NCBI RefSeq assembly: GCF_017498525.1
Contig: NZ_CP071796.1
Span: forward strand, 3,410,001 to 3,474,000
From: Ottowia testudinis
GTDB taxonomy: Bacteria > Pseudomonadota > Gammaproteobacteria > Burkholderiales > Burkholderiaceae_C
DNA: 64,000 nt
Reading direction: 5' to 3'
Positions 1 to 64,000 of this stretch are shown in pieces. How positions within the stretch are numbered: the stretch's first letter is position 1; every line of letters begins with the position of its first letter. The notes below the pieces were generated by a model, which was given only the letters and a program-made list of their open reading frames with translations, did not search any database and was not told the origin of the DNA. The position numbers and the translations under genes are program-made.

Positions 1-9
1 AACTTCCAT
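1..9 (-). CDS. pstB: Possible first codons of pstB (phosphate ABC transporter ATPase), cut by window edge
   Basis: Only three codons (M-E-V) lie in the window. On the minus strand an ATG at 9 follows AAGGA by a suitable distance and sits directly downstream of pstA, where the Pst ATPase gene normally lies. The product cannot be confirmed from three codons; the call rests on operon order. Confidence 0.35.
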
Positions 10-49
10 GACGAATCCTTGTTGAATTTTTGTGATGGCGGCCGCGCGG

Positions 50-916
50 TCAATGCCCGGCCGACTTTTCGCGGAAGAACACCCGCGCCACGATGTTGAT
101 GGCCAGCACGGTCAGCGTGATCAGCAGCGCGCCACCCCAGGCCAGGCGAATCCAGTTGTCGTAGGGGCTCATGGCGAACTGGAAGATCACCACCGGCAGA
201 TTGGCCATCGGCTGGCCCATGTTGGTGCTGAAGAACTGGTTGTTCAATGCGGTGAACAGCAATGGCGCCGTCTCGCCACTGACGCGCGCGATCGCCAACA
301 GCAGGCCGGTGATGACGCCGCTCTTGGCCGCGCGCAAGGTGATCATCAGAGATACCTTCCAGCGCGGCGCACCCAGCGCGGCCGCTGCCTCGCGCAGGCT
401 GCCCGGCACCAGGCGCAGCATGTTCTCGGTGGTGCGCACCACCACCGGAATGGCGATCAGCGACAGCGCCAGCGAACCCGCGAAACCCGAGAAGTGCCCC
501 ATGGGCGCCACCAGGATGGCGTACACGAACAAGCCCAGAACGATGGAAGGCGCCGACAACATGATGTCGGTGACGAAGCGGGTGAGTTCGGCGGTCTTGC
601 TCTCGTCGCCGTACTCGGCCAGATAGATGCCGGCCAGGATGCCGACCGGCGTGGACACCAGCACCGTCAGCCCGAGCATCATCAGGCTGCCGACGATGGC
701 GTTGCGCAGACCGCCCCCGTCGGAGCCAGGCGCAGGCGTATCGCGCATGAACATGTTCAGATCCACGGCGGCCAGCCCCTTGCTGAACAGCACGAACAGG
801 ATCCACAGCAGCACCACCAGGCCCAACGCCATGGCCGCCATCGACAGCGCCAAGCCGACGGCGTTGGCGGTGCGGCGCTTCTTGTACAGCGCACTTTCGA
901 CTTGCAGGGTGTTCAT
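50..916 (-). CDS. pstA: Phosphate ABC transporter permease PstA
   Basis: One of the two inner-membrane permeases of the PstSCAB high-affinity phosphate importer. The 288-residue protein has a first membrane segment at about residues 25-48 and then a typical ABC permease core. The EAA-type cytoplasmic loop is visible as REAAAALGAPRWK around residues 176-188; it contacts the PstB ATPase. The start is one base past the pstC stop codon, indicating translational coupling in a pstS-pstC-pstA operon. Length and order match the family. Confidence 0.95.
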   Translation of the reverse strand: MNTLQVESALYKKRRTANAVGLALSMAAMALGLVVLLWILFVLFSKGLAAVDLNMFMRDTPAPGSDGGGLRNAIVGSLMMLGLTVLVSTPVGILAGIYLAEYGDESKTAELTRFVTDIMLSAPSIVLGLFVYAILVAPMGHFSGFAGSLALSLIAIPVVVRTTENMLRLVPGSLREAAAALGAPRWKVSLMITLRAAKSGVITGLLLAIARVSGETAPLLFTALNNQFFSTNMGQPMANLPVVIFQFAMSPYDNWIRLAWGGALLITLTVLAINIVARVFFREKSAGH

Positions 917-917
917 G

Positions 918-1931
918 TCAGGTCCCCTTGGCGCGCTCGGCGCGGATGATCATGATCTTGGCCAGGGACAAGACGACGAAGGTGATGATGAACAGCAGGA
1001 AGCCCAGCGCGAACAGCGTCGTCAGGTGCAGATTGGCGGCCTCTCCGAATTCATTGGCCAGTACCGAGGCGATCGAAGTGCCGGGCGAGAACAGCGAAGT
1101 CGGCATGCGGTTGGCGTTGCCGATCACGAAGGTGACCGCCATGGTTTCGCCCAGTGCGCGGCCCAAGCCAAGCATGATGCCGCCGATGACCCCTTTGTGC
1201 GTGTACGGCAGCACGACCTTGCGCACCACTTCCCAGGTGGTGCAGCCCAAGCCGTAGGCCGATTCGCGCAGGATGGGCGGCACGATCTCGAACACATCGC
1301 GCATCACGGCGGCGATGTAAGGCAGGATCATGAAAGCCAGCACAATGCCCGCCGCCAGGATGCCCATGCCGTTGATGGCGCCGCCGAACAGCCAGCCCAC
1401 CAAGGGCATGCCACCCAGCACCTGTTGCAGCGGCGTTTGGATGAAGTCGGCAAAGATTGGCGCGAACACGAACAGCCCGAACATGCCGTAGATGATGGAA
1501 GGCACGGCAGCCAGCAGCTCGATGGCGGTGCCCAGCGGGCGGCGCAGCCAAGTCGGGCAGTTTTCGGTCAGGAACAACGCGATTCCAAATGCCAACGGCA
1601 CGGCGATGAGCAGCGCGATGCCGGCGCTCAGCAACGTGCCAACGATGGCAATGGCGGCGCCAAATTGCTCATTGACGACATCCCACTCCACCGTCCAGAG
1701 AAACTTCAGTCCGAAAGTCTTGAAGGTCGGCCAGGCGCTGACGAACAGCGACACCATGATGCCGATCAATGCCGCCAGCACCAGCAAGGAAAACGCCTGG
1801 GTGCCGCGATGAAACAAAACGTCCTGCCAGCGCTGGCGGCGCGCGATGGCCGCCATGCTGGACGCGACGACATTGACGGTTTTGTCTGGCGAATGCGGTA
1901 GCTTGTCGATGGACGTCATTCCCACGCTCAT
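918..1931 (-). CDS. pstC: Phosphate ABC transporter permease PstC
   Basis: Partner permease of PstA in the phosphate importer. The 337-residue protein has a long cytoplasmic N-terminus, a membrane segment at about residues 47-70, and a binding-protein-dependent permease domain with the loop [17 protein letters not shown] (about 223-239). A second in-frame Met at residue 5 is an alternative start. It lies 90 bp downstream of pstS and one base before pstA on the same strand, so it is probably read as part of the phosphate-starvation operon. Confidence 0.95.
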
Positions 1932-2021
1932 ACAGTCCTCATCGCGCTCATTATGGTTGTTGTGACCGGCGAATCGGCCCAGCCGCGCGTGTGCCGCGCG
2001 GTGGGTCGTACTCGCGCCGGC

Positions 2022-3047
2022 TTACTTGGCGATCTGCGACCAGACCTTGGCGCGGATGTCGTTGGTCAGGCTATCGGGCAGCGAAACGTAGTCCAGCTCT
2101 TCGGCCATCTTCTTGCCGTTCTTGAACGCCCAGTCGAAGAACTTCAGCACTTCGGCCGATTGCGCCTTTTCGGCCGGCTCCTTGTACATCAGGATGAACG
2201 AGGCGGTGGAGATGGGCCAGCTGTTGTCGCCCTTGGCGTTGACCATGGACACGCCCATGCCCGGCACGCTGAACCAGTCCACGCCCGCGGCGGCGGCGGC
2301 GAAGGCGGCATCATCGGGGTTGACGTACTTGCCGGCCTGGTTCTGCACCTGCATGTGAGTCAGCTTGTTTTTCTTGGCGTAGGCGTACTCGACGTATCCG
2401 ATAGCGCCCTTGATGCGGCCCACGTTGGCGGCCACGCCTTCGTTGCCCTTGCCGCCGACCGAAGTCGCGGCCGGCCACTTGACGGCGTTGCCCTTGCCGA
2501 CCTTGTCGGCCCAGTCCTTGCTGACCGCGGTCAGGTAGTCGGTCCAGTTGAAGGTGGTACCCGAGCCGTCGGCGCGGTGCACCACGGTGATGGCCTGGTC
2601 GGGCAGCTTCTTGCCGGGGTTGAGGGCGGCGAACTTGGGGTCGTTCCACTTGGAGATGGTGCCCAGGAACATCTCGGCCAGCACAGGGCCGGTCACGCGC
2701 AGCTCGCCCGGCTTGAAGCCGTCGACGTTCATCACCGGCACGGTGCCGCCGATGATGGCGGGAAACTGCACCATGCCGTCCTTGCCCAGCTCTTCGCCGG
2801 ACAGGGGCGAGTCGGTGGCGCCAAAAGCCACGGTCTTGGCGCGAATCTGGCGAATGCCGCCCGACGAGCCGATCGACTGGTAGTTCAGGCCCGTGCCGGT
2901 GGCCGCCTTGTAGCCTTCGGCCCACTTCGAATACACGGGATAGGGGAAACTGGCGCCAGCGCCGGTGATGTCGGCGGCCTGGGCCGTCGAGGAGACAAAA
3001 GCGCCCACGGCGGTGATCGCCAGGATCTTGAGAAATGTACGCTTCAT
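2022..3047 (-). CDS. pstS: Phosphate-binding periplasmic protein PstS
   Basis: Periplasmic phosphate receptor that delivers phosphate to PstCA. The 341-residue protein begins with a Sec signal peptide (about 1-24, ending STAQA) and continues with the PstS signature ITGAGASFPYPVYSKW and the anion-binding segments SIGSSGGIR and GATDSPL. It is the first gene of the minus-strand pst operon and has a Pho-box-like site 48 bp upstream of its start codon, consistent with PhoB induction under phosphate limitation. Confidence 0.96.
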   Translation of the reverse strand: MKRTFLKILAITAVGAFVSSTAQAADITGAGASFPYPVYSKWAEGYKAATGTGLNYQSIGSSGGIRQIRAKTVAFGATDSPLSGEELGKDGMVQFPAIIGGTVPVMNVDGFKPGELRVTGPVLAEMFLGTISKWNDPKFAALNPGKKLPDQAITVVHRADGSGTTFNWTDYLTAVSKDWADKVGKGNAVKWPAATSVGGKGNEGVAANVGRIKGAIGYVEYAYAKKNKLTHMQVQNQAGKYVNPDDAAFAAAAAGVDWFSVPGMGVSMVNAKGDNSWPISTASFILMYKEPAEKAQSAEVLKFFDWAFKNGKKMAEELDYVSLPDSLTNDIRAKVWSQIAK

Positions 3048-3094
3048 GATGGAGATGCCTTCGGTAGAGGGTTGAAAAGCCGATGGCCCAATGT

Positions 3095-3112
3095 ATTGCC
3101 GAAATATGACGG
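3095..3112 (-). promoter_or_regulatory. Candidate Pho box upstream of pstS
   Basis: The minus strand reads CCGTCATATTTCGGCAAT, close to the two-half-site PhoB consensus CTGTCATAAAACTGTCAT (about 14 of 18 positions if A/T are treated alike in the spacer). It lies 48 bp before the pstS ATG in the pstS/ppx divergent region. The second half-site is weaker than the first, and no strong -10 is obvious. Confidence 0.5.
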
Positions 3113-3240
3113 TTGTGTGACGTCATTCGGCCGGCACGCGACGTTCGCGAAGCGAAGGCGTCGTGGGATGCGCCACAATTGGCAGCGCGTCTCGCCCATC
3201 GTCCTGCCCGCCGCCTTGCGGCCATCCTCGCGCCTCACCC

Positions 3241-4755
3241 ATGCAATCCGGCACCCGTCTCGCCGCTGTGGACCTTGGCTCCAACAGCTTCCGCCTTGAA
3301 ATCGCCCGCCTGGAGCTGGGTCAGCTCCAGCGCATGGAATACCACAAGGAAACCGTGCGCCAGGGCGCTGGCCTCGACGGCGACCGCTGCCTGTCGCCGG
3401 ACGCCATGCAGCGCGGCTGGAATTGCCTGGCGCGCTTTGCCGAGCGGCTGGCCGGTTTTGCGCCCAACCAGGTGCGGGCGGTGGCCACGCAGACGCTGCG
3501 CGAAGCGCGCAACCGCGAGGAATTCCTCACCGTGGCGCAGCGGATCCTGGGGTTTCCGATCGACGTCATCGCCGGCCGCGAGGAGGCGCGTCTCATCTAT
3601 CAGGGCGTGGCCCACCTGCTGCCGCAATCCGACGAGCGGCGTCTGGTGCTGGACATTGGCGGCCGCTCGACCGAACTCATCATCGGCAGCGGCTATGCGC
3701 CGCGCGTGATGGAGTCTTACCGCTTGGGCAGCGTGGCGTGGTCGATGCGCTATTTTCCAGACAACCTGCTGTCGGCCAAGAACTTCGAGCGCGCCGAAAT
3801 CGCGGCCAAGGCGGTACTCGACGACGCCACCGCCACGCATGGCCGGCGCCAATGGGACAAGGCCTATGGCTGCTCGGGCACCGTGGGCGCGATCGCCGAC
3901 ACCCTGTTGCTGGCCGGCCGCGTGCCCGAGCGCTATCTCATCACGCGCGAAGGGCTCGACTGGCTGCGCGACAAGCTGATCAAGGCACAGCACTTCGAAG
4001 CCATCAAGCTCGAAGGCATCAAGGAAGAGCGCAAGGCCGTGATCGCCGGGGGCCTGGCGGTGCTGCGCGCGCTGTTCGACCTGCTGGACATCGAGACGCT
4101 GCAATACGCCTATGGCGCGCTGCGCCACGGCGCGCTGTACGACATGCTGGACCGCGAGCAAGAACAGACCGACGTGCGCAACGCCGCGGTCGAAGCGCTG
4201 GCCGCCAAGTTCAACGTCGACGCCGCGCAAGGCGCACGCGTGTCGCGCGCGGCGCTGATGCTGTTCGACCAGCTGGCGCCCAGCTCGTTGAAGAAAAAGC
4301 AGCGGCAGGAGCTGGAGCGCCAGATCGACTGGGCCGCGCGGCTGCACGAGATCGGCTCGCGCATCTCGCACGCCGACTATCACAAGCACGGCGCCTACAT
4401 CCTCGACCACGCCGACGTTTCAGGTTTCGCGATGCACGAATTGCACGCCCTGAGCCAGCTCGTGCTGGGCCACCGCGGCAAGTTGCGCAAGCTCGAGGCG
4501 CGCTTTGGCGACGCGCTGTTCATGCGCCAGCTGATGGCGCTGCGGCTGGCCGTCATCCTGTGCCATGCGCGCCAGGACCCGGAGACTCAGCAGATCACGG
4601 CGGCCCCCGACGCCGAGCCGGCGCATGGCTTCACCCTCAGCGTCAAGAATGGTTGGGACGAGCGCTGGCCGCAGTCGGCGCACCTGTTGCGCGAGGAAGT
4701 GGTGGCGTGGCAGAAAACGCCTTGGGGATTTCGGCTCCGCGCGGGTGCCCGTTAA
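3241..4755 (+). CDS. ppx: Exopolyphosphatase (Ppx/GppA family)
   Basis: Cytosolic enzyme that releases terminal phosphate from polyphosphate (or acts on pppGpp). The 504-residue product starts MQSGTRLAAVDLGSNSFRLE, the actin-like phosphate-1 motif, and has the phosphate-2-like segment LVLDIGGRSTELIIG near residue 135. A C-terminal HD-like helical region with HEIGSRISHADYHKHGAYI follows at about residue 365. An upstream in-frame ATG exists, but this start places the catalytic motif at the usual N-terminal position. It is divergent from pstS, so both phosphate genes share one intergenic region. Confidence 0.93.
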   Translation: MQSGTRLAAVDLGSNSFRLEIARLELGQLQRMEYHKETVRQGAGLDGDRCLSPDAMQRGWNCLARFAERLAGFAPNQVRAVATQTLREARNREEFLTVAQRILGFPIDVIAGREEARLIYQGVAHLLPQSDERRLVLDIGGRSTELIIGSGYAPRVMESYRLGSVAWSMRYFPDNLLSAKNFERAEIAAKAVLDDATATHGRRQWDKAYGCSGTVGAIADTLLLAGRVPERYLITREGLDWLRDKLIKAQHFEAIKLEGIKEERKAVIAGGLAVLRALFDLLDIETLQYAYGALRHGALYDMLDREQEQTDVRNAAVEALAAKFNVDAAQGARVSRAALMLFDQLAPSSLKKKQRQELERQIDWAARLHEIGSRISHADYHKHGAYILDHADVSGFAMHELHALSQLVLGHRGKLRKLEARFGDALFMRQLMALRLAVILCHARQDPETQQITAAPDAEPAHGFTLSVKNGWDERWPQSAHLLREEVVAWQKTPWGFRLRAGAR

Positions 4756-4780
4756 ACGTCTGTTTCAAGTAAAAATTGCC

Positions 4781-4827
4781 GCCAGCGCTTGTCCATCAAG
4801 CGCGATCAGCTATCAATTTAGAAGCAA
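4781..4827 (+). repeat. Dispersed palindromic repeat, copy R1
   Basis: Contains GCGCTTG-TCCAT-CAAGCGC followed by GATCAGCTATCAA, a full copy of the repeat family found throughout the window. It lies between ppx and the tail-to-tail phosphatase gene. Confidence 0.85.
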
Positions 4828-4842
4828 TCGAAAAGGGTCTGC

Positions 4843-5601
4843 TCAGCGCGCGCCGCTTGGCGCCAGATAAAGCTCGGCCAGGCGCCGGCGCTCGGCGGCA
4901 CCCACGCCGAGCGCATCGGCCAGGTAGGCGTCGATGCCGCCATGCGCCTGCTCGGCGGCGTGCAGCGCGGCGTCGAGAAAATCCGCTTGCACGCGCCACA
5001 GCACGTTGAGCACCTCGCGCGGCGCGCGACTCTCATCGAACGCCGGCATGCGGTAGAGGTCGTTGGTCAGCAGGTAGTCCTGCATCACCACCTCGCGCGG
5101 CACGTCCAGCGCCAGCAGGATGAGCGCGGCCGCGAAGCCCGTGCGGTCCTTGCCAGCGGTGCAGTGGAGCACCAGCGGCGCATCACTCTCCAGCAGGTGC
5201 GAAAACAGCGCCGCAAAGCGCGCCGCGTTGTCGTGCACGAAGGCGCGATAGGTGTGCTGCATCAGCTCGACCGTGCGCGCGGGCGTCACGGCTTGGCCGG
5301 CGTGCAGCAGATCCTTCAAGCCCTGCACCACCGTCGGCTCGATCGGCAAGGCGTGTTGCGTCACGCCCGGCAAGTGATAGGGCGTGGCGGCCCGCTCACC
5401 GGTGCCGCGAAAGTCGAACGCGCGGGTGACGCCCAGACGCTGGACCGCCTGCGCATCCTCCGCTGTCAGACTGGCCAGGTGATCGGAGCGAAACAACCGC
5501 CGCCAGCGCACCGGCAGCCCGGCGGCGCTTTGGTAGCCGCCCAGGTCACGGAAATTGCTGGCGCCGGACAGGCGCAGTGAACGGTCGGGGTGGCCAAGCA
5601 T
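4843..5601 (-). CDS. Tyrosine-protein phosphatase (Y_phosphatase3 type)
   Basis: A 252-residue cytosolic phosphatase of the bacterial LipA/Y_phosphatase3 group. The P-loop HCTAGKDRTG at residues 146-155 gives the nucleophile Cys147 and Arg153. The N-terminal signature GASNFRDLGGY is typical of the group, and DFRGTGER may carry the general-acid region. The substrate is unknown; relatives act on phosphotyrosine or phosphoinositides. It is a single gene, tail-to-tail with ppx across a repeat copy. Confidence 0.9.
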   Translation of the reverse strand: MLGHPDRSLRLSGASNFRDLGGYQSAAGLPVRWRRLFRSDHLASLTAEDAQAVQRLGVTRAFDFRGTGERAATPYHLPGVTQHALPIEPTVVQGLKDLLHAGQAVTPARTVELMQHTYRAFVHDNAARFAALFSHLLESDAPLVLHCTAGKDRTGFAAALILLALDVPREVVMQDYLLTNDLYRMPAFDESRAPREVLNVLWRVQADFLDAALHAAEQAHGGIDAYLADALGVGAAERRRLAELYLAPSGAR

Positions 5602-5832
5602 GGTCGGGAGCGTAAGCAGTGCAAAAAATCAATCCAATATTGTCGGCCCAGCGCGTGACGACCAGGCGACGCGGCACGCACCCATCGCAGTTGGCAACGG
5701 CCGCGGCGCGCGTTCGTCCTACAGGCGCGCTGCCGCCCGCTCCTCACAATCTCGCCACGTCCTGATATAGGGACATGCGTTGCGCGGGCGCATGGCGGGA
5801 ACCGTGAACACGCCAAACAGGGAGTGCGCCTC

Positions 5833-8250
5833 GTGACAGAACCTTGCAAGCCAGCGTCGCCAGCACCCGAGGCAGCCGCTCAGCGCGCGCCAATGGTATC
5901 GCCGCGTGCGGCGGCAGAGCTGGCGGCGCAGACCGCCGAGCCGCTGCCCCGGCCGCCGCTGATGAACGGCTTGGTGAGTACCGCCGTGATCGTGGCGGCG
6001 CTGTACTTCGGGCGCGATCTTCTGATGCCGCTGGCACTGGCGATTTTGGTCGGCTTCGTGCTCGACCCCATGGTGTCGTGGCTCAAGCGCCGCGGCGTGC
6101 CGCGCGCGGCCGCGGTGGCGCTGGTGGTGTTTTCGGCGCTGGCGCTGCTGGTGGCCAGCGGCGTGTTCGTCTTCGCGCAGCTGCGGCAGATCGGCAACGA
6201 TTTGCCGGTTTACGAAACCAACATCACCCGCAAGCTGCGCAGCTTTGGCGCCGCGCTGCGTCAGCCGGGCGTGCTCGACCAGTATTCGCGCGTGGTGACG
6301 CGGGTCGAGCGCGAGTTCGAGCAAGTCCAGCGCACGGCCGAGGGCCCCAAGCCGCGCGCCGAACAGCCGGCCCGCGTCGAGATCGTCGGCCAGGCCGTCA
6401 AACCCTGGCAGCGCCTGCTGGCCTGGGGCGAATCGTTCGCCACGCCGCTGGCGCTGGTCGGCATCGTCTTCGTGTTCGTGGTCCTGATCCTGCTGGACAA
6501 GGGCGAATTGCGCGACAAGGTGCTGAGGCTTTTGGGCACCAACCTGCATCGCACCACCGACGCGCTGGACGACGCCGCCACCCGCGTGAGCAAATACCTG
6601 ACGATGCAGTTGCTGGTCAACGCCACCTACGGGCTTCCGATGGCGCTCGGCCTGCTGTTCATTGGCGTGCCGGGCGCGCTGGTGTGGGGCTTGCTGGCGG
6701 CGCTGCTGCGCTTCGTGCCGTATGTGGGGCCGATGATCGCGGCGATTTTTCCGGTCATGCTGGCGTTCGCCATCGATCCCGGCTGGAACATGGTGCTGTG
6801 GACGGTGGCGCTGATCGCCACGCTGGAGCTGATCAGCAACAACGTCATCGAGCCCTGGTTGTATGGCAGCAGCACCGGCATGTCGACGCTGTCGCTGATC
6901 CTGGCGGCGATGTTCTGGACCGCGCTTTGGGGGCCGATCGGCCTGGTGCTGTCGACACCGATGACGGTGGTGCTGCTGGTGCTGGGCCACTACCTGCCGC
7001 AGCTGCAGTTTCTCGAAGTGTTGCTGGGCAGCGAACGCGCGCTGGACGAACCCACGCGGCTGCACCAGCGTCTGCTAGCGGGCGATGTGGAAGAGGCAGT
7101 GGACCTGGCCTTGCAGCATGCCGAGGAAACCTCGCCCCAGCACTTCTACGACCAGGTCGGCCTGGGCGCGCTGCGTCTGGCCTCCACGGCGCACGACACC
7201 GTGGCCACCGCCGAGCACCGTCATCGCGTGGTCAGCGGCATGGAGCGCGTGCTGGACGAAATGCGCGACACCTACCCGCCGCCAGGCGATTTGCCCCTGC
7301 GCGTGGCCTGCATCGGCGGGCGCTGGGCCATGGACGCGCTGTCGGCCGACATGGCGGCGCATGCACTGACCCTGAACGGCATCGGCAGCCGCGTGCTGCA
7401 ACTCGGCGTCATGTCGTCCGACTATTTCGCGCGGCTCGACCTGCGTGGCGTGGAAGTCATCTGCCTGTGCTACTTCTCGCCCGACCCCACGACCTTGGCC
7501 AAGTATTTCGTGCGACGCCTCAAGCGCCGCTGGCCGGATTTGCAGGTCGTGTTGGCGGCGTGGAATCACGAACCCATGGCCCAAGTCGCCCACACGACCG
7601 AGAAGATCGGCGCCGACGCCTTCGTCACCACGCTCGACGAGTTGGTCGCGCAGGCGCAAAGCCGATTGGTCAATGCGGCCGGTCTGCCCCACGTGCCGCC
7701 GCCCGTGCCCGAAAACGAAGCCCAACGCCTGCAGGCGCTGCAGGCCAGCGGCCTGCTCAACCCGGCACTGCGCGGCCGTTTGGACGCCTTGGCCAAGCGT
7801 GCGGCCGACGTATTCGATTGCCACGGCGCCCACATCGCGCTGCTGGACGAAGCGTGGCAATTGACGCACGGCGACGCGGGCGCGGCCGGCCGCCCGGATG
7901 AAGGCGCGCCCGAGCGCGACGCGCCGCGCGAGCAATCGATAAGCGGCCACGTGGTGGCGCTGGGCGAGCCGCTGGTGGTGGCGGATGTGCAGCGCGACGC
8001 GCGCTTTGCCGCCAACCCGTTGCTGGCCGAGCGCGGCGTGCGCTTCTTCGCCGGCGCGCCGCTGCGCACGGCCGACGGCTTCGTGTTGGGCGCGTTCTGC
8101 GTGGTCGACGATCGGCCGCGCACGCTGTCGCCGCGCGACGTCATCTTGCTCGGCCACATGGCCGGCGAGGTGATGCAGGCGGCACGCCAGCAGGCCGCCA
8201 AGGCACCGGCCGATCCGGCACCGGCCGGGGCGCCGCCGCAGGCGGGCTGA
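5833..8250 (+). CDS. AI-2E-family permease fused to a cobalamin-binding-like domain and a GAF domain
   Basis: About 805 residues. Residues ~45-400 form the AI-2E/PerM-type membrane region: paired N-terminal helices, a large soluble loop, and the conserved block LRFVPYVGPMIAAIFP. A soluble linker follows. Residues ~490-620 resemble a B12-binding Rossmann fold (RVACIGGRWAMDALSADMAA, then a repeating beta-alpha pattern), but the His of DxHxxG is not evident. Residues ~655-785 look like a GAF sensor (SGHVVALGEPLVVADVQRD). The GTG at 5833 was chosen because GGGAG lies 8 bases before it; GTG 5824 and ATG 5893 are alternatives. Transport substrate and signal are unknown. The three-part fusion is unusual. 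Confidence 0.82.
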   Translation: MTEPCKPASPAPEAAAQRAPMVSPRAAAELAAQTAEPLPRPPLMNGLVSTAVIVAALYFGRDLLMPLALAILVGFVLDPMVSWLKRRGVPRAAAVALVVFSALALLVASGVFVFAQLRQIGNDLPVYETNITRKLRSFGAALRQPGVLDQYSRVVTRVEREFEQVQRTAEGPKPRAEQPARVEIVGQAVKPWQRLLAWGESFATPLALVGIVFVFVVLILLDKGELRDKVLRLLGTNLHRTTDALDDAATRVSKYLTMQLLVNATYGLPMALGLLFIGVPGALVWGLLAALLRFVPYVGPMIAAIFPVMLAFAIDPGWNMVLWTVALIATLELISNNVIEPWLYGSSTGMSTLSLILAAMFWTALWGPIGLVLSTPMTVVLLVLGHYLPQLQFLEVLLGSERALDEPTRLHQRLLAGDVEEAVDLALQHAEETSPQHFYDQVGLGALRLASTAHDTVATAEHRHRVVSGMERVLDEMRDTYPPPGDLPLRVACIGGRWAMDALSADMAAHALTLNGIGSRVLQLGVMSSDYFARLDLRGVEVICLCYFSPDPTTLAKYFVRRLKRRWPDLQVVLAAWNHEPMAQVAHTTEKIGADAFVTTLDELVAQAQSRLVNAAGLPHVPPPVPENEAQRLQALQASGLLNPALRGRLDALAKRAADVFDCHGAHIALLDEAWQLTHGDAGAAGRPDEGAPERDAPREQSISGHVVALGEPLVVADVQRDARFAANPLLAERGVRFFAGAPLRTADGFVLGAFCVVDDRPRTLSPRDVILLGHMAGEVMQAARQQAAKAPADPAPAGAPPQAG

Positions 8251-8290
8251 GCGCGTCGCCGGGCCATGTTTTTTTATGAAATTGGGTTGT

Positions 8291-8334
8291 AGCGCCTGTG
8301 CATCAAGCGCGAACAGCTATCAATCCGATAGTAA
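8291..8334 (+). repeat. Dispersed palindromic repeat, copy R2
   Basis: AGCGCCTGTGCATCAAGCGC followed by GAACAGCTATCAA. It lies in the 335-bp gap between the permease-GAF gene and rpoH. Apart from this repeat and the rpoH control sites at the far end of the gap, nothing else is recognisable there. Confidence 0.8.
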
Positions 8335-8526
8335 TCAGCGCGGAAATGACCTTGTCGCCGCGCTCGCACATTGACGAAGATTGCTCCTCTATTCATAGCG
8401 TCTCACGCCTGATGCGAAAGCGCTGAAGCTGGTTTTTATGCATATTGATCACGCCCCATGCGGCCTCGTCCGACGGCGCGTTGAATGCTGCGCGGATAAA
8501 GTGGGTGGCCGGGTTGAACTTTGCCT

Positions 8527-8553
8527 TTAGCACTCACTCCAAGAGAGTGCTAA
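8527..8553 (+). promoter_or_regulatory. CIRCE operator (HrcA-binding site) upstream of rpoH
   Basis: TTAGCACTC, nine bases, GAGTGCTAA: an exact match to the CIRCE consensus with the canonical 9-bp spacer. It lies 32 bp before the rpoH start codon, and its right arm overlaps the likely -10 element, so HrcA binding should block transcription. Confidence 0.95.
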
Positions 8554-8556
8554 AAT
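8548..8556 (+). promoter_or_regulatory. Extended -10 promoter element for rpoH
   Basis: TGC followed by TAAAAT matches an extended -10 (TGn-TAnnnT). No good -35 lies 17 bp upstream, which fits an extended -10 promoter. It shares bases with the right CIRCE arm. Confidence 0.55.
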
Positions 8557-8585
8557 ACCCGAGCAATATGAAAGGACTTTCAACG

Positions 8586-9521
<936 letters not shown>

Positions 9522-9541
9522 CGTCCGCCCATGCCGATGAA

Positions 9542-9571
9542 GCGGCCGTCCTTCGGGGCGGTCGCTTTTTT
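9542..9571 (+). terminator. Rho-independent terminator of rpoH
   Basis: GCGGCCGTCC, loop TTCG, GGGCGGTCGC: a 10-bp stem (two wobble pairs) with a UUCG tetraloop, then six T. It starts 20 bp after the rpoH stop codon. Confidence 0.9.
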
Positions 9572-9585
9572 CATGGCGTTTTCAG

Positions 9586-9634
9586 CGGTTTGCGCTTGTC
9601 CATCAAGCGCGAGCAGCTATCAAAATAAAAGCAA
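9586..9634 (+). repeat. Dispersed palindromic repeat, copy R3
   Basis: GCGCTTG-TCCAT-CAAGCGC followed by GAGCAGCTATCAAAATAAAA; one of the best-conserved copies. It lies just after the rpoH terminator. Confidence 0.9.
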
Positions 9635-9681
9635 ACAGCCGGCGGGATAATCACCGCTTTAGCCGTTCAACCACCCATCGA

Positions 9682-10683
9682 ATGTTGCCCATGCCGACCT
9701 CACGCCTGCCCCGCCGCGCCGCGCTTGTCACCCTGGCCGCCCTGTGCGCCGCCGCGCCCGCTATGGCACAAAACTCGGCGCCGTGGCCCAGCAAGCCGCT
9801 GCGCATCGTGGTCGGCTTTCCGGCCGGCTCGTCGCCCGACCTGACGGCGCGCGCGCTGGCCGAGCCGCTGGAAAAGGCGCTGGGCCAGCCCGTCATCGTC
9901 GACAACCGCGTTGGCGCTGGCGGCAACATCGGCGCCGACGCGGTGGCCAAGGCCACCGACGGCCACACCATCGGGTTGATGATCAACGGCAACATGACCA
10001 TCGCCCGGCTGCTGAACCCCGCCGTGCGCTACGACCCTCTGAAGGATTTCGCCCCCGTCAGCCTGGTCGGCGTGGCGCCGCTGGTGCTGGTGGCGCCAGC
10101 GGGCGGCGCCACCGCGGGCGGCGATGCCAAATCCTTCTTCGACGCCGCGCGCGCGGCCGACAATAAGTGGAGCTACGGCTCGCCCGGCGTCGGCACGGTG
10201 GGCCACATCGGCATGGAACTGCTCAAAAGCCGCGCCGGTATCGCTCCAGTGCATGTGCCCTACCCCGGCTACCCGCAGGTGGCCACGGCGATGGTCGCAG
10301 GCGACCTGCAGCTGTCGATGCTTCCGCCGGCGCTGGCCAGCGCGCAGATCAAGGCCGGCAAGCTGCGCGGTATCGGCGTCACCTCCAGCGGCCGCAGCAC
10401 GCTGGCGCCCGAACTGCTCAGCCTGGCCGAGGCCGGCGTGAAGAACTTCAACCTCGAAATCTGGAACGCCGTCGCCGCGCCCGCCAGCATGCCCAAGGCC
10501 CACGTCGAGAAGCTGGCCGCCGCCGTCAGCGCCATCGTGCGCACGCCCGAGATGCGCCAGCGCCTGTTCCAGCAGGGCTGGCAGGCGGTCGGCTCATCAC
10601 CCGAGGCGCTGGCCAACCGCATTCAGGCGGATGCGCAGGTGCTGGGCGGAATCATTCGGGCGCAGCGGATTTCGGCGCAGTGA
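9682..10683 (+). CDS. Tripartite tricarboxylate transporter substrate-binding protein (Bug family)
   Basis: Periplasmic solute receptor of the Bug/TctC type, 333 residues. The signal peptide ends near APAMAQ (about residue 32). Family motifs are PLRIVVGFPAGSSPDLTARALA and VIVDNRVGAGGNIGADAVAKA, followed by the carboxylate-binding second half. The start may instead be the ATG at 9691; neither has a clear ribosome site. No TctA/TctB membrane genes are adjacent, as is common for this expanded family, so the ligand is unknown. It is one of three such receptors here. Confidence 0.93.
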   Translation: MLPMPTSRLPRRAALVTLAALCAAAPAMAQNSAPWPSKPLRIVVGFPAGSSPDLTARALAEPLEKALGQPVIVDNRVGAGGNIGADAVAKATDGHTIGLMINGNMTIARLLNPAVRYDPLKDFAPVSLVGVAPLVLVAPAGGATAGGDAKSFFDAARAADNKWSYGSPGVGTVGHIGMELLKSRAGIAPVHVPYPGYPQVATAMVAGDLQLSMLPPALASAQIKAGKLRGIGVTSSGRSTLAPELLSLAEAGVKNFNLEIWNAVAAPASMPKAHVEKLAAAVSAIVRTPEMRQRLFQQGWQAVGSSPEALANRIQADAQVLGGIIRAQRISAQ

Positions 10684-10711
10684 AGGAAGGGTGCGCACGG
10701 CGCGCCAAGAT

Positions 10712-10750
10712 TTACTCTTGATTTGATAGCTGCTTGCGCTTGCCTGGCGG
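10712..10750 (-). repeat. Dispersed palindromic repeat, copy R4
   Basis: On the plus strand ATTTGATAGCTGCTTGCGCT followed by TGCCTGG, i.e. a shortened copy in minus orientation. It sits at the left edge of the low-GC island. Confidence 0.75.
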
Positions 10751-10891
10751 GGGAACAGGCATCATTCAGGGCTCGCTTTGTCTTCAAAAGCGGCACAAAC
10801 TCAAGATCCGCAGGACGCTGGCGACGATCTGTAAAAACATTGGCAATGTCACCGGGAACGATTCTGAGTGCGCCAAAACAGGACGCCAGAT

Positions 10892-11719
10892 TTATTTGTC
10901 GTGAGGCAAAATTCGCCACAGTAGATACAGCACCGCGACGCAGATCAGTGGTGCGAAAACACACAGTACACGCAACACATCGGGTTGCAAAATCGGCACG
11001 GCCGATTGCGGCAAAGCGCCACCCACCACGACCGCATTGTTCATGCTGTGCACCAAAACGGGGGCCCACAGCGACCCGCTGACCCAATAAGCGCCCGCAA
11101 ATAAAGCACCGTTCAAAAAATACAGCGCCAGCACCTCATGGGGCGTAGATTCGCCCGAATGGATTTCCGAAAATAATGCGCTGGAAAGCATTAAGGCTAA
11201 AGCGCAAACCCCCTTGCCCGAGATTTTGCTGCGCAGCCACGACCAGCGCGCCAGGCCGCTTGCGGCACTGGCAAACATCAAGCCGCGATAGAGCACCTCT
11301 TCGCCCAAAGGCGCCAAAATTGTGAAGTTCACGATCATCAGCATTTGCCGCGCGGGGCTGGAGCCCATATCCACGCCTTCGAGTGGATTCTTGCCAAACC
11401 GCCCAATCGCGGGCACATAGCGTTCAGCCGCCCACACCATCACATAATGGAGTGCGAAAAAAACGGCGGCAACGGCCAAGGTACGGCCTAATCGCCCCGG
11501 CTGAAACCCAAAATCACTGCCCAGCGTGCGCTGCTTGCGCCAAGCATTGAGCACCAGCACCGCCAGCAAGGACAACCCAAAAAAGCTGACAAGCTGCGCC
11601 GTCAACATCACCTGGCTACCCCAATGCGGGGGAATCAAACCGGGGCTGGAACTCGATGCCATGGCCACGATATAGGCCACAAGCACATACCAAATAGGCC
11701 AGTTGTTGAAATTATACAT
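10892..11719 (-). CDS. CPBP-family intramembrane metalloprotease (CAAX-like)
   Basis: A 275-residue polytopic membrane protein with about seven hydrophobic segments. The ABI/CPBP motif EEVLYR is at residues 140-145, and a later membrane segment has APVLVHSMNN, supplying the His/Asn pair of the intramembrane glutamic protease fold. Substrate unknown; relatives process prenylated peptides or act in bacteriocin immunity. GC content is clearly lower than in flanking genes, suggesting acquisition by transfer together with the next two genes. Confidence 0.85.
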   Translation of the reverse strand: MYNFNNWPIWYVLVAYIVAMASSSSPGLIPPHWGSQVMLTAQLVSFFGLSLLAVLVLNAWRKQRTLGSDFGFQPGRLGRTLAVAAVFFALHYVMVWAAERYVPAIGRFGKNPLEGVDMGSSPARQMLMIVNFTILAPLGEEVLYRGLMFASAASGLARWSWLRSKISGKGVCALALMLSSALFSEIHSGESTPHEVLALYFLNGALFAGAYWVSGSLWAPVLVHSMNNAVVVGGALPQSAVPILQPDVLRVLCVFAPLICVAVLYLLWRILPHDK

Positions 11720-11874
11720 AGCCAGAAAAATATTTAGGCTTGATGGTAACTACATGCCTACCAATCCCTCGCGCAGCGATTGATAAGCGCCAAGTATTGC
11801 TTGCTGGTTTGAGTAAGCTCTTATAGCCTGAGTTATTGACCCAAAACGATCCAACTTGAACGCCATCCTCACCA

Positions 11875-11963
11875 CCGTCATTCCCGCGAAAGCGGAATCC
11901 ATGCAACCTCCTTCAGGGGCGCTGCGGTGAAGACGTCGATTCCCGCTTTCGCGGGAATGACGG
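11875..11963. repeat. Inverted repeat with ~25-bp arms (MITE-like, CCGTCATTCCCGCGAAAGCG type)
   Basis: CCGTCATTCCCGCGAAAGCG.. at 11875-11900 is repeated in inverse at 11938-11963, differing by one base. The arms enclose about 37 bp. Such TTCCCGCGAAAGCGGGAA elements recur in many proteobacterial genomes. It lies between the aminopeptidase and protease genes of the low-GC island. Confidence 0.85.
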
Positions 11964-12004
11964 AATTGAAGTCGTTTGATTTCCCAGCAATAGCTTTTAT
12001 ATGG

Positions 12005-12751
12005 TCAATGTTGAGTCACGATGATGGGTGCCCCTTCTGTGATGATCATCGTATGCTCGTATTGCGCGGATAGATTTCCCTTGGCTCCAGAAAGTGTCCA
12101 ACCATCCGCCTCTTCTGTGACGATACGGCTTTTTGTCGACAGAAACGGCTCTATGGTGATGACCACACCTTTTTGAAGAATTCGCTGATCGGAAGGATCG
12201 AAGTATCCCGCGATATGCTCGGGCTCCTCGTGTAACGCCCGGCCAACTCCGTGGCTGCCAAGATTTTCGATGATCCTGAAACCGTAGGTCTTTGCTGTGC
12301 GCTGGATCGCAGCGCCGATTCTATGGATGGGTTGGCCCGCTCTGGCACACTTCATGGCCTCAACCAAGGCCGTGCGAGTCGCGTGGCAAAGGCGGGTTTT
12401 GAGCGCTGTAGTCGGAGGAATCACAATGGTTCCACCGGTATCGGCAAAGTATCCGCCTAGTTCTGCCGACACATCTACATTTAGAACATCTCCTGCCTGA
12501 ATGACCCGATCTCCCGGAATCCCGTGCGCTGCCTGCTCATTGATGCTAATGCAGGTTGCGCCGGGAAAGTTGTAGGTAAGCTGCGGCGCAGAACGCGCAC
12601 CGTACTCCGACAACAGCCCAGCGCCGATCTGATCCAGTTCTCCCGTCGTCATACCCGGTTCGGCAGCCTCATGCATTCGCCGCAATACCAACGAGACCAC
12701 TTGTCCAATACGCTCCAGTCCAACAATGTCTTCTTGAGTTTCAATGGTCAT
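12005..12751 (-). CDS. map: Type I methionine aminopeptidase, probably an accessory copy
   Basis: Removes N-terminal Met from nascent proteins. The 248-residue protein keeps the full metal-site set: His76 (AAHGIPG), Asp93 and Asp104 (NVDVS.. YFADTG), His167 (GSHGVG), Glu201 (ITIEPF) and Glu232 (YEHT). It is in low-GC DNA far from rpsB, the usual neighbour of the housekeeping copy. Its start lies 22 bp after the end of an attC core, with AAGGAAG before the ATG, the spacing seen for a gene inside an integron cassette. No attC is visible after its stop, so its own recombination site may be lost. Confidence 0.92.
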   Translation of the reverse strand: MTIETQEDIVGLERIGQVVSLVLRRMHEAAEPGMTTGELDQIGAGLLSEYGARSAPQLTYNFPGATCISINEQAAHGIPGDRVIQAGDVLNVDVSAELGGYFADTGGTIVIPPTTALKTRLCHATRTALVEAMKCARAGQPIHRIGAAIQRTAKTYGFRIIENLGSHGVGRALHEEPEHIAGYFDPSDQRILQKGVVITIEPFLSTKSRIVTEEADGWTLSGAKGNLSAQYEHTMIITEGAPIIVTQH

Positions 12752-12766
12752 ATGGCTTCCTTGTGA

Positions 12767-12856
12767 AGCTAACGCCTAATTAAGCCGTTGCGGCACGATT
12801 AATTTTGGTCTGAGCCAAGAGCCTGTTCCGCAATCGGCTTGAATGCATAGTTAGGA
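12767..12856 (-). other. Integron attC recombination site (59-base element)
   Basis: Read on the minus strand, R'' TCCTAAC (12856-12850) and R' GTTAGCT (12773-12767) flank an imperfect palindrome. The inner arms AAGCCGATTGCGG and CCGCAACGGCTT pair with one extrahelical base, the hallmark of attC. The layout, including CTAAC..TTCAAGCCG and CGGCTTAA..GCGTTAG, is like classical attC sites such as that of aadA cassettes. The stop codon of the upstream gene lies inside R''. Confidence 0.9.
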
Positions 12857-13475
12857 GTCAGCACCGCGGAGCCTCTTCATTCTCTCTTCCGCCTCCGCGA
12901 ACTCTTCCTCATCATCTTTGCATAGTATCTTGAAATCAACGGTCTTGCGCATCCCATCCAAGGCTCCGGAGGCCTCTACTCTCAGAAGTGCTCGAGTAAC
13001 GCATTCCATAAACATCTCCCTATCATCCGGGTGTTCAAGAACGTCTGAATCAGGAAGTTCTCGTTTGTACCCCGCATGGCCTTCGTCCTTGGCGAAGTTT
13101 ATTCCGTGGTACTCCCAATCACCAAAGCCCCAGCGCATCTCCTCTATTTCTCGCGCTATTTCGAATTCAGAAGCAGACGAAGAGTATTCTCTCGCCTTTT
13201 TTAGAAGCGCCCCAGTCGTATTTGCACTTAGCAGAATGTCCCCATAAAGAGAATTGCAGTCCACCGCTACCGAGTAAAATTCTTCGCCACCGTTGTCGGC
13301 GATAAACTCACGCAGGTCTCGCTCAAGCAGATTCGCAATTCCGTTCTCAGCACTCTTCCAATCAAAGTCTGCCCAAGGCGACTTTACTCCCTCTTCGGGA
13401 TCGGCGGTGTCGGGCTCAACGGCTCCATTCCTTACGCCCAGCAACCTTGCAAACCAATTCATCACTGACTCCTAA
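12773..13475 (-). mobile_element. Integron gene cassette (703 bp)
   Basis: On the minus strand the cassette would start at TTAGGAGTC (13475) and end at the G of GTTAGC (12773). The first bases GTTAGGAGTC are the exact complement of GACTCCTAAC at the R'' end of its attC, as expected for a cassette formed by circularisation. It encodes one short ORF with little non-coding sequence, typical of cassettes. Confidence 0.85.
12851..13462 (-). CDS. Cassette-encoded protein of unknown function (DUF4303-like)
   Basis: About 203 residues, acidic and soluble, with no signal peptide or membrane segment. The pattern FYSVAVDCNSLYGDILLSAN at about residues 62-81, followed by a conserved-looking Trp-rich segment (EEMRWGFGDWEYHG), recalls DUF4303 proteins, a family found near polymorphic toxins and in cassettes; this is only a resemblance by eye. 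The ATG at 13462 was preferred to GTG 13465 because GGAG lies 6 bases before it; that GGAG is part of the recombination core. Low GC supports transfer. Function unknown. Confidence 0.8.
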   Translation of the reverse strand: MNWFARLLGVRNGAVEPDTADPEEGVKSPWADFDWKSAENGIANLLERDLREFIADNGGEEFYSVAVDCNSLYGDILLSANTTGALLKKAREYSSSASEFEIAREIEEMRWGFGDWEYHGINFAKDEGHAGYKRELPDSDVLEHPDDREMFMECVTRALLRVEASGALDGMRKTVDFKILCKDDEEEFAEAEERMKRLRGADS

Positions 13476-13487
13476 CTTAGATTTATC
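13470..13487 (-). other. attI-like simple site at the head of the cassette
   Basis: The minus strand reads GATAAATCTAAGTTAGGA. It resembles the terminal simple site of attI1 (CCTAAAACAAAGTTAGG, from memory; about 13 of 17 positions). There is no convincing L' half-site for an attC here. No integrase gene lies beside it; the neighbour is the SCO gene on the same strand. Confidence 0.45.
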
Positions 13488-13598
13488 CCTCAGTTGTGGC
13501 GTTAACTGTTAACCCCACATGTTCGGGCCAGATGATCCAACAGTCTTAACCCGGACAATGATGACGGAAATCGAATTTATACTGGCTAAATAAACAGT

Positions 13599-14219
13599 TC
13601 AACTACCCGCCTTCAACAACAACCGAATATCGTCCGCCAGCGCCGGCCCCCCCAGCTTGTAGCGCGCGTAAAGCCGCACCCGCCCCTGCGGGTCGTAGAC
13701 GTAGCTGGCGGCGGTGTGGTCCATGCTGTAGCTGGTGGGGGTCTTGCCGTCGACTTTCTTGTAGTAGATCTTGAAGTCTTTCGCCAGCGCGGCCAGTGCT
13801 TCGGGCGAGGCGGCGTACAGGCCGACGAAGGTGGGGTCGAAGCTGCCCATGTATGCCTTCAGCACCTCGGGCGTGTCGCGCTCGGGGTCGATGCTGATGA
13901 ACACCACCTGCAGCTTGTCGCCGTCGGCGCCCAGCAGCTTCTTGACCTGCGCCATCTCGCTCATGGTGGTAGGGCACACGTCAGGGCACTGGGTGAAGCC
14001 GAAGAACACCACCACCGCCTTGCCCTTGAAATCGGCCAGGGTGCGCGGCAGGCCGTTGAAGTCGGTCAGTTGAAAGCCTTGGGCGTAGTCGGCGCCGGTG
14101 ATGTCGACCGACTTGAACTGCGGTTTGTCCGGCTGGCAAGCGGTCAAAAGGCCAGCAGCGCTTGTCAGCAGAGCGCCAGCAGCTATATTTTTTAGAGCGA
14201 ATCGGCGAGAGACAGTCAT
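13599..14219 (-). CDS. SCO1/SenC copper chaperone for cytochrome oxidase
   Basis: Membrane-anchored thioredoxin-like copper chaperone that helps load the CuA site of cytochrome oxidase subunit II. The 206-residue protein has a lipobox-like LLTAC (Cys28), the copper ligands in [13 protein letters not shown] (Cys78, Cys82) and His168 in MDHTA. Its start overlaps the ctaB stop by 4 bases (ATGA), so it is translationally coupled. The signal-peptide stretch [20 protein letters not shown] is encoded by a copy of the dispersed repeat. Confidence 0.94.
14151..14200 (-). repeat. Dispersed repeat copy R5, inside the SCO signal-peptide coding region
   Basis: AGCGCTTGTCAGCAGAGCGC followed by CAGCAGCTATATTTTTTAG. 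It is diverged but the core order is kept. It is translated as part of the hydrophobic N-terminus of the SCO protein. Confidence 0.6.
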
Positions 14220-15121
14220 GACAGGTAGTGATCCACCAGCAGCGCCGCGAACAGCAGCGACAGATGAATGAGCGAAAAGCGGAAGGTCTTGCGCGCCAGC
14301 TGGTCTGAATAGCTGCGCCACAGCTTGAATGCATGCCAGATGAAACCCGCGTTGAGCGCCAGCGCCGCCGCCAGGTACAGCCAGCCGCTGAAGCCGTAGA
14401 TGAAGGGCAGCAGGCACGCCGCCAGTAGGATGAAGGTGTAGAGCAGGATTTGCAGCCGCGTGAATTCGTTGCCGTGTGTGACGGGCAGCATGGGCAGGCC
14501 GCTCTTGCGGTAATCCTCCACGCGGTACAGCGCCAGTGCCCAGAAGTGCGGCGGCGTCCACAAGAAGATGATCAGCACCAGAATCAGCGCTTCGGGGCTG
14601 ACCTGATTGGTCATGGCCGTCCAGCCCAGCAGCGGCGGCATGGCGCCGCTGGCGCCGCCGATGACGATGTTCTGCGGCGTCAGCGGTTTGAGGATGACGG
14701 TGTAGATGACCGCGTAGCCGACAAAGGTGGCAAACGTGAGCCACATGGTCAGTGGGTTGACCCACACGTACAAAATGGCCGAGCCGATGGCGCACAGCAG
14801 CGCCGAAAAGATGAGCGCCTGCGTGTCGCTGAGCTGCCCGCGCGCGGTGGGGCGCCAGGCGGTGCGCTTCATCTTGGCGTCGATGGTTTTCTCGATCAGG
14901 CAGTTGAAGGCGGCGGCCGCGCCAGCCACCAGCCAGATGCCGGCGCAGGCGATGACCATGCGCTGCAGCGCTGGCCAGTTCGGCAAGCCGGGCACGGCCA
15001 GCACCATGCCGATCAGCGCGCAAAACACGATCAGCTGCACCACGCGCGGCTTGGTCAGCACGTAGTACTGGCGCCAGACGGGCATGGCGGCCAGCGGGGC
15101 GGCGGGGGCGCTCGTGCTCAT
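14216..15121 (-). CDS. ctaB: Protoheme IX farnesyltransferase (heme O synthase)
   Basis: Converts heme b to heme O in the inner membrane, the first step of heme A synthesis. The 301-residue UbiA-type prenyltransferase has about nine membrane segments, the conserved start [17 protein letters not shown], and the Asp-containing motif [15 protein letters not shown] near residue 77, plus [28 protein letters not shown]. It overlaps ctaA upstream and the SCO gene downstream by 4 bases each. With CtaA it supplies heme A for the aa3 oxidase encoded nearby. Confidence 0.96.
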
Positions 15122-16323
15122 GATTTCAAGCCTCCAGCGCTTGCCTGGCGTGCGCGATCAGCTATCATTTTTGAATCAACTTGCGGAGCCACGCGGCTGG
15201 CGCACAGCGCCCAGGCCAGCACCGTCAGCAGCGCTGCCGCGCCGCCGGTGTGCAGCACGGCGGCCACCAGCGGCCAGTCGAGCACCACGTTCGACAGGCC
15301 AGTGAGCAGTTGCAGCGCCGCCAGGCCGGCGATCCAGCGGCGCTGGCGCGCCAGGCGGCCGTGCCGGTGCAGACGCCAGGCCAGCACGCCCAGCACGGCG
15401 AACACGGCGTAGGCGAACAGCCGGTGGGTGTAGTGGATGGCGGTGAGCGCGTGGAATTCGAGCGGCGAGCCGTCGGCGGAGGTACCCAGCGGGCGCCACA
15501 GCTCAAAGCCCTGCGCAAAGTCCATTTCGGGCCACCAACTGCCCTGGCACATCGGGAAGGTGTTGCACACCAGCACCGCGTAGTTGGTGCTGACCCAGCC
15601 GCCCAGCGCGATCTGCAGCCCCACCATGAGCGCGGCGGACCACAGCAGTGCGCGCGTGCTGTGGGCGAGCGCTTCGATGGGTGCGCCGGCCGCCTGCCGA
15701 TAGCGCTCGGCCTGCGCCGCCAGCAGCACCAGCAGCCCGACGCCACCCAGCAGGTGCAGCGTGACGATGGCGGGAAACAGCTTCATCGTCACGGTAAGCG
15801 CGCCGAACGCGCCCTGCGCGCACACCCAAAACAGGGTGAACAGGGGCCAGCTGGGGTGCACGATCGGTGCGCTGCCCCCCTGCCGATGGCCTTGGTCAGC
15901 GCGACCGCGCCGCCACTGCAGCCAGGTCGCCAGCGCCAGCACGATGATCAGAACGCCGACGCCGGTGGCCAGATACCGGTGGATCATCTCCACCCAGGCC
16001 TTGCCGCGGGTGACGGGGCCGGCCGGCATCGCGTCCTGCGCCGCGGCGATGTGCTCGCGCGCGCCCACCGGGCTGGCCTTGCCGTAGCAGCCGGGCCAGT
16101 CGGGGCAGCCCAGGCCCGAATCGGTCAGTCGCGTGAAGGCGCCGAACAGCACCAGATCAAACGTCAAGAACAGCGTGAGCAGCGTCAGCGCCTGCAGGCG
16201 CCGCGCCGGGCTGGCGTTCTGGTGCCGCAGCCACAGCCACGCCAGCGGGCCCACGGCCACCACCAGCCCCATGCCCATCAGGCGCAGCGCTGGGCTCAGG
16301 TTGTACAGCGGGGTGGCGTCCAT
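15118..16323 (-). CDS. ctaA: Heme A synthase (COX15/CtaA)
   Basis: Oxidises the methyl group of heme O to give heme A. The 401-residue protein has eight membrane segments and the heme-ligand regions around [29 protein letters not shown], and [10 protein letters not shown]. Cysteines in [14 protein letters not shown] match the family. The last ~18 residues ([15 protein letters not shown]..) are encoded by a repeat copy, so the C-terminus appears to have been extended or replaced by the repeat. It lies in the ctaA-ctaB-SCO gene set with 4-base overlaps. Confidence 0.95.
15132..15180 (-). repeat. Dispersed repeat copy R6, encoding the C-terminus of CtaA
   Basis: CCAGCGCTTGCCTGGCGTGCGCGATCAGCTATCATTTTTGA. 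The copy is read in frame as the final residues of heme A synthase. Confidence 0.8.
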
Positions 16324-16423
16324 CGGCGTGTCAGAGATCCGTTACAGCACATGAATCCACGCATCCAGAGGCTGCGGAGCAAGCCATGCGGGGGCGCCGT
16401 GACCGGGGTTTCCCCGGGCACTG

Positions 16424-16474
16424 GCGCCGTCCCCTGGGGGGAAGGCGCCGCAGGCGACTCAGGGGGGGCGTCAT
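16424..16474. repeat. GC-rich hairpin repeat (CCCCCTGAGTCGCCTGCGGCGCC type)
   Basis: GGCGCCGTCCCCTGGGGGGA.. then AGGCGCCGCAGGCGACTCAG and a run of G. This second repeat type, with G-run, GGCGCC palindrome and C-run, is common between genes in Comamonadaceae and may act as a transcript-end or stability hairpin between the heme A genes and the next ORF. Confidence 0.5.
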
Positions 16475-17184
16475 CTCCCTGCCCTATCCCAGCTGGCCGA
16501 CGCGCGCAGCAGGCGCTCCAGATCGCGCTTGGCCTTGCCGGCGGTGGCTTTGTCGAGCTGGGGCGGAAAGCGCATCATCCAGTGGCCCATGGGATCGACC
16601 ACGTACAGGTGCTCCGACAGCTGGTGGCCGGCGGCCGGTGCCAGCCAGCGCGCCAGGGTATCGGCGGGCACCCGCACCACGGTGGCCTGATTGAGCGCGG
16701 GGCGCAGGTTTTCGGGCACGCGGACGTCGTCGCTGACCAGCCAGACCCAATCCAGCCGGTCTTTTTCGCGGCCCAGGCTTTCGCGCAGCTGCCGCTGCAG
16801 GTAGAGATTGTTCTGGCAGCCACCGTCGCATGCGCCGCCCGCCACGCTGACCAGCAGCCATTGGCCACGCAGCGCGGCCAGATCGAAGGGCTGCCCGTTC
16901 AGATCGGTCCCGCCAGTGGTGGGGATGGCAGGCTGCGACGCGATCAGTTCGCCAAAACTGCGCCGCCCTTCCGGCCGCAACACGTAATAGCTCAAATACG
17001 AAGCGATGACGGGCGCCGCGCACACCAGCGCCAGCAGCAGCATCTGCCAACGGCCAGCGCGCGTGCGGCGGGCGTCCTGCAGGGCGGCGCCACCGGGCGA
17101 CGGCATGCCGTGCACCGTCAGGCCGAGGGGCTGGTCGCGGCGGGAAGAATCAGCTGCGGCGGGCGCGGTAGAGAGGTCTGACAA
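16471..17184 (-). CDS. Membrane-anchored thioredoxin-like protein of the oxidase cluster
   Basis: A 237-residue protein with a cytoplasmic N-terminus (about 45 residues), one membrane anchor (MLLLALVCAAPVIASYLSYYV) and a periplasmic SCO-like/thioredoxin-fold domain. The pair of cysteines in GGACDGGCQNN (CxxxC spacing) matches the position of SCO copper ligands, and a C-terminal HWMMRFPP follows VVDPMG. It is found next to SURF1 in many beta-proteobacterial oxidase clusters and is probably an oxidase assembly factor; the precise role is unknown. Confidence 0.75.
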   Translation of the reverse strand: MSDLSTAPAAADSSRRDQPLGLTVHGMPSPGGAALQDARRTRAGRWQMLLLALVCAAPVIASYLSYYVLRPEGRRSFGELIASQPAIPTTGGTDLNGQPFDLAALRGQWLLVSVAGGACDGGCQNNLYLQRQLRESLGREKDRLDWVWLVSDDVRVPENLRPALNQATVVRVPADTLARWLAPAAGHQLSEHLYVVDPMGHWMMRFPPQLDKATAGKAKRDLERLLRASASWDRAGR

Positions 17185-17890
17185 CTTGGAACCAGAGTAA
17201 AAGCACGCCCATCAGCGCGCAAAGGCCGAACCATTGAAAGGCGTAGCCGTAATGCTTTTCGACACCCGTGGCCACTTCGGGCCAATCGCGGCGCAACCCC
17301 TGCGAAGCGGCGCCGCTCTGCACCACCAGCACGGTGGCCAGCGGCAGGCCGGTTTCGGCCCGCAGGGCATCCAGGTCGAGATTTTGCCGGATCGGCCCGC
17401 CTTGCTCATCGCCGAGCTGATAGACCCTGGGCGGATGTTCGGCGATCCGGCCGCTGATCTGTACTTCGCCGCCCGGCGTTTCCACCGGCGGCAGCTTGGT
17501 GCGCTCGATGCGGTGGCGCGGCACCCAGCCGCGCTGCACCAGCACCGCGCGCCCGCTGCCGGTCAGCATGAGCGGTGTGAACACGTAGAAGCCGGTTTGA
17601 CCCGCCATGGGGCGGTTGTCGAGAAAGAGGGTGTGCTCGGGCAGCCACCGCCCGCGCAACGTGATGCCGCGGTGCATCAACTCTCGCGCCTGCCCGGCCG
17701 GCAACGGCCGGGCCAGCGTGGCGCCATCCAGCGCCGGCAGCTGCTGGCGCTGCAGGATGGCCGTCTGCAAGCCTTCTTTTTGGGCCGCGCGCGACAGCTG
17801 CCAGCGCCCCAGCGACGCCGTCAGCGCCATGGCGGCCAGGGCCACCAGCCATATCAGCGCCGTGCGCCAGCGCGCGTGCCAGCGTCTCAC
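17150..17890 (-). CDS. SURF1 family cytochrome oxidase assembly protein
   Basis: Inner-membrane protein that helps insert heme A into subunit I. About 246 residues with N-terminal (ALIWLVALAAMALTASLGRWQL) and C-terminal (FGLCALMGVLLLWFQVV) membrane segments and the SURF1 landmarks GRWLPEHTLFLDNRPMAGQTGFYVFTP (several segments) and VLVQRGWVPR. The GTG at 17890 was chosen because the longer reading would run into the divergent DUF2909 gene and add a non-family N-terminus. The 3' end overlaps the next gene by 35 bases. Confidence 0.85.
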   Translation of the reverse strand: MRRWHARWRTALIWLVALAAMALTASLGRWQLSRAAQKEGLQTAILQRQQLPALDGATLARPLPAGQARELMHRGITLRGRWLPEHTLFLDNRPMAGQTGFYVFTPLMLTGSGRAVLVQRGWVPRHRIERTKLPPVETPGGEVQISGRIAEHPPRVYQLGDEQGGPIRQNLDLDALRAETGLPLATVLVVQSGAASQGLRRDWPEVATGVEKHYGYAFQWFGLCALMGVLLLWFQVVRPLYRARRS

Positions 17891-17892
17891 GG

Positions 17893-17898
17893 GATAAT
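17893..17898 (+). promoter_or_regulatory. -10 box seven bases before ATG: likely leaderless start
   Basis: GATAAT ends 7 bases before the DUF2909 start codon and no Shine-Dalgarno sequence is present, so transcription should begin at or next to the A of ATG. Confidence 0.5.
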
Positions 17899-17905
17899 CG
17901 GCGTC

Positions 17906-18142
17906 ATGAAACAGATGCTGTTCGGCTTGGCTTTCGCGGGGATCCTGGGCAGCCTGGCGTCGGCGCTGGTGTTCATGCTCAGGCGCGACAAACCAAGCCA
18001 AGCACCCGAAGCCGATCGCGCCAAAAGCATGATGCGCGCGTTGGCGCTGCGGGTGGGGTTGTCGGTGCTGCTCTTCATCTGCGTGCTGCTGGCGTGGAAA
18101 CTGGGTTACATCCAGCCTTCGGGTATTTCGTCTGGTGCTTGA
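17906..18142 (+). CDS. Twin transmembrane protein (DUF2909 type)
   Basis: A 78-residue inner-membrane protein with two hydrophobic helices (about 4-24 and 47-66) separated by a charged stretch rich in Arg/Asp. It is a small conserved gene of oxidase clusters, divergent from SURF1 by 15 bp; its role is unknown. It ends before a strong two-way terminator shared with the oxidase subunit III gene. Confidence 0.8.
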   Translation: MKQMLFGLAFAGILGSLASALVFMLRRDKPSQAPEADRAKSMMRALALRVGLSVLLFICVLLAWKLGYIQPSGISSGA

Positions 18143-18174
18143 GGGCCGTGGCCTGTGAATTTTCGGCCAGAATG

Positions 18175-18204
18175 AAAAAAGAGCGCCGCGCGGCGCTCTT
18201 TTTT
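18175..18204. terminator. Bidirectional terminator
   Basis: Six A, GAGCGCCGC/GCGGCGCTC stem, six T: a perfect palindrome that can stop transcription from both the DUF2909 gene (+) and subunit III (-). Confidence 0.95.
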
Positions 18205-18223
18205 CGCCCGGCGTGCTGCCGGT

Positions 18224-19111
18224 CTACATCCAGTACACCAGGATATACAGACCCAGCCACACCACATCGACGAAGTGCCAGTACCACGCCGCGCCCTCGA
18301 AGCCAAAGTGTTGCTCGGGTGTGAAGTGTCCCTTCATCAGGCGCAACGTGATGAACAGCAGCATCAGCATGCCGACCAGCACATGGAAACCGTGGAAGCC
18401 GGTCAGCATGTAAAAGGTGGAGCCGTACACGCCCGAACTGAGCTTGAGGTTGAGATCGCTGTAAGCGTGCGCGTACTCATAGCCCTGAACGCACAGGAAC
18501 GTGGCGCCCAGGATCACCGTGATCCACATGAACGCAATGCAGCGGCTGCGGTGGTTGGCCAGCAGCGCATGGTGTGCAATCGTGAGCGTGACGCCAGAGG
18601 TCAACAGCAGCGCGGTGTTGATGGTCGGCAGCCAGAACGGACCCATGGTCTGGAACGGCTCGACGATTCCGGCGGGCGAGCCCGTCGCACCTGCGGCCAG
18701 GCTGGGCCACACCGCCTTGAAATCGGGCCACAGCAGCGCGTTCTCCAGGCTGCCCAGCGCCGGCACCGAGTGCGTGCGCGCCCACCACAGCGCGGTGAAG
18801 AAGGCGCCGAAGAACATCACCTCGGAGAAGATGAACCAGCTCATGCTCCACCGATACGAGAGATCGATCTTGCGGCTGTAAAGCCCCCCCTCGCTTTCAC
18901 GCACGGCGTCGCTGAACCATTGGAACAGCACGAAAAGCCACCAGGCCAACCCCAGGAAGAACACGTACGGCGCCCAGCCGGTGCTGTTCACCCAAAGACC
19001 GGCACCCAAGATCATCAAGAACAGGCCCACGGCGGCCATGAACGGGTGCCGTGATTCGGCCGGAACGTAGTAATACGGCGTGTGACCGTGGGCGGTGCTG
19101 GACATCTTCAC
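18224..19111 (-). CDS. ctaE: Cytochrome c oxidase subunit III
   Basis: Seven-helix core subunit of the aa3 oxidase, 295 residues. Landmarks are YYYVPAESRHPFMAAVGLF, FGAFFTALWWARTH with the helix-III region, and the C-terminal FHGFHVLVGMLMLL and WYWHFVDVVWLGLYILVYWM. A Met at residue 3 is an alternative start. It is the last gene of the operon after CtaD, CtaG and the DUF2970 gene and ends at the two-way terminator. Confidence 0.97.
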   Translation of the reverse strand: MKMSSTAHGHTPYYYVPAESRHPFMAAVGLFLMILGAGLWVNSTGWAPYVFFLGLAWWLFVLFQWFSDAVRESEGGLYSRKIDLSYRWSMSWFIFSEVMFFGAFFTALWWARTHSVPALGSLENALLWPDFKAVWPSLAAGATGSPAGIVEPFQTMGPFWLPTINTALLLTSGVTLTIAHHALLANHRSRCIAFMWITVILGATFLCVQGYEYAHAYSDLNLKLSSGVYGSTFYMLTGFHGFHVLVGMLMLLFITLRLMKGHFTPEQHFGFEGAAWYWHFVDVVWLGLYILVYWM

Positions 19112-19124
19112 TTCACTCCTGTAC

Positions 19125-19160
19125 TCTCAATTTAATAGCTGCTTGCGCTTTACGGGCCTG
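19125..19160 (-). repeat. Dispersed palindromic repeat, copy R7 (half copy)
   Basis: CAATTTAATAGCTGCTTGCG followed by CTTTACGGG: only the AT-rich head and first arm are kept. It lies in the gap between the DUF2970 and subunit III genes. Confidence 0.7.
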
Positions 19161-19196
19161 TCACAAACACTGATTTTGTTGGTATTTTCTACCCAA

Positions 19197-19445
19197 TCAA
19201 CCCGCAGCCGCGCCGGACACGACCCAGTTGACGACGACCAGCAACAGCATCACCAGCATGACCACGCCAATGATGCCCGCCAGGATCACATGGAACGGGT
19301 TGACCTGCGCCAGATCGCGCTGATATTCGCTGTTTCGGCGCACGCCAAAAAAGCCCCACGCCACCATGCGCAACGAGCGCCAGAACGAAGTCTTGGCTCT
19401 CGGATGCCCAGCAGCCGAGGGCGTCTCGCGCGGCGGTGTGCTCAT
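19197..19445 (-). CDS. Small membrane protein, DUF2970 type
   Basis: An 82-residue protein with a basic N-terminus and one C-terminal membrane helix (FHVILAGIIGVVMLVMLLLVV). The motif RSLRMVAWGFFGVRRNSEYQ before it is typical of DUF2970 proteins, which sit between CtaG and subunit III in Burkholderiales. The start overlaps the ctaG stop (ATGA), so it is coupled to ctaG. Role unknown, probably oxidase-related. Confidence 0.88.
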   Translation of the reverse strand: MSTPPRETPSAAGHPRAKTSFWRSLRMVAWGFFGVRRNSEYQRDLAQVNPFHVILAGIIGVVMLVMLLLVVVNWVVSGAAAG

Positions 19446-20059
19446 GCGTCCGCTCCCGGCCGCGCCACCGGCGCGGCATGGGCCAAAGGTGCCGCCGGCG
19501 TTTTGCCCCCCACCTCGAAGAAGGTGTAGGACAGGGTGATCGTGGTAACGTCCTTCGGAATGCGCGGGTCGATGATGAACGCCACCGGCCACTGCTTGCG
19601 CTCGCCTGGATCCAGTGTGTACTGCGTGAAGCAAAAACACTCCAGCTTGTTGAAGTGCGGCGCCGCCTGGCGCGGTGCATAGCTGGGAATGGCCTGCGCC
19701 GCCATGCGGCGGTCCTGCACGTTCTGGAACTCGTACATCACCGTGGCCAGTTCGCCCGGATGCACCTGGATCGACCGCTCAGCGGGCTTGAACTGCCACG
19801 GCCCGCGCGAGTTGGCATCGAATTCAACCGTGATCACTCGACTGCGGTCTACCTGCGTATTGCGCGCCACCGACCGCGCCGCCGCACCCGCCGCCCCGTT
19901 GCCCGGCACTTGGCGCTCAGACAGCGACAGAATATTGATGCCGGTGGCTTCACAAATGGCGCGATAAAGCGGTATCAGCGCGTAGCCAAAGGCAAACATG
20001 CCCAGCGCCACCACAGCAAGCTTGGCCACCATTTGGAGATTTTCAGTGCGCAAACGCAT
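19442..20059 (-). CDS. ctaG: Cytochrome c oxidase assembly protein CtaG/Cox11
   Basis: Copper chaperone for the CuB site of subunit I. The 205-residue protein has one N-terminal membrane anchor (MVAKLAVVALGMFAFGYALI) and a periplasmic Ig-like domain with the copper-binding CFCF motif (LECFCFTQYTL, about residue 141) plus PLYRAICEATGI after the anchor. It lies between the small assembly-protein gene and the DUF2970 gene, in the oxidase operon. Confidence 0.96.
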   Translation of the reverse strand: MRLRTENLQMVAKLAVVALGMFAFGYALIPLYRAICEATGINILSLSERQVPGNGAAGAAARSVARNTQVDRSRVITVEFDANSRGPWQFKPAERSIQVHPGELATVMYEFQNVQDRRMAAQAIPSYAPRQAAPHFNKLECFCFTQYTLDPGERKQWPVAFIIDPRIPKDVTTITLSYTFFEVGGKTPAAPLAHAAPVARPGADA

Positions 20060-20079
20060 CGCTACCGATCCCCAAAATA

Positions 20080-20196
20080 TCAGCCGCCAAAGGCCGTCAT
20101 GCGCACGATGAAGCCGACGAAAAACGCGAGCGCGATCGAACCCAGGATCAGCCCCAGGCGAACATTGCGCTTGCGTTGCTCTTCAGTGGTCATCAT
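20080..20196 (-). CDS. Cytochrome oxidase small assembly protein (38 residues)
   Basis: A short ORF, MMTTEEQRKRNVRLGLILGS then a single hydrophobic helix ending VRMTAFGG. It has a charged N-terminus and one membrane span, lies exactly between ctaD and ctaG on the same strand, and matches the small protein usually found at this place in Comamonadaceae oxidase operons. Start may be either of two adjacent ATGs. It is only 20 bp from ctaD and 20 bp from ctaG, so it is surely co-transcribed. Confidence 0.8.
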   Translation of the reverse strand: MMTTEEQRKRNVRLGLILGSIALAFFVGFIVRMTAFGG

Positions 20197-20215
20197 GCAA
20201 ACAGGCAGGTACTCG

Positions 20216-21850
20216 TCAACCGATCACGCGGGTCGCGGTGGCGTCCAGCTTGGGCGGATTCTCGAAGGTGTGGAAAGGGGCAGGCGACGGCACTTCCCAT
20301 TCGAGGCCTTCGGCACCTTCCCAGGGACGCTGGGGCGCTTTTTCGCCCTGGCCACGCATCATGGGCACCACCACGAACAAGAAGAAGTACACCTGAGCGA
20401 AGCCGAAGAAGAACGCCCCAACCGACGCGATCATGTTGAAGTCGGCGAACTGCATCGGGTAGTCGGCGTAACGGCGCGGCATGCCGGCCAGACCCAGGAA
20501 GTGCATCGGGAAGAAGGTGATGTTGAACGCGATCATCGACCACCAGAAGTGGATCTTGCCGCGCGCCTCGTTGTACATCACGCCGGTCCACTTGGGGCCC
20601 CAGTAGTAGTAACCGGCAAACATGGCGAACAACGAGCCGGCCACCAGGACGTAGTGGAAATGCGCCACGATGTAGTAGGTGTCCTGGATTTGCGTGTCGA
20701 TGGGCGCAACGGCCGGAATCAAGCCCGTGAAGCCACCGATGGTGAACACAAAAATGAAGCCGACGGCAAACAGCATCGGTGTCTCGAACGTCATCGACCC
20801 GCGCCACATGGTGGCGATCCAGTTGAAGATCTTCACCGCCGTCGGCACCGCGATCAGCATGGTGGCATACATGAAGAACAGTTGTCCGGTCACCGGCATG
20901 CCGGTGGTGAACATGTGGTGCGCCCAGACGATGAAGCTCAGGATCGCAATGGCCGAGGTGGCATACACCATCGAGGCATAGCCGAACAGCTTCTTGCGCG
21001 CGAAGGCCGGCACGACCTGGCTGATGATGCCAAATGCCGGCAAGATCATGATGTAGACCTCGGGGTGACCGAAGAACCAGAAGATGTGCTGGTACATGAT
21101 CGGATCACCGCCACCAGCGGGATTGAAGAAGGTGGTGCCGAAATGCCGATCGGTCAGCGTCATGGTGATGGCACCGGCCAGCACGGGCATGACGGCGATC
21201 AGAAGGTAGGCGGTGATGAGCCAAGTCCAGCAGAACATGGACATTTTCATCAGCGTCAGACCCGGGGCCCGCATGTTGAGAATGGTGACGATGATGTTGA
21301 TCGCCCCCATGATCGAGCTGGCGCCCATGATGTGCATGGCGAAGATGCTGGTGTCCATCGACATGCCCATCTGCAGCGTCAGCGGCGCATACAGCGTCCA
21401 GCCCGCGGCGGGCGCGCCGCCAGGCATGAAGAACGAGCCCACCAGCATGATGCCCGCCGGGATCAACAACCAGAAACTGAAGTTGTTCATGCGCGCGAAA
21501 GCCATGTCGCTGGCGCCGATCTGCAGCGGGATCATCCAGTTGGCGAAGCCCACGAAGGCCGGCATGATGGCGCCGAACACCATGATGAGGCCATGCATGG
21601 TGGTGAGCTGGTTGAACAGCTCGGGGTTCACCACTTGCAGACCAGGCTGAAACAGCTCAGCGCGGATCAACAGCGCCAGCACGCCACCCACCATGAGCAT
21701 GGTGAACGAGAACAACAGGTACAGCGTGCCGATGTCCTTATGGTTGGTGGCGAACACCCAGCGGCGCCACCCGGTGGGCGCGTGATGATGGTGATCGTCG
21801 TGCGCGTGATCGTGATGACCGGTGTGCGGGCTGGGAAGGACGGCGCTCAT
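20216..21850 (-). CDS. ctaD: Cytochrome c oxidase subunit I (aa3 type)
   Basis: Catalytic subunit holding heme a and the heme a3-CuB centre, 544 residues, twelve membrane helices. Visible landmarks: MHGLIMVFGAIMP (low-spin heme His), WFFGHPEVYIMILPAFGIIS (CuB His-Tyr region), VWAHHMFTTGMP (CuB His pair) and YYIVAHFHYVL (a3 and a His). A His-rich N-terminus (HTGHHDHAHDDHHHH) precedes the first helix. It lies between subunit II and the small assembly gene, in the usual gene order. Confidence 0.98.
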   Translation of the reverse strand: MSAVLPSPHTGHHDHAHDDHHHHAPTGWRRWVFATNHKDIGTLYLLFSFTMLMVGGVLALLIRAELFQPGLQVVNPELFNQLTTMHGLIMVFGAIMPAFVGFANWMIPLQIGASDMAFARMNNFSFWLLIPAGIMLVGSFFMPGGAPAAGWTLYAPLTLQMGMSMDTSIFAMHIMGASSIMGAINIIVTILNMRAPGLTLMKMSMFCWTWLITAYLLIAVMPVLAGAITMTLTDRHFGTTFFNPAGGGDPIMYQHIFWFFGHPEVYIMILPAFGIISQVVPAFARKKLFGYASMVYATSAIAILSFIVWAHHMFTTGMPVTGQLFFMYATMLIAVPTAVKIFNWIATMWRGSMTFETPMLFAVGFIFVFTIGGFTGLIPAVAPIDTQIQDTYYIVAHFHYVLVAGSLFAMFAGYYYWGPKWTGVMYNEARGKIHFWWSMIAFNITFFPMHFLGLAGMPRRYADYPMQFADFNMIASVGAFFFGFAQVYFFLFVVVPMMRGQGEKAPQRPWEGAEGLEWEVPSPAPFHTFENPPKLDATATRVIG

Positions 21851-21898
21851 GGAGGACTCTCCGGGAAAAACTCTGAAATCGGATGGTGCAACGATGCA

Positions 21899-23521
21899 TC
21901 AGCCCGCGGCGGCGATGTCCACGCGCCGCGCTTCGCGGTCGGCGCCCTGGGCAGCGGTGATCACTTCTGGCTTGCGCAGATCGATGCGATCGGCGGTGAT
22001 GCCGCCGGCTTGCAGTGCGTCACGCACGGCCTGCGCGCGCTTCTTGGCCAACGCGGCGTTGGCATCGGCGTTACCGGTCGAATCGACAAAACCGGACAGC
22101 GCCACCTTGACCTCGGGGTGGGCTTTCAAATAGTCCACCGCGGCCTTCAAGGTGGCGTTGGCTTGGGCATCGATCGTGCTCTGCCCCGTCGCGAAAAAAA
22201 CCTGAAACGGCATGCCGGTGGCCGGCGCCGCAGCGCTGGGCGCGGGCATGGCCGCGGGGGCCGCAACTGGAGCGGCGGCCGGCGCCGCGGAGGCAGTGGC
22301 CCCGCCCGCCGGGAACTCGCCCGCGCGTGCGGCCTTGAATTGCGCCGGCTGCACCATCGTGCCTGTCTTGTTCGTCCAGTGGTTTTTGATGTAGGTGACC
22401 ACCGCCGCCAACTCGACGTCTGACAACTGCTTCCAAGAAGGCATGGCGCCGTTGTTGAATCCTTCCAACACGCGATGCATCGCGTCAGCCGGCGCGCCGA
22501 GCACCAGGGGGCTGCCGTCCAGTGCCTTGATGGCGCCACCACCCTTGCCGCTTTCCAGATGGCAGGCGGCACAATTGGCCGCATACACCTTCTCTCCACG
22601 CGCCACCAGCTCGGGCAAAGTCCAGACCTTGTTGGGATCGTCGGCCAACGCGGCCATGCGTTTTTGCTTCTCAGCCACCCACGCGGTGTATTCCTGCTGG
22701 GGAAGCACCTTCACATGGATCGGCATGTAGGCGTGTTCCTTGCCGCACAGTTCGGCGCATTGGCCGTAGAAATCGCCCGTCTGCTCGGCACGAAACCACG
22801 TGTCGCGCACGAAACCAGGAATGGCGTCCTGCTTGACGCCAAAAGCCGGCACCATCCATGCATGGATGACGTCGTTGGCGGTGGTGATGATGCGCACCTT
22901 TTTGCCCACGGGCACCACCAGCGGATTGTCCACCCGCAGCAGGTAATCGTCGCCTGCGGGCTTCCCCTCATTGGACATGGCGCGTTGCGACGAATCCAGG
23001 GTCGACAGGAAACCAATGCCTGCACCTTCACCATTCAGGTAGTCGTAGCCCCACTTCCATTGATAGCCGGTGGCCTTGATCGTGAGGTCGGCGTTGGTGG
23101 TGTCCTTTTGCGCCACCACCACCTTGGTGGCGGGCAGCGCCATGCCAATGACGATCAGGAAAGGCACCACCGTCCACGCCACCTCCACGGCAACCGATTC
23201 ATGAAAAGTGGCCGACTTGGCGCCCTGTGACTTGCGGTGCTTCCAGATCGAATAGAACATCACCGAGAACACGGCGATGAAGATGATCGTGCAGATGATC
23301 AACATCATCCAGTGCAGCCAGCTTTGCGCCTCGGCGATCTTGGTGACGGGCGGCGGCAGGTTGAGCTGACGCACGGCGGGCCCGCCGGGCAGATCATTGA
23401 CCTGGGCCGACGCAGCGCCGGCCCACCATGCCACGCCCCAGATGGCGGCCTGCGCTGGCGCGCCGGCCAACTTGCTTGCAATGCTCTTCATCGTGCCCAC
23501 GTTGTTCACCGCCTCAACCAT
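21899..23521 (-). CDS. ctaC: Cytochrome c oxidase subunit II with fused cytochrome c and OmpA-like domains
   Basis: 540 residues. A signal/anchor region (about 1-40) is followed by two membrane helices (70-95 and 112-132) and the CuA domain with His220, Cys255, Cys259, His263 and Met266 (GQCAELCGKEHAYMP). Next comes a class I cytochrome c domain with CAACH (317-321) and likely axial Met360. After an Ala/Pro linker, residues ~438-540 form an OmpA/MotB-like peptidoglycan-binding domain (FATGQSTIDAQANATL .. KKRAQAVRDAL). Fused cytochrome c is the caa3 pattern; the OmpA tail is an unusual extra. The start may be Met11. Confidence 0.93.
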   Translation of the reverse strand: MVEAVNNVGTMKSIASKLAGAPAQAAIWGVAWWAGAASAQVNDLPGGPAVRQLNLPPPVTKIAEAQSWLHWMMLIICTIIFIAVFSVMFYSIWKHRKSQGAKSATFHESVAVEVAWTVVPFLIVIGMALPATKVVVAQKDTTNADLTIKATGYQWKWGYDYLNGEGAGIGFLSTLDSSQRAMSNEGKPAGDDYLLRVDNPLVVPVGKKVRIITTANDVIHAWMVPAFGVKQDAIPGFVRDTWFRAEQTGDFYGQCAELCGKEHAYMPIHVKVLPQQEYTAWVAEKQKRMAALADDPNKVWTLPELVARGEKVYAANCAACHLESGKGGGAIKALDGSPLVLGAPADAMHRVLEGFNNGAMPSWKQLSDVELAAVVTYIKNHWTNKTGTMVQPAQFKAARAGEFPAGGATASAAPAAAPVAAPAAMPAPSAAAPATGMPFQVFFATGQSTIDAQANATLKAAVDYLKAHPEVKVALSGFVDSTGNADANAALAKKRAQAVRDALQAGGITADRIDLRKPEVITAAQGADREARRVDIAAAG

Positions 23522-23536
23522 AGATTCACTTCCCGA

Positions 23537-24106
23537 TCAGCACAGCGTTTGCCAGCCCGTGGCTTGCAAGGCGTTGCGCATCTCCCCCGCCAACAGCGGT
23601 CGCCACTCCGGCCGCACGTGACGCCCCAAATCCACCCGTCGCCCGTGGGCCGTGACCTCGATCAGGCCTTGCCCGCTGGCAGGCGGCGCAATGCGCACAT
23701 GCGCGCAGCCGAACTCCAACCTTTCGCGCCGGCCGCCGCGCTCGCGCTCGACGATCAGGCGCCCACCCTGCAACCAGACGGTCTCGCCATCGGCCGCGTG
23801 CCGTGCATAGACCAGGAACGCCGCGCCCACCGCCAATAGCTCCAGCCCTGCAAAACCAAGCACCAGCGTGGCACCCATCATCCAGAAGCACACGCCGATG
23901 GTCAAGGACACCAAGCTCAGCCCTGCGTACAGCAGACCCAACTGGCACGGCGTGACGCTGCAGTTGCGCCGCAGATGCCAAGCCAGCGTCTGATCGCTGA
24001 CCCGAGCCCACCGATGCGCTGAAGGTTGCTGCAAGACGACTGTCTCCAGGTCGCACAGCGCAACAACGCCCCGCGCGAGTGGCGCCGAGTTTAACCGAAC
24101 CCCCAT
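23537..24106 (-). CDS. DUF2244 domain-containing membrane protein
   Basis: A 189-residue protein with two adjacent hydrophobic segments (about residues 60-100) flanked by the family pattern RRNCSVTPCQL and, after the helices, VERERGGRRERLEF. DUF2244 proteins commonly precede oxidase operons in beta-proteobacteria; function unknown. It lies 15 bp upstream of subunit II on the same strand and is probably the first gene of that transcript. Confidence 0.85.
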   Translation of the reverse strand: MGVRLNSAPLARGVVALCDLETVVLQQPSAHRWARVSDQTLAWHLRRNCSVTPCQLGLLYAGLSLVSLTIGVCFWMMGATLVLGFAGLELLAVGAAFLVYARHAADGETVWLQGGRLIVERERGGRRERLEFGCAHVRIAPPASGQGLIEVTAHGRRVDLGRHVRPEWRPLLAGEMRNALQATGWQTLC

Positions 24107-24122
24107 GCGGGTTTGATAAATC

Positions 24123-25049
24123 TCAACCTTTGGGCGAATTGTGGTTGAGGCGGCGCAAGGAAACCCTCATGTCGTCGAGCGTGATGGCGGTTTCGCTCGC
24201 CAGGGCATGGCGGGGCGGCGCTTTGACGGCGTGGCCATAAATGACCTCGAAGGTGAGCGCCAGGGCGCTGCCGCGCGCCGGCACGGCAAGCTGTTCGGCC
24301 AGCGCCGTCTGCAGGCGGGCCCGCCACGCACGGCCGCGCAGCGCGCCGAAACGCTGAAGGTGCAGGTTGCGCCCCAGCTCGCGCAGCTCCTGCAACAGCC
24401 GCTCGGGCGACTCGAAGGTGAGCGTGATGTGCTCCATGTCCATCACCGGGTCGGTGAACCCACTGGCCAACAGCAGATCGCCCCAGTCATGCAGATCGGT
24501 GAAATCGTGCGCGGGAGGTGGCCAGCCCACGCGGGCGTACAGGCCGCGCAGTTCCCGCAGCGTGTCGGGCCCGAAACACGAAAACATGACGAAGCCATCG
24601 ACCGCCAGCGCGCGGTGCCAATCGGCCAGCAGCGCCGCGGGATCGGCGCTGGTGTGCGCCAGCATGTTGGCCCACACCAACTGCACCGACGCATCGGGCG
24701 GGCGGCTTGCCTCGATGACCCGCTGCCGCGGCTTCGGTGCCCAGCGCCGCCACCACTCATTTGCTCTATTTTTTGTAGCTGCTTGCGCTTGCTGCTCAAG
24801 CGCCAGGACCCTAAAACAATCGGCATCTGGATAACGCAACGCCAACAGGCCGTGGCCGTTCGTGCCGCCTTGCACCGGCTCCCAATCGGCCCACGCGCGC
24901 ACCGGCAGGCGGATCACGTCCAGCCGCTCGGCCATGCGGCGCGCCACCTCCTCGTGGAGCCACGCCGGCGCATTGCGCGGCCGCGCCGCCCAGCGGCCGG
25001 CCGCCACCGGATCCATGCTGGGTGGTCGATGTGCAGTCGCGGATGCCAT
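24123..25049 (-). CDS. BioC-like SAM-dependent methyltransferase with repeat insertion
   Basis: 308 residues. The C-terminal two thirds are like BioC-type methyltransferases (VWANMLAHTSADPAALLADW, HRALAVDGFVMFSCFGPDT, HDFTDLHDWGDLLLASGF). The usual motif I glycine loop is not obvious: the corresponding region reads ADWEPVQGGTNGHG, so SAM binding is uncertain. Residues EQQAQAATKNRANE just after it are encoded by a copy of the dispersed repeat, an insertion near the SAM site. It may be a pimeloyl-ACP methyltransferase or a paralogue that has lost activity. Met12 is an alternative start. Confidence 0.75.
   Translation of the reverse strand: MASATAHRPPSMDPVAAGRWAARPRNAPAWLHEEVARRMAERLDVIRLPVRAWADWEPVQGGTNGHGLLALRYPDADCFRVLALEQQAQAATKNRANEWWRRWAPKPRQRVIEASRPPDASVQLVWANMLAHTSADPAALLADWHRALAVDGFVMFSCFGPDTLRELRGLYARVGWPPPAHDFTDLHDWGDLLLASGFTDPVMDMEHITLTFESPERLLQELRELGRNLHLQRFGALRGRAWRARLQTALAEQLAVPARGSALALTFEVIYGHAVKAPPRHALASETAITLDDMRVSLRRLNHNSPKG
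24762..24807 (-). repeat. Dispersed repeat copy R8, inside the methyltransferase gene
   Basis: CTCTATTTTTTGTAGCTGCT followed by TGCGCTTGCTGCTCAAGCGCCAGG, a near-complete copy in minus orientation, read in frame without a stop. Confidence 0.85.
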
Positions 25050-25105
25050 GGGCGGGCAGTATATTGAGCGCGGCCATCCCGCTGCCCGCTTCTTTCACCC
25101 GCCCC

Positions 25106-25837
25106 ATGTTCACCCGCCTGCTGCAGCACATCACCAGACCGCTGCGCGCCGGGGCCGCGGGCTGGCCTGGCCAGTGCCTCATCTGCCACGCGTGGCCGGC
25201 CAGCACCTTGTGCGAAGACTGCGTGGCCCGCTTTGCGCCCGCCCAGCCGCGCTGCACCCGTTGCGCGCTGCCCGTGCCGGCTGGCGTGCCCGTCTGCGGC
25301 GCCTGCCTGCGCCAACCGCCGCCCATGGCGCTGTGCGTGGCGGCGCTGCCGTATCGATGGCCATGGTCGACGTGCGTAGCGCGCTGGAAGTTTGCCGGCG
25401 ATGCCGGGTTGACACGCCCCTTGGCCGCGCTGCTGCGGGCCACGCCAGCGGCGCGCGCCGCGTTGGAGGGCGCCGATGCGGTGCTGCCCATGCCCATGGC
25501 CGATCAGCGTCTGGCCGAGCGTGGTTACAACCCGGCGCTGCTGCTGGCGCGCCACATGGCGCCGGCCGCCACGCGCACTGGCCTGCTGCTGCGCACACGC
25601 GACACACCGCCACAGCGCGGTCTGGCGCGCGCCGAGCGCCTGAGGAACGTGCGCGGCGCGTTCCAGGTCGATCCGCTGGCGTCCCACGCTCTCGCGGGCA
25701 GGCGTGTGGTGCTGGTCGATGACGTGATGACCACCGGCGCCAGCGTGCGCGAAGCCGCCGCCGCCCTGCGCGCCGCGGGTGCGGCGCACGTCGCGGTGGT
25801 GGTGCTGGCGCGCACGGATGAGCCGGCTCCTGCCTGA
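25106..25837 (+). CDS. ComF family phosphoribosyltransferase-like protein
   Basis: 243 residues. A zinc-finger-like N-terminus has four Cys pairs (CLICH, CEDC, CTRC, CGAC), then the ComF/PRT fold with RLAERGYNPALLLARHMA and the PRPP loop VVLVDDVMTTGASVREAA. ComF proteins are tied to DNA uptake and to recycling in many bacteria. The ATG at 25106 was chosen over an upstream ATG since the zinc finger then begins about 25 residues in. It is divergent from the methyltransferase gene. Confidence 0.9.
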   Translation: MFTRLLQHITRPLRAGAAGWPGQCLICHAWPASTLCEDCVARFAPAQPRCTRCALPVPAGVPVCGACLRQPPPMALCVAALPYRWPWSTCVARWKFAGDAGLTRPLAALLRATPAARAALEGADAVLPMPMADQRLAERGYNPALLLARHMAPAATRTGLLLRTRDTPPQRGLARAERLRNVRGAFQVDPLASHALAGRRVVLVDDVMTTGASVREAAAALRAAGAAHVAVVVLARTDEPAPA

Positions 25838-25976
25838 ATCTCCCGCGCGCGCCATGCCGGAAGGCGGCACCGGGCGGCTTAGGCCACGATGCGTCTGAAC
25901 GGCTTGCTCAGCAAACTTGCGCTTCCGCTCCGCCTTGCGAGGGTGCCTCCAAAAAAATCGGCACGCCGCCCCAACG

Positions 25977-25982
25977 CACAAT
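25977..25982 (+). promoter_or_regulatory. -10 box seven bases before ATG of trmL: likely leaderless start
   Basis: CACAAT, then 7 bases, then ATG; no ribosome-binding sequence in between. Confidence 0.4.
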
Positions 25983-25989
25983 CGCACCC

Positions 25990-26457
25990 ATGTTCCACAT
26001 CGTCCTGGTTGAGCCCGAAATTCCGCCCAACACCGGCAACGTGATCCGCCTGGCGGCCAACACGGGCTGCGCCTTGCACCTGATCGAGCCGCTGGGCTTT
26101 TCGATGGACGACAAGCAATTGCGCCGCGCCGGCCTGGACTATCACGAATACGCCAGCGTGCGCCGCCATGCCGGCTGGAGAGACTTCGTGCAGCGCGAAC
26201 AACCCGATCCAGCGCGCCTGTTCGCGCTCACCACGCAGGCCACGCGACGATTGCACGATGCCGCCTTCGCGCCGGGCGACTGGATCGTGTTCGGGGCCGA
26301 GACGCGCGGCCTGCCGCCGACGGTGCGCGCGGCCATCCCCGCCGCACAACAGTTGCGGCTGCCCATGCGCGGCGGCCAGCGCAGCCTGAATCTGTCCAAC
26401 GCGGTGGCGGTCACGGTGTTCGAAGCCTGGCGGCAAAACGGTTTTGGCGGCAGTTGA
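25990..26457 (+). CDS. trmL: tRNA (cytidine(34)-2'-O)-methyltransferase TrmL
   Basis: SPOUT-fold RNA methyltransferase that 2'-O-methylates the wobble base of leucine tRNAs. The 155-residue protein has the three knot motifs: EIPPNTGNVIRLAANTGC near the start, WIVFGAETRGLPP at about 98-110, and LPMRGGQRSLNLSNAVAVTV near the C-terminus. Length is typical for a dimeric SPOUT enzyme. It is a single gene with an apparent leaderless start. Confidence 0.95.
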   Translation: MFHIVLVEPEIPPNTGNVIRLAANTGCALHLIEPLGFSMDDKQLRRAGLDYHEYASVRRHAGWRDFVQREQPDPARLFALTTQATRRLHDAAFAPGDWIVFGAETRGLPPTVRAAIPAAQQLRLPMRGGQRSLNLSNAVAVTVFEAWRQNGFGGS

Positions 26458-26621
26458 AACACTCCAAACAGAACAATCGTGCTTTTTTCGCCCTTACCTT
26501 GCCTGGGATGGGTTGAACTTTCAGTTACAGACACTAGACTTCACTTGTAAGCTGCGTGAAAACCATCGCGGCAAGCTCGGTTCCCCCATGCGGCCACCTA
26601 GGGCCGCCAGACGCCGCCACC

Positions 26622-26942
26622 ATGATTCAAGCCCTTAGACCCCTTGCACAGGCCGCCCTCAACGTCGGCCGCCGGATGGCTGGCCCACGCACGGCGACGC
26701 TGGCCGATCTGGCCCGCATCCGGCGCGCCATGGGTGAGCAGGTGCTCGACTGCGAGTTGAAGGTGGCACGCCGGGTGCGCACGCAACTGGACTCGGCCGC
26801 CACGGTGCTCCAGCTGTGGCTGCTGCGCAGCGAGATCTACCAGGCCGTGTCCGATCAGTTCGGCCAGCATGAAGCGATGCGCCGCGTCAAGCGGTTGAAG
26901 CCCTTGTTCGAGGGCCTGCTGCCCGAGCGGCAGTTGAAATGA
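26622..26942 (+). CDS. Hypothetical small helical protein
   Basis: 106 residues, basic, with long predicted helices (LADLARIRRAMGEQVLDCELKV and following) and no signal peptide or membrane span. No family was recognised. It is a single gene between trmL and a convergent MaoC gene; codon use matches the neighbours, which supports it being real. Confidence 0.6.
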   Translation: MIQALRPLAQAALNVGRRMAGPRTATLADLARIRRAMGEQVLDCELKVARRVRTQLDSAATVLQLWLLRSEIYQAVSDQFGQHEAMRRVKRLKPLFEGLLPERQLK

Positions 26943-27077
26943 CGCCCCTGTGAACCGTCTGCGGCGTGTGCGTCCCAACGGACGGCGCCAGCGTCCAGGG
27001 AATCCAGGACACGAGCCCCCTCATTTGATGCGCTGCCGGGGCGCCACCCCGCGAGCCAGCGGCGCCAGGCGGCCCCA

Positions 27078-27530
27078 TCAAAGATAAGAACGCGACAGCG
27101 ACTCGGCCACGCACACGGGCTTGTCCGCGCCCTCGCGCTCGATGGTGCACTTCCACGCCATCTGCATGCCGCCGTCGATGGGTTCGGCGCTCACCAACTC
27201 GACCCGCACGCGCAAGCGGCTGTTCACCGGCACCGGGGCCATGAACCGCACCTTGTTCAGCCCGTAGTTGATGCCCATGCGCACCTCCTTGACGCGAATC
27301 GCGCGGTCGAAAAAACCCGCCAGCAGCGACAGCGTGAGGTAGCCGTGCGCGATGGTGGTGCCAAAGGGCCCTGCCTTGGCGCGCTCGGCATCCACGTGTA
27401 TCCACTGGTGGTCGCCCGTGGCGTCGGCAAACTGGTTGATGTGCGCCTGCGTCACGGTGTGCCAGTCGGTGACCGTGATTTCCTGGCCCGCCTGGGCGGC
27501 CAGCTCGGCCAAGGTGTCAAAGGTTCTCAT
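27078..27530 (-). CDS. MaoC-family dehydratase (hot-dog fold)
   Basis: 150 residues. The hydratase-2 motif is visible as HINQFADATGDHQWIHVD, with the catalytic Asp/His pair, followed by GPFGTTIAHGYLTLSLL. Enzymes of this type hydrate enoyl-CoA substrates; the substrate here is unknown. The start at 27530 (MRTFDTLAEL) was chosen over an upstream in-frame ATG because it matches the family N-terminus. It is a single gene upstream of no obvious fatty-acid operon. Confidence 0.9.
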   Translation of the reverse strand: MRTFDTLAELAAQAGQEITVTDWHTVTQAHINQFADATGDHQWIHVDAERAKAGPFGTTIAHGYLTLSLLAGFFDRAIRVKEVRMGINYGLNKVRFMAPVPVNSRLRVRVELVSAEPIDGGMQMAWKCTIEREGADKPVCVAESLSRSYL

Positions 27531-27566
27531 GGCCGCCAATCTAGCGCCCACGGCGCGCCGCTGCTG

Positions 27567-28193
27567 TCAGCCGTGCGACTGATCCAGCCAACCGCAAAGG
27601 CTCTGCCATTGCTCAAGGTCGCGCGCCACGCGCCCCGGCCCGACATCGAACAAGGTCAACCCGCGCGCCGCCAGATAAACATAGTTCTGTGTCGACCGCA
27701 GCGTCGCCAGCACCGGCAGGCCCAGGCCTTCGGTGAATTGGCGCAACTGGTCGGCGGCGATGGTGCGTTCGTCCACCCGCATGCCAACCAGGCCGATGCC
27801 ACGCCGATCGGCGCCCTTGGCGTCGGCCAGCTGGTCAATGAACTCACGCGTGGCGTAGATGTCGAAGATGCTGGGCTGCACCGGCACCAGCACCTTGTCG
27901 GCGATGCGCAGCACTTCCTTCAGCCGGCTGCCGTGCAGGCCGGCCGGGGTATCGAGCACCACGTGGGTGGTGCCCTTGGGCGGGCGCACGATCAGATCGC
28001 GCTGAACTTCCCAGCTGGCGATGGGGCGTGCCGCCTCGGGCCGCAGGCCCAGCCACAGGCGTGACGACTGCTGCCGGTCCACATCGCCCAGCATGACCGC
28101 GTGCCCCTGGCTGGCCCAGTAGCCGGCCACGTTGGTCGCCAGGGTGGACTTGCCCACCCCGCCCTTGGGATTCGCGATCACGACCACTGGCAT
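27567..28193 (-). CDS. ParA/MinD-like ATPase
   Basis: 208 residues. The deviant Walker A KGGVGKST is at residues 10-17, switch I follows as GDVDRQQSS, and the Walker B region is VVLDTPAGLHG. Without a ParB or MinC/MinE partner nearby its cargo is unknown; small orphan ParA proteins of this size position other macromolecular machines or appear as CbiA-like ATPases. It is tail-adjacent to the MaoC gene (36 bp apart) on the same strand. Confidence 0.88.
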   Translation of the reverse strand: MPVVVIANPKGGVGKSTLATNVAGYWASQGHAVMLGDVDRQQSSRLWLGLRPEAARPIASWEVQRDLIVRPPKGTTHVVLDTPAGLHGSRLKEVLRIADKVLVPVQPSIFDIYATREFIDQLADAKGADRRGIGLVGMRVDERTIAADQLRQFTEGLGLPVLATLRSTQNYVYLAARGLTLFDVGPGRVARDLEQWQSLCGWLDQSHG

Positions 28194-28290
28194 GGCAACT
28201 TCTCCTCCTGCTGAGACAGCGGCCTATGTTAGCGGCAGCGCCTGCAAGCCGTTTTGGTCTGCCACGGATTGATAAGGAAAGATGACCTTG

Positions 28291-28336
28291 GCGCCCTCCA
28301 ATCAAGCGCGAACAGCTACTTTTTTAATAGCATTTT
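28291..28336 (+). repeat. Dispersed palindromic repeat, copy R9
   Basis: GCGCCCTCCAATCAAGCGCG followed by AACAGCTACTTTTTTAATAG. It lies just after the TauE-type gene stop. Confidence 0.75.
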
Positions 28337-28337
28337 C

Positions 28338-29087
28338 TCAAGACAGCGCATCCCACACCAGCTTCAGCCCCGTCAGCAGCATGCCCAGGTAGATGAAGCG
28401 GTAGAACAGCACCTGGTCGATGCGCCGCGCGATGCGCACACCGACCCACACGCCCAGCGGCGCCAGCGGCAGCAGCACCAGCGAGGTGGCCAGGTTGCGC
28501 CAGTCCAGCAGCCCCAGCCACGCATAGGGCGCCCACTTGGCCAGGTTGATGACGAAGAAGAAGTACGCCATGGTGCCGGTAAAGCGTACGGGCGACAGCT
28601 GCAGCGGGATCACGTAAGCGTTGATGGGCGGGCCGCCCGCATGCGCCACGAAGCTGGTGAAGCCCGAGGTGGCGGCCAGCATCGCCCCCGCCCAGCGCGG
28701 CGGCGGCACATCGCCCGCCCGGGGCGGAAACAGCAGGCGCTGCGCCAGAAACAGCAGCGTGAACACGCCCACGATGCCGGCCACCCACTGGGCCTGCAAC
28801 AGCTTGAACGACAGCGTGCCGACGACGATGCCGACCAGGCCCCACGGCAGCAGGAACTTGAGCAGCGCGCGGTCGAAATCGCGGCGAAACGCGGCAATGC
28901 CCAGCAGATCCATCACCAGCAGCACCGGCATCAGAATCGCCGCCGCCTGCGGCACCGCCACCGTCAGCGCCATCAGCGGCACCGCGAGCGAGCCGAAGCC
29001 GGCGCCGAAGCCGCTCTTGCTCACGCCCAGCAACAGCACCGCCGGCACGGCGGCGGCGTAGAAATGCCAGTCGGTGATGGGGTTCAT
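28338..29087 (-). CDS. Sulfite exporter TauE/SafE family membrane protein
   Basis: 249 residues, about eight membrane helices. The first half has the family signature LLGVSKSGFGAGFGSLAVPLM and the second half the related GFTSFVAHAGGPPINAYV, reflecting internal duplication. Relatives export sulfite, sulfoacetate or other organosulfur anions; the substrate here is not predictable. The start at 29087 (MNPITDWHFY) avoids a non-family N-terminal extension that contains an imperfect repeat remnant. Confidence 0.9.
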   Translation of the reverse strand: MNPITDWHFYAAAVPAVLLLGVSKSGFGAGFGSLAVPLMALTVAVPQAAAILMPVLLVMDLLGIAAFRRDFDRALLKFLLPWGLVGIVVGTLSFKLLQAQWVAGIVGVFTLLFLAQRLLFPPRAGDVPPPRWAGAMLAATSGFTSFVAHAGGPPINAYVIPLQLSPVRFTGTMAYFFFVINLAKWAPYAWLGLLDWRNLATSLVLLPLAPLGVWVGVRIARRIDQVLFYRFIYLGMLLTGLKLVWDALS

Positions 29088-29220
29088 GAGTGAAATGCGG
29101 CGCGAGTCGCGGTGAATACAGCGGCGCCAGCTATGGTTTTGATAGTCACACGCTGCGCTGACCGCCCGGCGCAGCGGCACGCCTGCGCCGGCCAGCCGCC
29201 GACTTTACCCGCCGCGCGGC

Positions 29221-29226
29221 CACAAT
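29221..29226 (+). promoter_or_regulatory. -10 box eight bases before ATG: likely leaderless start
   Basis: CACAAT, then 8 bases, then the ATG of the TRIC-type gene; no Shine-Dalgarno sequence. Confidence 0.4.
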
Positions 29227-29234
29227 AGCCGGCC

Positions 29235-29888
29235 ATGGACTACCTGCAACCCTTGTCACCGCTGTGGGGCACGCGCCTGCACATGGCGCTGGAGCTGGCC
29301 GCCACGCTGGCGTTTGCGCTGTCGGGCGTGATCGAGGCGGCGCGCAAGCGGCTGGACGTGGTGGGCGTGGCCGTGGTGGCGTTTGCCGCAGCCTTTGGCG
29401 GCGGCACGCTGCGCGACCTGCTGCTGGACTACCGCCCGTTCTTCTGGGTGGCCCACATCGAGTTTCTGTGGAGCGTGGTGGCGCTGTGCGCCGCGGCCAT
29501 GCTGTTCATGCGCCAGCAGCACCTGCACCCGACCGAGCGCGCCATCCTGTGGCCCGACGCCATCGGCCTGGGCCTGTTCACCGCCATCGGCGTTGACCGC
29601 GCGCTGGCCATGGGCCAGCCGGCGCTGGTGGCGGTGATGATGGGCGTGATCACCAGCGTGTTCGGCGGCGTGCTGCGCGACGTGCTGTGCAACGAGGTGC
29701 CGCGCGCCCTGTCCGACCACCGGCCCTACGCGCTGTGGGCCTTTGCCGGCGGCTGGCTGCACTGCGTGCTGCTGACGCTGGCCGGCCTGCCGCCGTGGCT
29801 GGCGCTGACGTTGACCGTGGTGGCCACGGCCGGCCTGCGCCTGGTGTCGGTGTACCGCGACTGGCAATTGCCCAGCTGGCACGACTGA
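29235..29888 (+). CDS. TRIC cation channel family protein (UPF0126/YadS)
   Basis: 217 residues, seven membrane helices arranged as two related halves. Signature segments are ALSGVIEAARKRLDVVGV, AAFGGGTLRDLLLD and, in the second half, GVITSVFGGVLRDVLCNEVP. Prokaryotic TRIC proteins form homotrimeric monovalent-cation channels; some relatives transport glycine or other small solutes. Divergent from the TauE gene and convergent with the next receptor gene. Confidence 0.93.
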   Translation: MDYLQPLSPLWGTRLHMALELAATLAFALSGVIEAARKRLDVVGVAVVAFAAAFGGGTLRDLLLDYRPFFWVAHIEFLWSVVALCAAAMLFMRQQHLHPTERAILWPDAIGLGLFTAIGVDRALAMGQPALVAVMMGVITSVFGGVLRDVLCNEVPRALSDHRPYALWAFAGGWLHCVLLTLAGLPPWLALTLTVVATAGLRLVSVYRDWQLPSWHD

Positions 29889-29906
29889 CGCCCGGCGGCG
29901 CCGGCG

Positions 29907-30899
29907 TCAATCCACCTTGGCGCCCGACTGCTTGACCACCGGCGCCCACTTGGCCGTCTCGGCCTTGATGAAGGCCTCGAACTGCGCCGGCGTCTCGGGG
30001 TGCGCCACGGCGCCCTGCTCGGCCATCTGCTTGATGACCTCGGGCTTGGCCAGCACCTTGACCATGGCCGCGTTCAGCCGCGCCACCACGTCGGCCGGCA
30101 CCTTGCGCTGCGTGAACAGGCCGAACCACGAGGTGGCGTTGTAGCCCGGCACGCCGGCTTCGGCAATCGTGGGCACGTCGGGCAGCTCGGGCGAGCGCTT
30201 GTCGGTGGTGACGGCAATCGCACGCAGCTTGCCGCCCTTGACGTGCTGTATGGCCGAGGGCATGTTGTCGAACATGATGTCGGTCTGCCCCGCCAGCAGG
30301 TCGGCGATGGCCGGCGCGCTGCCCTTGTAGGGCACATGCATCATGTCCACCTTGGCCAGGCTCTTGAACAGCTCGGCCGACAGGTGGATCGAGGTGCCGC
30401 TGCCCGACGACGCCACGTTGACCTTGCCCGGGTGGGCCTTGGCGAACTCGATCAGCTCCTTCACCGTCTTGTAGGGCCGCGAGGGGTGCGCCACCAGCAG
30501 GTTGGGCACCATGGCCACCCGCGTGATGGGGGAAAAGTCGCCCAGCGGGCTGTAGGGCAGCTTGCTGTACAGCGCCTCGTTGATGCCGTGTGTGCCCACG
30601 GTGCCCATCAGCAGCGTGTAGCCGTCGGGCGCAGCCCTCGCCGCCGCCTGCGCGCCGATGTTGCCGCCGGCGCCGGCCTTGTTGTCGATCACCACGGGCT
30701 GGCCCAGCTCGCCCTCCAGCGCCTTGCCGACGATGCGCGCCAGGATGTCGGTGGTGCCGCCGGCCGAGAAGGGCACGACCATGGTGATGGGCTTGCTGGG
30801 ATACGCCTGCGCCAGCGCGGCGCCGGGCAGCGCGGCGGACAGCGCGAGCGCGGCTGTGGTGGCCAACGCGCGGCGACGGGGGAAGACGGTGCGGCTCAT
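29907..30899 (-). CDS. Tripartite tricarboxylate transporter substrate-binding protein (Bug family)
   Basis: 330 residues. A twin-arginine-like start (SRTVFPRRRALATTAALALS) leads to a signal peptide ending ALAQA. Then PITMVVPFSAGGTTDILARIV and IDNKAGAGGNIGAQAAA give the Bug signature. The start at 30899 follows GAGGAAC. It is orphaned from TctAB genes. It is about 60% like the other two receptors only in the shared motifs, so recent duplication is not evident. Confidence 0.93.
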   Translation of the reverse strand: MSRTVFPRRRALATTAALALSAALPGAALAQAYPSKPITMVVPFSAGGTTDILARIVGKALEGELGQPVVIDNKAGAGGNIGAQAAARAAPDGYTLLMGTVGTHGINEALYSKLPYSPLGDFSPITRVAMVPNLLVAHPSRPYKTVKELIEFAKAHPGKVNVASSGSGTSIHLSAELFKSLAKVDMMHVPYKGSAPAIADLLAGQTDIMFDNMPSAIQHVKGGKLRAIAVTTDKRSPELPDVPTIAEAGVPGYNATSWFGLFTQRKVPADVVARLNAAMVKVLAKPEVIKQMAEQGAVAHPETPAQFEAFIKAETAKWAPVVKQSGAKVD

Positions 30900-30949
30900 G
30901 TCGGTTCCTCTTAGTTCAAACGGGGGACGACGAAAAACAACAAATCTGG

Positions 30950-30996
30950 TGCTGGCGCTTGATGGACAAGCGCGAGCAGCTATCAAAAACAATGCG
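30950..30996 (-). repeat. Dispersed palindromic repeat, copy R10
   Basis: GCGCTTG-ATGGA-CAAGCGC followed by GAGCAGCTATCAAAA; a complete copy. Confidence 0.9.
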
Positions 30997-31312
30997 ATCG
31001 GTTCACCGGCTGGCCGCCGATCGCGCCCCCGATGGTAGCGGCGCTGAGCGGCGGGCGGCCACACCACACCCCTTGGAGCTGCTGCAAGCGCCGTGACCGC
31101 GGTGCGCCGATGGATTGCACGTGGCGTTGACCGTCATGCTGGTCAATGCGATGCCGGGGCGATCGAGGCGGAGCCGGGACGACCGCGCGAAAGGTGCACG
31201 AACATGACATTGTTCTCTAGGCGCCCAACCCGCATGCAGGCTTAATATTGGTGCCATACGCCAAAAAGCGTCCGCCATGGCGTCGGCCAATTAGTCAACT
31301 CTCAGAAAGCCA
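30997..31312. other. Intergenic stretch with nothing recognised
   Basis: Between repeat R10 and the TRAP receptor gene no ORF with coding character, hairpin terminator or operator was seen. The TRAP promoter must lie near its end, but no strong -35/-10 pair stands out. Confidence 0.5.
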
Positions 31313-32356
31313 ATGATGGGTATCACGCGCAAGCAGTTCCTCAAGAGCACCGCCGCGGCGACGCTGGCCATGACGGCGTTGCGAAACGCCAACGCAGCAG
31401 GCAAAACGGTGCGCATCGCCACCGTGACCGGCGCCGACATCCCGGAAGGCCGCGCCGTGCAATGGTTGGTGCCCGAGCTTGAAAAAGCCAGCGACGGCGC
31501 GCTGAAAGTCGAATACCTTCCCTCGGCCGGCGGTGGCAAGCTGAACGACGCCAAGGGCAGCATGTATGCGAACCTGGTCGAAGCCAACGGCGTCGACCTC
31601 GTCATCGGCAACTCGACGCAGTGCGCCTCGGTGATGGATCTCAAGCCACTCAAGATCTGGGACATGCCGTTCCTGTTCTCCAACTACAAGGAAGTGGACA
31701 CGGTGCTGGACGGCCCGATCGGCGAGCAGGCCTATGGCGACATCGAGAAAAAAGGTCTGAAGGGCCTGATGTACATGGAAAACGGGTTCCGAAACGTCTG
31801 CAATGACGTGCGCCCGATCAACACGCCGGACGACTTCAAAGGCCTCATCATCCGCACCATTCCGGGCTCGATCGCCTCGAAAGTGTTCGAGGCCATGGGC
31901 GCGCAGACGTTGGGCGCGCCCTTCCCTCAGGTGTACAGCATGCTGAAGGAGAAAAAAATCAATGCCGCCGAATGCCCGTTCGGCGCCATCCTCGACCAAA
32001 AATGGCATGAGGTCACGCGCTACCTCACCGTCATCAACTACGTCTACAGCCCGAACGCGGTGACGGTAAGCCTGAAGTTTTGGAACACGCTGGCGCCCAA
32101 GGAGCAAAAAATACTGGTCGAGCAGCTTGCAAGGGCGCGCACGGTGCAGCGCGACATCAATCGCAAGCTGCAGTCCGAGGCCGCCGAGCAGCTGCGCGTC
32201 AAGGGCATGCAGGTCAACACCGTCAGCAACGAGCAAATTCGACGGTTCGAGAACCGGTTGAACAAGATCTCCGCCTCGATCGCCCAAGAGGTGGGCCTGT
32301 CGCTGTGGATCGACGTCAACAAGACGTTGAACGGGGTGCGCGAGAAAAAGCTTTGA
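31313..32356 (+). CDS. TRAP transporter substrate-binding protein, DctP family (orphan)
   Basis: 347 residues. An N-terminal Tat/Sec-like leader (ITRKQFLKSTAAATLAM) is followed by the DctP fold: KTVRIATVTGADIPEGRAVQ, the GNSTQCASVMDLKPL region, and the family Arg region FKGLIIRTIPGSIASKVFEAMGAQ that binds a carboxylate ligand. The small and large membrane subunits (DctQ, DctM) are not adjacent. It lies beside the aromatic degradation genes, so an aromatic or dicarboxylic acid ligand is possible but unproven. A second ATG (31316) is an alternative start. Confidence 0.92.
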   Translation: MMGITRKQFLKSTAAATLAMTALRNANAAGKTVRIATVTGADIPEGRAVQWLVPELEKASDGALKVEYLPSAGGGKLNDAKGSMYANLVEANGVDLVIGNSTQCASVMDLKPLKIWDMPFLFSNYKEVDTVLDGPIGEQAYGDIEKKGLKGLMYMENGFRNVCNDVRPINTPDDFKGLIIRTIPGSIASKVFEAMGAQTLGAPFPQVYSMLKEKKINAAECPFGAILDQKWHEVTRYLTVINYVYSPNAVTVSLKFWNTLAPKEQKILVEQLARARTVQRDINRKLQSEAAEQLRVKGMQVNTVSNEQIRRFENRLNKISASIAQEVGLSLWIDVNKTLNGVREKKL

Positions 32357-32401
32357 CCGCACCCGCGCCGGGCGCACGCCGCGCAAGGGCGCGGCGCTGA
32401 T

Positions 32402-33604
<1,203 letters not shown>

Positions 33605-33615
33605 TCGGGGTCTCC

Positions 33616-33661
33616 TATCAAAAATATAGCTTCTTGCGCACACCAGGAAAGCGCTGGCGGC
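33616..33661 (-). repeat. Dispersed palindromic repeat, copy R11
   Basis: TCAAAAATATAGCTTCTTGC followed by GCACACCAGGAAAGCGCTGGCGG. The copy is diverged in one arm; it lies between pcaF and pcaJ. Confidence 0.75.
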
Positions 33662-34309
33662 CTATTTGACCAATATCGGTTGACCGACCATCGCTTGCAG
33701 CGCGTCAGGCGTCAGGCCATCCACCGCGTCCACCAGGCACAGGCCCTGCGGTGAGCATTCGAACGTGGCCAGGTCAGTGTAGATGCGCTTGACGCAGCCG
33801 ATGGCCGTCAGCGGATAAGTGCATTGGGCGACGATCTTGCTGGCGCCCTGCTTGGTCAGCAAATCCATCATCACCCAGGTCTGTTTGGCACCCACGGCCA
33901 GGTCCATGGCGCCGCCGACGGCGGGGATGGCGCCCGGCTCGCCGGTGCTCCAGTTGGCCAGGTCGCCCGTCACCGACACCTGAAATGCGCCCAGCACGCA
34001 CACGTCCAGGTGGCCGCCGCGCATCATGGCAAAGCTGTCGGCGTGGTGAAAGAAGGCGCCGCCCGGCAGCAGCGTGACGGGCTGCTTGCCGGCGTTGATG
34101 AGGTCGTAATCCTCGCTGCCGGGCGCGGGCGCCGGGCCCATGCCGAGGATGCCGTTTTCTGAATGCAGGATCACCTCGCGCCCGGCCGGAATGTGGTTGG
34201 CCACCAGTGTCGGCTGACCGATGCCGAGGTTGACGTAGGCGCCATCGGGAATGTCCTGCGCCACGCGGCGGGCGAGTTCGTTTTTACTTCGCTTTTGATA
34301 GCTGCTCAC
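33662..34309 (-). CDS. pcaJ: 3-Oxoadipate/3-oxoacid CoA-transferase subunit B
   Basis: Transfers CoA from succinyl-CoA to 3-oxoadipate together with PcaI. The 215-residue protein has the catalytic Glu in HSENGILGMGP (about 50) and the family features VNLGIGQPTLVANHIP and GGAMDLAVGAKQTWVMM. The start is GTG at 34309, with GGAG 7 bases upstream. The first ~10 residues (SSYQKRSKN) are encoded by a repeat copy that therefore supplies the start region. Its substrate could also be acetoacetate, but the cluster favours 3-oxoadipate. Confidence 0.93.
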   Translation of the reverse strand: MSSYQKRSKNELARRVAQDIPDGAYVNLGIGQPTLVANHIPAGREVILHSENGILGMGPAPAPGSEDYDLINAGKQPVTLLPGGAFFHHADSFAMMRGGHLDVCVLGAFQVSVTGDLANWSTGEPGAIPAVGGAMDLAVGAKQTWVMMDLLTKQGASKIVAQCTYPLTAIGCVKRIYTDLATFECSPQGLCLVDAVDGLTPDALQAMVGQPILVK

Positions 34310-34316
34310 GCTTGTT
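34281..34316 (-). repeat. Dispersed repeat copy R12, forming the start region of pcaJ
   Basis: TTACTTCGCTTTTGATAGCT followed by GCTCACGCTTG. Read on the minus strand it contains the pcaJ GTG start and the first codons. Confidence 0.75.
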
Positions 34317-34336
34317 CTCCGCGGGAAAAGGCCCGA

Positions 34337-35053
34337 TCAGGCTGCATTTTTCAGGCCACCCGCCTGCGTCGCCACGCGCGGCACTTGCACGATCTTGCTG
34401 ACGAAGATGCCGGGCGTGACGATGGCTTCGGGGTCGAGCTGGCCCAGCTCGACCACTTCATGCACGGTGGCCACCGTGAACTTGGCCGCCATCGCCACCA
34501 CGGGGCCAAAGTTGCGCGCCGCCATGCGGTACGTCAGGTTGCCCCAGCGGTCGCCGCGCTCGGCCCGCACCAGCGCGACGTCGCCGTAAATCGGGTACTC
34601 CAGCACGTAGTCGCGGCCGTTGATGCGGCGGGTCTCCTTGGGACTGCCGTCGGCGTTTTTCGCCAGCTCGGTGCCGAAGCCCGTGGGGCAAAAGAAGGCG
34701 CCGATGCCCGCGCCCGCCGCGCGCATGCGCTCGGCCAGGTTGCCCTGGGGCACCAGTTCCAGCTCAAGCTGCCCGCTGCGGTAGGCAGCGTCGAACACGT
34801 GGCTGTCGGCCTGGCGCGGAAAGCTGCAGATGATCTTGCGCACGCGCCCCGCCTTGATCAGCGCGGCCACGCCGTGCTCGGCATTGCCGGCGTTGTTGCA
34901 CACCAGGGTCAGGTCGCGCGCGCCCTGCGCGATCAGGCCGTCGATCAGCTCGCCCGGCGTGCCGGCGGTGCCAAAGCCGCCGATGAGTACCGTGGCGCCG
35001 TCCTGCACCCCGGCCAGCGCATCGGCCACCGAGGCCGCAATTTTGTCGATCAT
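34337..35053 (-). CDS. pcaI: 3-Oxoadipate/3-oxoacid CoA-transferase subunit A
   Basis: Partner of PcaJ, 238 residues. The CoA-transferase family I signature is visible as VLIGGFGTAGTPGELIDGL (about 22-40), followed by LTLVCNNAGN and GNLAERMRAAGAGI. The gene precedes pcaJ by 27 bp. The start at 35053 (MIDKIAASVADAL) matches the family N-terminus; longer readings would overlap pcaD. Confidence 0.94.
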   Translation of the reverse strand: MIDKIAASVADALAGVQDGATVLIGGFGTAGTPGELIDGLIAQGARDLTLVCNNAGNAEHGVAALIKAGRVRKIICSFPRQADSHVFDAAYRSGQLELELVPQGNLAERMRAAGAGIGAFFCPTGFGTELAKNADGSPKETRRINGRDYVLEYPIYGDVALVRAERGDRWGNLTYRMAARNFGPVVAMAAKFTVATVHEVVELGQLDPEAIVTPGIFVSKIVQVPRVATQAGGLKNAA

Positions 35054-35093
35054 GAAAGTCTCCGTGCGCGGCTTGCGCGCCAGGGAGCCAAGG

Positions 35094-35894
35094 TTACCGC
35101 GTGGCGCCCTCGCCCGCTTGCTGCAGGAACGCGAGCAGGGCCGCGTTGAAATCCGCCGGCTGCTCGACATTCGACAAATGCCCGGTGGGCAGCAGCACCA
35201 GCTCCGCGCCGGCAATGCCGTGCGCCAGCTCGTGCGCCTGCGCGGGCGGCGTGGACAAATCGTGCGTGCCGCCCACAACCAGCGTGGGCGTGGCGATCTC
35301 TCCCAAGCGGCCGCGCAGGTCGGCTTCGGCCAGCGCCTGGCAGGTGGCGATGTAGCCGTGCGCGGGCGTGTCGCTGAACACGGCCTGCAAGGCCGCCATG
35401 CGCGCCGGCGCCGCCTGGGCAAAATCGGGCGAAAACCAGCGCGGCACCACCTGCGCCGCCAGGGCTGGCATGCCAAGTTGCTGCACCTGCGCGGCGCGGC
35501 CGGCCCAGCCTTGCGCCGTGCCGACGCGCGCCGCCGTGTTGCACGCGGCCAGGCTCGACAGCCGCCGCGGGTGGTGCAGCGCCAGCCACTGGCCCACCAG
35601 CCCGCCCATCGACAGGCCGCAGAAATGCGCGCGCGGCGCTTGCAGATGGTCCATCAGCGCGATCACGTCCTGCCCCATGTCGGGCAGCGTGTAGGGGCCG
35701 GGCGGCGCGCCGGAGCGGCCGTGGCCGCGTGCGTCGTAGCGCAGCACGCGAAAGTAGGCGGCCAGCGCATCTGCCTGCTCGTCCCACATCGACAGATCGC
35801 TGCCCAGCGAGTGGGCCAGGATGAGCAGTGGCGCATCGGGCGCGCCGTGCAGCTCGTAGTTCAGACGCGCGGGGGCAGTTGGGGCGATCGGCAT
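35094..35894 (-). CDS. pcaD: 3-Oxoadipate enol-lactonase
   Basis: Hydrolyses 3-oxoadipate enol-lactone to 3-oxoadipate. The 266-residue alpha/beta hydrolase has the nucleophile elbow GLSMGGLVGQ (Ser at about 96), the oxyanion region LAHSLGSDLSMWDEQ, DARGHGRSGAP, the acid in VGGTHDLSTPP and the catalytic His in LPTGHLSNVEQP. The start at 35894 (MPIAPTAPARLNYEL) excludes a longer reading that runs into a repeat copy. It links the catBC and pcaIJF steps. Confidence 0.94.
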   Translation of the reverse strand: MPIAPTAPARLNYELHGAPDAPLLILAHSLGSDLSMWDEQADALAAYFRVLRYDARGHGRSGAPPGPYTLPDMGQDVIALMDHLQAPRAHFCGLSMGGLVGQWLALHHPRRLSSLAACNTAARVGTAQGWAGRAAQVQQLGMPALAAQVVPRWFSPDFAQAAPARMAALQAVFSDTPAHGYIATCQALAEADLRGRLGEIATPTLVVGGTHDLSTPPAQAHELAHGIAGAELVLLPTGHLSNVEQPADFNAALLAFLQQAGEGATR

Positions 35895-35925
35895 GGCTGA
35901 GTTTTCAGGTTTATTCGCACTTTTC

Positions 35926-35964
35926 CTTGATGGTCCAGCGCAAGCAGCTCTCACTTAAATAGCA
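35926..35964 (+). repeat. Dispersed repeat, copy R13 (diverged)
   Basis: CTTGATGGTCCAGCGCAAGC followed by AGCTCTCACTTAAATAG. It lies between pcaD and the receptor gene. Confidence 0.6.
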
Positions 35965-35972
35965 TGGCGCGA

Positions 35973-36974
35973 TCACTCCGCGCTGATGCTGCGCTCTCGG
36001 ATGATCTGGCCCCAGCGCTTGGTTTCGGCCGCCAGGTGGCTGGCCAGCTCGGCGGGTGACGAGCCGATCGGCTCCGCTCCCACCGATGCCAGCTTGGCGC
36101 GCACGGACGGCTTGGCCAGTGCATCGACCAGCGCCTTGTTCAACCGCGCGACGATCGACTGCGGTGTGCCCGCGGGCATGAACACGGCAAACCACGGCGA
36201 CAAATCGTAGCCTGGCAGAGCGGCTTCCGCGATGGTCGGCACGCCGGGCATGGCGGCGGAGCGCTTGGCCGTGGTGATGCCCAGCACGCGCAGCTTGCCT
36301 GCGTCGATGTGTGGCTTGGCCGAGGTGATGCTGTCGAACATGTAGTTGACCTGCCCACCCAGCAGGTCGGCCACAGCTGGCCCGCTGCCGCGATAAGGCA
36401 CATGCTGCATGCGCACCTGACCCATGTGGGCGAACAACTCGCCCGCCAGATGGATCGAGGTGCCGACGCCGGCAGAGGCGTAGGTCAGCTGGCCCGGCTG
36501 CGCTCGGGCGGCCGCCAGCACATCCTGCACGGTCTTCACACTGGGCTGCGTCTGGTTGGTCACCAGCACGTTGGGCACCACGGCCAGCAGGCTGACCGGC
36601 TCGAAGTCCTTGACCGGGTCGTAGCTCAGGCGCTGATAGAGAAATGGGTTGGTGGCCATGCCGATGGAGGTGATCATCATGGTGTAGCCGTCCGGCTTGG
36701 CCTTGGCCACCTGGTCGGCGCCGATGTTGCCGCCCGCCCCGGCGCGGTTTTCGATCACGAAGGGGCGGCCCAGCGACTGCGCCATTTCATCGCCCAGGGT
36801 GCGCGCGATCACGTCCATGGCGCCGCCAGGCGGAAACGGCACGACCCAGCGCACCGGGCGCTCGGGCCAGGTGGCCGTTGCGGCAGCGGGCGCGGCCAAG
36901 GGCGCCAGTGCCAAGACGGCACATGCGGACAGCACATGGCGGCGAGACAAGCTGAAACATTCAATAGGCGTCAT
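35973..36974 (-). CDS. Tripartite tricarboxylate transporter substrate-binding protein within the cat/pca cluster
   Basis: 333 residues, Bug family: a leader with SLSRRHVLSACAVLALAPL, then VRWVVPFPPGGAMDVIARTLG and FVIENRAGAGGNIGADQVAKA. It lies between pcaD and catC in the same direction, the usual position of a gene for uptake of the pathway substrate, so its ligand may be muconate, muconolactone or a related aromatic acid; that is inferred from context. No TctAB genes are in the window. Confidence 0.92.
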   Translation of the reverse strand: MTPIECFSLSRRHVLSACAVLALAPLAAPAAATATWPERPVRWVVPFPPGGAMDVIARTLGDEMAQSLGRPFVIENRAGAGGNIGADQVAKAKPDGYTMMITSIGMATNPFLYQRLSYDPVKDFEPVSLLAVVPNVLVTNQTQPSVKTVQDVLAAARAQPGQLTYASAGVGTSIHLAGELFAHMGQVRMQHVPYRGSGPAVADLLGGQVNYMFDSITSAKPHIDAGKLRVLGITTAKRSAAMPGVPTIAEAALPGYDLSPWFAVFMPAGTPQSIVARLNKALVDALAKPSVRAKLASVGAEPIGSSPAELASHLAAETKRWGQIIRERSISAE

Positions 36975-36995
36975 GGAAACAGCTCCTTCAATCGA

Positions 36996-37274
36996 TCACT
37001 GGATGGCAGAGGGGTGCTTGGCCAGCGGCGTGACATGCACGGTCATGAACGGGAACAGGGGCAAACCCGATAGCAACCGGTGCAGTTCGTCGTTGGAAGG
37101 GACGTCGAACACGCTGTAGTTCGCGTATTCACCCACTACCCGCCACAGATGCCGCCAAGCGCCTTCGCGCTGCAGCTGTTCGGCATAAGTCTTCTCACGC
37201 GCCTTGATGGCGTCAAATTCGGCCGCGCTGAGGTGCGTGGGCACTTTCACATCCATGCGAACCAGAAAAAGCAT
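36996..37274 (-). CDS. catC: Muconolactone delta-isomerase
   Basis: Isomerises muconolactone to 3-oxoadipate enol-lactone. The 92-residue protein starts MLFLVRMDVKVPTHLSAAEF and has the family pattern EKTYAEQLQREGAWRHLWRV and YSVFDVPSNDELHRLLSGLP, matching the decameric ferredoxin-like enzyme in length. It follows catB by 40 bp on the same strand. Confidence 0.97.
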   Translation of the reverse strand: MLFLVRMDVKVPTHLSAAEFDAIKAREKTYAEQLQREGAWRHLWRVVGEYANYSVFDVPSNDELHRLLSGLPLFPFMTVHVTPLAKHPSAIQ

Positions 37275-37314
37275 GACGAAGGTCTCCTTGGTTGAAATCG
37301 GGGTCTGACGGACC

Positions 37315-38478
37315 TCAGGCGCGCGCGCCCATGTCCACGAGCACGGGCCGGGCGCGGCGGCGGTCGAAGCGGTCAAGCTGCCGCACATCGACCTCGAGGC
37401 CAAAGCCTGGTCCATCCGGCAGCAGCAGCGCGCCGCCTTCGCGCGGCATGGGATGGGCCACCACATCTTCGACCAGCAGTTGCGGGCCGAACAATTCGCA
37501 CCCGTGGTTCGCACCGGGCAGCGTGGCGAACACATGGGCCGAGGCGGCGCTGCCGATGGAGGTTTCCAGCATGGTGCCGCCGTACCAGCCAATGTCGGCA
37601 GCGCGGGCGATGGCGGCCACCTCGCGCGTGCGCAACAGGCCGCCATGCTTGGCGACTTTCAGCGAAAACACAGAGCAGGCGCGGCCGGCGGCCAGCGCCA
37701 TGGCTTCAAAGGGTGTGCAGACCGACTCGTCGGCCATCACCAGGCCGCCGGCCAACTGCATCGACAGCTGCTGCAGCGCAGCCACGTTCCAGCGCGCGAC
37801 GGGCTGCTCGATCAGGCGCACGCCCGCGTCCACCAGCGCGGGCAGATGCTGGCGCGCCGTGGCGCCATCCCAAGCCTGATTGACATCCACCGTCAGCGGC
37901 GCGCGGCCTTGCATCGCGCGCGCGATCTCGCAGACGTGGGCCACGTCGTCGGCGGGCGCGCGGGCGCCGATCTTGATCTTGAAGAAGGCGTGCAGGCCCC
38001 GGTCCAGCAGGTCGTGCGCCTCGCGTACATCCTGCTCGACGTGGCCGCTGGCCAGCGTCCATCCCAGCGGCAGACGGTCGTGCAATTTGCCGCCCAGCAG
38101 CTGCCAGGCGGGCAGGCCGCGTGCGCGCGCCACGGCGTCGATCAGGGCCATCTCCACCGCGGCCTTGGCAAACAGGTTGCCACGGCAGGCACGGTCCATG
38201 CGCGCCAGCAAGGCCTCGAAGCGCGCGCCGTCCTGACCCATCAAGGCGGGACCAAGGCAATGGTCGACGGCGTGAAGAATGCTTTCGGGCGACTCCTCGT
38301 TCCACGACGCACCGCCGATGGTGGCCGCTTCGCCAAAGCCCATGGCGCCGCCGCGCAAAAACACCTGCACGATCACTGGCGACTGGCGCTGAATGGTGCC
38401 GAACGACAGTTTGTGCGGACGCACGGTGGGAATGTCGAGGATGCGCGCTTCGATGCGCTCGATGGCGTAGTCAGGCAT
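37315..38478 (-). CDS. catB: Muconate cycloisomerase
   Basis: Cyclises cis,cis-muconate to muconolactone. The 387-residue enolase-superfamily enzyme has the capping-domain start ERIEARILDIPTVRPHKLSF, the catalytic Lys pair in FFKIKIGARAP, the metal ligands Asp/Glu in TVDVNQAWD, LIEQPVAR and VMADESVCTP, and the second Lys in FSLKVAKHGG. The start at 38478 (MPDYAIERIEARI) was chosen over an upstream in-frame ATG. It is first in the cluster and divergent from the LysR gene. Confidence 0.96.
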   Translation of the reverse strand: MPDYAIERIEARILDIPTVRPHKLSFGTIQRQSPVIVQVFLRGGAMGFGEAATIGGASWNEESPESILHAVDHCLGPALMGQDGARFEALLARMDRACRGNLFAKAAVEMALIDAVARARGLPAWQLLGGKLHDRLPLGWTLASGHVEQDVREAHDLLDRGLHAFFKIKIGARAPADDVAHVCEIARAMQGRAPLTVDVNQAWDGATARQHLPALVDAGVRLIEQPVARWNVAALQQLSMQLAGGLVMADESVCTPFEAMALAAGRACSVFSLKVAKHGGLLRTREVAAIARAADIGWYGGTMLETSIGSAASAHVFATLPGANHGCELFGPQLLVEDVVAHPMPREGGALLLPDGPGFGLEVDVRQLDRFDRRRARPVLVDMGARA

Positions 38479-38562
38479 GAAAGATGGGTGTATTCGCAGA
38501 TGATTGATCCAAAGCTTACGCACCGCGCCTCGGTTCGTAAAATGAATCATTTACAAATCGAT

Positions 38563-38579
38563 GTTCGAAATTATCGAAC
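38563..38579. promoter_or_regulatory. LysR-type operator between catB and its regulator
   Basis: GTTCGA-AATTA-TCGAAC, a dyad with the T-N11-A arrangement of LysR regulators, in the 110-bp divergent region. It lies 9 bp before the regulator start and about 85 bp before catB, as expected for an activator that also represses itself. Confidence 0.7.
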
Positions 38580-38588
38580 GTTCATACC

Positions 38589-39476
38589 ATGGACCTGCGG
38601 CAGCTGCGCTACTTTCTGGACCTCTGCGAAACCGAGCACCTGACCCGCTCGGCAGCCAATTTGTGCATCACGCAGTCCACGCTGTCACACGCGCTCAAGC
38701 AACTAGAGGTCGACCTGGGGGTGCCACTGTTCGACCGCGTGGGGCGCGGACTGCGCCTGTCGCAGGCCGGCCGGCTGTTTCGCGATCATGCCTCGCGCAC
38801 CCTGCACGCCATCAAGGCGGGCCGCATGGCGCTGGACGACCTAGGCGCGCTGCGCAGCGGCAGCGTCGCGGTGGGTGTCATCCCCAGCTACATGACGGCG
38901 TTGCTGCCCACCGCCATCGCCAAATTTCATGCCGCCCACCCGGGCGTCACGCTGGTGGCGCGCGAACTGCGCGCCGACGCCATCCATGAAGAACTGGCCG
39001 CGGGCCGGCTGGAGCTTGGCATCAGCTTCCGTGACGACGAGCGCCGCGAGGCGCTGGCGCAGCCCCTGTGGACGGAGCGGCTTCAACTCATGGTCCCGCC
39101 CGGCCACGCGCTGGCCGGGCGCGCCGACGTGCCCATCGCGGCGTTGCACGGGCTGCCGTGCATCCTCCAGCCACGCAGCTTCATCACCCGCCGCCTGCTC
39201 GACGCAGCGCTGGCCACGCGAGGCGCGGTGCCGCGCGTGGTCATGGAAATCGATTCAGTGGCCGCATTGCTGCAAACCACCCTGCAAACCGGCCTGCCGA
39301 CCGTGGTGCCCGAGCGAGCCGCTGCCGGCGCCGCTGGTGCGCTGACTGCAGTTCGCCTGATCAGCCCCACGCCGCGCCGCACGGCCGTCATACTGCACCG
39401 TGGCGATACTGCCCTGCCTCGCGCCGCCAGCGCCTTCATCGATGCTGTACAACAAACCGTGCGGGAGAAAAAGTAG
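38589..39476 (+). CDS. LysR-family regulator of the cat/pca cluster (CatR/CatM-like)
   Basis: 295 residues. The N-terminal winged helix-turn-helix (MDLRQLRYFLDLCETEHLTR, then AANLCITQSTLSHALKQLE) is followed by a type 2 periplasmic-binding-like effector domain (VGVIPSYMTALLPTAIAKF). Divergent from catB with a shared dyad, so it most likely activates catBC-pca in response to muconate. It is not the usual CatR length variant, so symbol is withheld. Confidence 0.93.
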   Translation: MDLRQLRYFLDLCETEHLTRSAANLCITQSTLSHALKQLEVDLGVPLFDRVGRGLRLSQAGRLFRDHASRTLHAIKAGRMALDDLGALRSGSVAVGVIPSYMTALLPTAIAKFHAAHPGVTLVARELRADAIHEELAAGRLELGISFRDDERREALAQPLWTERLQLMVPPGHALAGRADVPIAALHGLPCILQPRSFITRRLLDAALATRGAVPRVVMEIDSVAALLQTTLQTGLPTVVPERAAAGAAGALTAVRLISPTPRRTAVILHRGDTALPRAASAFIDAVQQTVREKK

Positions 39477-39582
39477 CGGCGGGATAGCGCCCTCACGCCG
39501 CATGAAGCGGCATGGCGCTGACTTGGCGTCCGTGGCTCATGCCACCAACCCAGCCGTGGGCCGGCGTGCTAGCCTCGGCGCC

Positions 39583-40032
39583 ATGTTTGCCCCCTCTCAA
39601 GCCGACGTTCGCCGCTTTTTCTGTAGCGCCTGGTCCAAGCGCCAGGCGGGCCAACCGATGGAAACCATCGAAACGCTGGCCGCAGGCTGGATCGCCGAGC
39701 ACCCCGAGTGGCACGCCGATTTCGGCGACGCCGAAGCGGCCGTGGCGCGCGATTACGGCGATGGCGCGGTGGGCGGCAACCCGTTTCTGCATCTATCGAT
39801 GCACCTGTCGATCAGCGAGCAGTGCAGCATCGACCAGCCGCGCGGCATCCGACAGGCGGTGGAACTGCTGGCCGCGCGCCGCGGCGACCTGCACGCCGCG
39901 CACCACGAGGTGATGGAATGCCTGGGCCAGATGCTGGCCGATGCGCAAGCCAGCGGCAGCGCGCCCGACGGCGACGCGTATATCGCCTGCGTGCAGCGGC
40001 GTGCGACGCGCGCCGCAGGCCACGCCAGATGA
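39583..40032 (+). CDS. DUF1841 family protein
   Basis: 149 residues, soluble. Family features: MFAPSQADVRRFFCSAW at the start, IAEHPEWHADF, and NPFLHLSMHLSISEQCSIDQP with the His/Glu-rich segment. DUF1841 proteins are conserved in beta/gamma-proteobacteria without known function. The start at 39583 was chosen because it is the conserved N-terminus. It is convergent with cytochrome c4 across a two-way terminator. Confidence 0.88.
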   Translation: MFAPSQADVRRFFCSAWSKRQAGQPMETIETLAAGWIAEHPEWHADFGDAEAAVARDYGDGAVGGNPFLHLSMHLSISEQCSIDQPRGIRQAVELLAARRGDLHAAHHEVMECLGQMLADAQASGSAPDGDAYIACVQRRATRAAGHAR

Positions 40033-40073
40033 TCCAAGCGAGCCGGGAGCATGGGTCACTAGAGGGCCCAAAC

Positions 40074-40105
40074 AAAAAAGCCCGCTGGTGGCGCGGGCAT
40101 TTTTT
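40074..40105. terminator. Bidirectional terminator
   Basis: AAAAAA, GCCCGC, loop, GCGGGC, ATTTTTT between convergent DUF1841 and cytochrome c4 genes. Confidence 0.9.
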
Positions 40106-40124
40106 GGTGTGGCGAAACGCGCGC

Positions 40125-40790
40125 TCAACGGAAGCGCGACTCCGGCACGGTCTTGAGTTCGCCCGGCAAGCTGCCGATGTAGTTGGCCATGGCTTTCAGC
40201 TCCGCATTTGAAAACTGCTTGACCATGCCTCCCATGACCGGGTTGCTGCGGCCCCAGGTATGGTTCGTGTTGTCGCGATAAGACTTGAGCGCCACGAACA
40301 GGTAGTCGGGATGTTGGCCGGCGATCTTGGGGTAGCCGAGGTCGATCGGTTTCGAATAGTTGTCACCGTGGCACGACACGCAGGCGCCTTTTTGCAGCAG
40401 TTGCGCCACCTGTGCGCTCGGCTCGCGCGGCGCGGGCAGATCGGCAGCGCCTTCGACCTTGCCCTGCTGCTCGTAAAAGGCCGCAACGTCGGCGATGTCC
40501 TGCTCGGTCAGCGTGGTCGCGATACCGCGCATGCTGGGATGCTTGCGATCGCCCTTTTTATAGCTGTCCAGCACCGAGGCGATGTATTTGGCGTTCTGCC
40601 CGGCGATCCTGGGCACCTTGTAGACCTCGGGAAAGCTCGACTGGTAGCCGATGATGCCGTGACAACCGATGCACATGGCGATCTTGCCTTCACCAGCCTT
40701 GGCATCGCCGGTGACCTGGGCCTGGGCCGGCAACGCGGCGCCCAAAGCGACGACGATGGCAGCGAACATCGGAGACAGAGTCGTTTTCAT
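40125..40790 (-). CDS. Cytochrome c4 (diheme)
   Basis: Periplasmic electron carrier, 221 residues. Signal peptide ends at about residue 24 (LPAQA). Two class I heme domains carry CIGCH (about 40-44) and CVSCH (about 139-143), with axial Met candidates MRGIA and MGGMVKQF. Such cytochromes feed electrons to terminal oxidases such as the aa3 complex encoded elsewhere in this window. The start at 40790 excludes six upstream residues. Confidence 0.95.
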   Translation of the reverse strand: MKTTLSPMFAAIVVALGAALPAQAQVTGDAKAGEGKIAMCIGCHGIIGYQSSFPEVYKVPRIAGQNAKYIASVLDSYKKGDRKHPSMRGIATTLTEQDIADVAAFYEQQGKVEGAADLPAPREPSAQVAQLLQKGACVSCHGDNYSKPIDLGYPKIAGQHPDYLFVALKSYRDNTNHTWGRSNPVMGGMVKQFSNAELKAMANYIGSLPGELKTVPESRFR

Positions 40791-40914
40791 TTTGCGCGCA
40801 CAATCCAAGTTTGTTTGATCCAGGTCAGAGGCGATTGATTGTAATCAAGCCTGCCCGCCCTGCGCAGCACACTGCGCGACCTGGTGCCCACTTGCCATCC
40901 GCGCGCTCTCCGCT

Positions 40915-41757
40915 ATGAAATTCCAAGGCTCCGAAAACTACGTCGCCACACAAGATCTGATGCTGGCCGTCAACGCCGCCATCACGCTCAAGCGCCCGCT
41001 GCTCGTCAAGGGCGAGCCCGGCACCGGCAAGACCATGCTGGCCGAGGAAGTGGCCGAGGCGCTGAAGCTGCCGCTGCTGCAATGGCACATCAAGAGCACC
41101 ACCAAGGCGCAGCAAGGCCTGTATGAATACGACGCCGTCAGCCGTCTGCGCGACAGCCAGCTGGGCGACGACAAGGTCAAGGACATCCACAACTACATCG
41201 TCAAAGGCGTGCTGTGGCAGGCTTTCACCGCCGACGAGCCGGTGGCGCTGCTCATTGACGAGATCGACAAGGCCGACATCGAATTTCCCAACGACCTGCT
41301 GCGCGAGCTCGACCGCATGGAGTTCCACTGCTACGAGACGCGCGAGACCGTGCGCGCCAAGCACCGCCCGGTGGTGTTCATCACCTCGAACAACGAAAAA
41401 GAGCTGCCCGACGCCTTCTTGCGCCGCTGCTTCTTTCACTACATCAAGTTCCCCGAGCCCGAGACGATGCGGCAGATCGTCGACGTGCACTTCCCGAACC
41501 TGAAGAAGGAACTGCTCGGCGCCGCGATGAAGGTGTTCTACGACGTGCGCGGCCTGCCGGGCTTGAAGAAAAAACCTTCCACCAGCGAACTGCTCGACTG
41601 GCTGAAGCTGCTGGTGGCCGAAGACATTCCGCTCGAAGCCCTGCAAAGCGCCGACAGCAAGGTCAGCGTACCGCCGCTGGTGGGCGCGCTGCTGAAGAAC
41701 GAGCAGGACGTGACCCTGTTCGAGAAGCTGGTGTTCATGAACCAGCGCAACCGCTGA
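40915..41757 (+). CDS. MoxR-family AAA+ ATPase
   Basis: 280 residues. Walker A GEPGTGKT at residues 33-40, Walker B ALLIDEIDKAD near residue 108, sensor region VVFITSNNEKELPDAFLRRC. MoxR ATPases act as chaperones that activate metal enzymes or complexes, usually with a VWA-domain partner. Here the VWA gene lies downstream (44177), with three other genes between. The ATPase type (CoxD-like) and partner suggest a CoxD/CoxE-type pair. Confidence 0.93.
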   Translation: MKFQGSENYVATQDLMLAVNAAITLKRPLLVKGEPGTGKTMLAEEVAEALKLPLLQWHIKSTTKAQQGLYEYDAVSRLRDSQLGDDKVKDIHNYIVKGVLWQAFTADEPVALLIDEIDKADIEFPNDLLRELDRMEFHCYETRETVRAKHRPVVFITSNNEKELPDAFLRRCFFHYIKFPEPETMRQIVDVHFPNLKKELLGAAMKVFYDVRGLPGLKKKPSTSELLDWLKLLVAEDIPLEALQSADSKVSVPPLVGALLKNEQDVTLFEKLVFMNQRNR

Positions 41758-41771
41758 AGACCATTCGCGCC

Positions 41772-42527
41772 GTGAGATCGCCACGCACCGCGCTTACCGT
41801 GACGGCGCTGCTGGCCGCAATGCTGGCGCCGCCGGCCGCCCATGCGTTCTGGGGCGCCTTGGGCAAGCTGGGTTCGCTGGGCGGTAAAGCCGCCACCAGC
41901 GCTGCCGGCAAGGGTGCCGCAGCCACGGCGGGCAAAGGTGTGGCTGCCGGTGGCGCATCGGTGGCCGGGGTTGAGCTGGCCGAGGGCGCTGCCCAGGCAG
42001 GCAAGGCCGGCGCCGGGCTGGCCGCCCACTCGGGTGACGACATCGCGCGCGCCTCGGGCCTGGGCAAAGCCGTGCCCGACGAACTGGCCGCCATGCTGCG
42101 CACGCCCGGCAAGACACTGCTCGACGTGCCCGATGCCGGTGCACGCCACTGGCTGTCCACCCCCACATCCAAGCTGGGTGCCGCTGACGCGGATTTGATG
42201 GTGACCGACTACGTGCGCCTGCTGGAAGGCAAATCCGCGCTGGGGCCTGCCGCCGCCCCGGCCACACCTGCCGCCGCCAAAGCGGGCCGCCGCACCGCCG
42301 CGCCGCCAGCGCCCAAATTGCCGACGGAGCGGCCCGCCAGTTCGGTGCCCTGGCACGCCGCCGAGCTGCTGGTGCGCGCGGCGCATCTGGGCCACACCGG
42401 CGCCCAGCAGGAGTTGGACCGGCTGTGCCGCGCGCCGGCAGCGCAGGCCACGCCTGCCGCGTGCGCCCAACGCAAACCAACGGCAGCCCCGCCGGCAGCG
42501 GCGGCGCGCAAACCAGCCGCGCCCTGA
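41772..42527 (+). CDS. Hypothetical secreted Ala/Gly-rich protein
   Basis: About 251 residues with a GTG start. Signal peptide about 1-26 (ending PPAAHA), then a low-complexity Gly/Ala/Lys region (GKAATSAAGKGAAATAGKGV) and an Ala/Pro-rich tail. One central folded-looking block (HSGDDIARASGLGKAVPDEL, then LLDVPDAGARHW) and a C-terminal SEL1-like segment (AAELLVRAAHLGHTGAQQEL). Function unknown. It begins 14 bp after the MoxR gene, so it is likely co-transcribed. Confidence 0.75.
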   Translation: MRSPRTALTVTALLAAMLAPPAAHAFWGALGKLGSLGGKAATSAAGKGAAATAGKGVAAGGASVAGVELAEGAAQAGKAGAGLAAHSGDDIARASGLGKAVPDELAAMLRTPGKTLLDVPDAGARHWLSTPTSKLGAADADLMVTDYVRLLEGKSALGPAAAPATPAAAKAGRRTAAPPAPKLPTERPASSVPWHAAELLVRAAHLGHTGAQQELDRLCRAPAAQATPAACAQRKPTAAPPAAAARKPAAP

Positions 42528-42557
42528 CTGCCTGCCGCTGATACAGCCGCCCTCACC

Positions 42558-43547
42558 ATGCCTGTCGCACCCACGCTTTCGTTGCCCGACATTGAAGCCG
42601 CCCATGAGCGCCTGCGCGCCCGCGTGCTTGAAACGCCCGTGTGGCGCTGGCAAACCGGCGCCGCCGCCGCGCTGGGCGACACAGCCATCTGGCTGAAGCT
42701 GGAGCTGTGGCAAAAAACCGGCACCTTCAAGCTGCGCGGCGCGCTGAACGTGATGGACCAACTCGGCAGCGCCGAACTGGCCCGTGGCGTGACGGCCGTG
42801 AGCGCCGGCAACCACGCCATGGCGGTGGCGCAGGCGGCGCAGATGGTGGGCACCTCGGCCAAGCTGGTCATGCTGGCGCACTCCAGCCCGGCCCGCGTCG
42901 ACTTCTGCCGCGCGCTGGGCGCCGAGGTGCTGCAAGCGCCCGACATCCACACCGCGTTTGCCTGGGCCGACCGCATTCAGCAGGACGAAGGGCGCTGCCT
43001 GATTCACCCCTTCGAAGGGCCCGGCACGGCGCTGGGCACGGCCGGCGTGGGCCTTGAATTGATGCGCCAGCTGCCGCAGCTGGACGCCGTGGTCGTGCCC
43101 GTTGGTGGTGGCGGGCTGTGCGCGGGCATTGCCGCGGCGGTCAAGCAGATCAAGCCCGGCTGCAAGGTGTACGGCGTTGAGCCCGCCGGCGCCAACAGCA
43201 TGCAGCGCAGCCTGGCGGCGGGCAGTCCGCAGAAGCTGGCGCAGGTCAGCACCATCGCCGACAGCCTGGGCGCACCCTTTGCCCTGCCCTACTCCTTTGG
43301 CCTGTGCCAGCAATACGTGGATGAAGTCGTCACCGTGACCGACGACGCCCTGCGCGCCGCCATGCTCACGCTGTTCACCGACATGAAACTGGTGTGCGAG
43401 CCGGCCACCGCCGCCTCCACCGCCGCGCTGCTGGGGCCATTGCGCCAGCGCCTGCAAGGCCAGGTGGTGGGCCTGATCGTGTGCGGCGCCAACATCGACG
43501 CAGCGCGCTTTTCCCAACTGATCCAGAAGCAGGACGCCTCCGCATGA
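42558..43547 (+). CDS. PLP-dependent threonine dehydratase-like enzyme
   Basis: 329 residues. The PLP lysine is Lys58 in KTGTFKLRGA, the glycine loop is VVPVGGGGLCAGI, and the C-terminal block is VVGLIVCGANID. This is a catabolic-type threonine/serine dehydratase, lacking the C-terminal regulatory domain of IlvA. It may act on L-threonine, L-serine or a 3-hydroxyaspartate. The stop codon overlaps the start of the acetyltransferase gene. Confidence 0.9.
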   Translation: MPVAPTLSLPDIEAAHERLRARVLETPVWRWQTGAAAALGDTAIWLKLELWQKTGTFKLRGALNVMDQLGSAELARGVTAVSAGNHAMAVAQAAQMVGTSAKLVMLAHSSPARVDFCRALGAEVLQAPDIHTAFAWADRIQQDEGRCLIHPFEGPGTALGTAGVGLELMRQLPQLDAVVVPVGGGGLCAGIAAAVKQIKPGCKVYGVEPAGANSMQRSLAAGSPQKLAQVSTIADSLGAPFALPYSFGLCQQYVDEVVTVTDDALRAAMLTLFTDMKLVCEPATAASTAALLGPLRQRLQGQVVGLIVCGANIDAARFSQLIQKQDASA

Positions 43548-44155
43548 CGGCAGCCACGCCCTTCGTTACACCCGTCACGCTGCGCCAGCACGGTGTTCGG
43601 CTGGAGCCGCTGGCGCCCTCGCACGAGGCCGGCCTGCGCGCGGCCGCCGCCGACGGCGAGCTGTGGAAGATTCGCGTCACCAGCGTGCCCGAGCCGCAGG
43701 ACACGCGCGCCTATATCGACACCGCCCTGCAAATGCGCGCCGACGGCCACCGCTTCGCCTTCGCCGTTGTCGATGAAGCCAGCGGCACCGTGCTGGGCAG
43801 CACCAGCTACCACGACATCGTGCCGGTCATCCGGCGCGTGGAGATCGGCTACACCTGGTATCGCCAGAGCGTGCAGCGCACGCACGTCAACACCACGTGC
43901 AAGTTGCTGATGATGGGCCACGCCTTTGACACCCTGGGCTGCGCGGTGGTGGGTTGGCGCACCGACAACTTCAACTTTGCCAGCCAGCGCGCCATCGAGC
44001 GCCTGGGCGCGCGCCGGGACGGCGTGATCCGCCACCACGCGCTGCGCCGCGACGGCACCGTGCGCGACACCGTGATGTACAGCATGACCGCCGGCGAATG
44101 GCCCGAGGCAAAAGCCCAGTTGCTCTATTTATTGAAGCAACGCACACAGCATTGA
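43544..44155 (+). CDS. GNAT-family acetyltransferase
   Basis: 203 residues, RimJ/RimL-like: VRLEPLAPSHEAGLRAAA near the start, EIGYTWYRQSVQRTHVNTTCK around the acetyl-CoA loop, and FNFASQRAIERLGARRDGV in the C-terminal half, a typical pattern. Its target (protein N-terminus or small molecule) is unknown. Its ATG overlaps the preceding stop by 3 bases, indicating coupling. Confidence 0.88.
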   Translation: MTAATPFVTPVTLRQHGVRLEPLAPSHEAGLRAAAADGELWKIRVTSVPEPQDTRAYIDTALQMRADGHRFAFAVVDEASGTVLGSTSYHDIVPVIRRVEIGYTWYRQSVQRTHVNTTCKLLMMGHAFDTLGCAVVGWRTDNFNFASQRAIERLGARRDGVIRHHALRRDGTVRDTVMYSMTAGEWPEAKAQLLYLLKQRTQH

Positions 44156-44176
44156 AGCGGACAAGGAGCCCACATC

Positions 44177-45364
44177 ATGCTGATCGACTTTTTCTACACG
44201 CTGCGCGCGGCCAAGCTGCCGGTGTCGGTCAAGGAATTTTTGACCCTGCTTGAAGCCCTTCAGGCCGACGTGGTCGGCCCGCGCCAGCCCGACGCCTGCT
44301 CGATCGACGACTTCTACTATCTCGCGCGCACCGCGCTGGTCAAGGACGAAAAGCACTTCGACAAGTTCGACCGCGCCTTTGCCGCCTACTTCAAGGGCGT
44401 GGAACAGATCGCCGACTTTCGCAAGGAAATCCCAGCCGATTGGCTGCGCAAGGTGCTTGAAAAAGAGCTGACGCCCGAGCAGAAAGCCGCCATCGAGAAG
44501 ATGGGCTGGGACGAGCTGATGGAGACCTTGAAGAAGCGCCTGGAAGAGCAGAAAGAGCGCCACGAAGGCGGCAGCAAGTGGATCGGCACCGGCGGCACCA
44601 GCCCGTTTGGCCACGGCGGCTACAACCCGCAGGGCATCCGCATCGGCGGCAAGGGGCAGAACAAAAGCGCGGTGAAGGTGTGGGACCAGCGCGCCTACCG
44701 CGACTACGACGACAGCCAGGAGCTGGGCACGCGCAATATCAAGGTCGCGCTGCGCCGCCTGCGCCGCTTTGCGCGCCAGGGCAACGAACTGGAGTTGGAC
44801 TTGCCCGACACCATTCGCAGCACGGCGGCCAACGCCGGCTGGCTCGACATCAAGATGGTCCCTGAGCGCCACAACACCGTGAAGGTGCTGCTGCTGATGG
44901 ATGTGGGTGGCACCATGGATGAGCACATCGCCCGCGTGGAAGAGCTGTTTTCAGCCGCCAAGGCCGAGATGAAGCACCTGGAGTTCTATTACTTCCACAA
45001 CTGCGTGTACGACTTCATGTGGCGCAACAACCGGCGCCGCTTTGCCGAGAAATTTGCCACCTGGGACATCATCCGCAAGTACAACAAGGACTACAAGCTC
45101 ATCTTCGTGGGCGACGCCACCATGAGCCCCTACGAGATCCTGCAGCCGGGCGGCAGCGTGGAATACAACAACGAGGAGCCCGGCGCCGAATGGTTGCAGC
45201 GCCTGACGCACGCGTTCCCCAAGTTCGCCTGGATCAACCCCGAGCCGCAAGGCGTGTGGCAGTACCGCCAGAGCATTGCCATCATCCAGCAACTGATGGG
45301 CCAGCGCATGTTCCCGCTCACGCTCAAGGGGCTGGAAGACGCGATGCGGATGCTTTCAAAATGA
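44177..45364 (+). CDS. VWA-domain protein (CoxE-like) with degenerate metal site
   Basis: 395 residues. N-terminal helical region (1-~130), glycine-rich linker, and a C-terminal von Willebrand A domain from about residue 233. The metal-site motif DxSxS is replaced by DVGGTMD (Asp242), so metal binding is likely impaired or altered. It is the probable partner of the MoxR ATPase 2.4 kb upstream. The stop codon TGA at 45362 is supplied by a repeat copy (..AATGATAGC..). Confidence 0.9.
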   Translation: MLIDFFYTLRAAKLPVSVKEFLTLLEALQADVVGPRQPDACSIDDFYYLARTALVKDEKHFDKFDRAFAAYFKGVEQIADFRKEIPADWLRKVLEKELTPEQKAAIEKMGWDELMETLKKRLEEQKERHEGGSKWIGTGGTSPFGHGGYNPQGIRIGGKGQNKSAVKVWDQRAYRDYDDSQELGTRNIKVALRRLRRFARQGNELELDLPDTIRSTAANAGWLDIKMVPERHNTVKVLLLMDVGGTMDEHIARVEELFSAAKAEMKHLEFYYFHNCVYDFMWRNNRRRFAEKFATWDIIRKYNKDYKLIFVGDATMSPYEILQPGGSVEYNNEEPGAEWLQRLTHAFPKFAWINPEPQGVWQYRQSIAIIQQLMGQRMFPLTLKGLEDAMRMLSK

Positions 45365-45390
45365 TAGCTGCCTGCGCATTGTTTAAAACG
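45355..45390 (-). repeat. Dispersed repeat, copy R14, overlapping the VWA stop codon
   Basis: TTTCAAAATGATAGCTGCCT followed by GCGCATTG; the head of the repeat with first arm. It supplies the stop codon of the upstream gene. Confidence 0.7.
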
Positions 45391-45437
45391 ACTCGCGGCG
45401 GATTTTGCCCCGATTCGGCGATTCGGGGCCAACCTGT

Positions 45438-45986
45438 TCATGCGCGCCGGCGCGCCGCCATTTCCGCGCCGATGCGCTGCAGATCGGCAGCGGCCAGCAG
45501 CGTGCGTGCCGCCGGATAGGCCAGCGACTCCTCCAGCGGGATATGGCGCTCATAAGCGGCGGCGAAGTCGCGCGCCAGCGTGCGGGCGGCGTCGGTCACG
45601 GCAGGCGCCGGTTCGCCGTCGCGCCAGGCCAGCAGCACGGCGCGCAGGCGCTGCCACAGCGCGTGCATCTCGACGTGATCGGCCTGCAGCTGCGCCACGG
45701 CGCCCCGCACGCGGGCATCGGCGTGTTCCTTCAAGAGCGGAAACAGGTGACGCTCCTCGTCTTCGTGGTGGTGCGGGCCGGCAATGTCGAAGTAGCGCAG
45801 CACGTCGCCCGCCGCACTGCGCGATGACGCATCGTGGCCCTTGGCATCGATGTACGCCACCAGCCGCGCCAGCAACGCCAGGCTGCGCTGCACGCGCTCA
45901 TGACAGGCTTCGAGCATTTCGAACGGCTGCTCGAATCCCACGGCAGGCGATTGAAATCCGGGCAGCGAAACGGCAGAGGTCACCAT
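45438..45986 (-). CDS. Hemerythrin-domain protein
   Basis: 182 residues, four-helix hemerythrin-like fold with His/Glu iron ligands: ACHERVQRSL, HHHEDEERHLFPLL, ADHVEMHALW and ERHIPLEESLAYP. Such proteins bind a di-iron centre and sense or detoxify oxygen or nitric oxide species, often in the cytosol. It is a single gene divergent from tamA. Confidence 0.92.
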   Translation of the reverse strand: MVTSAVSLPGFQSPAVGFEQPFEMLEACHERVQRSLALLARLVAYIDAKGHDASSRSAAGDVLRYFDIAGPHHHEDEERHLFPLLKEHADARVRGAVAQLQADHVEMHALWQRLRAVLLAWRDGEPAPAVTDAARTLARDFAAAYERHIPLEESLAYPAARTLLAAADLQRIGAEMAARRRA

Positions 45987-46077
45987 GCGCCGATTGTCCG
46001 CCGATCACACGCGGCTTGCCGCCGCCATGCGGCGTACCGACAGGGCAAATGCGGTTTTGTCCGACAAACCCGGCAAC

Positions 46078-46083
46078 TACACT
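46078..46083 (+). promoter_or_regulatory. -10 box six bases before the GTG of tamA: likely leaderless start
   Basis: TACACT, then 6 bases, then GTG at 46090; a TTTTGT sequence is at 46055-46060 (17-bp spacing). Confidence 0.45.
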
Positions 46084-46089
46084 CAACCG

Positions 46090-47991
46090 GTGACCGATTC
46101 ACGCGCGCCGCGGCGCTTTCCCTTCGTTTCCGCCGCTGCCCTGACCTTGGTGCTGGCGTTGCCCGGTTGTGCTCTGCTTCCGGGCGAGCCGGCGAAAGAC
46201 GGCGACACACGCGCCCCGGCGACGGCCCGATCCGGCCAAGTGGGCGGCGCGGGCGATGCGCCGGCAGTCCGTGCCTTCGACATTCGCGTCGACACGGCGG
46301 ACAAGGATTTGCGCGAGCTGGTCGAACGCCACAGCGAATTGCAACGCTACCGCGCCGTCACCGACCTGGACGAGGCCGAGTTCGCGCGCCTGATGGCGCT
46401 CACCGAGCGCGACGTGCGCAACCTGCTGGGCACCGAGGGCTATTTCAGCCCCGACGTGCGCGTGCGGCGCGAGGGCGTGGCCGGGGGCAAGCCCACCCTA
46501 GTGATCGCCATCGAGGCCGGCGAGCCGACCAGGGTGGAGCGCGTGAACATCGAATTCGAGGGCGACATCGCCGCGTCGCCCGACGCGGCGGCGCAGCGCA
46601 CCGATATCGTCGATCAATGGAGCCTGGATGAAGGCCGCCGCTTCACACAAGACCGCTGGTCGAGCGCCAAGACCGGCGCGCTGCGCCGGTTGGTGGAGCG
46701 GCGCTATCCGCGCGGGCGCATCAGCTACAGCGTGGCCGACGTGAGCACGGCAGCGGCCACCGCCAAGCTGGGCGTGCGGCTGGACTCGGGCCCGCCCTTT
46801 CACCTGGGGCCGGCCGTGGTGCAGGGTGCCAAGCGCTACCCGCCCGAGCTGGCCGAGCGCCTGTCGTGGCTCAATCCCGGCGACATCTACGACCAGAAGA
46901 AGTTGGTCGATGCGCAGCAGCGGCTGGCCGGCAGTGGCTATTACGACTCGGCCTACATCAGCATCGACCCCGACGGCGATCCGGCGGCCGCGCCGGTGAA
47001 CTACACCGTGACCGAGGCCAAGCGCCACAAGGTGCAGGTGGGCCTGGGCTACAGCACCGACGGCGGCCCGCGCGTGTCGCTGGAGCACCGCGACAACACC
47101 GTATTCGGCAGCAGCTGGCGCGCCACCACCAAGCTGCACCTCGACCGCAAGGCACCCCTGTTGCAGACCGAGCTGACCGGCCTGCCCGATGCCAACGGCT
47201 GGCGCTGGGCTGGCCTGGCGCGCTACATGCGGCAGGACGACGGCGAGCTGTCCACCACCTCGCAGACGCTGCGCTTCGGCCGCATGAAGGCGGAAGAACG
47301 CTACGACCGCAACTTCTACCTGCAATACGATCGCGCCAGCGTCACCGGCTCGGCCACGCGCACCAGCGACGCCACCGACGCGCTGGTGGGCGACGGCGCC
47401 GCCATCAGCGCCAACTACGCCTGGACCGGGCGCTACTTCGACAGCCTGCCGGTGCCCTCGCGCGGTTACGGCCTCGGCGGCGAGATCGGCGCCGGCATGA
47501 CCACCGTGGGCGAGCGCAAGCCCTTCCTGCGCCTGCAAGGCCGCGCGCTCGGCATCGTGCCGGTGGCGGGTGGCGCCAGCCGGCTGGCGCTGCGCACCGA
47601 GCTGGGCGCCGTGCTGGCCAGCGACGCGGCGCGCCTGCCCTCCACCTACCTGTTTCGCACCGGCGGCGACACCAGCGTGCGCGGCTATGGCTACCGCCGC
47701 ATCGGTATCGATCTGGGCGACAACTTCGTCGGCCCCGGCCGCTACATGGCGGTGGGCAGCGTCGAATGGCAGCGGCCCATCCTGCAAGAGCGCTTTCCCG
47801 GTCTGTTGGAGCACACCCTGTTCGTCGACGTGGGCGGCGTGGCCAACCGCGTGGGCGACTTGCGCGCGCACTGGGGCGTGGGCACCGGCGTGCGCCTGAT
47901 CACGCCCGTGGGGCCGATGCAGCTGGACGTGGCCTATGGCCTGAAAACGAAGCAGTTCCGGCTGCACATGAGCGTGGGCTTCGTGTTTTGA
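46090..47991 (+). CDS. tamA: Translocation and assembly module outer-membrane protein TamA (Omp85 family)
   Basis: 633 residues. N-terminal signal with a lipobox-like LALPGC, then POTRA domains (RVERVNIEFEGDIAASPDAA; FHLGPAVVQGAKRYPPELAE; LNPGDIYDQKKLVDAQQRL) and a C-terminal 16-strand Omp85 barrel with FRTGGDTSVRGYGYRRIG and GSVEWQRPI, ending in Phe as outer-membrane proteins do. With TamB it inserts autotransporters and other barrels. GTG at 46090 was chosen because the -10 box and signal peptide both fit; ATG starts upstream lack these. Confidence 0.92.
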   Translation: MTDSRAPRRFPFVSAAALTLVLALPGCALLPGEPAKDGDTRAPATARSGQVGGAGDAPAVRAFDIRVDTADKDLRELVERHSELQRYRAVTDLDEAEFARLMALTERDVRNLLGTEGYFSPDVRVRREGVAGGKPTLVIAIEAGEPTRVERVNIEFEGDIAASPDAAAQRTDIVDQWSLDEGRRFTQDRWSSAKTGALRRLVERRYPRGRISYSVADVSTAAATAKLGVRLDSGPPFHLGPAVVQGAKRYPPELAERLSWLNPGDIYDQKKLVDAQQRLAGSGYYDSAYISIDPDGDPAAAPVNYTVTEAKRHKVQVGLGYSTDGGPRVSLEHRDNTVFGSSWRATTKLHLDRKAPLLQTELTGLPDANGWRWAGLARYMRQDDGELSTTSQTLRFGRMKAEERYDRNFYLQYDRASVTGSATRTSDATDALVGDGAAISANYAWTGRYFDSLPVPSRGYGLGGEIGAGMTTVGERKPFLRLQGRALGIVPVAGGASRLALRTELGAVLASDAARLPSTYLFRTGGDTSVRGYGYRRIGIDLGDNFVGPGRYMAVGSVEWQRPILQERFPGLLEHTLFVDVGGVANRVGDLRAHWGVGTGVRLITPVGPMQLDVAYGLKTKQFRLHMSVGFVF

Positions 47992-50900
47992 TGGTTCTGC
48001 CTGACCCGCTCCGCCCTGACGCGAATACTACTGATTCGATAGCTGCCCGCGCAAGATCAGCAAGCGCAGAAGGCCCATTTGATGCTGAAACCGCGGCGCC
48101 CGCCACGCGCCGGCGCCGCGTCGCGCGCTTTGTGGGCTGGTCGCTGGCCGGCCTGCTGGCGCTGCTGCTGCTGGCGCTGGGCGGCGTGTGGGTGTGGACG
48201 GGCACCGACGGCTCGCTGGCCACCGCGCTGCGCTGGGCCGGCGCGCAGCAGCCGCTGGTGACCGACGAAGTCACCGGCAGCGTGCGCGGCGGCGGCAAGG
48301 TGCGCCGCCTGGTGTGGGAAAAAGAAGGCCTGCGCGTGGAAGTGCACGACGCCGAACTGCTGTGGACGCCCGCCGCCCTGCTGGGCCGCACGCTGCAGAT
48401 CGATCAGCTGGCGGCCAGCCGCATCGTCATCGACGACCGGCGCGCGCCCACCGAGCCGGCGGCCGGGCCGCCCGAGTCGTTTGCGCTGCCGCTCAACATC
48501 CGCGTGAAGGCGCTGCGCGCGGGCGAGCTGCGCTGGGCCGGGCCGCCGCCCTACACCCTGAGCGACGTCGCCGGCAGCTTCGACTACGACGGCGCCCGCC
48601 ACCTGCTGGCGCTGGACAGCGCGCGCATCGAAGGCGGCAGCTACCAGTTGCGCGCGGCCGCCACCGCGCATGCGCCGATCCGCGTCGACGTGGCGCTGGC
48701 CGGCGCATTGAGCGCCCCCGTGCCCGGCGCCGGTGCGCCCGTGCCGCTGACGCTGCAAGCCACGCTGCGCGGCCCGCTGACCGAGATGGCCGCGCAGGCC
48801 GACCTGCAAGCGGCGCCCGCCGCGCCGGGGGCATCGGCGCCCGCCATTCCCGCGCTGCCGCCGCTGGCGGGCTTTGCGCCGGCGCCCGCCGCAGCGGCCT
48901 CCGCCCCGCCGACGCCGGTGGCCGCCGCCAGCGCCCCGGCGGCCAGCGCCGACATCCCCGAAGCCCACGCCACCGCCCGCATCACCCCCTGGGCCGCACA
49001 GCCGCTGCCCGAGGCGCACGCCCGGCTGCGCGCGGTCGACCTGGGCGCCGTCTGGGCCGAGGCGCCGCGCACCCAGCTGAGCGGCCGGCTCGACATCGTG
49101 CCGCTGCCCGCCACCGGCGCGGCCGGCTGGGCCGTGGACGCCGACCTGGCCAACCGCGCCGCCGGCCCGTGGGACCAGCGCCAGCTGCCGGTCGAGCAGC
49201 TGCGCGCCGACGTCACCTGGCAGGACGGCGTGGCCACCGTGCGCGCGCTGAAGGCGCAAGTCGGCGGCGGCACGCTCGAATCCACCGGCCGCTGGGCCGG
49301 CGCGCCGGCCGCGCAGACGGGCAACGGCACCTGGCAGATCGATACCCGCATCGACGGCGTCAACCCCGCGCGGCTGCACACGCAAATGGCGGCCTTTCCG
49401 CTCGACGGCACCGCCACGGTAAGCGGCGAAGGCGCCGCCATCGACTTCGACATCGCGCTGCAAGGCCGCGCCCAGCGCGCCAGCGCCCCCGCGCGCCGCG
49501 GTGAATCGGCCGCCGAGGCCCTGGCGCGCGACTTGCGCGCGCTGCGCCTGCGCGACGCCAGCGCCACCGGCCGCTGGCTCGACGGCCTGCTGACGCTGAA
49601 CACGCTGCGCGTGCGCACCGACGACGCCCAGCTGGCCGGCAACGCCCGCCTGCGCCCCGCCGCCGACGCGCTGGGCGGCAGCGCCGACCTGACGCTGACC
49701 GCCCCCGGCGCCAGCGCCAGCGTGAAAGGCGAGCTGCAACCCACCACCGGCGCCGGCACGCTGCGCGCCAACATCGCTGACGCCGCGCGCGCCCTGGCCT
49801 GGGCGCAGAAGCTGCCCGGCGCCGATGCACTGGCCGGCGCCAGCGCGCGCGGCAGCGCCACGCTGGACGGCAGCTGGCGCGGCGGCTGGCGCGACCCCAC
49901 TGTCCAGGCCCGGCTGGCCGCGCCCTCGCTCGACTGGCTGGCGCCCGGCAGTGCCGCCGGCACGCCACCGCTGCAGGCGCGCGGGGTGGAAGTGACAGCC
50001 AACGGCCGGCTGGCGCAGGCGCAGTTGGCCGCCAGCGGCCGCGTGATGCAGGGCGAGCGCCAGCTTGATCTGCGCCTGGCCGCCAGCGGAGGACGCAGCA
50101 CACCCAACGCCACCCTGGCGGCGTCGGCATGGAAGTTCAGCCTGGGCCAACTGCAGGCGGGCGTGCGCGACCCGGCGCTGGGCGCCGGCACCTGGCAACT
50201 GGCCAGCCGCGGCGCGGTGCCGCTGCAGTGGTCGCCGGCGCAGGGCGGGCAGTTCGAAGCCGGCGCGGGCGAGTTGACCATCACCTCGCCCGCGCCCGTG
50301 TCGCAGGCGCTGGTGGCCTGGGGGCCGGCGCGCTGGCGCAGCGGCGAGCTGACCACCACCGGCCGCCTGACCGGCCTGCCCTTTCAATGGATGGAGCGCG
50401 TGGCGGGCCCGCAGCTGCAGGAGGCGGGCCTCACGGGCAACATCGTCTTCAACGGCGACTGGGACGCTAGCCTGGGCCGCGAGCTGCGCGTGGCCGCCAA
50501 CCTGGTGCGCGCCAGCGGCGACGTGACGGTGCTCGCCACCGACGCCGAAACCGGCGTGCAGTCGCGCGTGGCCGCCGGCCTGCGCGATGCGCGCCTGACG
50601 CTGCGCAGCGAAGGCCAGGCCCTGCACCTGAAGCTGGTGTGGGACAGCGAACGCGCCGGCAGCATCGACGGCCAGCTGCGCACCGAACTGGCCGCCACGC
50701 GCGATGCCGCCGGCGGCACCCACTGGTCGTGGCCCGAGGCCGCGCCGCTGCAGGGCCAGGTGCAGGCGCGGCTGCCGCAGATTTCGGCCTGGTCGGTGCT
50801 GGCGCCGCCGGGCTGGCGCCTGCGCGGCGCGCTGGCGGCCGACGCGCGCGTGGCCGGCACGCGCGCCGCGCCGCTGGTCAATGGCACCGTGTCGGCCGAC

Positions 50901-52148
50901 GATGTGGCGCTGCGCTCCATCGTCGATGGCCTGGAGTTCAAGGACGGCCGCCTGCGCGGGCGCCTGGACGGCACGCGGCTGCTGATCGACGAGTTCTCGC
51001 TGCAGGGCGCCGGCGACCAAGGCAGCGGCGGCAGCTTGCGCGCCAGTGGCGAGGCCGGCCTGGTCGACGGCCGCCCGCAGGCGCGGCTGGCCGCCACGCT
51101 GGACAAGCTGCGCGCCAGCGTGCGCGACGACCGGCAGGTCACCGTGTCGGGCAACGTGCAGGCTGCGCTGGACGGCCGCGCCCTCAGCGCCAACGGCCGC
51201 CTGCGCGTCGACCGCGCGTTGATCGTGCTGCCCGACGAAAACCGCCCCACCCTGGGCGACGACGTCATCGTGCGCGGGCCGGACGGCAAGATCATGTACG
51301 GCAAGGAAGGCCCCGGCGCCGTGGCCCGCCCCACCAGCGCCGCCGGCCAGCAGGCAGCGCAGCAGCAGGCCCGCAGCGACGCCGCGCGCGCCCGCACCGA
51401 GGCCAGCGTCAAAAGCGGCGACACCGCGCCGCTCACCGCCAAGGTCGACGTGCAGATCGACCTGGGCGAGGACTTCCGCCTGAAGGGTATGGGCATCGAC
51501 ACGCGGCTGGCCGGCGTGCTGACGCTCACCGGCAACGGCCCGCTGACCGAGCTGCCCAGCCTGCGCGGGCGCGTGCAGACCGTGGGCGGCACCTTCCGCG
51601 CCTATGGGCAGCAGCTCATCATCCAGCGCGGCCACATCACTTTCGCCGGGCAGATCAGCAACCCGACCCTCGACATCATCGCCCTGCGTCCCAACTACAC
51701 CAGCGACCAGCGCGCCGGCGTGCAGGTCATGGGCACCGCGCTGCTGCCGCGCGTGCGCCTGTATTCCGAACCCGCGCTGCCCGACAACCAGACCCTGGCC
51801 TGGCTGCTGCTGGGCCGCCCCGCGCCCGACACCGGCGCCGAAGCCGCCATGCTGCAGACCGCCGCCCTGGCCCTGCTGGGCGGGCGCGAGGGGCGCGGGC
51901 TGGCGTCGCGCTTCGGTCTGGACGAACTCAGCTTCAGCGGCGGCGCCGGCGAGGGCGGCGTGGCCGACGCCAGCGTCACCCTGGGCAAGCGCCTGTCCGA
52001 CAAGCTGTACGCCGCCTACGAACACAGCCTGGCCGGCACCGGCGGCACGCTGATGATCTTCTACGAGCTGTCGCGCCGCTGGACGCTGCGCGGCCAGGCA
52101 GGGCAGAACCAGGCCGTTGACTTGATCTACCGCCTGTCGTTCGACTGA
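47991..52148 (+). CDS. tamB: Translocation and assembly module inner-membrane protein TamB
   Basis: 1385 residues. One N-terminal membrane anchor (about 46-68), a very long beta-rich periplasmic groove domain with AsmA-like repeats, and the C-terminal DUF490/TamB block (RGRVQTVGGTFRAYGQQLII, QISNPTLDIIALRPN, LPDNQTLAWLLLGR), ending DLIYRLSFD. Spans the periplasm to carry lipids or nascent outer-membrane proteins to TamA. The start overlaps the tamA stop (TGATG). N-terminal residues TTDSIAARARSASAEG come from a repeat copy. Confidence 0.94.
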   Translation: MVLPDPLRPDANTTDSIAARARSASAEGPFDAETAAPATRRRRVARFVGWSLAGLLALLLLALGGVWVWTGTDGSLATALRWAGAQQPLVTDEVTGSVRGGGKVRRLVWEKEGLRVEVHDAELLWTPAALLGRTLQIDQLAASRIVIDDRRAPTEPAAGPPESFALPLNIRVKALRAGELRWAGPPPYTLSDVAGSFDYDGARHLLALDSARIEGGSYQLRAAATAHAPIRVDVALAGALSAPVPGAGAPVPLTLQATLRGPLTEMAAQADLQAAPAAPGASAPAIPALPPLAGFAPAPAAAASAPPTPVAAASAPAASADIPEAHATARITPWAAQPLPEAHARLRAVDLGAVWAEAPRTQLSGRLDIVPLPATGAAGWAVDADLANRAAGPWDQRQLPVEQLRADVTWQDGVATVRALKAQVGGGTLESTGRWAGAPAAQTGNGTWQIDTRIDGVNPARLHTQMAAFPLDGTATVSGEGAAIDFDIALQGRAQRASAPARRGESAAEALARDLRALRLRDASATGRWLDGLLTLNTLRVRTDDAQLAGNARLRPAADALGGSADLTLTAPGASASVKGELQPTTGAGTLRANIADAARALAWAQKLPGADALAGASARGSATLDGSWRGGWRDPTVQARLAAPSLDWLAPGSAAGTPPLQARGVEVTANGRLAQAQLAASGRVMQGERQLDLRLAASGGRSTPNATLAASAWKFSLGQLQAGVRDPALGAGTWQLASRGAVPLQWSPAQGGQFEAGAGELTITSPAPVSQALVAWGPARWRSGELTTTGRLTGLPFQWMERVAGPQLQEAGLTGNIVFNGDWDASLGRELRVAANLVRASGDVTVLATDAETGVQSRVAAGLRDARLTLRSEGQALHLKLVWDSERAGSIDGQLRTELAATRDAAGGTHWSWPEAAPLQGQVQARLPQISAWSVLAPPGWRLRGALAADARVAGTRAAPLVNGTVSADDVALRSIVDGLEFKDGRLRGRLDGTRLLIDEFSLQGAGDQGSGGSLRASGEAGLVDGRPQARLAATLDKLRASVRDDRQVTVSGNVQAALDGRALSANGRLRVDRALIVLPDENRPTLGDDVIVRGPDGKIMYGKEGPGAVARPTSAAGQQAAQQQARSDAARARTEASVKSGDTAPLTAKVDVQIDLGEDFRLKGMGIDTRLAGVLTLTGNGPLTELPSLRGRVQTVGGTFRAYGQQLIIQRGHITFAGQISNPTLDIIALRPNYTSDQRAGVQVMGTALLPRVRLYSEPALPDNQTLAWLLLGRPAPDTGAEAAMLQTAALALLGGREGRGLASRFGLDELSFSGGAGEGGVADASVTLGKRLSDKLYAAYEHSLAGTGGTLMIFYELSRRWTLRGQAGQNQAVDLIYRLSFD
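48021..48070 (-). repeat. Dispersed repeat copy R15, inside the 5' end of tamB
   Basis: ATACTACTGATTCGATAGCT followed by GCCCGCGCAAGATCAGCAAGCGC. Translated in the cytoplasmic N-terminus of TamB. Confidence 0.75.
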
Positions 52149-52174
52149 CGCTCGCGCCACCCCCCGATACAATC
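52146..52174 (+). promoter_or_regulatory. Promoter of tRNA-Arg(CCU)
   Basis: -35 CTGACG (52146-52151), 17 bp, -10 TACAAT (52169-52174), 15 bp before the mature tRNA. The -35 overlaps the tamB stop. Confidence 0.75.
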
Positions 52175-52189
52175 GCGCCACCCACCTTG

Positions 52190-52264
52190 CCGCCGTAGTT
52201 CAATGGATAGAACGGGCGCCTCCTAAGCGCCAGATACAGGTTCGATTCCTGTCGGTGGTACCAC
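52190..52264 (+). tRNA. tRNA-Arg, anticodon CCU
   Basis: The 75-base cloverleaf includes encoded CCA. Acceptor stem GCCGCCG/CGGTGGT (two G-U pairs), D arm GTTC/GAAC, anticodon stem GGCGC/GCGCC with loop CTCCTAA giving anticodon CCU, T arm CAGG..TTCGATT..CCTG. Reads AGG codons. Confidence 0.97.
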
Positions 52265-52284
52265 CTTTTCCGCCAGAGGTCCGC

Positions 52285-52587
52285 ATGCGCACTGTGCTTC
52301 TTGCTCTTGGTTTTGCAGCATGCGTGGGCGCCCTGGGGGCCGGTTGCGCGGCCACCAGCGCCGGGCCGGTGGCGGGGTTTGATGGCTCGTGGACGATCAG
52401 CAAGCGCGGCTTGGTGGTGAAGCAGGCCGAAACGCTGACCCAGGCCGCCGTGCGCGAAGCCACCGCCTTCTGCGCCGCCGAGGGCAAGCAGTTCCGCCAG
52501 ATCGACCTGAAGGAAAGCCCGGCCGGCACCCTGTCGCCGCAAGCCGAAAGTGCCCTCACCTTCGGCTGCGATCCGGTAGTCAAATAA
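52285..52587 (+). CDS. Small lipoprotein-like protein of unknown function
   Basis: 100 residues. The signal (MRTVLLALGFAACVGALGAGC) has a lipobox-like GAGC. The mature part contains two more Cys (FCAAEG and FGCDP) and no recognised domain. The start at 52285 was chosen because it gives a proper signal peptide. It lies just downstream of the tRNA gene. Confidence 0.75.
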   Translation: MRTVLLALGFAACVGALGAGCAATSAGPVAGFDGSWTISKRGLVVKQAETLTQAAVREATAFCAAEGKQFRQIDLKESPAGTLSPQAESALTFGCDPVVK

Positions 52588-52588
52588 C

Positions 52589-52640
52589 TTCGATTTTTAT
52601 AGCTAAAGACGCAGGATAAACGTGGACAAGCGCCACTTTT
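52589..52640 (-). repeat. Dispersed repeat, copy R16 (diverged)
   Basis: CTTCGATTTTTATAGCTAAA, GACGCAGG, then TAAACGTGGACAAGCGCCACTTTTTC. Order is conserved but the first arm is degraded. It occupies part of the 255-bp gap between the lipoprotein and gspF; no other feature is seen there. Confidence 0.6.
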
Positions 52641-52842
52641 TCTTGATTTTTTTGCTGCTCAAGCCGGGCTGACCCCGCGCACAGCCACCCTCTGCATCCG
52701 CACGATGGCGCTCGCGCCGCGCGCAAAAAACCATGGCCGCCAAGCGGCGCTTGGCCTGCCGTCGCTGCGGACGGACTGCACGACCACGGCCAGCCGCTAC
52801 CATTGGTGGCTTCGCGCCGTCTGGCGCGCCTTCGTGTCCCCC

Positions 52843-54063
52843 GTGCCCGCCTACACCTTCGAAGCCCTGCAAGCCGACGGCAAATCCCGCAAGGGCGTGA
52901 TCGAGGCCGATACCGCCAAGGCCGCGCGCGCCCTGCTGCGCGGCCAGGCGCTGGTGCCGCTGGCCGTGGAGCCGGTGGCGGGCGGCGCGGGCGGCTCCGC
53001 AATGTCGCGGCCCATTGGCGGTGGCCGCGCCTTCAACAGCACGCACCTGGCCATCTGGACGCGCCAGCTCGCCGGCCTGGTCGGCTCGGGCCTGCCGCTG
53101 GAGCGCTCGCTCACCGCGCTGGCCGATGAATCGGAAGACGAGCGCCAGCGCAACCTGATCGCCAACCTGCGCGCCGAGGTCAACGCCGGCTCGCCGCTGG
53201 CCAAGGCCATGGCGCAGCACCCGCGCGAATTCAGCCCCGTCTACACCGCCGTCATCGCCGCTGGCGAGCAAGGCGGCCACCTGGGGCAGGTGCTGGAGCG
53301 CCTGGCCGACGACTTGGAAGAGCGCCAGGCGCTCAAAGCCAAGCTGATCGGCGCAGCGCTGTACCCGGCCATCGTCACGCTGGTGGCGATCGTGATCGTG
53401 ATCTTTCTCGTCAGCTACGTGGTGCCCCAGGTGGCCACGGTGTTTGCCGGCACCAAGCGTGCGCTGCCGTGGCTGACGGTGGCCATGCTGGCGCTGTCGG
53501 ACTTTGTGCGCGGCTACGGCTGGTGGCTGCTGGGAACTATTATTTTGATAGCTGCCGCCGTACGGTCGGCGCTGAGAAACCCCGTTTTTCTTCAAAAGTT
53601 CGATGCCGCGTGGCTGCGCCTGCCGCTGGTTGGCCGGCTGGCGCGCGGCTACAACGCGGCGCGCTTTGCCGGCACGCTGGCCATGCTGGCCGGCGCCGGC
53701 GTGCCGATTCTGCGCAGCCTGCAAGCGGCCGCCGAAACGCTGAACAACACCGCCCTGCGGGCCGATGCCGAAGACGCGCTGGTGATGGTGCGCGAAGGCG
53801 CGCCGCTGGCCAGCGCGCTGGCGCAGAAAAAGCGCTTTCCCGGCCTGCTGGCCATGTTCGCCCGCTTGGGCGAACAGACGGGCCAATTGCCCCTGATGCT
53901 GCAACGCGCCGCCAATCAACTCTCAGCCGAGGTGCAGCGCCGCGCCATGGCCCTGGCCACCATCCTGGAGCCGCTGCTGATCGTGGTGATGGGCGTGGTG
54001 GTGATGCTGATCGTGCTGGCGGTGATGCTGCCGATCATTCAGCTCAACCAGTGGGTGAAGTAG
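52843..54063 (+). CDS. gspF: Type II secretion inner-membrane protein GspF / PilC-like
   Basis: 406 residues with two GspF domains, each with a conserved helical bundle and membrane helices (LIGAALYPAIVTLVAIVIVIFL; later LEPLLIVVMGVVVMLIVLAVML). Landmarks: AIWTRQLAGLVGSGLPLERSL and ARFAGTLAMLAGAGVPILRSL. It is an isolated GspF; no other secretion genes are in the window. The GTG at 52843 gives VPAYTFEALQADGKSRKG, the usual N-terminus; GTG 52834 is an alternative. The middle helix segment GTIILIAAAVRSALRN coincides with a repeat-like sequence. Confidence 0.92.
   Translation: MPAYTFEALQADGKSRKGVIEADTAKAARALLRGQALVPLAVEPVAGGAGGSAMSRPIGGGRAFNSTHLAIWTRQLAGLVGSGLPLERSLTALADESEDERQRNLIANLRAEVNAGSPLAKAMAQHPREFSPVYTAVIAAGEQGGHLGQVLERLADDLEERQALKAKLIGAALYPAIVTLVAIVIVIFLVSYVVPQVATVFAGTKRALPWLTVAMLALSDFVRGYGWWLLGTIILIAAAVRSALRNPVFLQKFDAAWLRLPLVGRLARGYNAARFAGTLAMLAGAGVPILRSLQAAAETLNNTALRADAEDALVMVREGAPLASALAQKKRFPGLLAMFARLGEQTGQLPLMLQRAANQLSAEVQRRAMALATILEPLLIVVMGVVVMLIVLAVMLPIIQLNQWVK
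53536..53580 (-). repeat. Repeat-like segment R17 inside gspF
   Basis: ACTATTATTTTGATAGCTGC then CGCCGTACGGTCGGCGC: the AT-rich head and GATAGCTGC core are intact, the arms are diverged. Low certainty that it is a true copy. Confidence 0.45.
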
Positions 54064-54091
54064 CGCGGGCGGCCTGCCCGCGCGGCCGCCG

Positions 54092-54184
54092 GTAGGTGGG
54101 TGTTGAGCGCAGCGAAACCCAATAGGAGCGGTTATTTGCGAGCCGCCGAGTGTTGGGGTTCGCTGACGCTCACCGCCAACCTAC
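54092..54184. repeat. Inverted repeat (GTAGGT..TTGAGCGCAGCGAAACCCAA type)
   Basis: GTAGGTGGGTGTTGAGCGCA..GAAACCCAATA (54092-54125) faces TGTTGGGGTTCGCTGACGCT..CCTAC (54151-54184) with mismatches. This is a small non-autonomous element type common in proteobacteria, between gspF and the next gene. Confidence 0.75.
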
Positions 54185-54309
54185 GCCAGTCAATCATCGA
54201 GCGTGAGGGTGAGTCGAAATGTCCCGTTCACGTGCAAAAGCATTCACCGTTTTGTCACAAAACCGAAGCACAGTCGCCATCAAGCTGACCCACACCTGAA
54301 AGGCTGGCC

Positions 54310-54924
54310 ATGGCCATTGATCGCAGCGCATTTCCGCTGGATGCGCGTATCCAGCTCCTGTCAGACGCGGGCGAGTTGCGCATCACGGGCCGCGACGGCC
54401 GCGACCGCGCCTGGGCGCAAGGCGAGCGCGACTGGAGCCAGGAAACGCTGAACGTCTACGCCGACCGCGGCACGCGCCAGTTGCTGTTCAGCATCAGCGG
54501 CGCCAACCGTTCGCACCGCGAGACCGAGGAAGAGATCAGCGGCGCAGATGGCCGGATGCTGGGCACCTTCATCTACCGCACCGCCAGTGCGCTCACCAAG
54601 GCACGCTTCGACGTGTTCAGCGGCGCACGCGACAAGCGCACGCTGCGCTTCGTGATCGAAGAGCGCAGCGCCCTGCTGCGCTGGGTGCGCAATTTGTCGG
54701 AAGACCAGCCCTGGCTGGATTTTCTGCAAGGCTTCGTGCTGAACCCGACCTACGACATGCGGCTGGCCAGTGGCGGCAGCACCATCGCCCGCATCAAGAA
54801 GATGCCCTCGACCCTGGAAACGCATTTCCGCATCGAGTTGACGGGCGTGATTCCGAAAGCTGATCACGACTTGGCGCTGGCCGCCCTGATCAACGCCATC
54901 GCGCACGAAAGCGCCAGCGACTGA
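54310..54924 (+). CDS. Uncharacterised soluble protein upstream of the retron
   Basis: 204 residues, mixed alpha/beta, no signal peptide. A repeated beta-strand pattern (NVYADRGTRQLLFSISG, GADGRMLGTFIYRTASAL, HFRIELTGVIP) recalls LURP-one/scramblase-like folds, but this is a weak resemblance. It ends 31 bp before the retron RNA. Codon use is like the chromosome. Whether it belongs to the retron is unknown. Confidence 0.65.
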   Translation: MAIDRSAFPLDARIQLLSDAGELRITGRDGRDRAWAQGERDWSQETLNVYADRGTRQLLFSISGANRSHRETEEEISGADGRMLGTFIYRTASALTKARFDVFSGARDKRTLRFVIEERSALLRWVRNLSEDQPWLDFLQGFVLNPTYDMRLASGGSTIARIKKMPSTLETHFRIELTGVIPKADHDLALAALINAIAHESASD

Positions 54925-54943
54925 ACAGCCCCGCGCCGCCGCC

Positions 54944-54949
54944 CATAAT
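54944..54949 (+). promoter_or_regulatory. Probable -10 box of the retron RNA
   Basis: CATAAT with transcription expected to begin about 7 bases downstream, i.e. at 54956, exactly at the first base of the a1 arm. A -35 is weak (CTGAAC at 54921). Confidence 0.6.
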
Positions 54950-54955
54950 GCGGCT

Positions 54956-55120
54956 GGCCCCGGCGCTTCAAGAACCATCGAGAACGCGTTTTTGCGTTTT
55001 TCGGGCCGTGGGGCATCCCCACGGCAAGTTATCTTGTGTGCGCATTCCGGCGCGCGATCGGCCTTGCGCTGCCACGCAAACATGATCGCGCACGACCGGC
55101 TGGTTGAAGCGCCGCGGGCC
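54956..55120 (+). ncRNA. Retron msr-msd RNA
   Basis: a1 GGCCC-CGGCGCTTCAA (54956-54971) pairs with a2 TTGAAGCGCCG-C-GGGCC (55104-55120): 16 pairs with one bulged C. Inside, in order: hairpin AACGC/GCGTT (54983-54998); perfect 9-bp hairpin GCCGTGGGG-CAT-CCCCACGGC (55005-55025); and a long msd-like hairpin with CCGG/CCGG (55047-55050, 55096-55099), GCGCGATC/GATCGCGC (55052-55059, 55084-55091) and TTGCG/CGCAA (55064-55079). G54972 right after a1 is the expected branching guanosine. It lies 20 bp before the reverse-transcriptase gene. Boundaries of the DNA part are inferred. Confidence 0.85.
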
Positions 55121-55140
55121 ATCCTCTTCTACCCTGAAGC

Positions 55141-56502
55141 ATGGCGGCCGACCGCACCCCACGCAGCAACGCCATCGCGCTGGCGCATGCGCTGCTGGCC
55201 GATGCTGAGGTGCCGGGTGCACGAAGCCTGACCGCGCTGCACGATCGCGTCGCCGCGTGCCTCGGATTAACGGCGCCGCTGCCGCCCGGCCTGTTTCAGA
55301 TCTGCACCGAACTCGCCGCCTGGCCCGAGCCCATGTGGCGCCAGCACGGCTTGGACTCGCTGGCCGACGTGCTGCTGCAACGGCCCGAATGGCCTGCACC
55401 GCCCCACGCCTGGCAGGCGCGCCACTGGCTGCTGCGGCCCGCCCGCATGCAGCTGGCGCCCATGGCGCTGGCTGGCGTGGCCTTGCCCGAATTGCCCACG
55501 CACGCTGCCCTGGCCGCGTGGCTGGGCACCACGCCAGACGACTTGCAGTGGCTGGCGCACCCCTCGCAGCGCTGGCGCGAGAGCCAGCCCACCGACCGCC
55601 CGCACCGCAGCGTGGCGCCGCACTACCGCTACCAGTTGCTGACCAAACCGGGTGGCGGCCTGCGCCTGCTGGAGATGCCGCTGCCGCGCCTGAAGACGCT
55701 GCAACGGCGCCTGTTGCACGGCCTGCTGGCGCGCGTGCCGGTGCATGAGGCGGCGCGGGGTTTCGTGGCCGGGCGCGGCGTGCGCGGGCACGCCAATCTG
55801 CACGCGGGCCAGCCGTGCGTGCTGTGCTTCGACCTGCGCGATTTCTTCGGCAGCGTGGGTGGCGGCCGCATCCACGCCCTCTGGCGCAGCCTGGGTTACC
55901 CCGAAGGCGTGGCGCGCACGCTGATCCAGTTGTGCACCACGCGCACGCCGCCCGCGGTGCGCGAGCGCATGGCCGACGCAGGATCGCTCGATCGCCCCGC
56001 CGCACGGCGCCTGGCCAGCGCGCACCTGCCGCAGGGCGCGCCCACTTCGCCAGCGCTGGCCAACCTGAGCGCGTTCGGGCTGGATCTGCGGCTGGACGGG
56101 CTGGCCTGGCGCTTTGGCGCGCGCTATTCGCGCTACGCCGATGACCTGGTGTTCTCCGGCCCGGCGGCGCTGCGGCGCGACTTTCGTGTACTGCACGCCT
56201 GGGTCGAAGCCATTGCCCTGGACGAGGGCTTTGCGCTCAACCCCGCCAAGACACGCTGCCTGCCCGCGCACCGCCAGCAGCGCGTGACGGGCGTGGTGGT
56301 CAATGAGCGGCCAAATTTGCCCCGAGCCGATTACGACCGGCTGCGCGCCGAGTTGCATGCGCTGGGTCACCAAACCCGCGTGCCCGCCGCGCTCAAACCC
56401 CGCTTGCAGGGCCGCATCGCCTGGGCGCGGCAGTGGCTGGCGCCTGAGCGGGCGGCCAAGCTGCAGCGGCTGCTGGAGCGGATTGCGTTTGATGGCGCTT
56501 GA
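55141..56502 (+). CDS. Retron-type reverse transcriptase with N-terminal extension
   Basis: 453 residues. Residues 1-~115 are an extension with no recognised domain. The RT domain follows: YQLLTKPGGGLRLLEMPLPRLKTLQ (RT1), RGFVAGRGVRGHANLHAG at 206-223 (retron motif usually NAxxH, here HAxxH), FDLRDFF with Asp231 (RT3), LPQGAPTSPALAN at 296-308 (RT4), RYSRYADDLVFSG with Asp334/Asp335 (RT5), and VTG at 382-384, diagnostic of retron RTs. It synthesises msDNA from the upstream RNA. Length and the extension recall the long myxobacterial retron RTs. No separate effector gene is obvious; function as phage defence is inferred. Confidence 0.93.
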   Translation: MAADRTPRSNAIALAHALLADAEVPGARSLTALHDRVAACLGLTAPLPPGLFQICTELAAWPEPMWRQHGLDSLADVLLQRPEWPAPPHAWQARHWLLRPARMQLAPMALAGVALPELPTHAALAAWLGTTPDDLQWLAHPSQRWRESQPTDRPHRSVAPHYRYQLLTKPGGGLRLLEMPLPRLKTLQRRLLHGLLARVPVHEAARGFVAGRGVRGHANLHAGQPCVLCFDLRDFFGSVGGGRIHALWRSLGYPEGVARTLIQLCTTRTPPAVRERMADAGSLDRPAARRLASAHLPQGAPTSPALANLSAFGLDLRLDGLAWRFGARYSRYADDLVFSGPAALRRDFRVLHAWVEAIALDEGFALNPAKTRCLPAHRQQRVTGVVVNERPNLPRADYDRLRAELHALGHQTRVPAALKPRLQGRIAWARQWLAPERAAKLQRLLERIAFDGA

Positions 56503-56520
56503 GCCATGCACGCCTCTCTT

Positions 56521-56544
56521 CAATGTAGTAACATTGCTACATTG
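56521..56544. promoter_or_regulatory. Palindromic operator of the toxin-antitoxin pair
   Basis: CAATGTAG, 8 bases, CTACATTG: perfect 8-bp arms, 15 bp before the antitoxin start. Typical of autorepression by antitoxin-toxin complexes. Confidence 0.75.
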
Positions 56545-56559
56545 AGCCAGGAAACCCCC

Positions 56560-56835
56560 ATGCCCACCACCCTCACCTCCCGCGAATTCAACCAGGACCA
56601 TGGCCGCGCCAAGCGCGCCGCCAATCAAAGCCCGGTCATCATCACCGACCGCGGAGAGCCGGCCCACGTGCTGATGAGTTTTGCCGAGTACCAGCGGCTG
56701 ACGACGAAGCAGACCAAGCCCAAGTCGATCGTGGAGGCGCTGGCCATGCCGCCGGGCGGCGAAGACATCGACTTCGAATCAGTCCTGCCGCGCTGGCGCG
56801 AATTTCCGCCCGCCGCCCCCTTCGATTTCGATTGA
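56560..56835 (+). CDS. Antitoxin, Phd/YefM family
   Basis: 91 residues: TSREFNQDHGRAKRAANQSP, then VIITDRGEPAHVLMSFAEYQ, the Phd/YefM DNA-binding fold, and a disordered acidic C-terminus that should bind the toxin. Start at 56560 is after AGGA; an upstream ATG at 56506 would overlap the operator. The gene ends 9 bp before the PIN toxin, so both form one operon. Confidence 0.92.
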   Translation: MPTTLTSREFNQDHGRAKRAANQSPVIITDRGEPAHVLMSFAEYQRLTTKQTKPKSIVEALAMPPGGEDIDFESVLPRWREFPPAAPFDFD

Positions 56836-56844
56836 GCGCCGACC

Positions 56845-57270
56845 GTGTTCCTGCTGGACACCAACACGATTTCAGAACTGCGCAAAGTCGGCGCAGGCAA
56901 GGCCGATCCCCGCGTGGCCCGCTGGGTCCAAGGCGTGGCCCCCACTGAGCTGCATGTGTCGGCCATTACCCTGGAAGAGCTGGAAATCGGCGTGCTGCGC
57001 ATGGAGCGGCGCGATGCGGCGCAAGGTGCCGTGCTGCGGCACTGGCTGGCGCAGCAGGTGCTGCCGGCGTTCGACGGCCGCATCCTGCCGGTGGACGCGC
57101 CGGTGGTGCGGCTGAGTGCCCGCATGCACGTGCCCAATCCGCAACCGACACGCGATGCGTACATCGCCGCCACCGCCCTGGTGCACGGCCTCACCGTCGT
57201 CAGCCGCAACGTAGCCGATTTCGCCGCCTGCGGCGCGTCGGTGCTCAACCCCTGGGAATGGCCTGTCTGA
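56845..57270 (+). CDS. PIN-domain toxin (VapC-like RNase)
   Basis: 141 residues, GTG start. PIN domain acidic residues: Asp5 in LLDTNTISELRK, Glu at VSAITLEELEIGVL, Asp in TRDAYIAATALVHGL and the final VVSRNVADFAACG. Predicted metal-dependent endoribonuclease, possibly cutting tRNA as VapC toxins do. Its stop codon overlaps the 5'-nucleotidase start (TGATG). Confidence 0.92.
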   Translation: MFLLDTNTISELRKVGAGKADPRVARWVQGVAPTELHVSAITLEELEIGVLRMERRDAAQGAVLRHWLAQQVLPAFDGRILPVDAPVVRLSARMHVPNPQPTRDAYIAATALVHGLTVVSRNVADFAACGASVLNPWEWPV

Positions 57271-58214
57271 TGCCTGCCACGCTGCAAGACCAACTCGTCG
57301 TCGCCATCTCCTCGCGCGCGCTGTTCGATTTCGAGGAAGAAAACTGCCTGTTTGAAACCGGCGACGCCGCCGCCTACATGCAATTGCAGCTCGAACGCCT
57401 GGATGTGCCGGCGCGGCCCGGGGTGGCGTTTTCGCTGGTCAAGAAGCTGCTGGCCTTCAACGACGCGGCGCAGCGGCGGGTGGAGGTGGTGGTGCTGTCG
57501 CGCAACGACCCGGTCAGCGGCATGCGCGTGTTCCGCAGCGTCGCCGCGGCGGGCATGACGGTGGAGCGCGGCGTGTTCACGCAGGGGCGCGACCCGTTCC
57601 GCTACCTGCGGCCGCTGGGCGCGCACCTGTTTCTGTCGGCCAACGAGGCCGATGTGCGCCAGGCGCTGGGGTTGGGCTTTCCGGCCGCGCGCGTGGCCAT
57701 CGGCTCGCCGCAGGCGGGCAGCAACCACCCGGACGAAGTGCGCATTGCCTTCGACGGCGACGCCGTGCTGTTCGCCGACGAGGCCGAGCGCGTATACCAG
57801 GCCAAGGGCCTGGCCGCGTTCCAGAAGCACGAAAAACTCAAGGCCGAACTGCCCCTGCCCGACGGCCCCTTCAAGCCGCTGCTGGCCGCGCTGCACCGCC
57901 TGCAGCAGGCCGGCAGCCCCGTCATGCGCCTGCGCACCGCGCTGGTCACCGCGCGCAGCGCGCCGGCGCACGAGCGCGCCATCCGCACGCTGATGCACTG
58001 GGGCGTGGGCGTGGATGAGGCCATGTTCCTCGGCGGCCTGCCCAAGGGCGAGTTCCTGCGCGAATTCGAGCCCGACTTTTTCTTTGACGACCAGACCGGG
58101 CACATCGAACACGCCGCGCGCCACGTGCCGGCGGGCCATGTGGCCGCGGGCGTTACAAATTCCGCGCCTGCCGCGGAAACCACGGCGCGCCGCGCGCGCT
58201 CCAACCGGGCATGA
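57270..58214 (+). CDS. 5'-nucleotidase (cytosolic NT5C1-like)
   Basis: 314 residues. LVVAISSRALFDFEEENCLFE at the start and RIAFDGDAVLFADEAERVYQ at about 152-171 (with the HAD-like DGD) match the bacterial homologues of mammalian cytosolic 5'-nucleotidase I. Hydrolyses nucleoside 5'-monophosphates, though the substrate is unproven here. The start overlaps the toxin stop, so it may be read through from the toxin-antitoxin promoter. An Ala/Arg-rich tail follows the core. Confidence 0.88.
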   Translation: MPATLQDQLVVAISSRALFDFEEENCLFETGDAAAYMQLQLERLDVPARPGVAFSLVKKLLAFNDAAQRRVEVVVLSRNDPVSGMRVFRSVAAAGMTVERGVFTQGRDPFRYLRPLGAHLFLSANEADVRQALGLGFPAARVAIGSPQAGSNHPDEVRIAFDGDAVLFADEAERVYQAKGLAAFQKHEKLKAELPLPDGPFKPLLAALHRLQQAGSPVMRLRTALVTARSAPAHERAIRTLMHWGVGVDEAMFLGGLPKGEFLREFEPDFFFDDQTGHIEHAARHVPAGHVAAGVTNSAPAAETTARRARSNRA

Positions 58215-58654
58215 CATTCCACCGCTCCACCCTGCTTTGCCTGCTGACCGCGTTGGCCTGCACCCCCGCGCTGGCGCAATCCGCCGCCGTCGCCGCCACC
58301 CGAGGCGCGCCGCAAGCCGCGCCCAGCAAGGGTGAAGCCCAGGCGCTGCAATGGTTCAGCATGCTCGACGCCAACGGCGACGGGCGCATCTCGCTGGACG
58401 AGGCCAAGGTGGCGTTTCGCCTCAAGCCTTCGCTGCGCGAATACTTCAAGGCCGCTGATCTGAACGGCGACGGCCACCTGACGCAGCAGGAAATCCGCAC
58501 CGTGGCCGACCGCCAGCGCGCCGAGCGCCAGGCGCGCCGCCAGCGCGAGGCCCAAGCCACCAGCACCCCCGTGGCGCCGCTCAACGCCGCTGCGGTGGCG
58601 CCCAAAAGCGGCACGGCCAAGAAGACGCCCGCCGCGCCGATATCGCCCCGGTAA
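58211..58654 (+). CDS. Secreted EF-hand protein
   Basis: 147 residues with a signal peptide (about 1-23, TPALAQ) and two EF-hand loops: DANGDGRISLDE (about 53-64) and DLNGDGHLTQQE (about 83-94). A charged, Ala/Pro-rich tail follows. Likely a periplasmic calcium-binding protein of unknown role. Its start overlaps the previous stop by 4 bases. Confidence 0.9.
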   Translation: MTFHRSTLLCLLTALACTPALAQSAAVAATRGAPQAAPSKGEAQALQWFSMLDANGDGRISLDEAKVAFRLKPSLREYFKAADLNGDGHLTQQEIRTVADRQRAERQARRQREAQATSTPVAPLNAAAVAPKSGTAKKTPAAPISPR

Positions 58655-58739
58655 AGTTTGTAAATCCGCTTCGCGCAACGTGGTGCGCTACAACGCGCGG
58701 TCGCACACTCGGTTGCTCTCTGATGAGCGAACCCACGCC

Positions 58740-60233
58740 ATGCCGAACACGCCACGCCGCCCTGAGTTTTTCCGCCGCGCCTTCGCGGTCCTGGGCATGG
58801 CACTGGCCGTCATGGCCGGTTCAGCGGCGCATGCCGACGACCCGTCTGCCGAAACCGCCGCCACCTGGCGCGCCCTCTCGCGCCTGGGCTACGGCCCCAC
58901 GCCAGCGCTGATCGAGCAGGTGCAGCGGGCCGGCGGCGCCCGCGCCTGGGCGCTGCGCGAAATCGACGCCGCCTTCGCCGCCAGCCAAAAACCGATCCCG
59001 CTGGCCGGCGTGCCGGGCGGCTTCAATGCACCGCTGCCCGAAATCTTCGAGCGCTACCGCGAAGAGCGCGAGCAGCGGCGTGAGCGGCGCGACGTCAAAG
59101 GCGATGCCGCGCTCACCGCCATGCTGGGCGACGCGCCGCCGCGCTACAGCGCGCAGGTGGCGCGCCAGGCCGCCGCCTGGCGCCTGACGAGCTGCAGCCG
59201 GCCCGACGTCGAATCGCCGCTGCTGGCGCGCCTGACCGAGTTCTGGTTCAACCACCTCAACGTGTCGTCCGACAAGGGCACCGTCAAACCCCTGGTCGGC
59301 CACTACGTCGCCCACGCCATTCGTCCGCACGCGCTGGGCCGGTTCGACGAACTGCTGCTGACCAGCGCGCGCCACCCGGCGATGCTGAACTACCTCGACC
59401 AGGCGCAAAGCGTGGCCGAAGGCACGGTGCAAGGCGAGCGCCGGCGCGGCCTGAACGAGAACTACGCGCGCGAACTGATGGAGCTGCACACGCTGGGCGT
59501 GAACGGCGGCTACACACAGGCCGATGTGCGCGAGCTGGCCCGTATGCTGACGGGCTGGACCGTGGATCCACAAAGCGCCAGCGGCTTTCGCTTTGCCGCG
59601 CGCCGCCACGATAGCGGCGCCAAGACGGTGCTGGGCCAGCGATTTGGCGGCGGCAGCAATGCCCACTCGGGCGAAGCCGAAGGCATTGACGCCATCCGCA
59701 TGCTGGCCGCGCGACCCGCCACCGCGCGCCGCGTCGCGCTGCGCCTGGCGCAATGGTTCGTCGCCGATGCGCCGCCACCCGCGCTGGTCGATGAACTGGC
59801 CCGCACCTTCCAAACGAGCGGCGGCGACACCCGCGCCGTGCTGCGCGCGCTGGTGCAATCGCCCGCGTTCTGGAACCCGGCCCATCAGCTGTTCAAGACG
59901 CCTTACGACTTCGCCTGCTCGGCGCTCGCCGCCGTGGGCGGACCGCAGGACGAGCGCGACGTGCAGCAAACGCTGGGTCAGTTGCAGAACGCCGGCCAGG
60001 GCGTGCACCGCTGGCCGACGCCCGACGGCTACAAGACCGACCGCGCCACCTGGCTGGCGCCCGAAGCGCTGACGCGCCGCGCCGATTTCGCGCTGCAGCT
60101 GGCGCGCCGCGAGCCGCCAGTCGACTTTCTCGCCCGCTTTGCGCAGCCCGCCACCTTGCAGCGCATCCAAGCGCAGCCGGCCAAGCTGCGCGCCGGCCTG
60201 CTGCTGGCCAGTCCGGATTTCATGAACAAGTAG
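58740..60233 (+). CDS. DUF1800 family secreted protein
   Basis: 497 residues with signal peptide (about 1-32, ending SAAHA). Family landmarks: WRALSRLGYGPTPALIEQV, LTEFWFNHLNVSSDKG, NENYARELMELHTLGVNGGYTQADVRE and WPTPDGYKTD. DUF1800 proteins are nearly always paired with a DUF1501 protein, as here. Their function is unknown; they are exported. The start at 58740 gives the proper signal peptide. Confidence 0.93.
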   Translation: MPNTPRRPEFFRRAFAVLGMALAVMAGSAAHADDPSAETAATWRALSRLGYGPTPALIEQVQRAGGARAWALREIDAAFAASQKPIPLAGVPGGFNAPLPEIFERYREEREQRRERRDVKGDAALTAMLGDAPPRYSAQVARQAAAWRLTSCSRPDVESPLLARLTEFWFNHLNVSSDKGTVKPLVGHYVAHAIRPHALGRFDELLLTSARHPAMLNYLDQAQSVAEGTVQGERRRGLNENYARELMELHTLGVNGGYTQADVRELARMLTGWTVDPQSASGFRFAARRHDSGAKTVLGQRFGGGSNAHSGEAEGIDAIRMLAARPATARRVALRLAQWFVADAPPPALVDELARTFQTSGGDTRAVLRALVQSPAFWNPAHQLFKTPYDFACSALAAVGGPQDERDVQQTLGQLQNAGQGVHRWPTPDGYKTDRATWLAPEALTRRADFALQLARREPPVDFLARFAQPATLQRIQAQPAKLRAGLLLASPDFMNK

Positions 60234-60250
60234 AGATTCAAGCCAAAACA

Positions 60251-60300
60251 GCCGCCAGCGCTTGTGTATCAAGCGCGAGCAGCTATCAAAACAGGAATTA
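60251..60300 (+). repeat. Dispersed palindromic repeat, copy R18
   Basis: GCCAGCGCTTGTGTATCAAG then CGCGAGCAGCTATCAAAACAG. It separates the DUF1800 and DUF1501 genes; its final bases precede the DUF1501 start. Confidence 0.9.
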
Positions 60301-60303
60301 TCG

Positions 60304-61527
60304 ATGCCCCCATCCCTCACCCGCCGCCAATGCCTTGGCGCCGCGGCCGCCGCGCTGGCGCCGCGCGCGTTTGCCCAAGCCACGCCCGGCGCGCGCGGCG
60401 ACGGGCGGCTGATCGTCGTGTTTCTGCGCGGCGCGGTCGATGGCCTGTCGCTGCTGGTGCCCTACACCGACCGCGACTACGCGCGGCTGCGCCCGTCGAT
60501 CGCCCTGCCCGCGCCCGACGGCACGGATCAGGCCGCGCTGCGGCTCGACGGCACCTTCGCGCTGCACCCCGCGCTAAGCAACCTGCTGCCGCTGTGGCAG
60601 CAAGGCGTGCTGGCCGCCGTGCCCGCGGCCGGCTCGCCCGATCCCACACGCTCGCACTTCGACGCCCAATACCAATGGGAAACCGCGCGCCCCGGCAAGA
60701 CCAGCGACGCGCCCGGCTGGCTGAACACGCTGGCCGCGCTCGGCGGCGCCCCCAACGCCGTGCATGCGGTGGGCGTGGGCGAAGCCAACCCGCGCATCCT
60801 GGCGGGCCGAGAAAGCGTCAAGCTGGTGGCGCGCGGCCAGGCCGCCAGCCGCGCCGGCGTGCTGGACAACCCGCGCACGCGCGCCGCGCTGCTGGCCGTC
60901 TACGGCGGCGACGACGCGGTATCCCAAGCCTTCCGCCAGGGCGCCGGCAGCCGCCTGCAGACCGCTGAGGAGCTGCAACGCGAAATGCAGGCCGCCGACA
61001 ACGGCGCCGCCCCGCCCGCGCTGCTGGCGCAGGACGCGCGCAACCTGGGCACCCTGATGCGGCAAGAGCGCGCCCTGCGCATTGGCTTTCTGTCGGCCGG
61101 CGGCTGGGACACGCACGCCAACCAGGGCGCGGCCACCGGCTCGTTGGCGAACAACCTGCGCAACCTGGCCGCCGCGCTGGTGCAGCTGCGCAGCGACTTC
61201 AACCAGCCGGGCGACGTGATCGTGGTGGCCAGCGAATTCGGCCGCACCGCCGCCGAGAACGGCACGCGCGGCACCGACCACGGCCACGGCAACGCGATGT
61301 GGCTGATCGGCCAGCGCATCGCCGGCGGCCGCTGGCATGGCGACTGGTCGGGCCTGGCGCCGGGCAACCTGCACGAGGCGCGCGACGTGCCGGTGCACCA
61401 CGACTTCCGCGCCGTGCTGGCGCAGGTGCTGCGCCCCGGCTTCGGCCTGACCGACAGCCAGCTCGCCACCGTGCTGCCCGGCGTGAACTGGGACAGGCGG
61501 CTGGACGGCTTGCTGAGGCGCGGCTGA
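60304..61527 (+). CDS. DUF1501 family protein (Tat-exported sulfatase-like)
   Basis: 407 residues with a Tat-like signal (SLTRRQCLGAAAAALAPRAFA). Landmarks: VVFLRGAVDGLSLLVPYTD, HPALSNLLPLWQQGVLAAV, GWDTHANQGAATGSLANNL and VVASEFGRTAAENGTRGTDH, the alkaline-phosphatase-superfamily pattern. Forms a gene pair with DUF1800 upstream. ATG at 60304 was chosen because the earlier ATG lies in the repeat. Substrate unknown. Confidence 0.93.
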   Translation: MPPSLTRRQCLGAAAAALAPRAFAQATPGARGDGRLIVVFLRGAVDGLSLLVPYTDRDYARLRPSIALPAPDGTDQAALRLDGTFALHPALSNLLPLWQQGVLAAVPAAGSPDPTRSHFDAQYQWETARPGKTSDAPGWLNTLAALGGAPNAVHAVGVGEANPRILAGRESVKLVARGQAASRAGVLDNPRTRAALLAVYGGDDAVSQAFRQGAGSRLQTAEELQREMQAADNGAAPPALLAQDARNLGTLMRQERALRIGFLSAGGWDTHANQGAATGSLANNLRNLAAALVQLRSDFNQPGDVIVVASEFGRTAAENGTRGTDHGHGNAMWLIGQRIAGGRWHGDWSGLAPGNLHEARDVPVHHDFRAVLAQVLRPGFGLTDSQLATVLPGVNWDRRLDGLLRRG

Positions 61528-61555
61528 TCGGCCAGCGGCCGCCACGCGCGTTTTG

Positions 61556-62875
61556 TCAATCCAGCCGCAGCACGCCGAACAGGCCGTCTTTTTCGTCCTC
61601 CGGCCCGGCCGCGAAATACAACGCGTTGGCATCGCCCAGCGAGGCGCCGTTGCCAAACTGCAAGCCCCACATCCCCTGCACTGCAAAGCGCTGGCCGGCC
61701 GTGTCGCGCAGGTCGTCCAGGTATTGGCCCGTGGCGAGGTCAAAGGCCGAGATGCGCCCCGCGCCGCCGAAATTGCCCACCAGCAAATGGCCCGACAAGG
61801 CGCCAAAATCCTTCGGCGCGATCGCCAGGCCCCAGGGCGCATTCAGCGCGCCGGCATCGCCCAGCACGCGCAGCAAGCGGCCGTCGGGCGTGAACTCGGC
61901 CACCTTGCCCTTGGCGGGCTTGAAATTCGCCTTGGCCTCGGCCGCCGCGTCGAGCGTGTCTTCCTCGCCGGCGTCGAACACGCCGGGCTGGCCGGCCTTG
62001 GCCTTGCTGATGGCATAGGCCACATACACCTTGCCGCCCAGCATTTGGATGTTGAACGGCACCGGGTCGCCGGGGCGCGCGCGGCCGCCGGCGCCGCTGG
62101 CGAAGGGGTTGGCAAAACCCTGCGTCGGCACGGGCTGCCACTGCGCGTTGAGCGTGCGGATTTGCGGATCGGCGCCGAAGTCGGCCAGCCACAGCCGGTC
62201 CCAGCCGCGCTCGTCGATGCCGGCACCGAAGAACATCTGCCCGCGCGCCGAGCCGTCGTACATGTCCATGGCGGGGCCGTCCACGCGCACCACACCGCCA
62301 CCCGGCGCGCGCTCGGTCCAGGCCGTGACGTGGCCCGAATCGGTGACGAAGATGAAGCGCGCCGAGCCGTCCAGCAACTGGCCGCCGGCAGGCTGGTCGC
62401 GCACGCGGAACAAGGCGCTGTCCAGCGGCGCGCCGTTGTACAGCACGCCGGTGACCTTGCCCGCGCTGGCGCTGTCGGTGCGGGCGTCGGCGCCCGGAAT
62501 GCCCACCTTTTTCAAGCCGTCCTGGAACAGCGTGCGCAGCGCTGGATCGGCCGAGGCCCGCACGTCGCCCACGTACTGCCAGCTGATGCCGCCGGCGCCC
62601 ACCCAGAAGTGCCCGCCCGCGCCGGCCGGCCGGATGGCGATGCCCCAGGCGTTGACGAACTCGGGTTCGGTGAACTTGGCCTTGTAGCTGGCCTTGTTGG
62701 CCACCAGCGGCGTCATGGCGTAGCGGTTGAAATCGCGGTCATCGCCGCCGCCGCAGGCTGTCAGCAGCCATGGGGTGGCGCCAGCGGCGCCCAGAACGCC
62801 GGCCTGGGCCAACAAGCGACGTCGCGTCATGGGCGTGGGGAGCAGGTCGCGATCGGATGAAGAACGGATGGTCAT
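61556..62875 (-). CDS. TIGR03118-type beta-propeller-like secreted protein
   Basis: About 439 residues. The N-terminus MTRRRLLAQAGVLGAAGATP is a Tat-like signal with an LTAC lipobox-like site. NAWGIAIRPAG, VTGVLYNG, WLADFGA and LLVGNFGG repeat as NHL-like propeller blades. Proteins of this type are exported and function is unknown. The start at 62875 is upstream of the RRR motif; Met 15 residues later (62830) is an alternative. Fur-like box 52 bp upstream. Confidence 0.85.
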   Translation of the reverse strand: MTIRSSSDRDLLPTPMTRRRLLAQAGVLGAAGATPWLLTACGGGDDRDFNRYAMTPLVANKASYKAKFTEPEFVNAWGIAIRPAGAGGHFWVGAGGISWQYVGDVRASADPALRTLFQDGLKKVGIPGADARTDSASAGKVTGVLYNGAPLDSALFRVRDQPAGGQLLDGSARFIFVTDSGHVTAWTERAPGGGVVRVDGPAMDMYDGSARGQMFFGAGIDERGWDRLWLADFGADPQIRTLNAQWQPVPTQGFANPFASGAGGRARPGDPVPFNIQMLGGKVYVAYAISKAKAGQPGVFDAGEEDTLDAAAEAKANFKPAKGKVAEFTPDGRLLRVLGDAGALNAPWGLAIAPKDFGALSGHLLVGNFGGAGRISAFDLATGQYLDDLRDTAGQRFAVQGMWGLQFGNGASLGDANALYFAAGPEDEKDGLFGVLRLD

Positions 62876-62926
62876 GGTGAGCGTCCCAACAAAAAAATCA
62901 AAAGAGCCTTGAGGGCCTGATATTAA

Positions 62927-62945
62927 TTGAGAATCACTCTCATTT
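62927..62945. promoter_or_regulatory. Fur-box-like palindrome
   Basis: TTGAGAATCACTCTCATTT; the core TGAGAATCACTCTCA differs by one base from the perfect Fur palindrome TGAGAATCATTCTCA. It lies 52 bp before the minus-strand TIGR03118-type gene, and upstream of a possible decayed plus-strand ORF. Confidence 0.65.
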
Positions 62946-63071
62946 TCATTGATGACCTGTGGCGGGACGTTGAGGGACTTGACCGAAAGTGCGGTTGGGC
63001 GGACCGGCGCGGACCCGGCCACCCCGGCCAGCGCCTGCAGGAAGACGTCAAGCTGTTGACCGAGAGGCTGC

Positions 63072-63233
63072 TTCGGCTACGCGCTGGGCGGCAACGAATA
63101 CACCAGCGCCGGCTGCATGGTGTGGATGGCGGTGCTTTGCTGCGCCGTGGGCAAGGGGCTGAGCCGTCTGATGGGGCGTCGCGGCACCGCCGCGGCCGCT
63201 GGCGGCGGCGCGTTTTTACTCTATTTTCGATAG
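63072..63233 (+). pseudogene. Possible remnant of a membrane protein gene
   Basis: An open frame without a usable start translates as FGYALGGNEYTSAGCMVWMA followed by VLCCAVGKGLSRLMGRRG, with a hydrophobic helix and positive flank. It looks like the tail of a small membrane protein, such as those of iron-uptake loci, and ends at the repeat copy. It may be a chance ORF; family not identified. The rest of 62946-63284 shows no other coding signal. Confidence 0.25.
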
Positions 63234-63263
63234 CTGCCCGCGCTTGTCCAGAAAGCGCCAGCC
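63213..63263 (-). repeat. Dispersed palindromic repeat, copy R19
   Basis: TTTTACTCTATTTTCGATAG then CTGCCCGCGCTTG-TCCAG-AAAGCGCCAGC. Follows the queC stop codon. Confidence 0.85.
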
Positions 63264-63284
63264 GTCAAAAAGCTTCGAAGACGA

Positions 63285-64000
63285 TCAACCCGCGCCGCGC
63301 TCGCCTCGCCAGCGCGCCCAGCCTGCGGCGCGCAGATCACACGCCGGGCACGCGCCGCAGCCGTAGCCCCAGGCGTGGCGCTGCGTGCGGTCACCGGCGT
63401 AGCAGGTGTGCGTGTGTTCGACGATGAGCTGCACCAGCGCGTCGCCGCCGCCTGCCGGGTCGGCGCGCTGGCCGAGGTCGTGCGCCAGCTGCCAGGTGGC
63501 GGCTTTGTCGAGCCACATCAGCGGCGTGTCGATCAGCAGGCGCTGGTCCATGCCCAGCGACAGCGCCACCTGCAGCGCCTTCATGGTGTCGTCGCGGCAA
63601 TCGGGGTAGCCGGAATAGTCGGTCTCGCACACGCCGGTGACCAGCACCGTCAGCCCGCGCCGGTAGGCCAGCGCCGCCGCCAGCGTGAGAAACAGCAGGT
63701 TGCGCCCCGGCACGAAGGTGTTGGGCAGGCCACCCGCCTCCATGCGAAACGCCATGTCGCGCGTAAGCGAGGTCTCGCTGACGCGGCCGAGCACGCCGAC
63801 GTCGAGCACGTGGTCGTCGCCCAGCCGCGCGGCCCAGGCCGGAAACCGCGCGCGCCACTCACGCAGCACCACCCCGCGCTGCGCCAGCTCTACGTGGTGG
63901 CGCTGGCCGTAGTCGAAGCCGATGGTTTCGACGCGCTCGAAGCGGGTCAGCGCATCGGCCAGGCAAGTGGTGGAGTCTTGGCCGCCAGAAAACAGCACGA
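63285..64000 (-). CDS. queC: 7-Cyano-7-deazaguanine synthase QueC (start beyond window)
   Basis: At least 238 residues; the first codons lie past the right edge. ATP-pyrophosphatase loop [12 protein letters not shown], then [43 protein letters not shown] and the zinc-binding Cys cluster [14 protein letters not shown]. Converts 7-carboxy-7-deazaguanine to preQ0 in queuosine synthesis. Confidence 0.95.

Follow-up and report, generated by a model that had tools for sequence, protein, structure and literature searches.

The 64,000-nucleotide stretch of Ottowia testudinis DNA analysed here (the window) very probably carries a retron of the kind that PADLOC labels RT_other or RT_outgroup, a unit of one structured RNA and one reverse transcriptase (RT), with the role of that unit standing outside this estimate. 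An msr-msd RNA of 164 nt (54956–55119, forward strand), with a1/a2 pairing, msr hairpins within the range of one to three and one long msd hairpin, lies upstream of an RT gene of 453 codons (55141–56502, forward strand), and comparison of sequences between loci confirms that this RNA-RT feature goes far beyond chance. The retron, a type of small bacterial element in which an enzyme turns a section of the element's own folded RNA into short DNA, belongs to a little-studied group that is scattered through the family of O. testudinis; no toxin gene of the usual retron-partner type was found with it. A class labelled only ‘other’ or ‘outgroup’ by PADLOC thereby gains a conserved RNA that can be searched for with a model, together with a promoter in a fixed place, and, since the RNA and the RT alone are common to the loci, the workings of retrons that lack an adjacent effector become directly testable with a two-part construct. 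It also adds one RT/RNA pair to those with which short DNA might be produced in cells.

The translated RT reading frame contains the motifs LPQGAPTSP, RYADDL and VTGVVVN, which bears out the retron-type RT proposed in a first-pass annotation of this DNA, and it matches the Pfam family RVT_1. Among the PADLOC models the best score is that of RT_other (391.6 bits), followed by RT_outgroup (376.6 bits) and RT_XIII (262.7 bits), and RT_other and RT_outgroup each match all ten members of an RT alignment at E ≤ 1e-30. The NCBIfam model retron_St85_RT reaches 153.8 bits, which is below its cut-off of 235, and the non-retron NCBIfam models score low (Drt2, 33.2 bits; group II RT, 28.9 bits). Judged on profile and sequence scores, the enzyme is closer to retron RTs than to group II RTs (392 bits for RT_other versus 29 bits for the group II RT model), and these scores do not refute the retron reading of the first-pass annotation. 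The nearest solved structures are the retron Ec86, Ec67 and Ec78 RTs, and a homologous RT core is shared with Eco1 (Ec86) and the other solved retron RTs. The alignment in a whole-protein search against these solved RTs begins only at about residue 160; the RT_other match likewise starts at profile position 119, with the N-terminal part of the protein unaligned with the first 118 positions. The RT core runs from about residue 155, and the N-terminal region, residues 1 to about 110, is without a Pfam match; the N-terminal pieces of five proteins gave no Pfam match at E values up to 5, and a structure prediction from four sequences was unusable (mean pLDDT 50.8). The genome itself contains one match to the RT query.

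The type names used for this RT are PADLOC labels only: RT_other and RT_outgroup are its best models, and these labels assign no type and, in the material available, have no RNA or effector attached; the available text of PMC9252829 does not explain them. The suggestion that the retron may be undescribed holds insofar as no Rfam family scores above threshold for the RNA segment, but not for the protein, for which PADLOC already has RT models of this sort. The literature search found no paper on this retron, subscription papers lying outside its coverage. Retron-Bth1 is alike by description, the available text of PMC12548924 giving it an unclassified RT and no evident effector, but differs in that a group II intron interrupts its putative RT and in that the retron is carried outside the bacterial genome, on another element (PMC12548924).

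The RNA lies in a gap of 216 bp between the preceding reading frame, whose stop codon ends at 54924, and the RT gene, the gap length being that given previously. Its ends are formed by the a1 arm (54956–54971) and the a2 arm (55104–55119), both on the forward strand and the latter placed by arm scan and covariation. The segment that they bound was correctly recognised, but is 164 rather than 165 nt long, and the inverted repeat described as 16 bp is present with only 14 Watson-Crick pairs over 16 positions (counted by hand) and a longest perfect run of 11 bp. Between the arms, on the same strand, lie msr hairpin 1 (54979–55003), which is sequence-variable, has approximate ends and is placed from the fold, with no modelled helix in the covariance model R1; msr hairpin 2 (55005–55025), a 9-bp stem with a 3-nt loop (GCCGUGGGG-CAU-CCCCACGGC), supported by fold and covariation; and the msd hairpin (55047–55099), likewise supported by both, which is the putative template for most of the msDNA. 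The succession of two hairpins and a long one, noticed in the first-pass annotation, is thus seen in the fold, positions 54950–55125 folding at −96.1 kcal/mol compared with a mean of −73.3 kcal/mol for shuffled sequences (z = −5.8, none of 200 shuffles being as good). The 11-bp arm run is only moderately unusual, since 11 of 1000 dinucleotide-shuffled gap sequences have a run at least as long, and it is therefore comparison between loci that has to carry the case. Counting against the retron reading, the DNA product predicted at 73 nt shows no better folding than its shuffled versions (z −1.0).

Twelve of 36 loci, the window included, were chosen by eye from the best arms of an inverted-repeat scan, with minus-strand loci turned, as those whose inner end resembles CAA...TTG and whose arms span 149–174 nt. 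RNAalifold on a MAFFT alignment of these 12, which is independent of R1, yielded 37 pairs, 19 of them with at least one compensatory change on both sides. R1 was built from the same 12 loci and run on all 36, of which 24 were held out. Sixteen of the 24 have an RNA before the RT at 40 bits or more, four (L031, L032, L034, L035) have weak matches there at 25–31 bits, one (L003) is a broken fragment at 24 bits, and R1 found nothing before the RT in the other three (L004, L033, L036). The match of R1 to the window (54954–55121) reaches 139.9 bits by construction, the window having been a training sequence. In 30 model-aligned sequences (R1 matches at E ≤ 1e-5, among them the 12 training sequences), an alignment fitted to the R1 structure, 95.0% of pair cells pair compared with 75.9% in shuffles, and sliding the partners by 1–3 columns reduces pairing to 37–50%. 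The compensatory changes that the first-pass annotation had proposed to look for in relatives are present in this set, with changes on both sides in 26 of the 37 pairs overall and in 14 of the 15 modelled a1/a2 pairs. Modelled helices 4 and 5, which make up the msd hairpin, show such changes in 9 of 10 pairs, and msr hairpin 2 is paired in 98.5% of cells among the 30 sequences.

Also conserved is the position of a promoter element. The −10 element CATAAT (54944–54949, forward strand) stands 6 nt before a1, and a TATAAT-like hexamer (at least 4 of 6 positions) is found 3–5 nt before position 1 of R1 in 30 of 37 loci, whereas at 23 upstream offsets the same test succeeds in 1.4% of cases on average and in 5.4% at most; with a freer spacing range the hexamer is found in 32 of the 37 (control mean 6.7%, maximum 13.5%). 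Position 1 of R1 is 2 nt before a1 in the window, which would put the transcription start at a1 or beside it, as the placing of the box had suggested, and the RNA is expected to begin at or next to 54956. The best −35 match in the window is 4 of 6, and a perfect TTGACA lies 18 nt upstream in three Burkholderia loci and in L087, a locus of another family.

Searches with the RT gave 4 matches at E ≤ 0.001 among 29 genomes of the genus, 39 at E ≤ 1e-30 among 399 of the family and 8 at E ≤ 1e-30 among 321 of the class, each count including the window copy, and a scan of genome contigs gave only three loci. R1 alone produced 33 matches at E ≤ 0.01 in the 399 family genomes, 28 of which reach at least 40 bits, the remaining five scoring 24.7–26.7 bits and four of these being partial. 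Twenty-seven of the 28 strong RNAs sit in genomes with an RT match; the 28th, in genome G308, precedes a broken RT in which a short unrelated stretch takes the place of the missing middle (about residues 217–380 of relatives). Twelve of the 39 RT-bearing family genomes are without an RNA at 40 bits, two of them (G113 and G288, which are L032 and L031) having weak matches and the other ten having RTs in longer open frames of 663–791 codons, one of which, L033, falls in a separate clade of the RT tree. When R1 alone was run on 300 genomes of the order, five matched at E ≤ 1e-4, that of the window included, and in all four others, from four other families, the RNA is followed directly by a homologous RT gene. 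Among 14 additional loci, R1 matches upstream of the RT gene in three of Burkholderia and in L087 (44.8–49.9 bits) and is weak again in L031, L032, L034 and L035; it found nothing ahead of the RT in L119 (Tsukamurella), L120 (Methylobacterium), L121 (Priestia), L088, L090 and L092. RTs without a strong RNA, here and in the family sets, count against the retron reading. L033, L004 and L120 belong to a second clade of longer RTs (about 580–640 aa as started) without R1-type RNA. Broken RTs with an RNA still recognisable in front were observed in L078 (G308), L079 (G241), L080 (G093) and L083 (G018), the RNA of G018 being only a fragment; where the genome is a draft, an interrupted frame may be due to faulty sequencing.

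A tree built from 40 RTs, none of them a group II or DGR enzyme, puts the window copy in a group with two RTs from genus g114 (98/97), apart from the RT of its genus mate L002. Because of this grouping and the patchy distribution, the retron may have moved horizontally. Many myxococcal retrons, in contrast, are described in the available text of PMC6868368 as vertically inherited, whereas the group of the window retron is patchy and its RT groups with another genus. The ratio dN/dS in seven close pairs is 0.14–0.37 for the RT core and 0.17–0.57 for the N-terminal part, with the latter above the former in all seven; on these ratios both parts are under purifying selection, and the N-terminal part is the less constrained.

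The anatomy and conservation of the RNA are established by the fold and the comparisons, and its priming, product and product length are proposed from known retrons, which, according to the available text of PMC6868368, combine an a1/a2 stem with one to three msr hairpins, one long msd hairpin and, where a1 ends on its inner side, a guanosine used for priming. A sigma-70 type promoter would start the transcript at a1, the RT being probably read from the same transcript or an extension of it, and the RNA would fold through a1/a2 pairing. Msr hairpin 2 is probably the recognition element for the RT, by analogy with the 8–9-bp stems with a 3-nt loop that the Eco1 and Eco3 RTs are described as recognising (PMC6868368); its 9 bp and 3 nt match the short msr stem and 3-nt loop reported there for Eco1. 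The RT would then take as primer the 2'-OH of the guanosine that follows a1 (about 54972, forward strand), a putative branch nucleotide placed directly 3' of a1 (CAA-G) by analogy with PMC6868368, and would copy the msd from about 55103, just 5' of a2, toward about 55030–55040, so that the expected product is a branched RNA-DNA with roughly 65–75 nt of DNA. Against this, the CAAG priming context differs from the TAGC, CAGA, CAGC, GAGC and ACGC given for known retrons (PMC6868368); it is invariant in the 12-sequence MAFFT alignment but is not among the invariant columns in an alignment of the 16 held-out RNAs and the window. On this model the window copy would be active and produce msDNA, and it may act in phage defence.

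With respect to its protein partners, the retron unit appears to consist of the RNA and the RT alone. Twenty neighbourhoods of 15–17 kb and that of the window were compared, with genes called by a rule based on GC by codon position and clustered by BLASTP. The RT cluster occurs in 20 of the 21, the exception (L043) being a locus in which the rule took an overlapping opposite-strand frame, and among ORFs of at least 70 aa no non-RT gene, as a partner effector would be, is common to more than five of the 21. In 13 of the 21, the next gene called downstream runs on the opposite strand; a few of these genes overlap the RT widely and are perhaps miscalled (L043, L051). Nine further neighbourhoods served for checks of the RT only. 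No adjacent or fused effector gene was recognised, and an unknown fused effector may exist; compared with Eco1, the window retron is without a neighbouring effector in these searches and has an extra N-terminal region in its RT.

The role that seems most likely is the sensing of phage or stress, and the N-terminal region of the RT or a protein encoded elsewhere might, speculatively, replace the neighbouring effector. An effector acting in trans from elsewhere in the genome, a proposal that bears on function only, would fit with the lack of a neighbour shared across the family and with an RT under purifying selection, but it has no candidate and is possible rather than probable. More tentatively, there could be in Burkholderiales and relatives a two-component retron class without a separate effector, in which the faster-evolving N-terminal region of the RT is itself the effector or sensor, restrained by its own msDNA, a reading that we regard as somewhat unlikely. 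The myxobacterial retrons Mx162/Mxa1, Mx65/Mxa2, Sa163 and Ne144 are not known to have an effector gene. By description, their RTs have an extended N-terminal region, as here (PMC6868368, available text).

For the window locus, these searches lend no support to the usual reading as a tripartite defence system. Such a reading would make the effector either the VapBC-like pair downstream, which has Phd/YefM and PIN domains and begins within 60 nt of the RT stop, or the 204-aa ORF upstream, which shares an inserted stretch with the retron, and is very unlikely in either form. The stretch in question (54071–56522) is missing in relatives from the genus at the T2SF-to-VapBC/5'-nucleotidase site, where a T2SF gene is near a 5'-nucleotidase gene in 15 of 19 loci; a genus mate that has its own retron on another contig (G012) is without the insert at this site (L095). 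The VapBC pair occurs at the same site without the stretch in three of the 19 genus loci (L100, L111, L113) and so is not tied to the retron, and it clusters with nothing in the 20 other neighbourhoods. The 204-aa ORF (54310–54924), which has no Pfam, PADLOC or NCBIfam match, has no relative in these 20 neighbourhoods and no match in the other 28 genus genomes; among 200 family genomes its sole relative besides itself, a distant one (26%), is in G058, which is not one of the 39 family genomes with an RT match. The 5'-nucleotidase gene (57258–58214; PF06189), which matches the PADLOC candidate defence model PDC-S08 at 432 bits, was rejected as retron-linked, being present in 26 of 29 genus genomes, its own included. 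The toxin-antitoxin pair itself (56523–57270; Phd/YefM antitoxin and PIN-domain toxin) is variably present at the site in the genus and is preceded by a palindrome-like stretch (ATGTAGTAACATTGCTACAT).

That the locus is a decayed, inactive remnant is equally improbable: some relatives are broken, with the middle of the RT missing in G308, the RT in two frames in L029 and L030 and an RNA fragment fused to the RT from about residue 259 in G018, but the window RT is intact (YADD, LPQG, VTG) and its RNA pairs as that of the family does. Also very unlikely is that the RNA, instead of being a template for msDNA, regulates the RT gene in cis as a leader or attenuator, for although it occupies the 5' region of that gene, with 21 nt separating a2 from the start codon in the window, the a1-msr-msd-a2 order, the retron RT and the conserved beginning of the RNA at a1 are all as expected of a retron, and no Rfam family exceeds its threshold.

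As to origin, a phage or prophage source was rejected, no relatives having been found in viral contigs by protein or alignment. An imperfect inverted repeat (54090–54190) is a dispersed element with 37 matches in its own genome at E ≤ 0.001, itself included, some of these being the two strands of one site.
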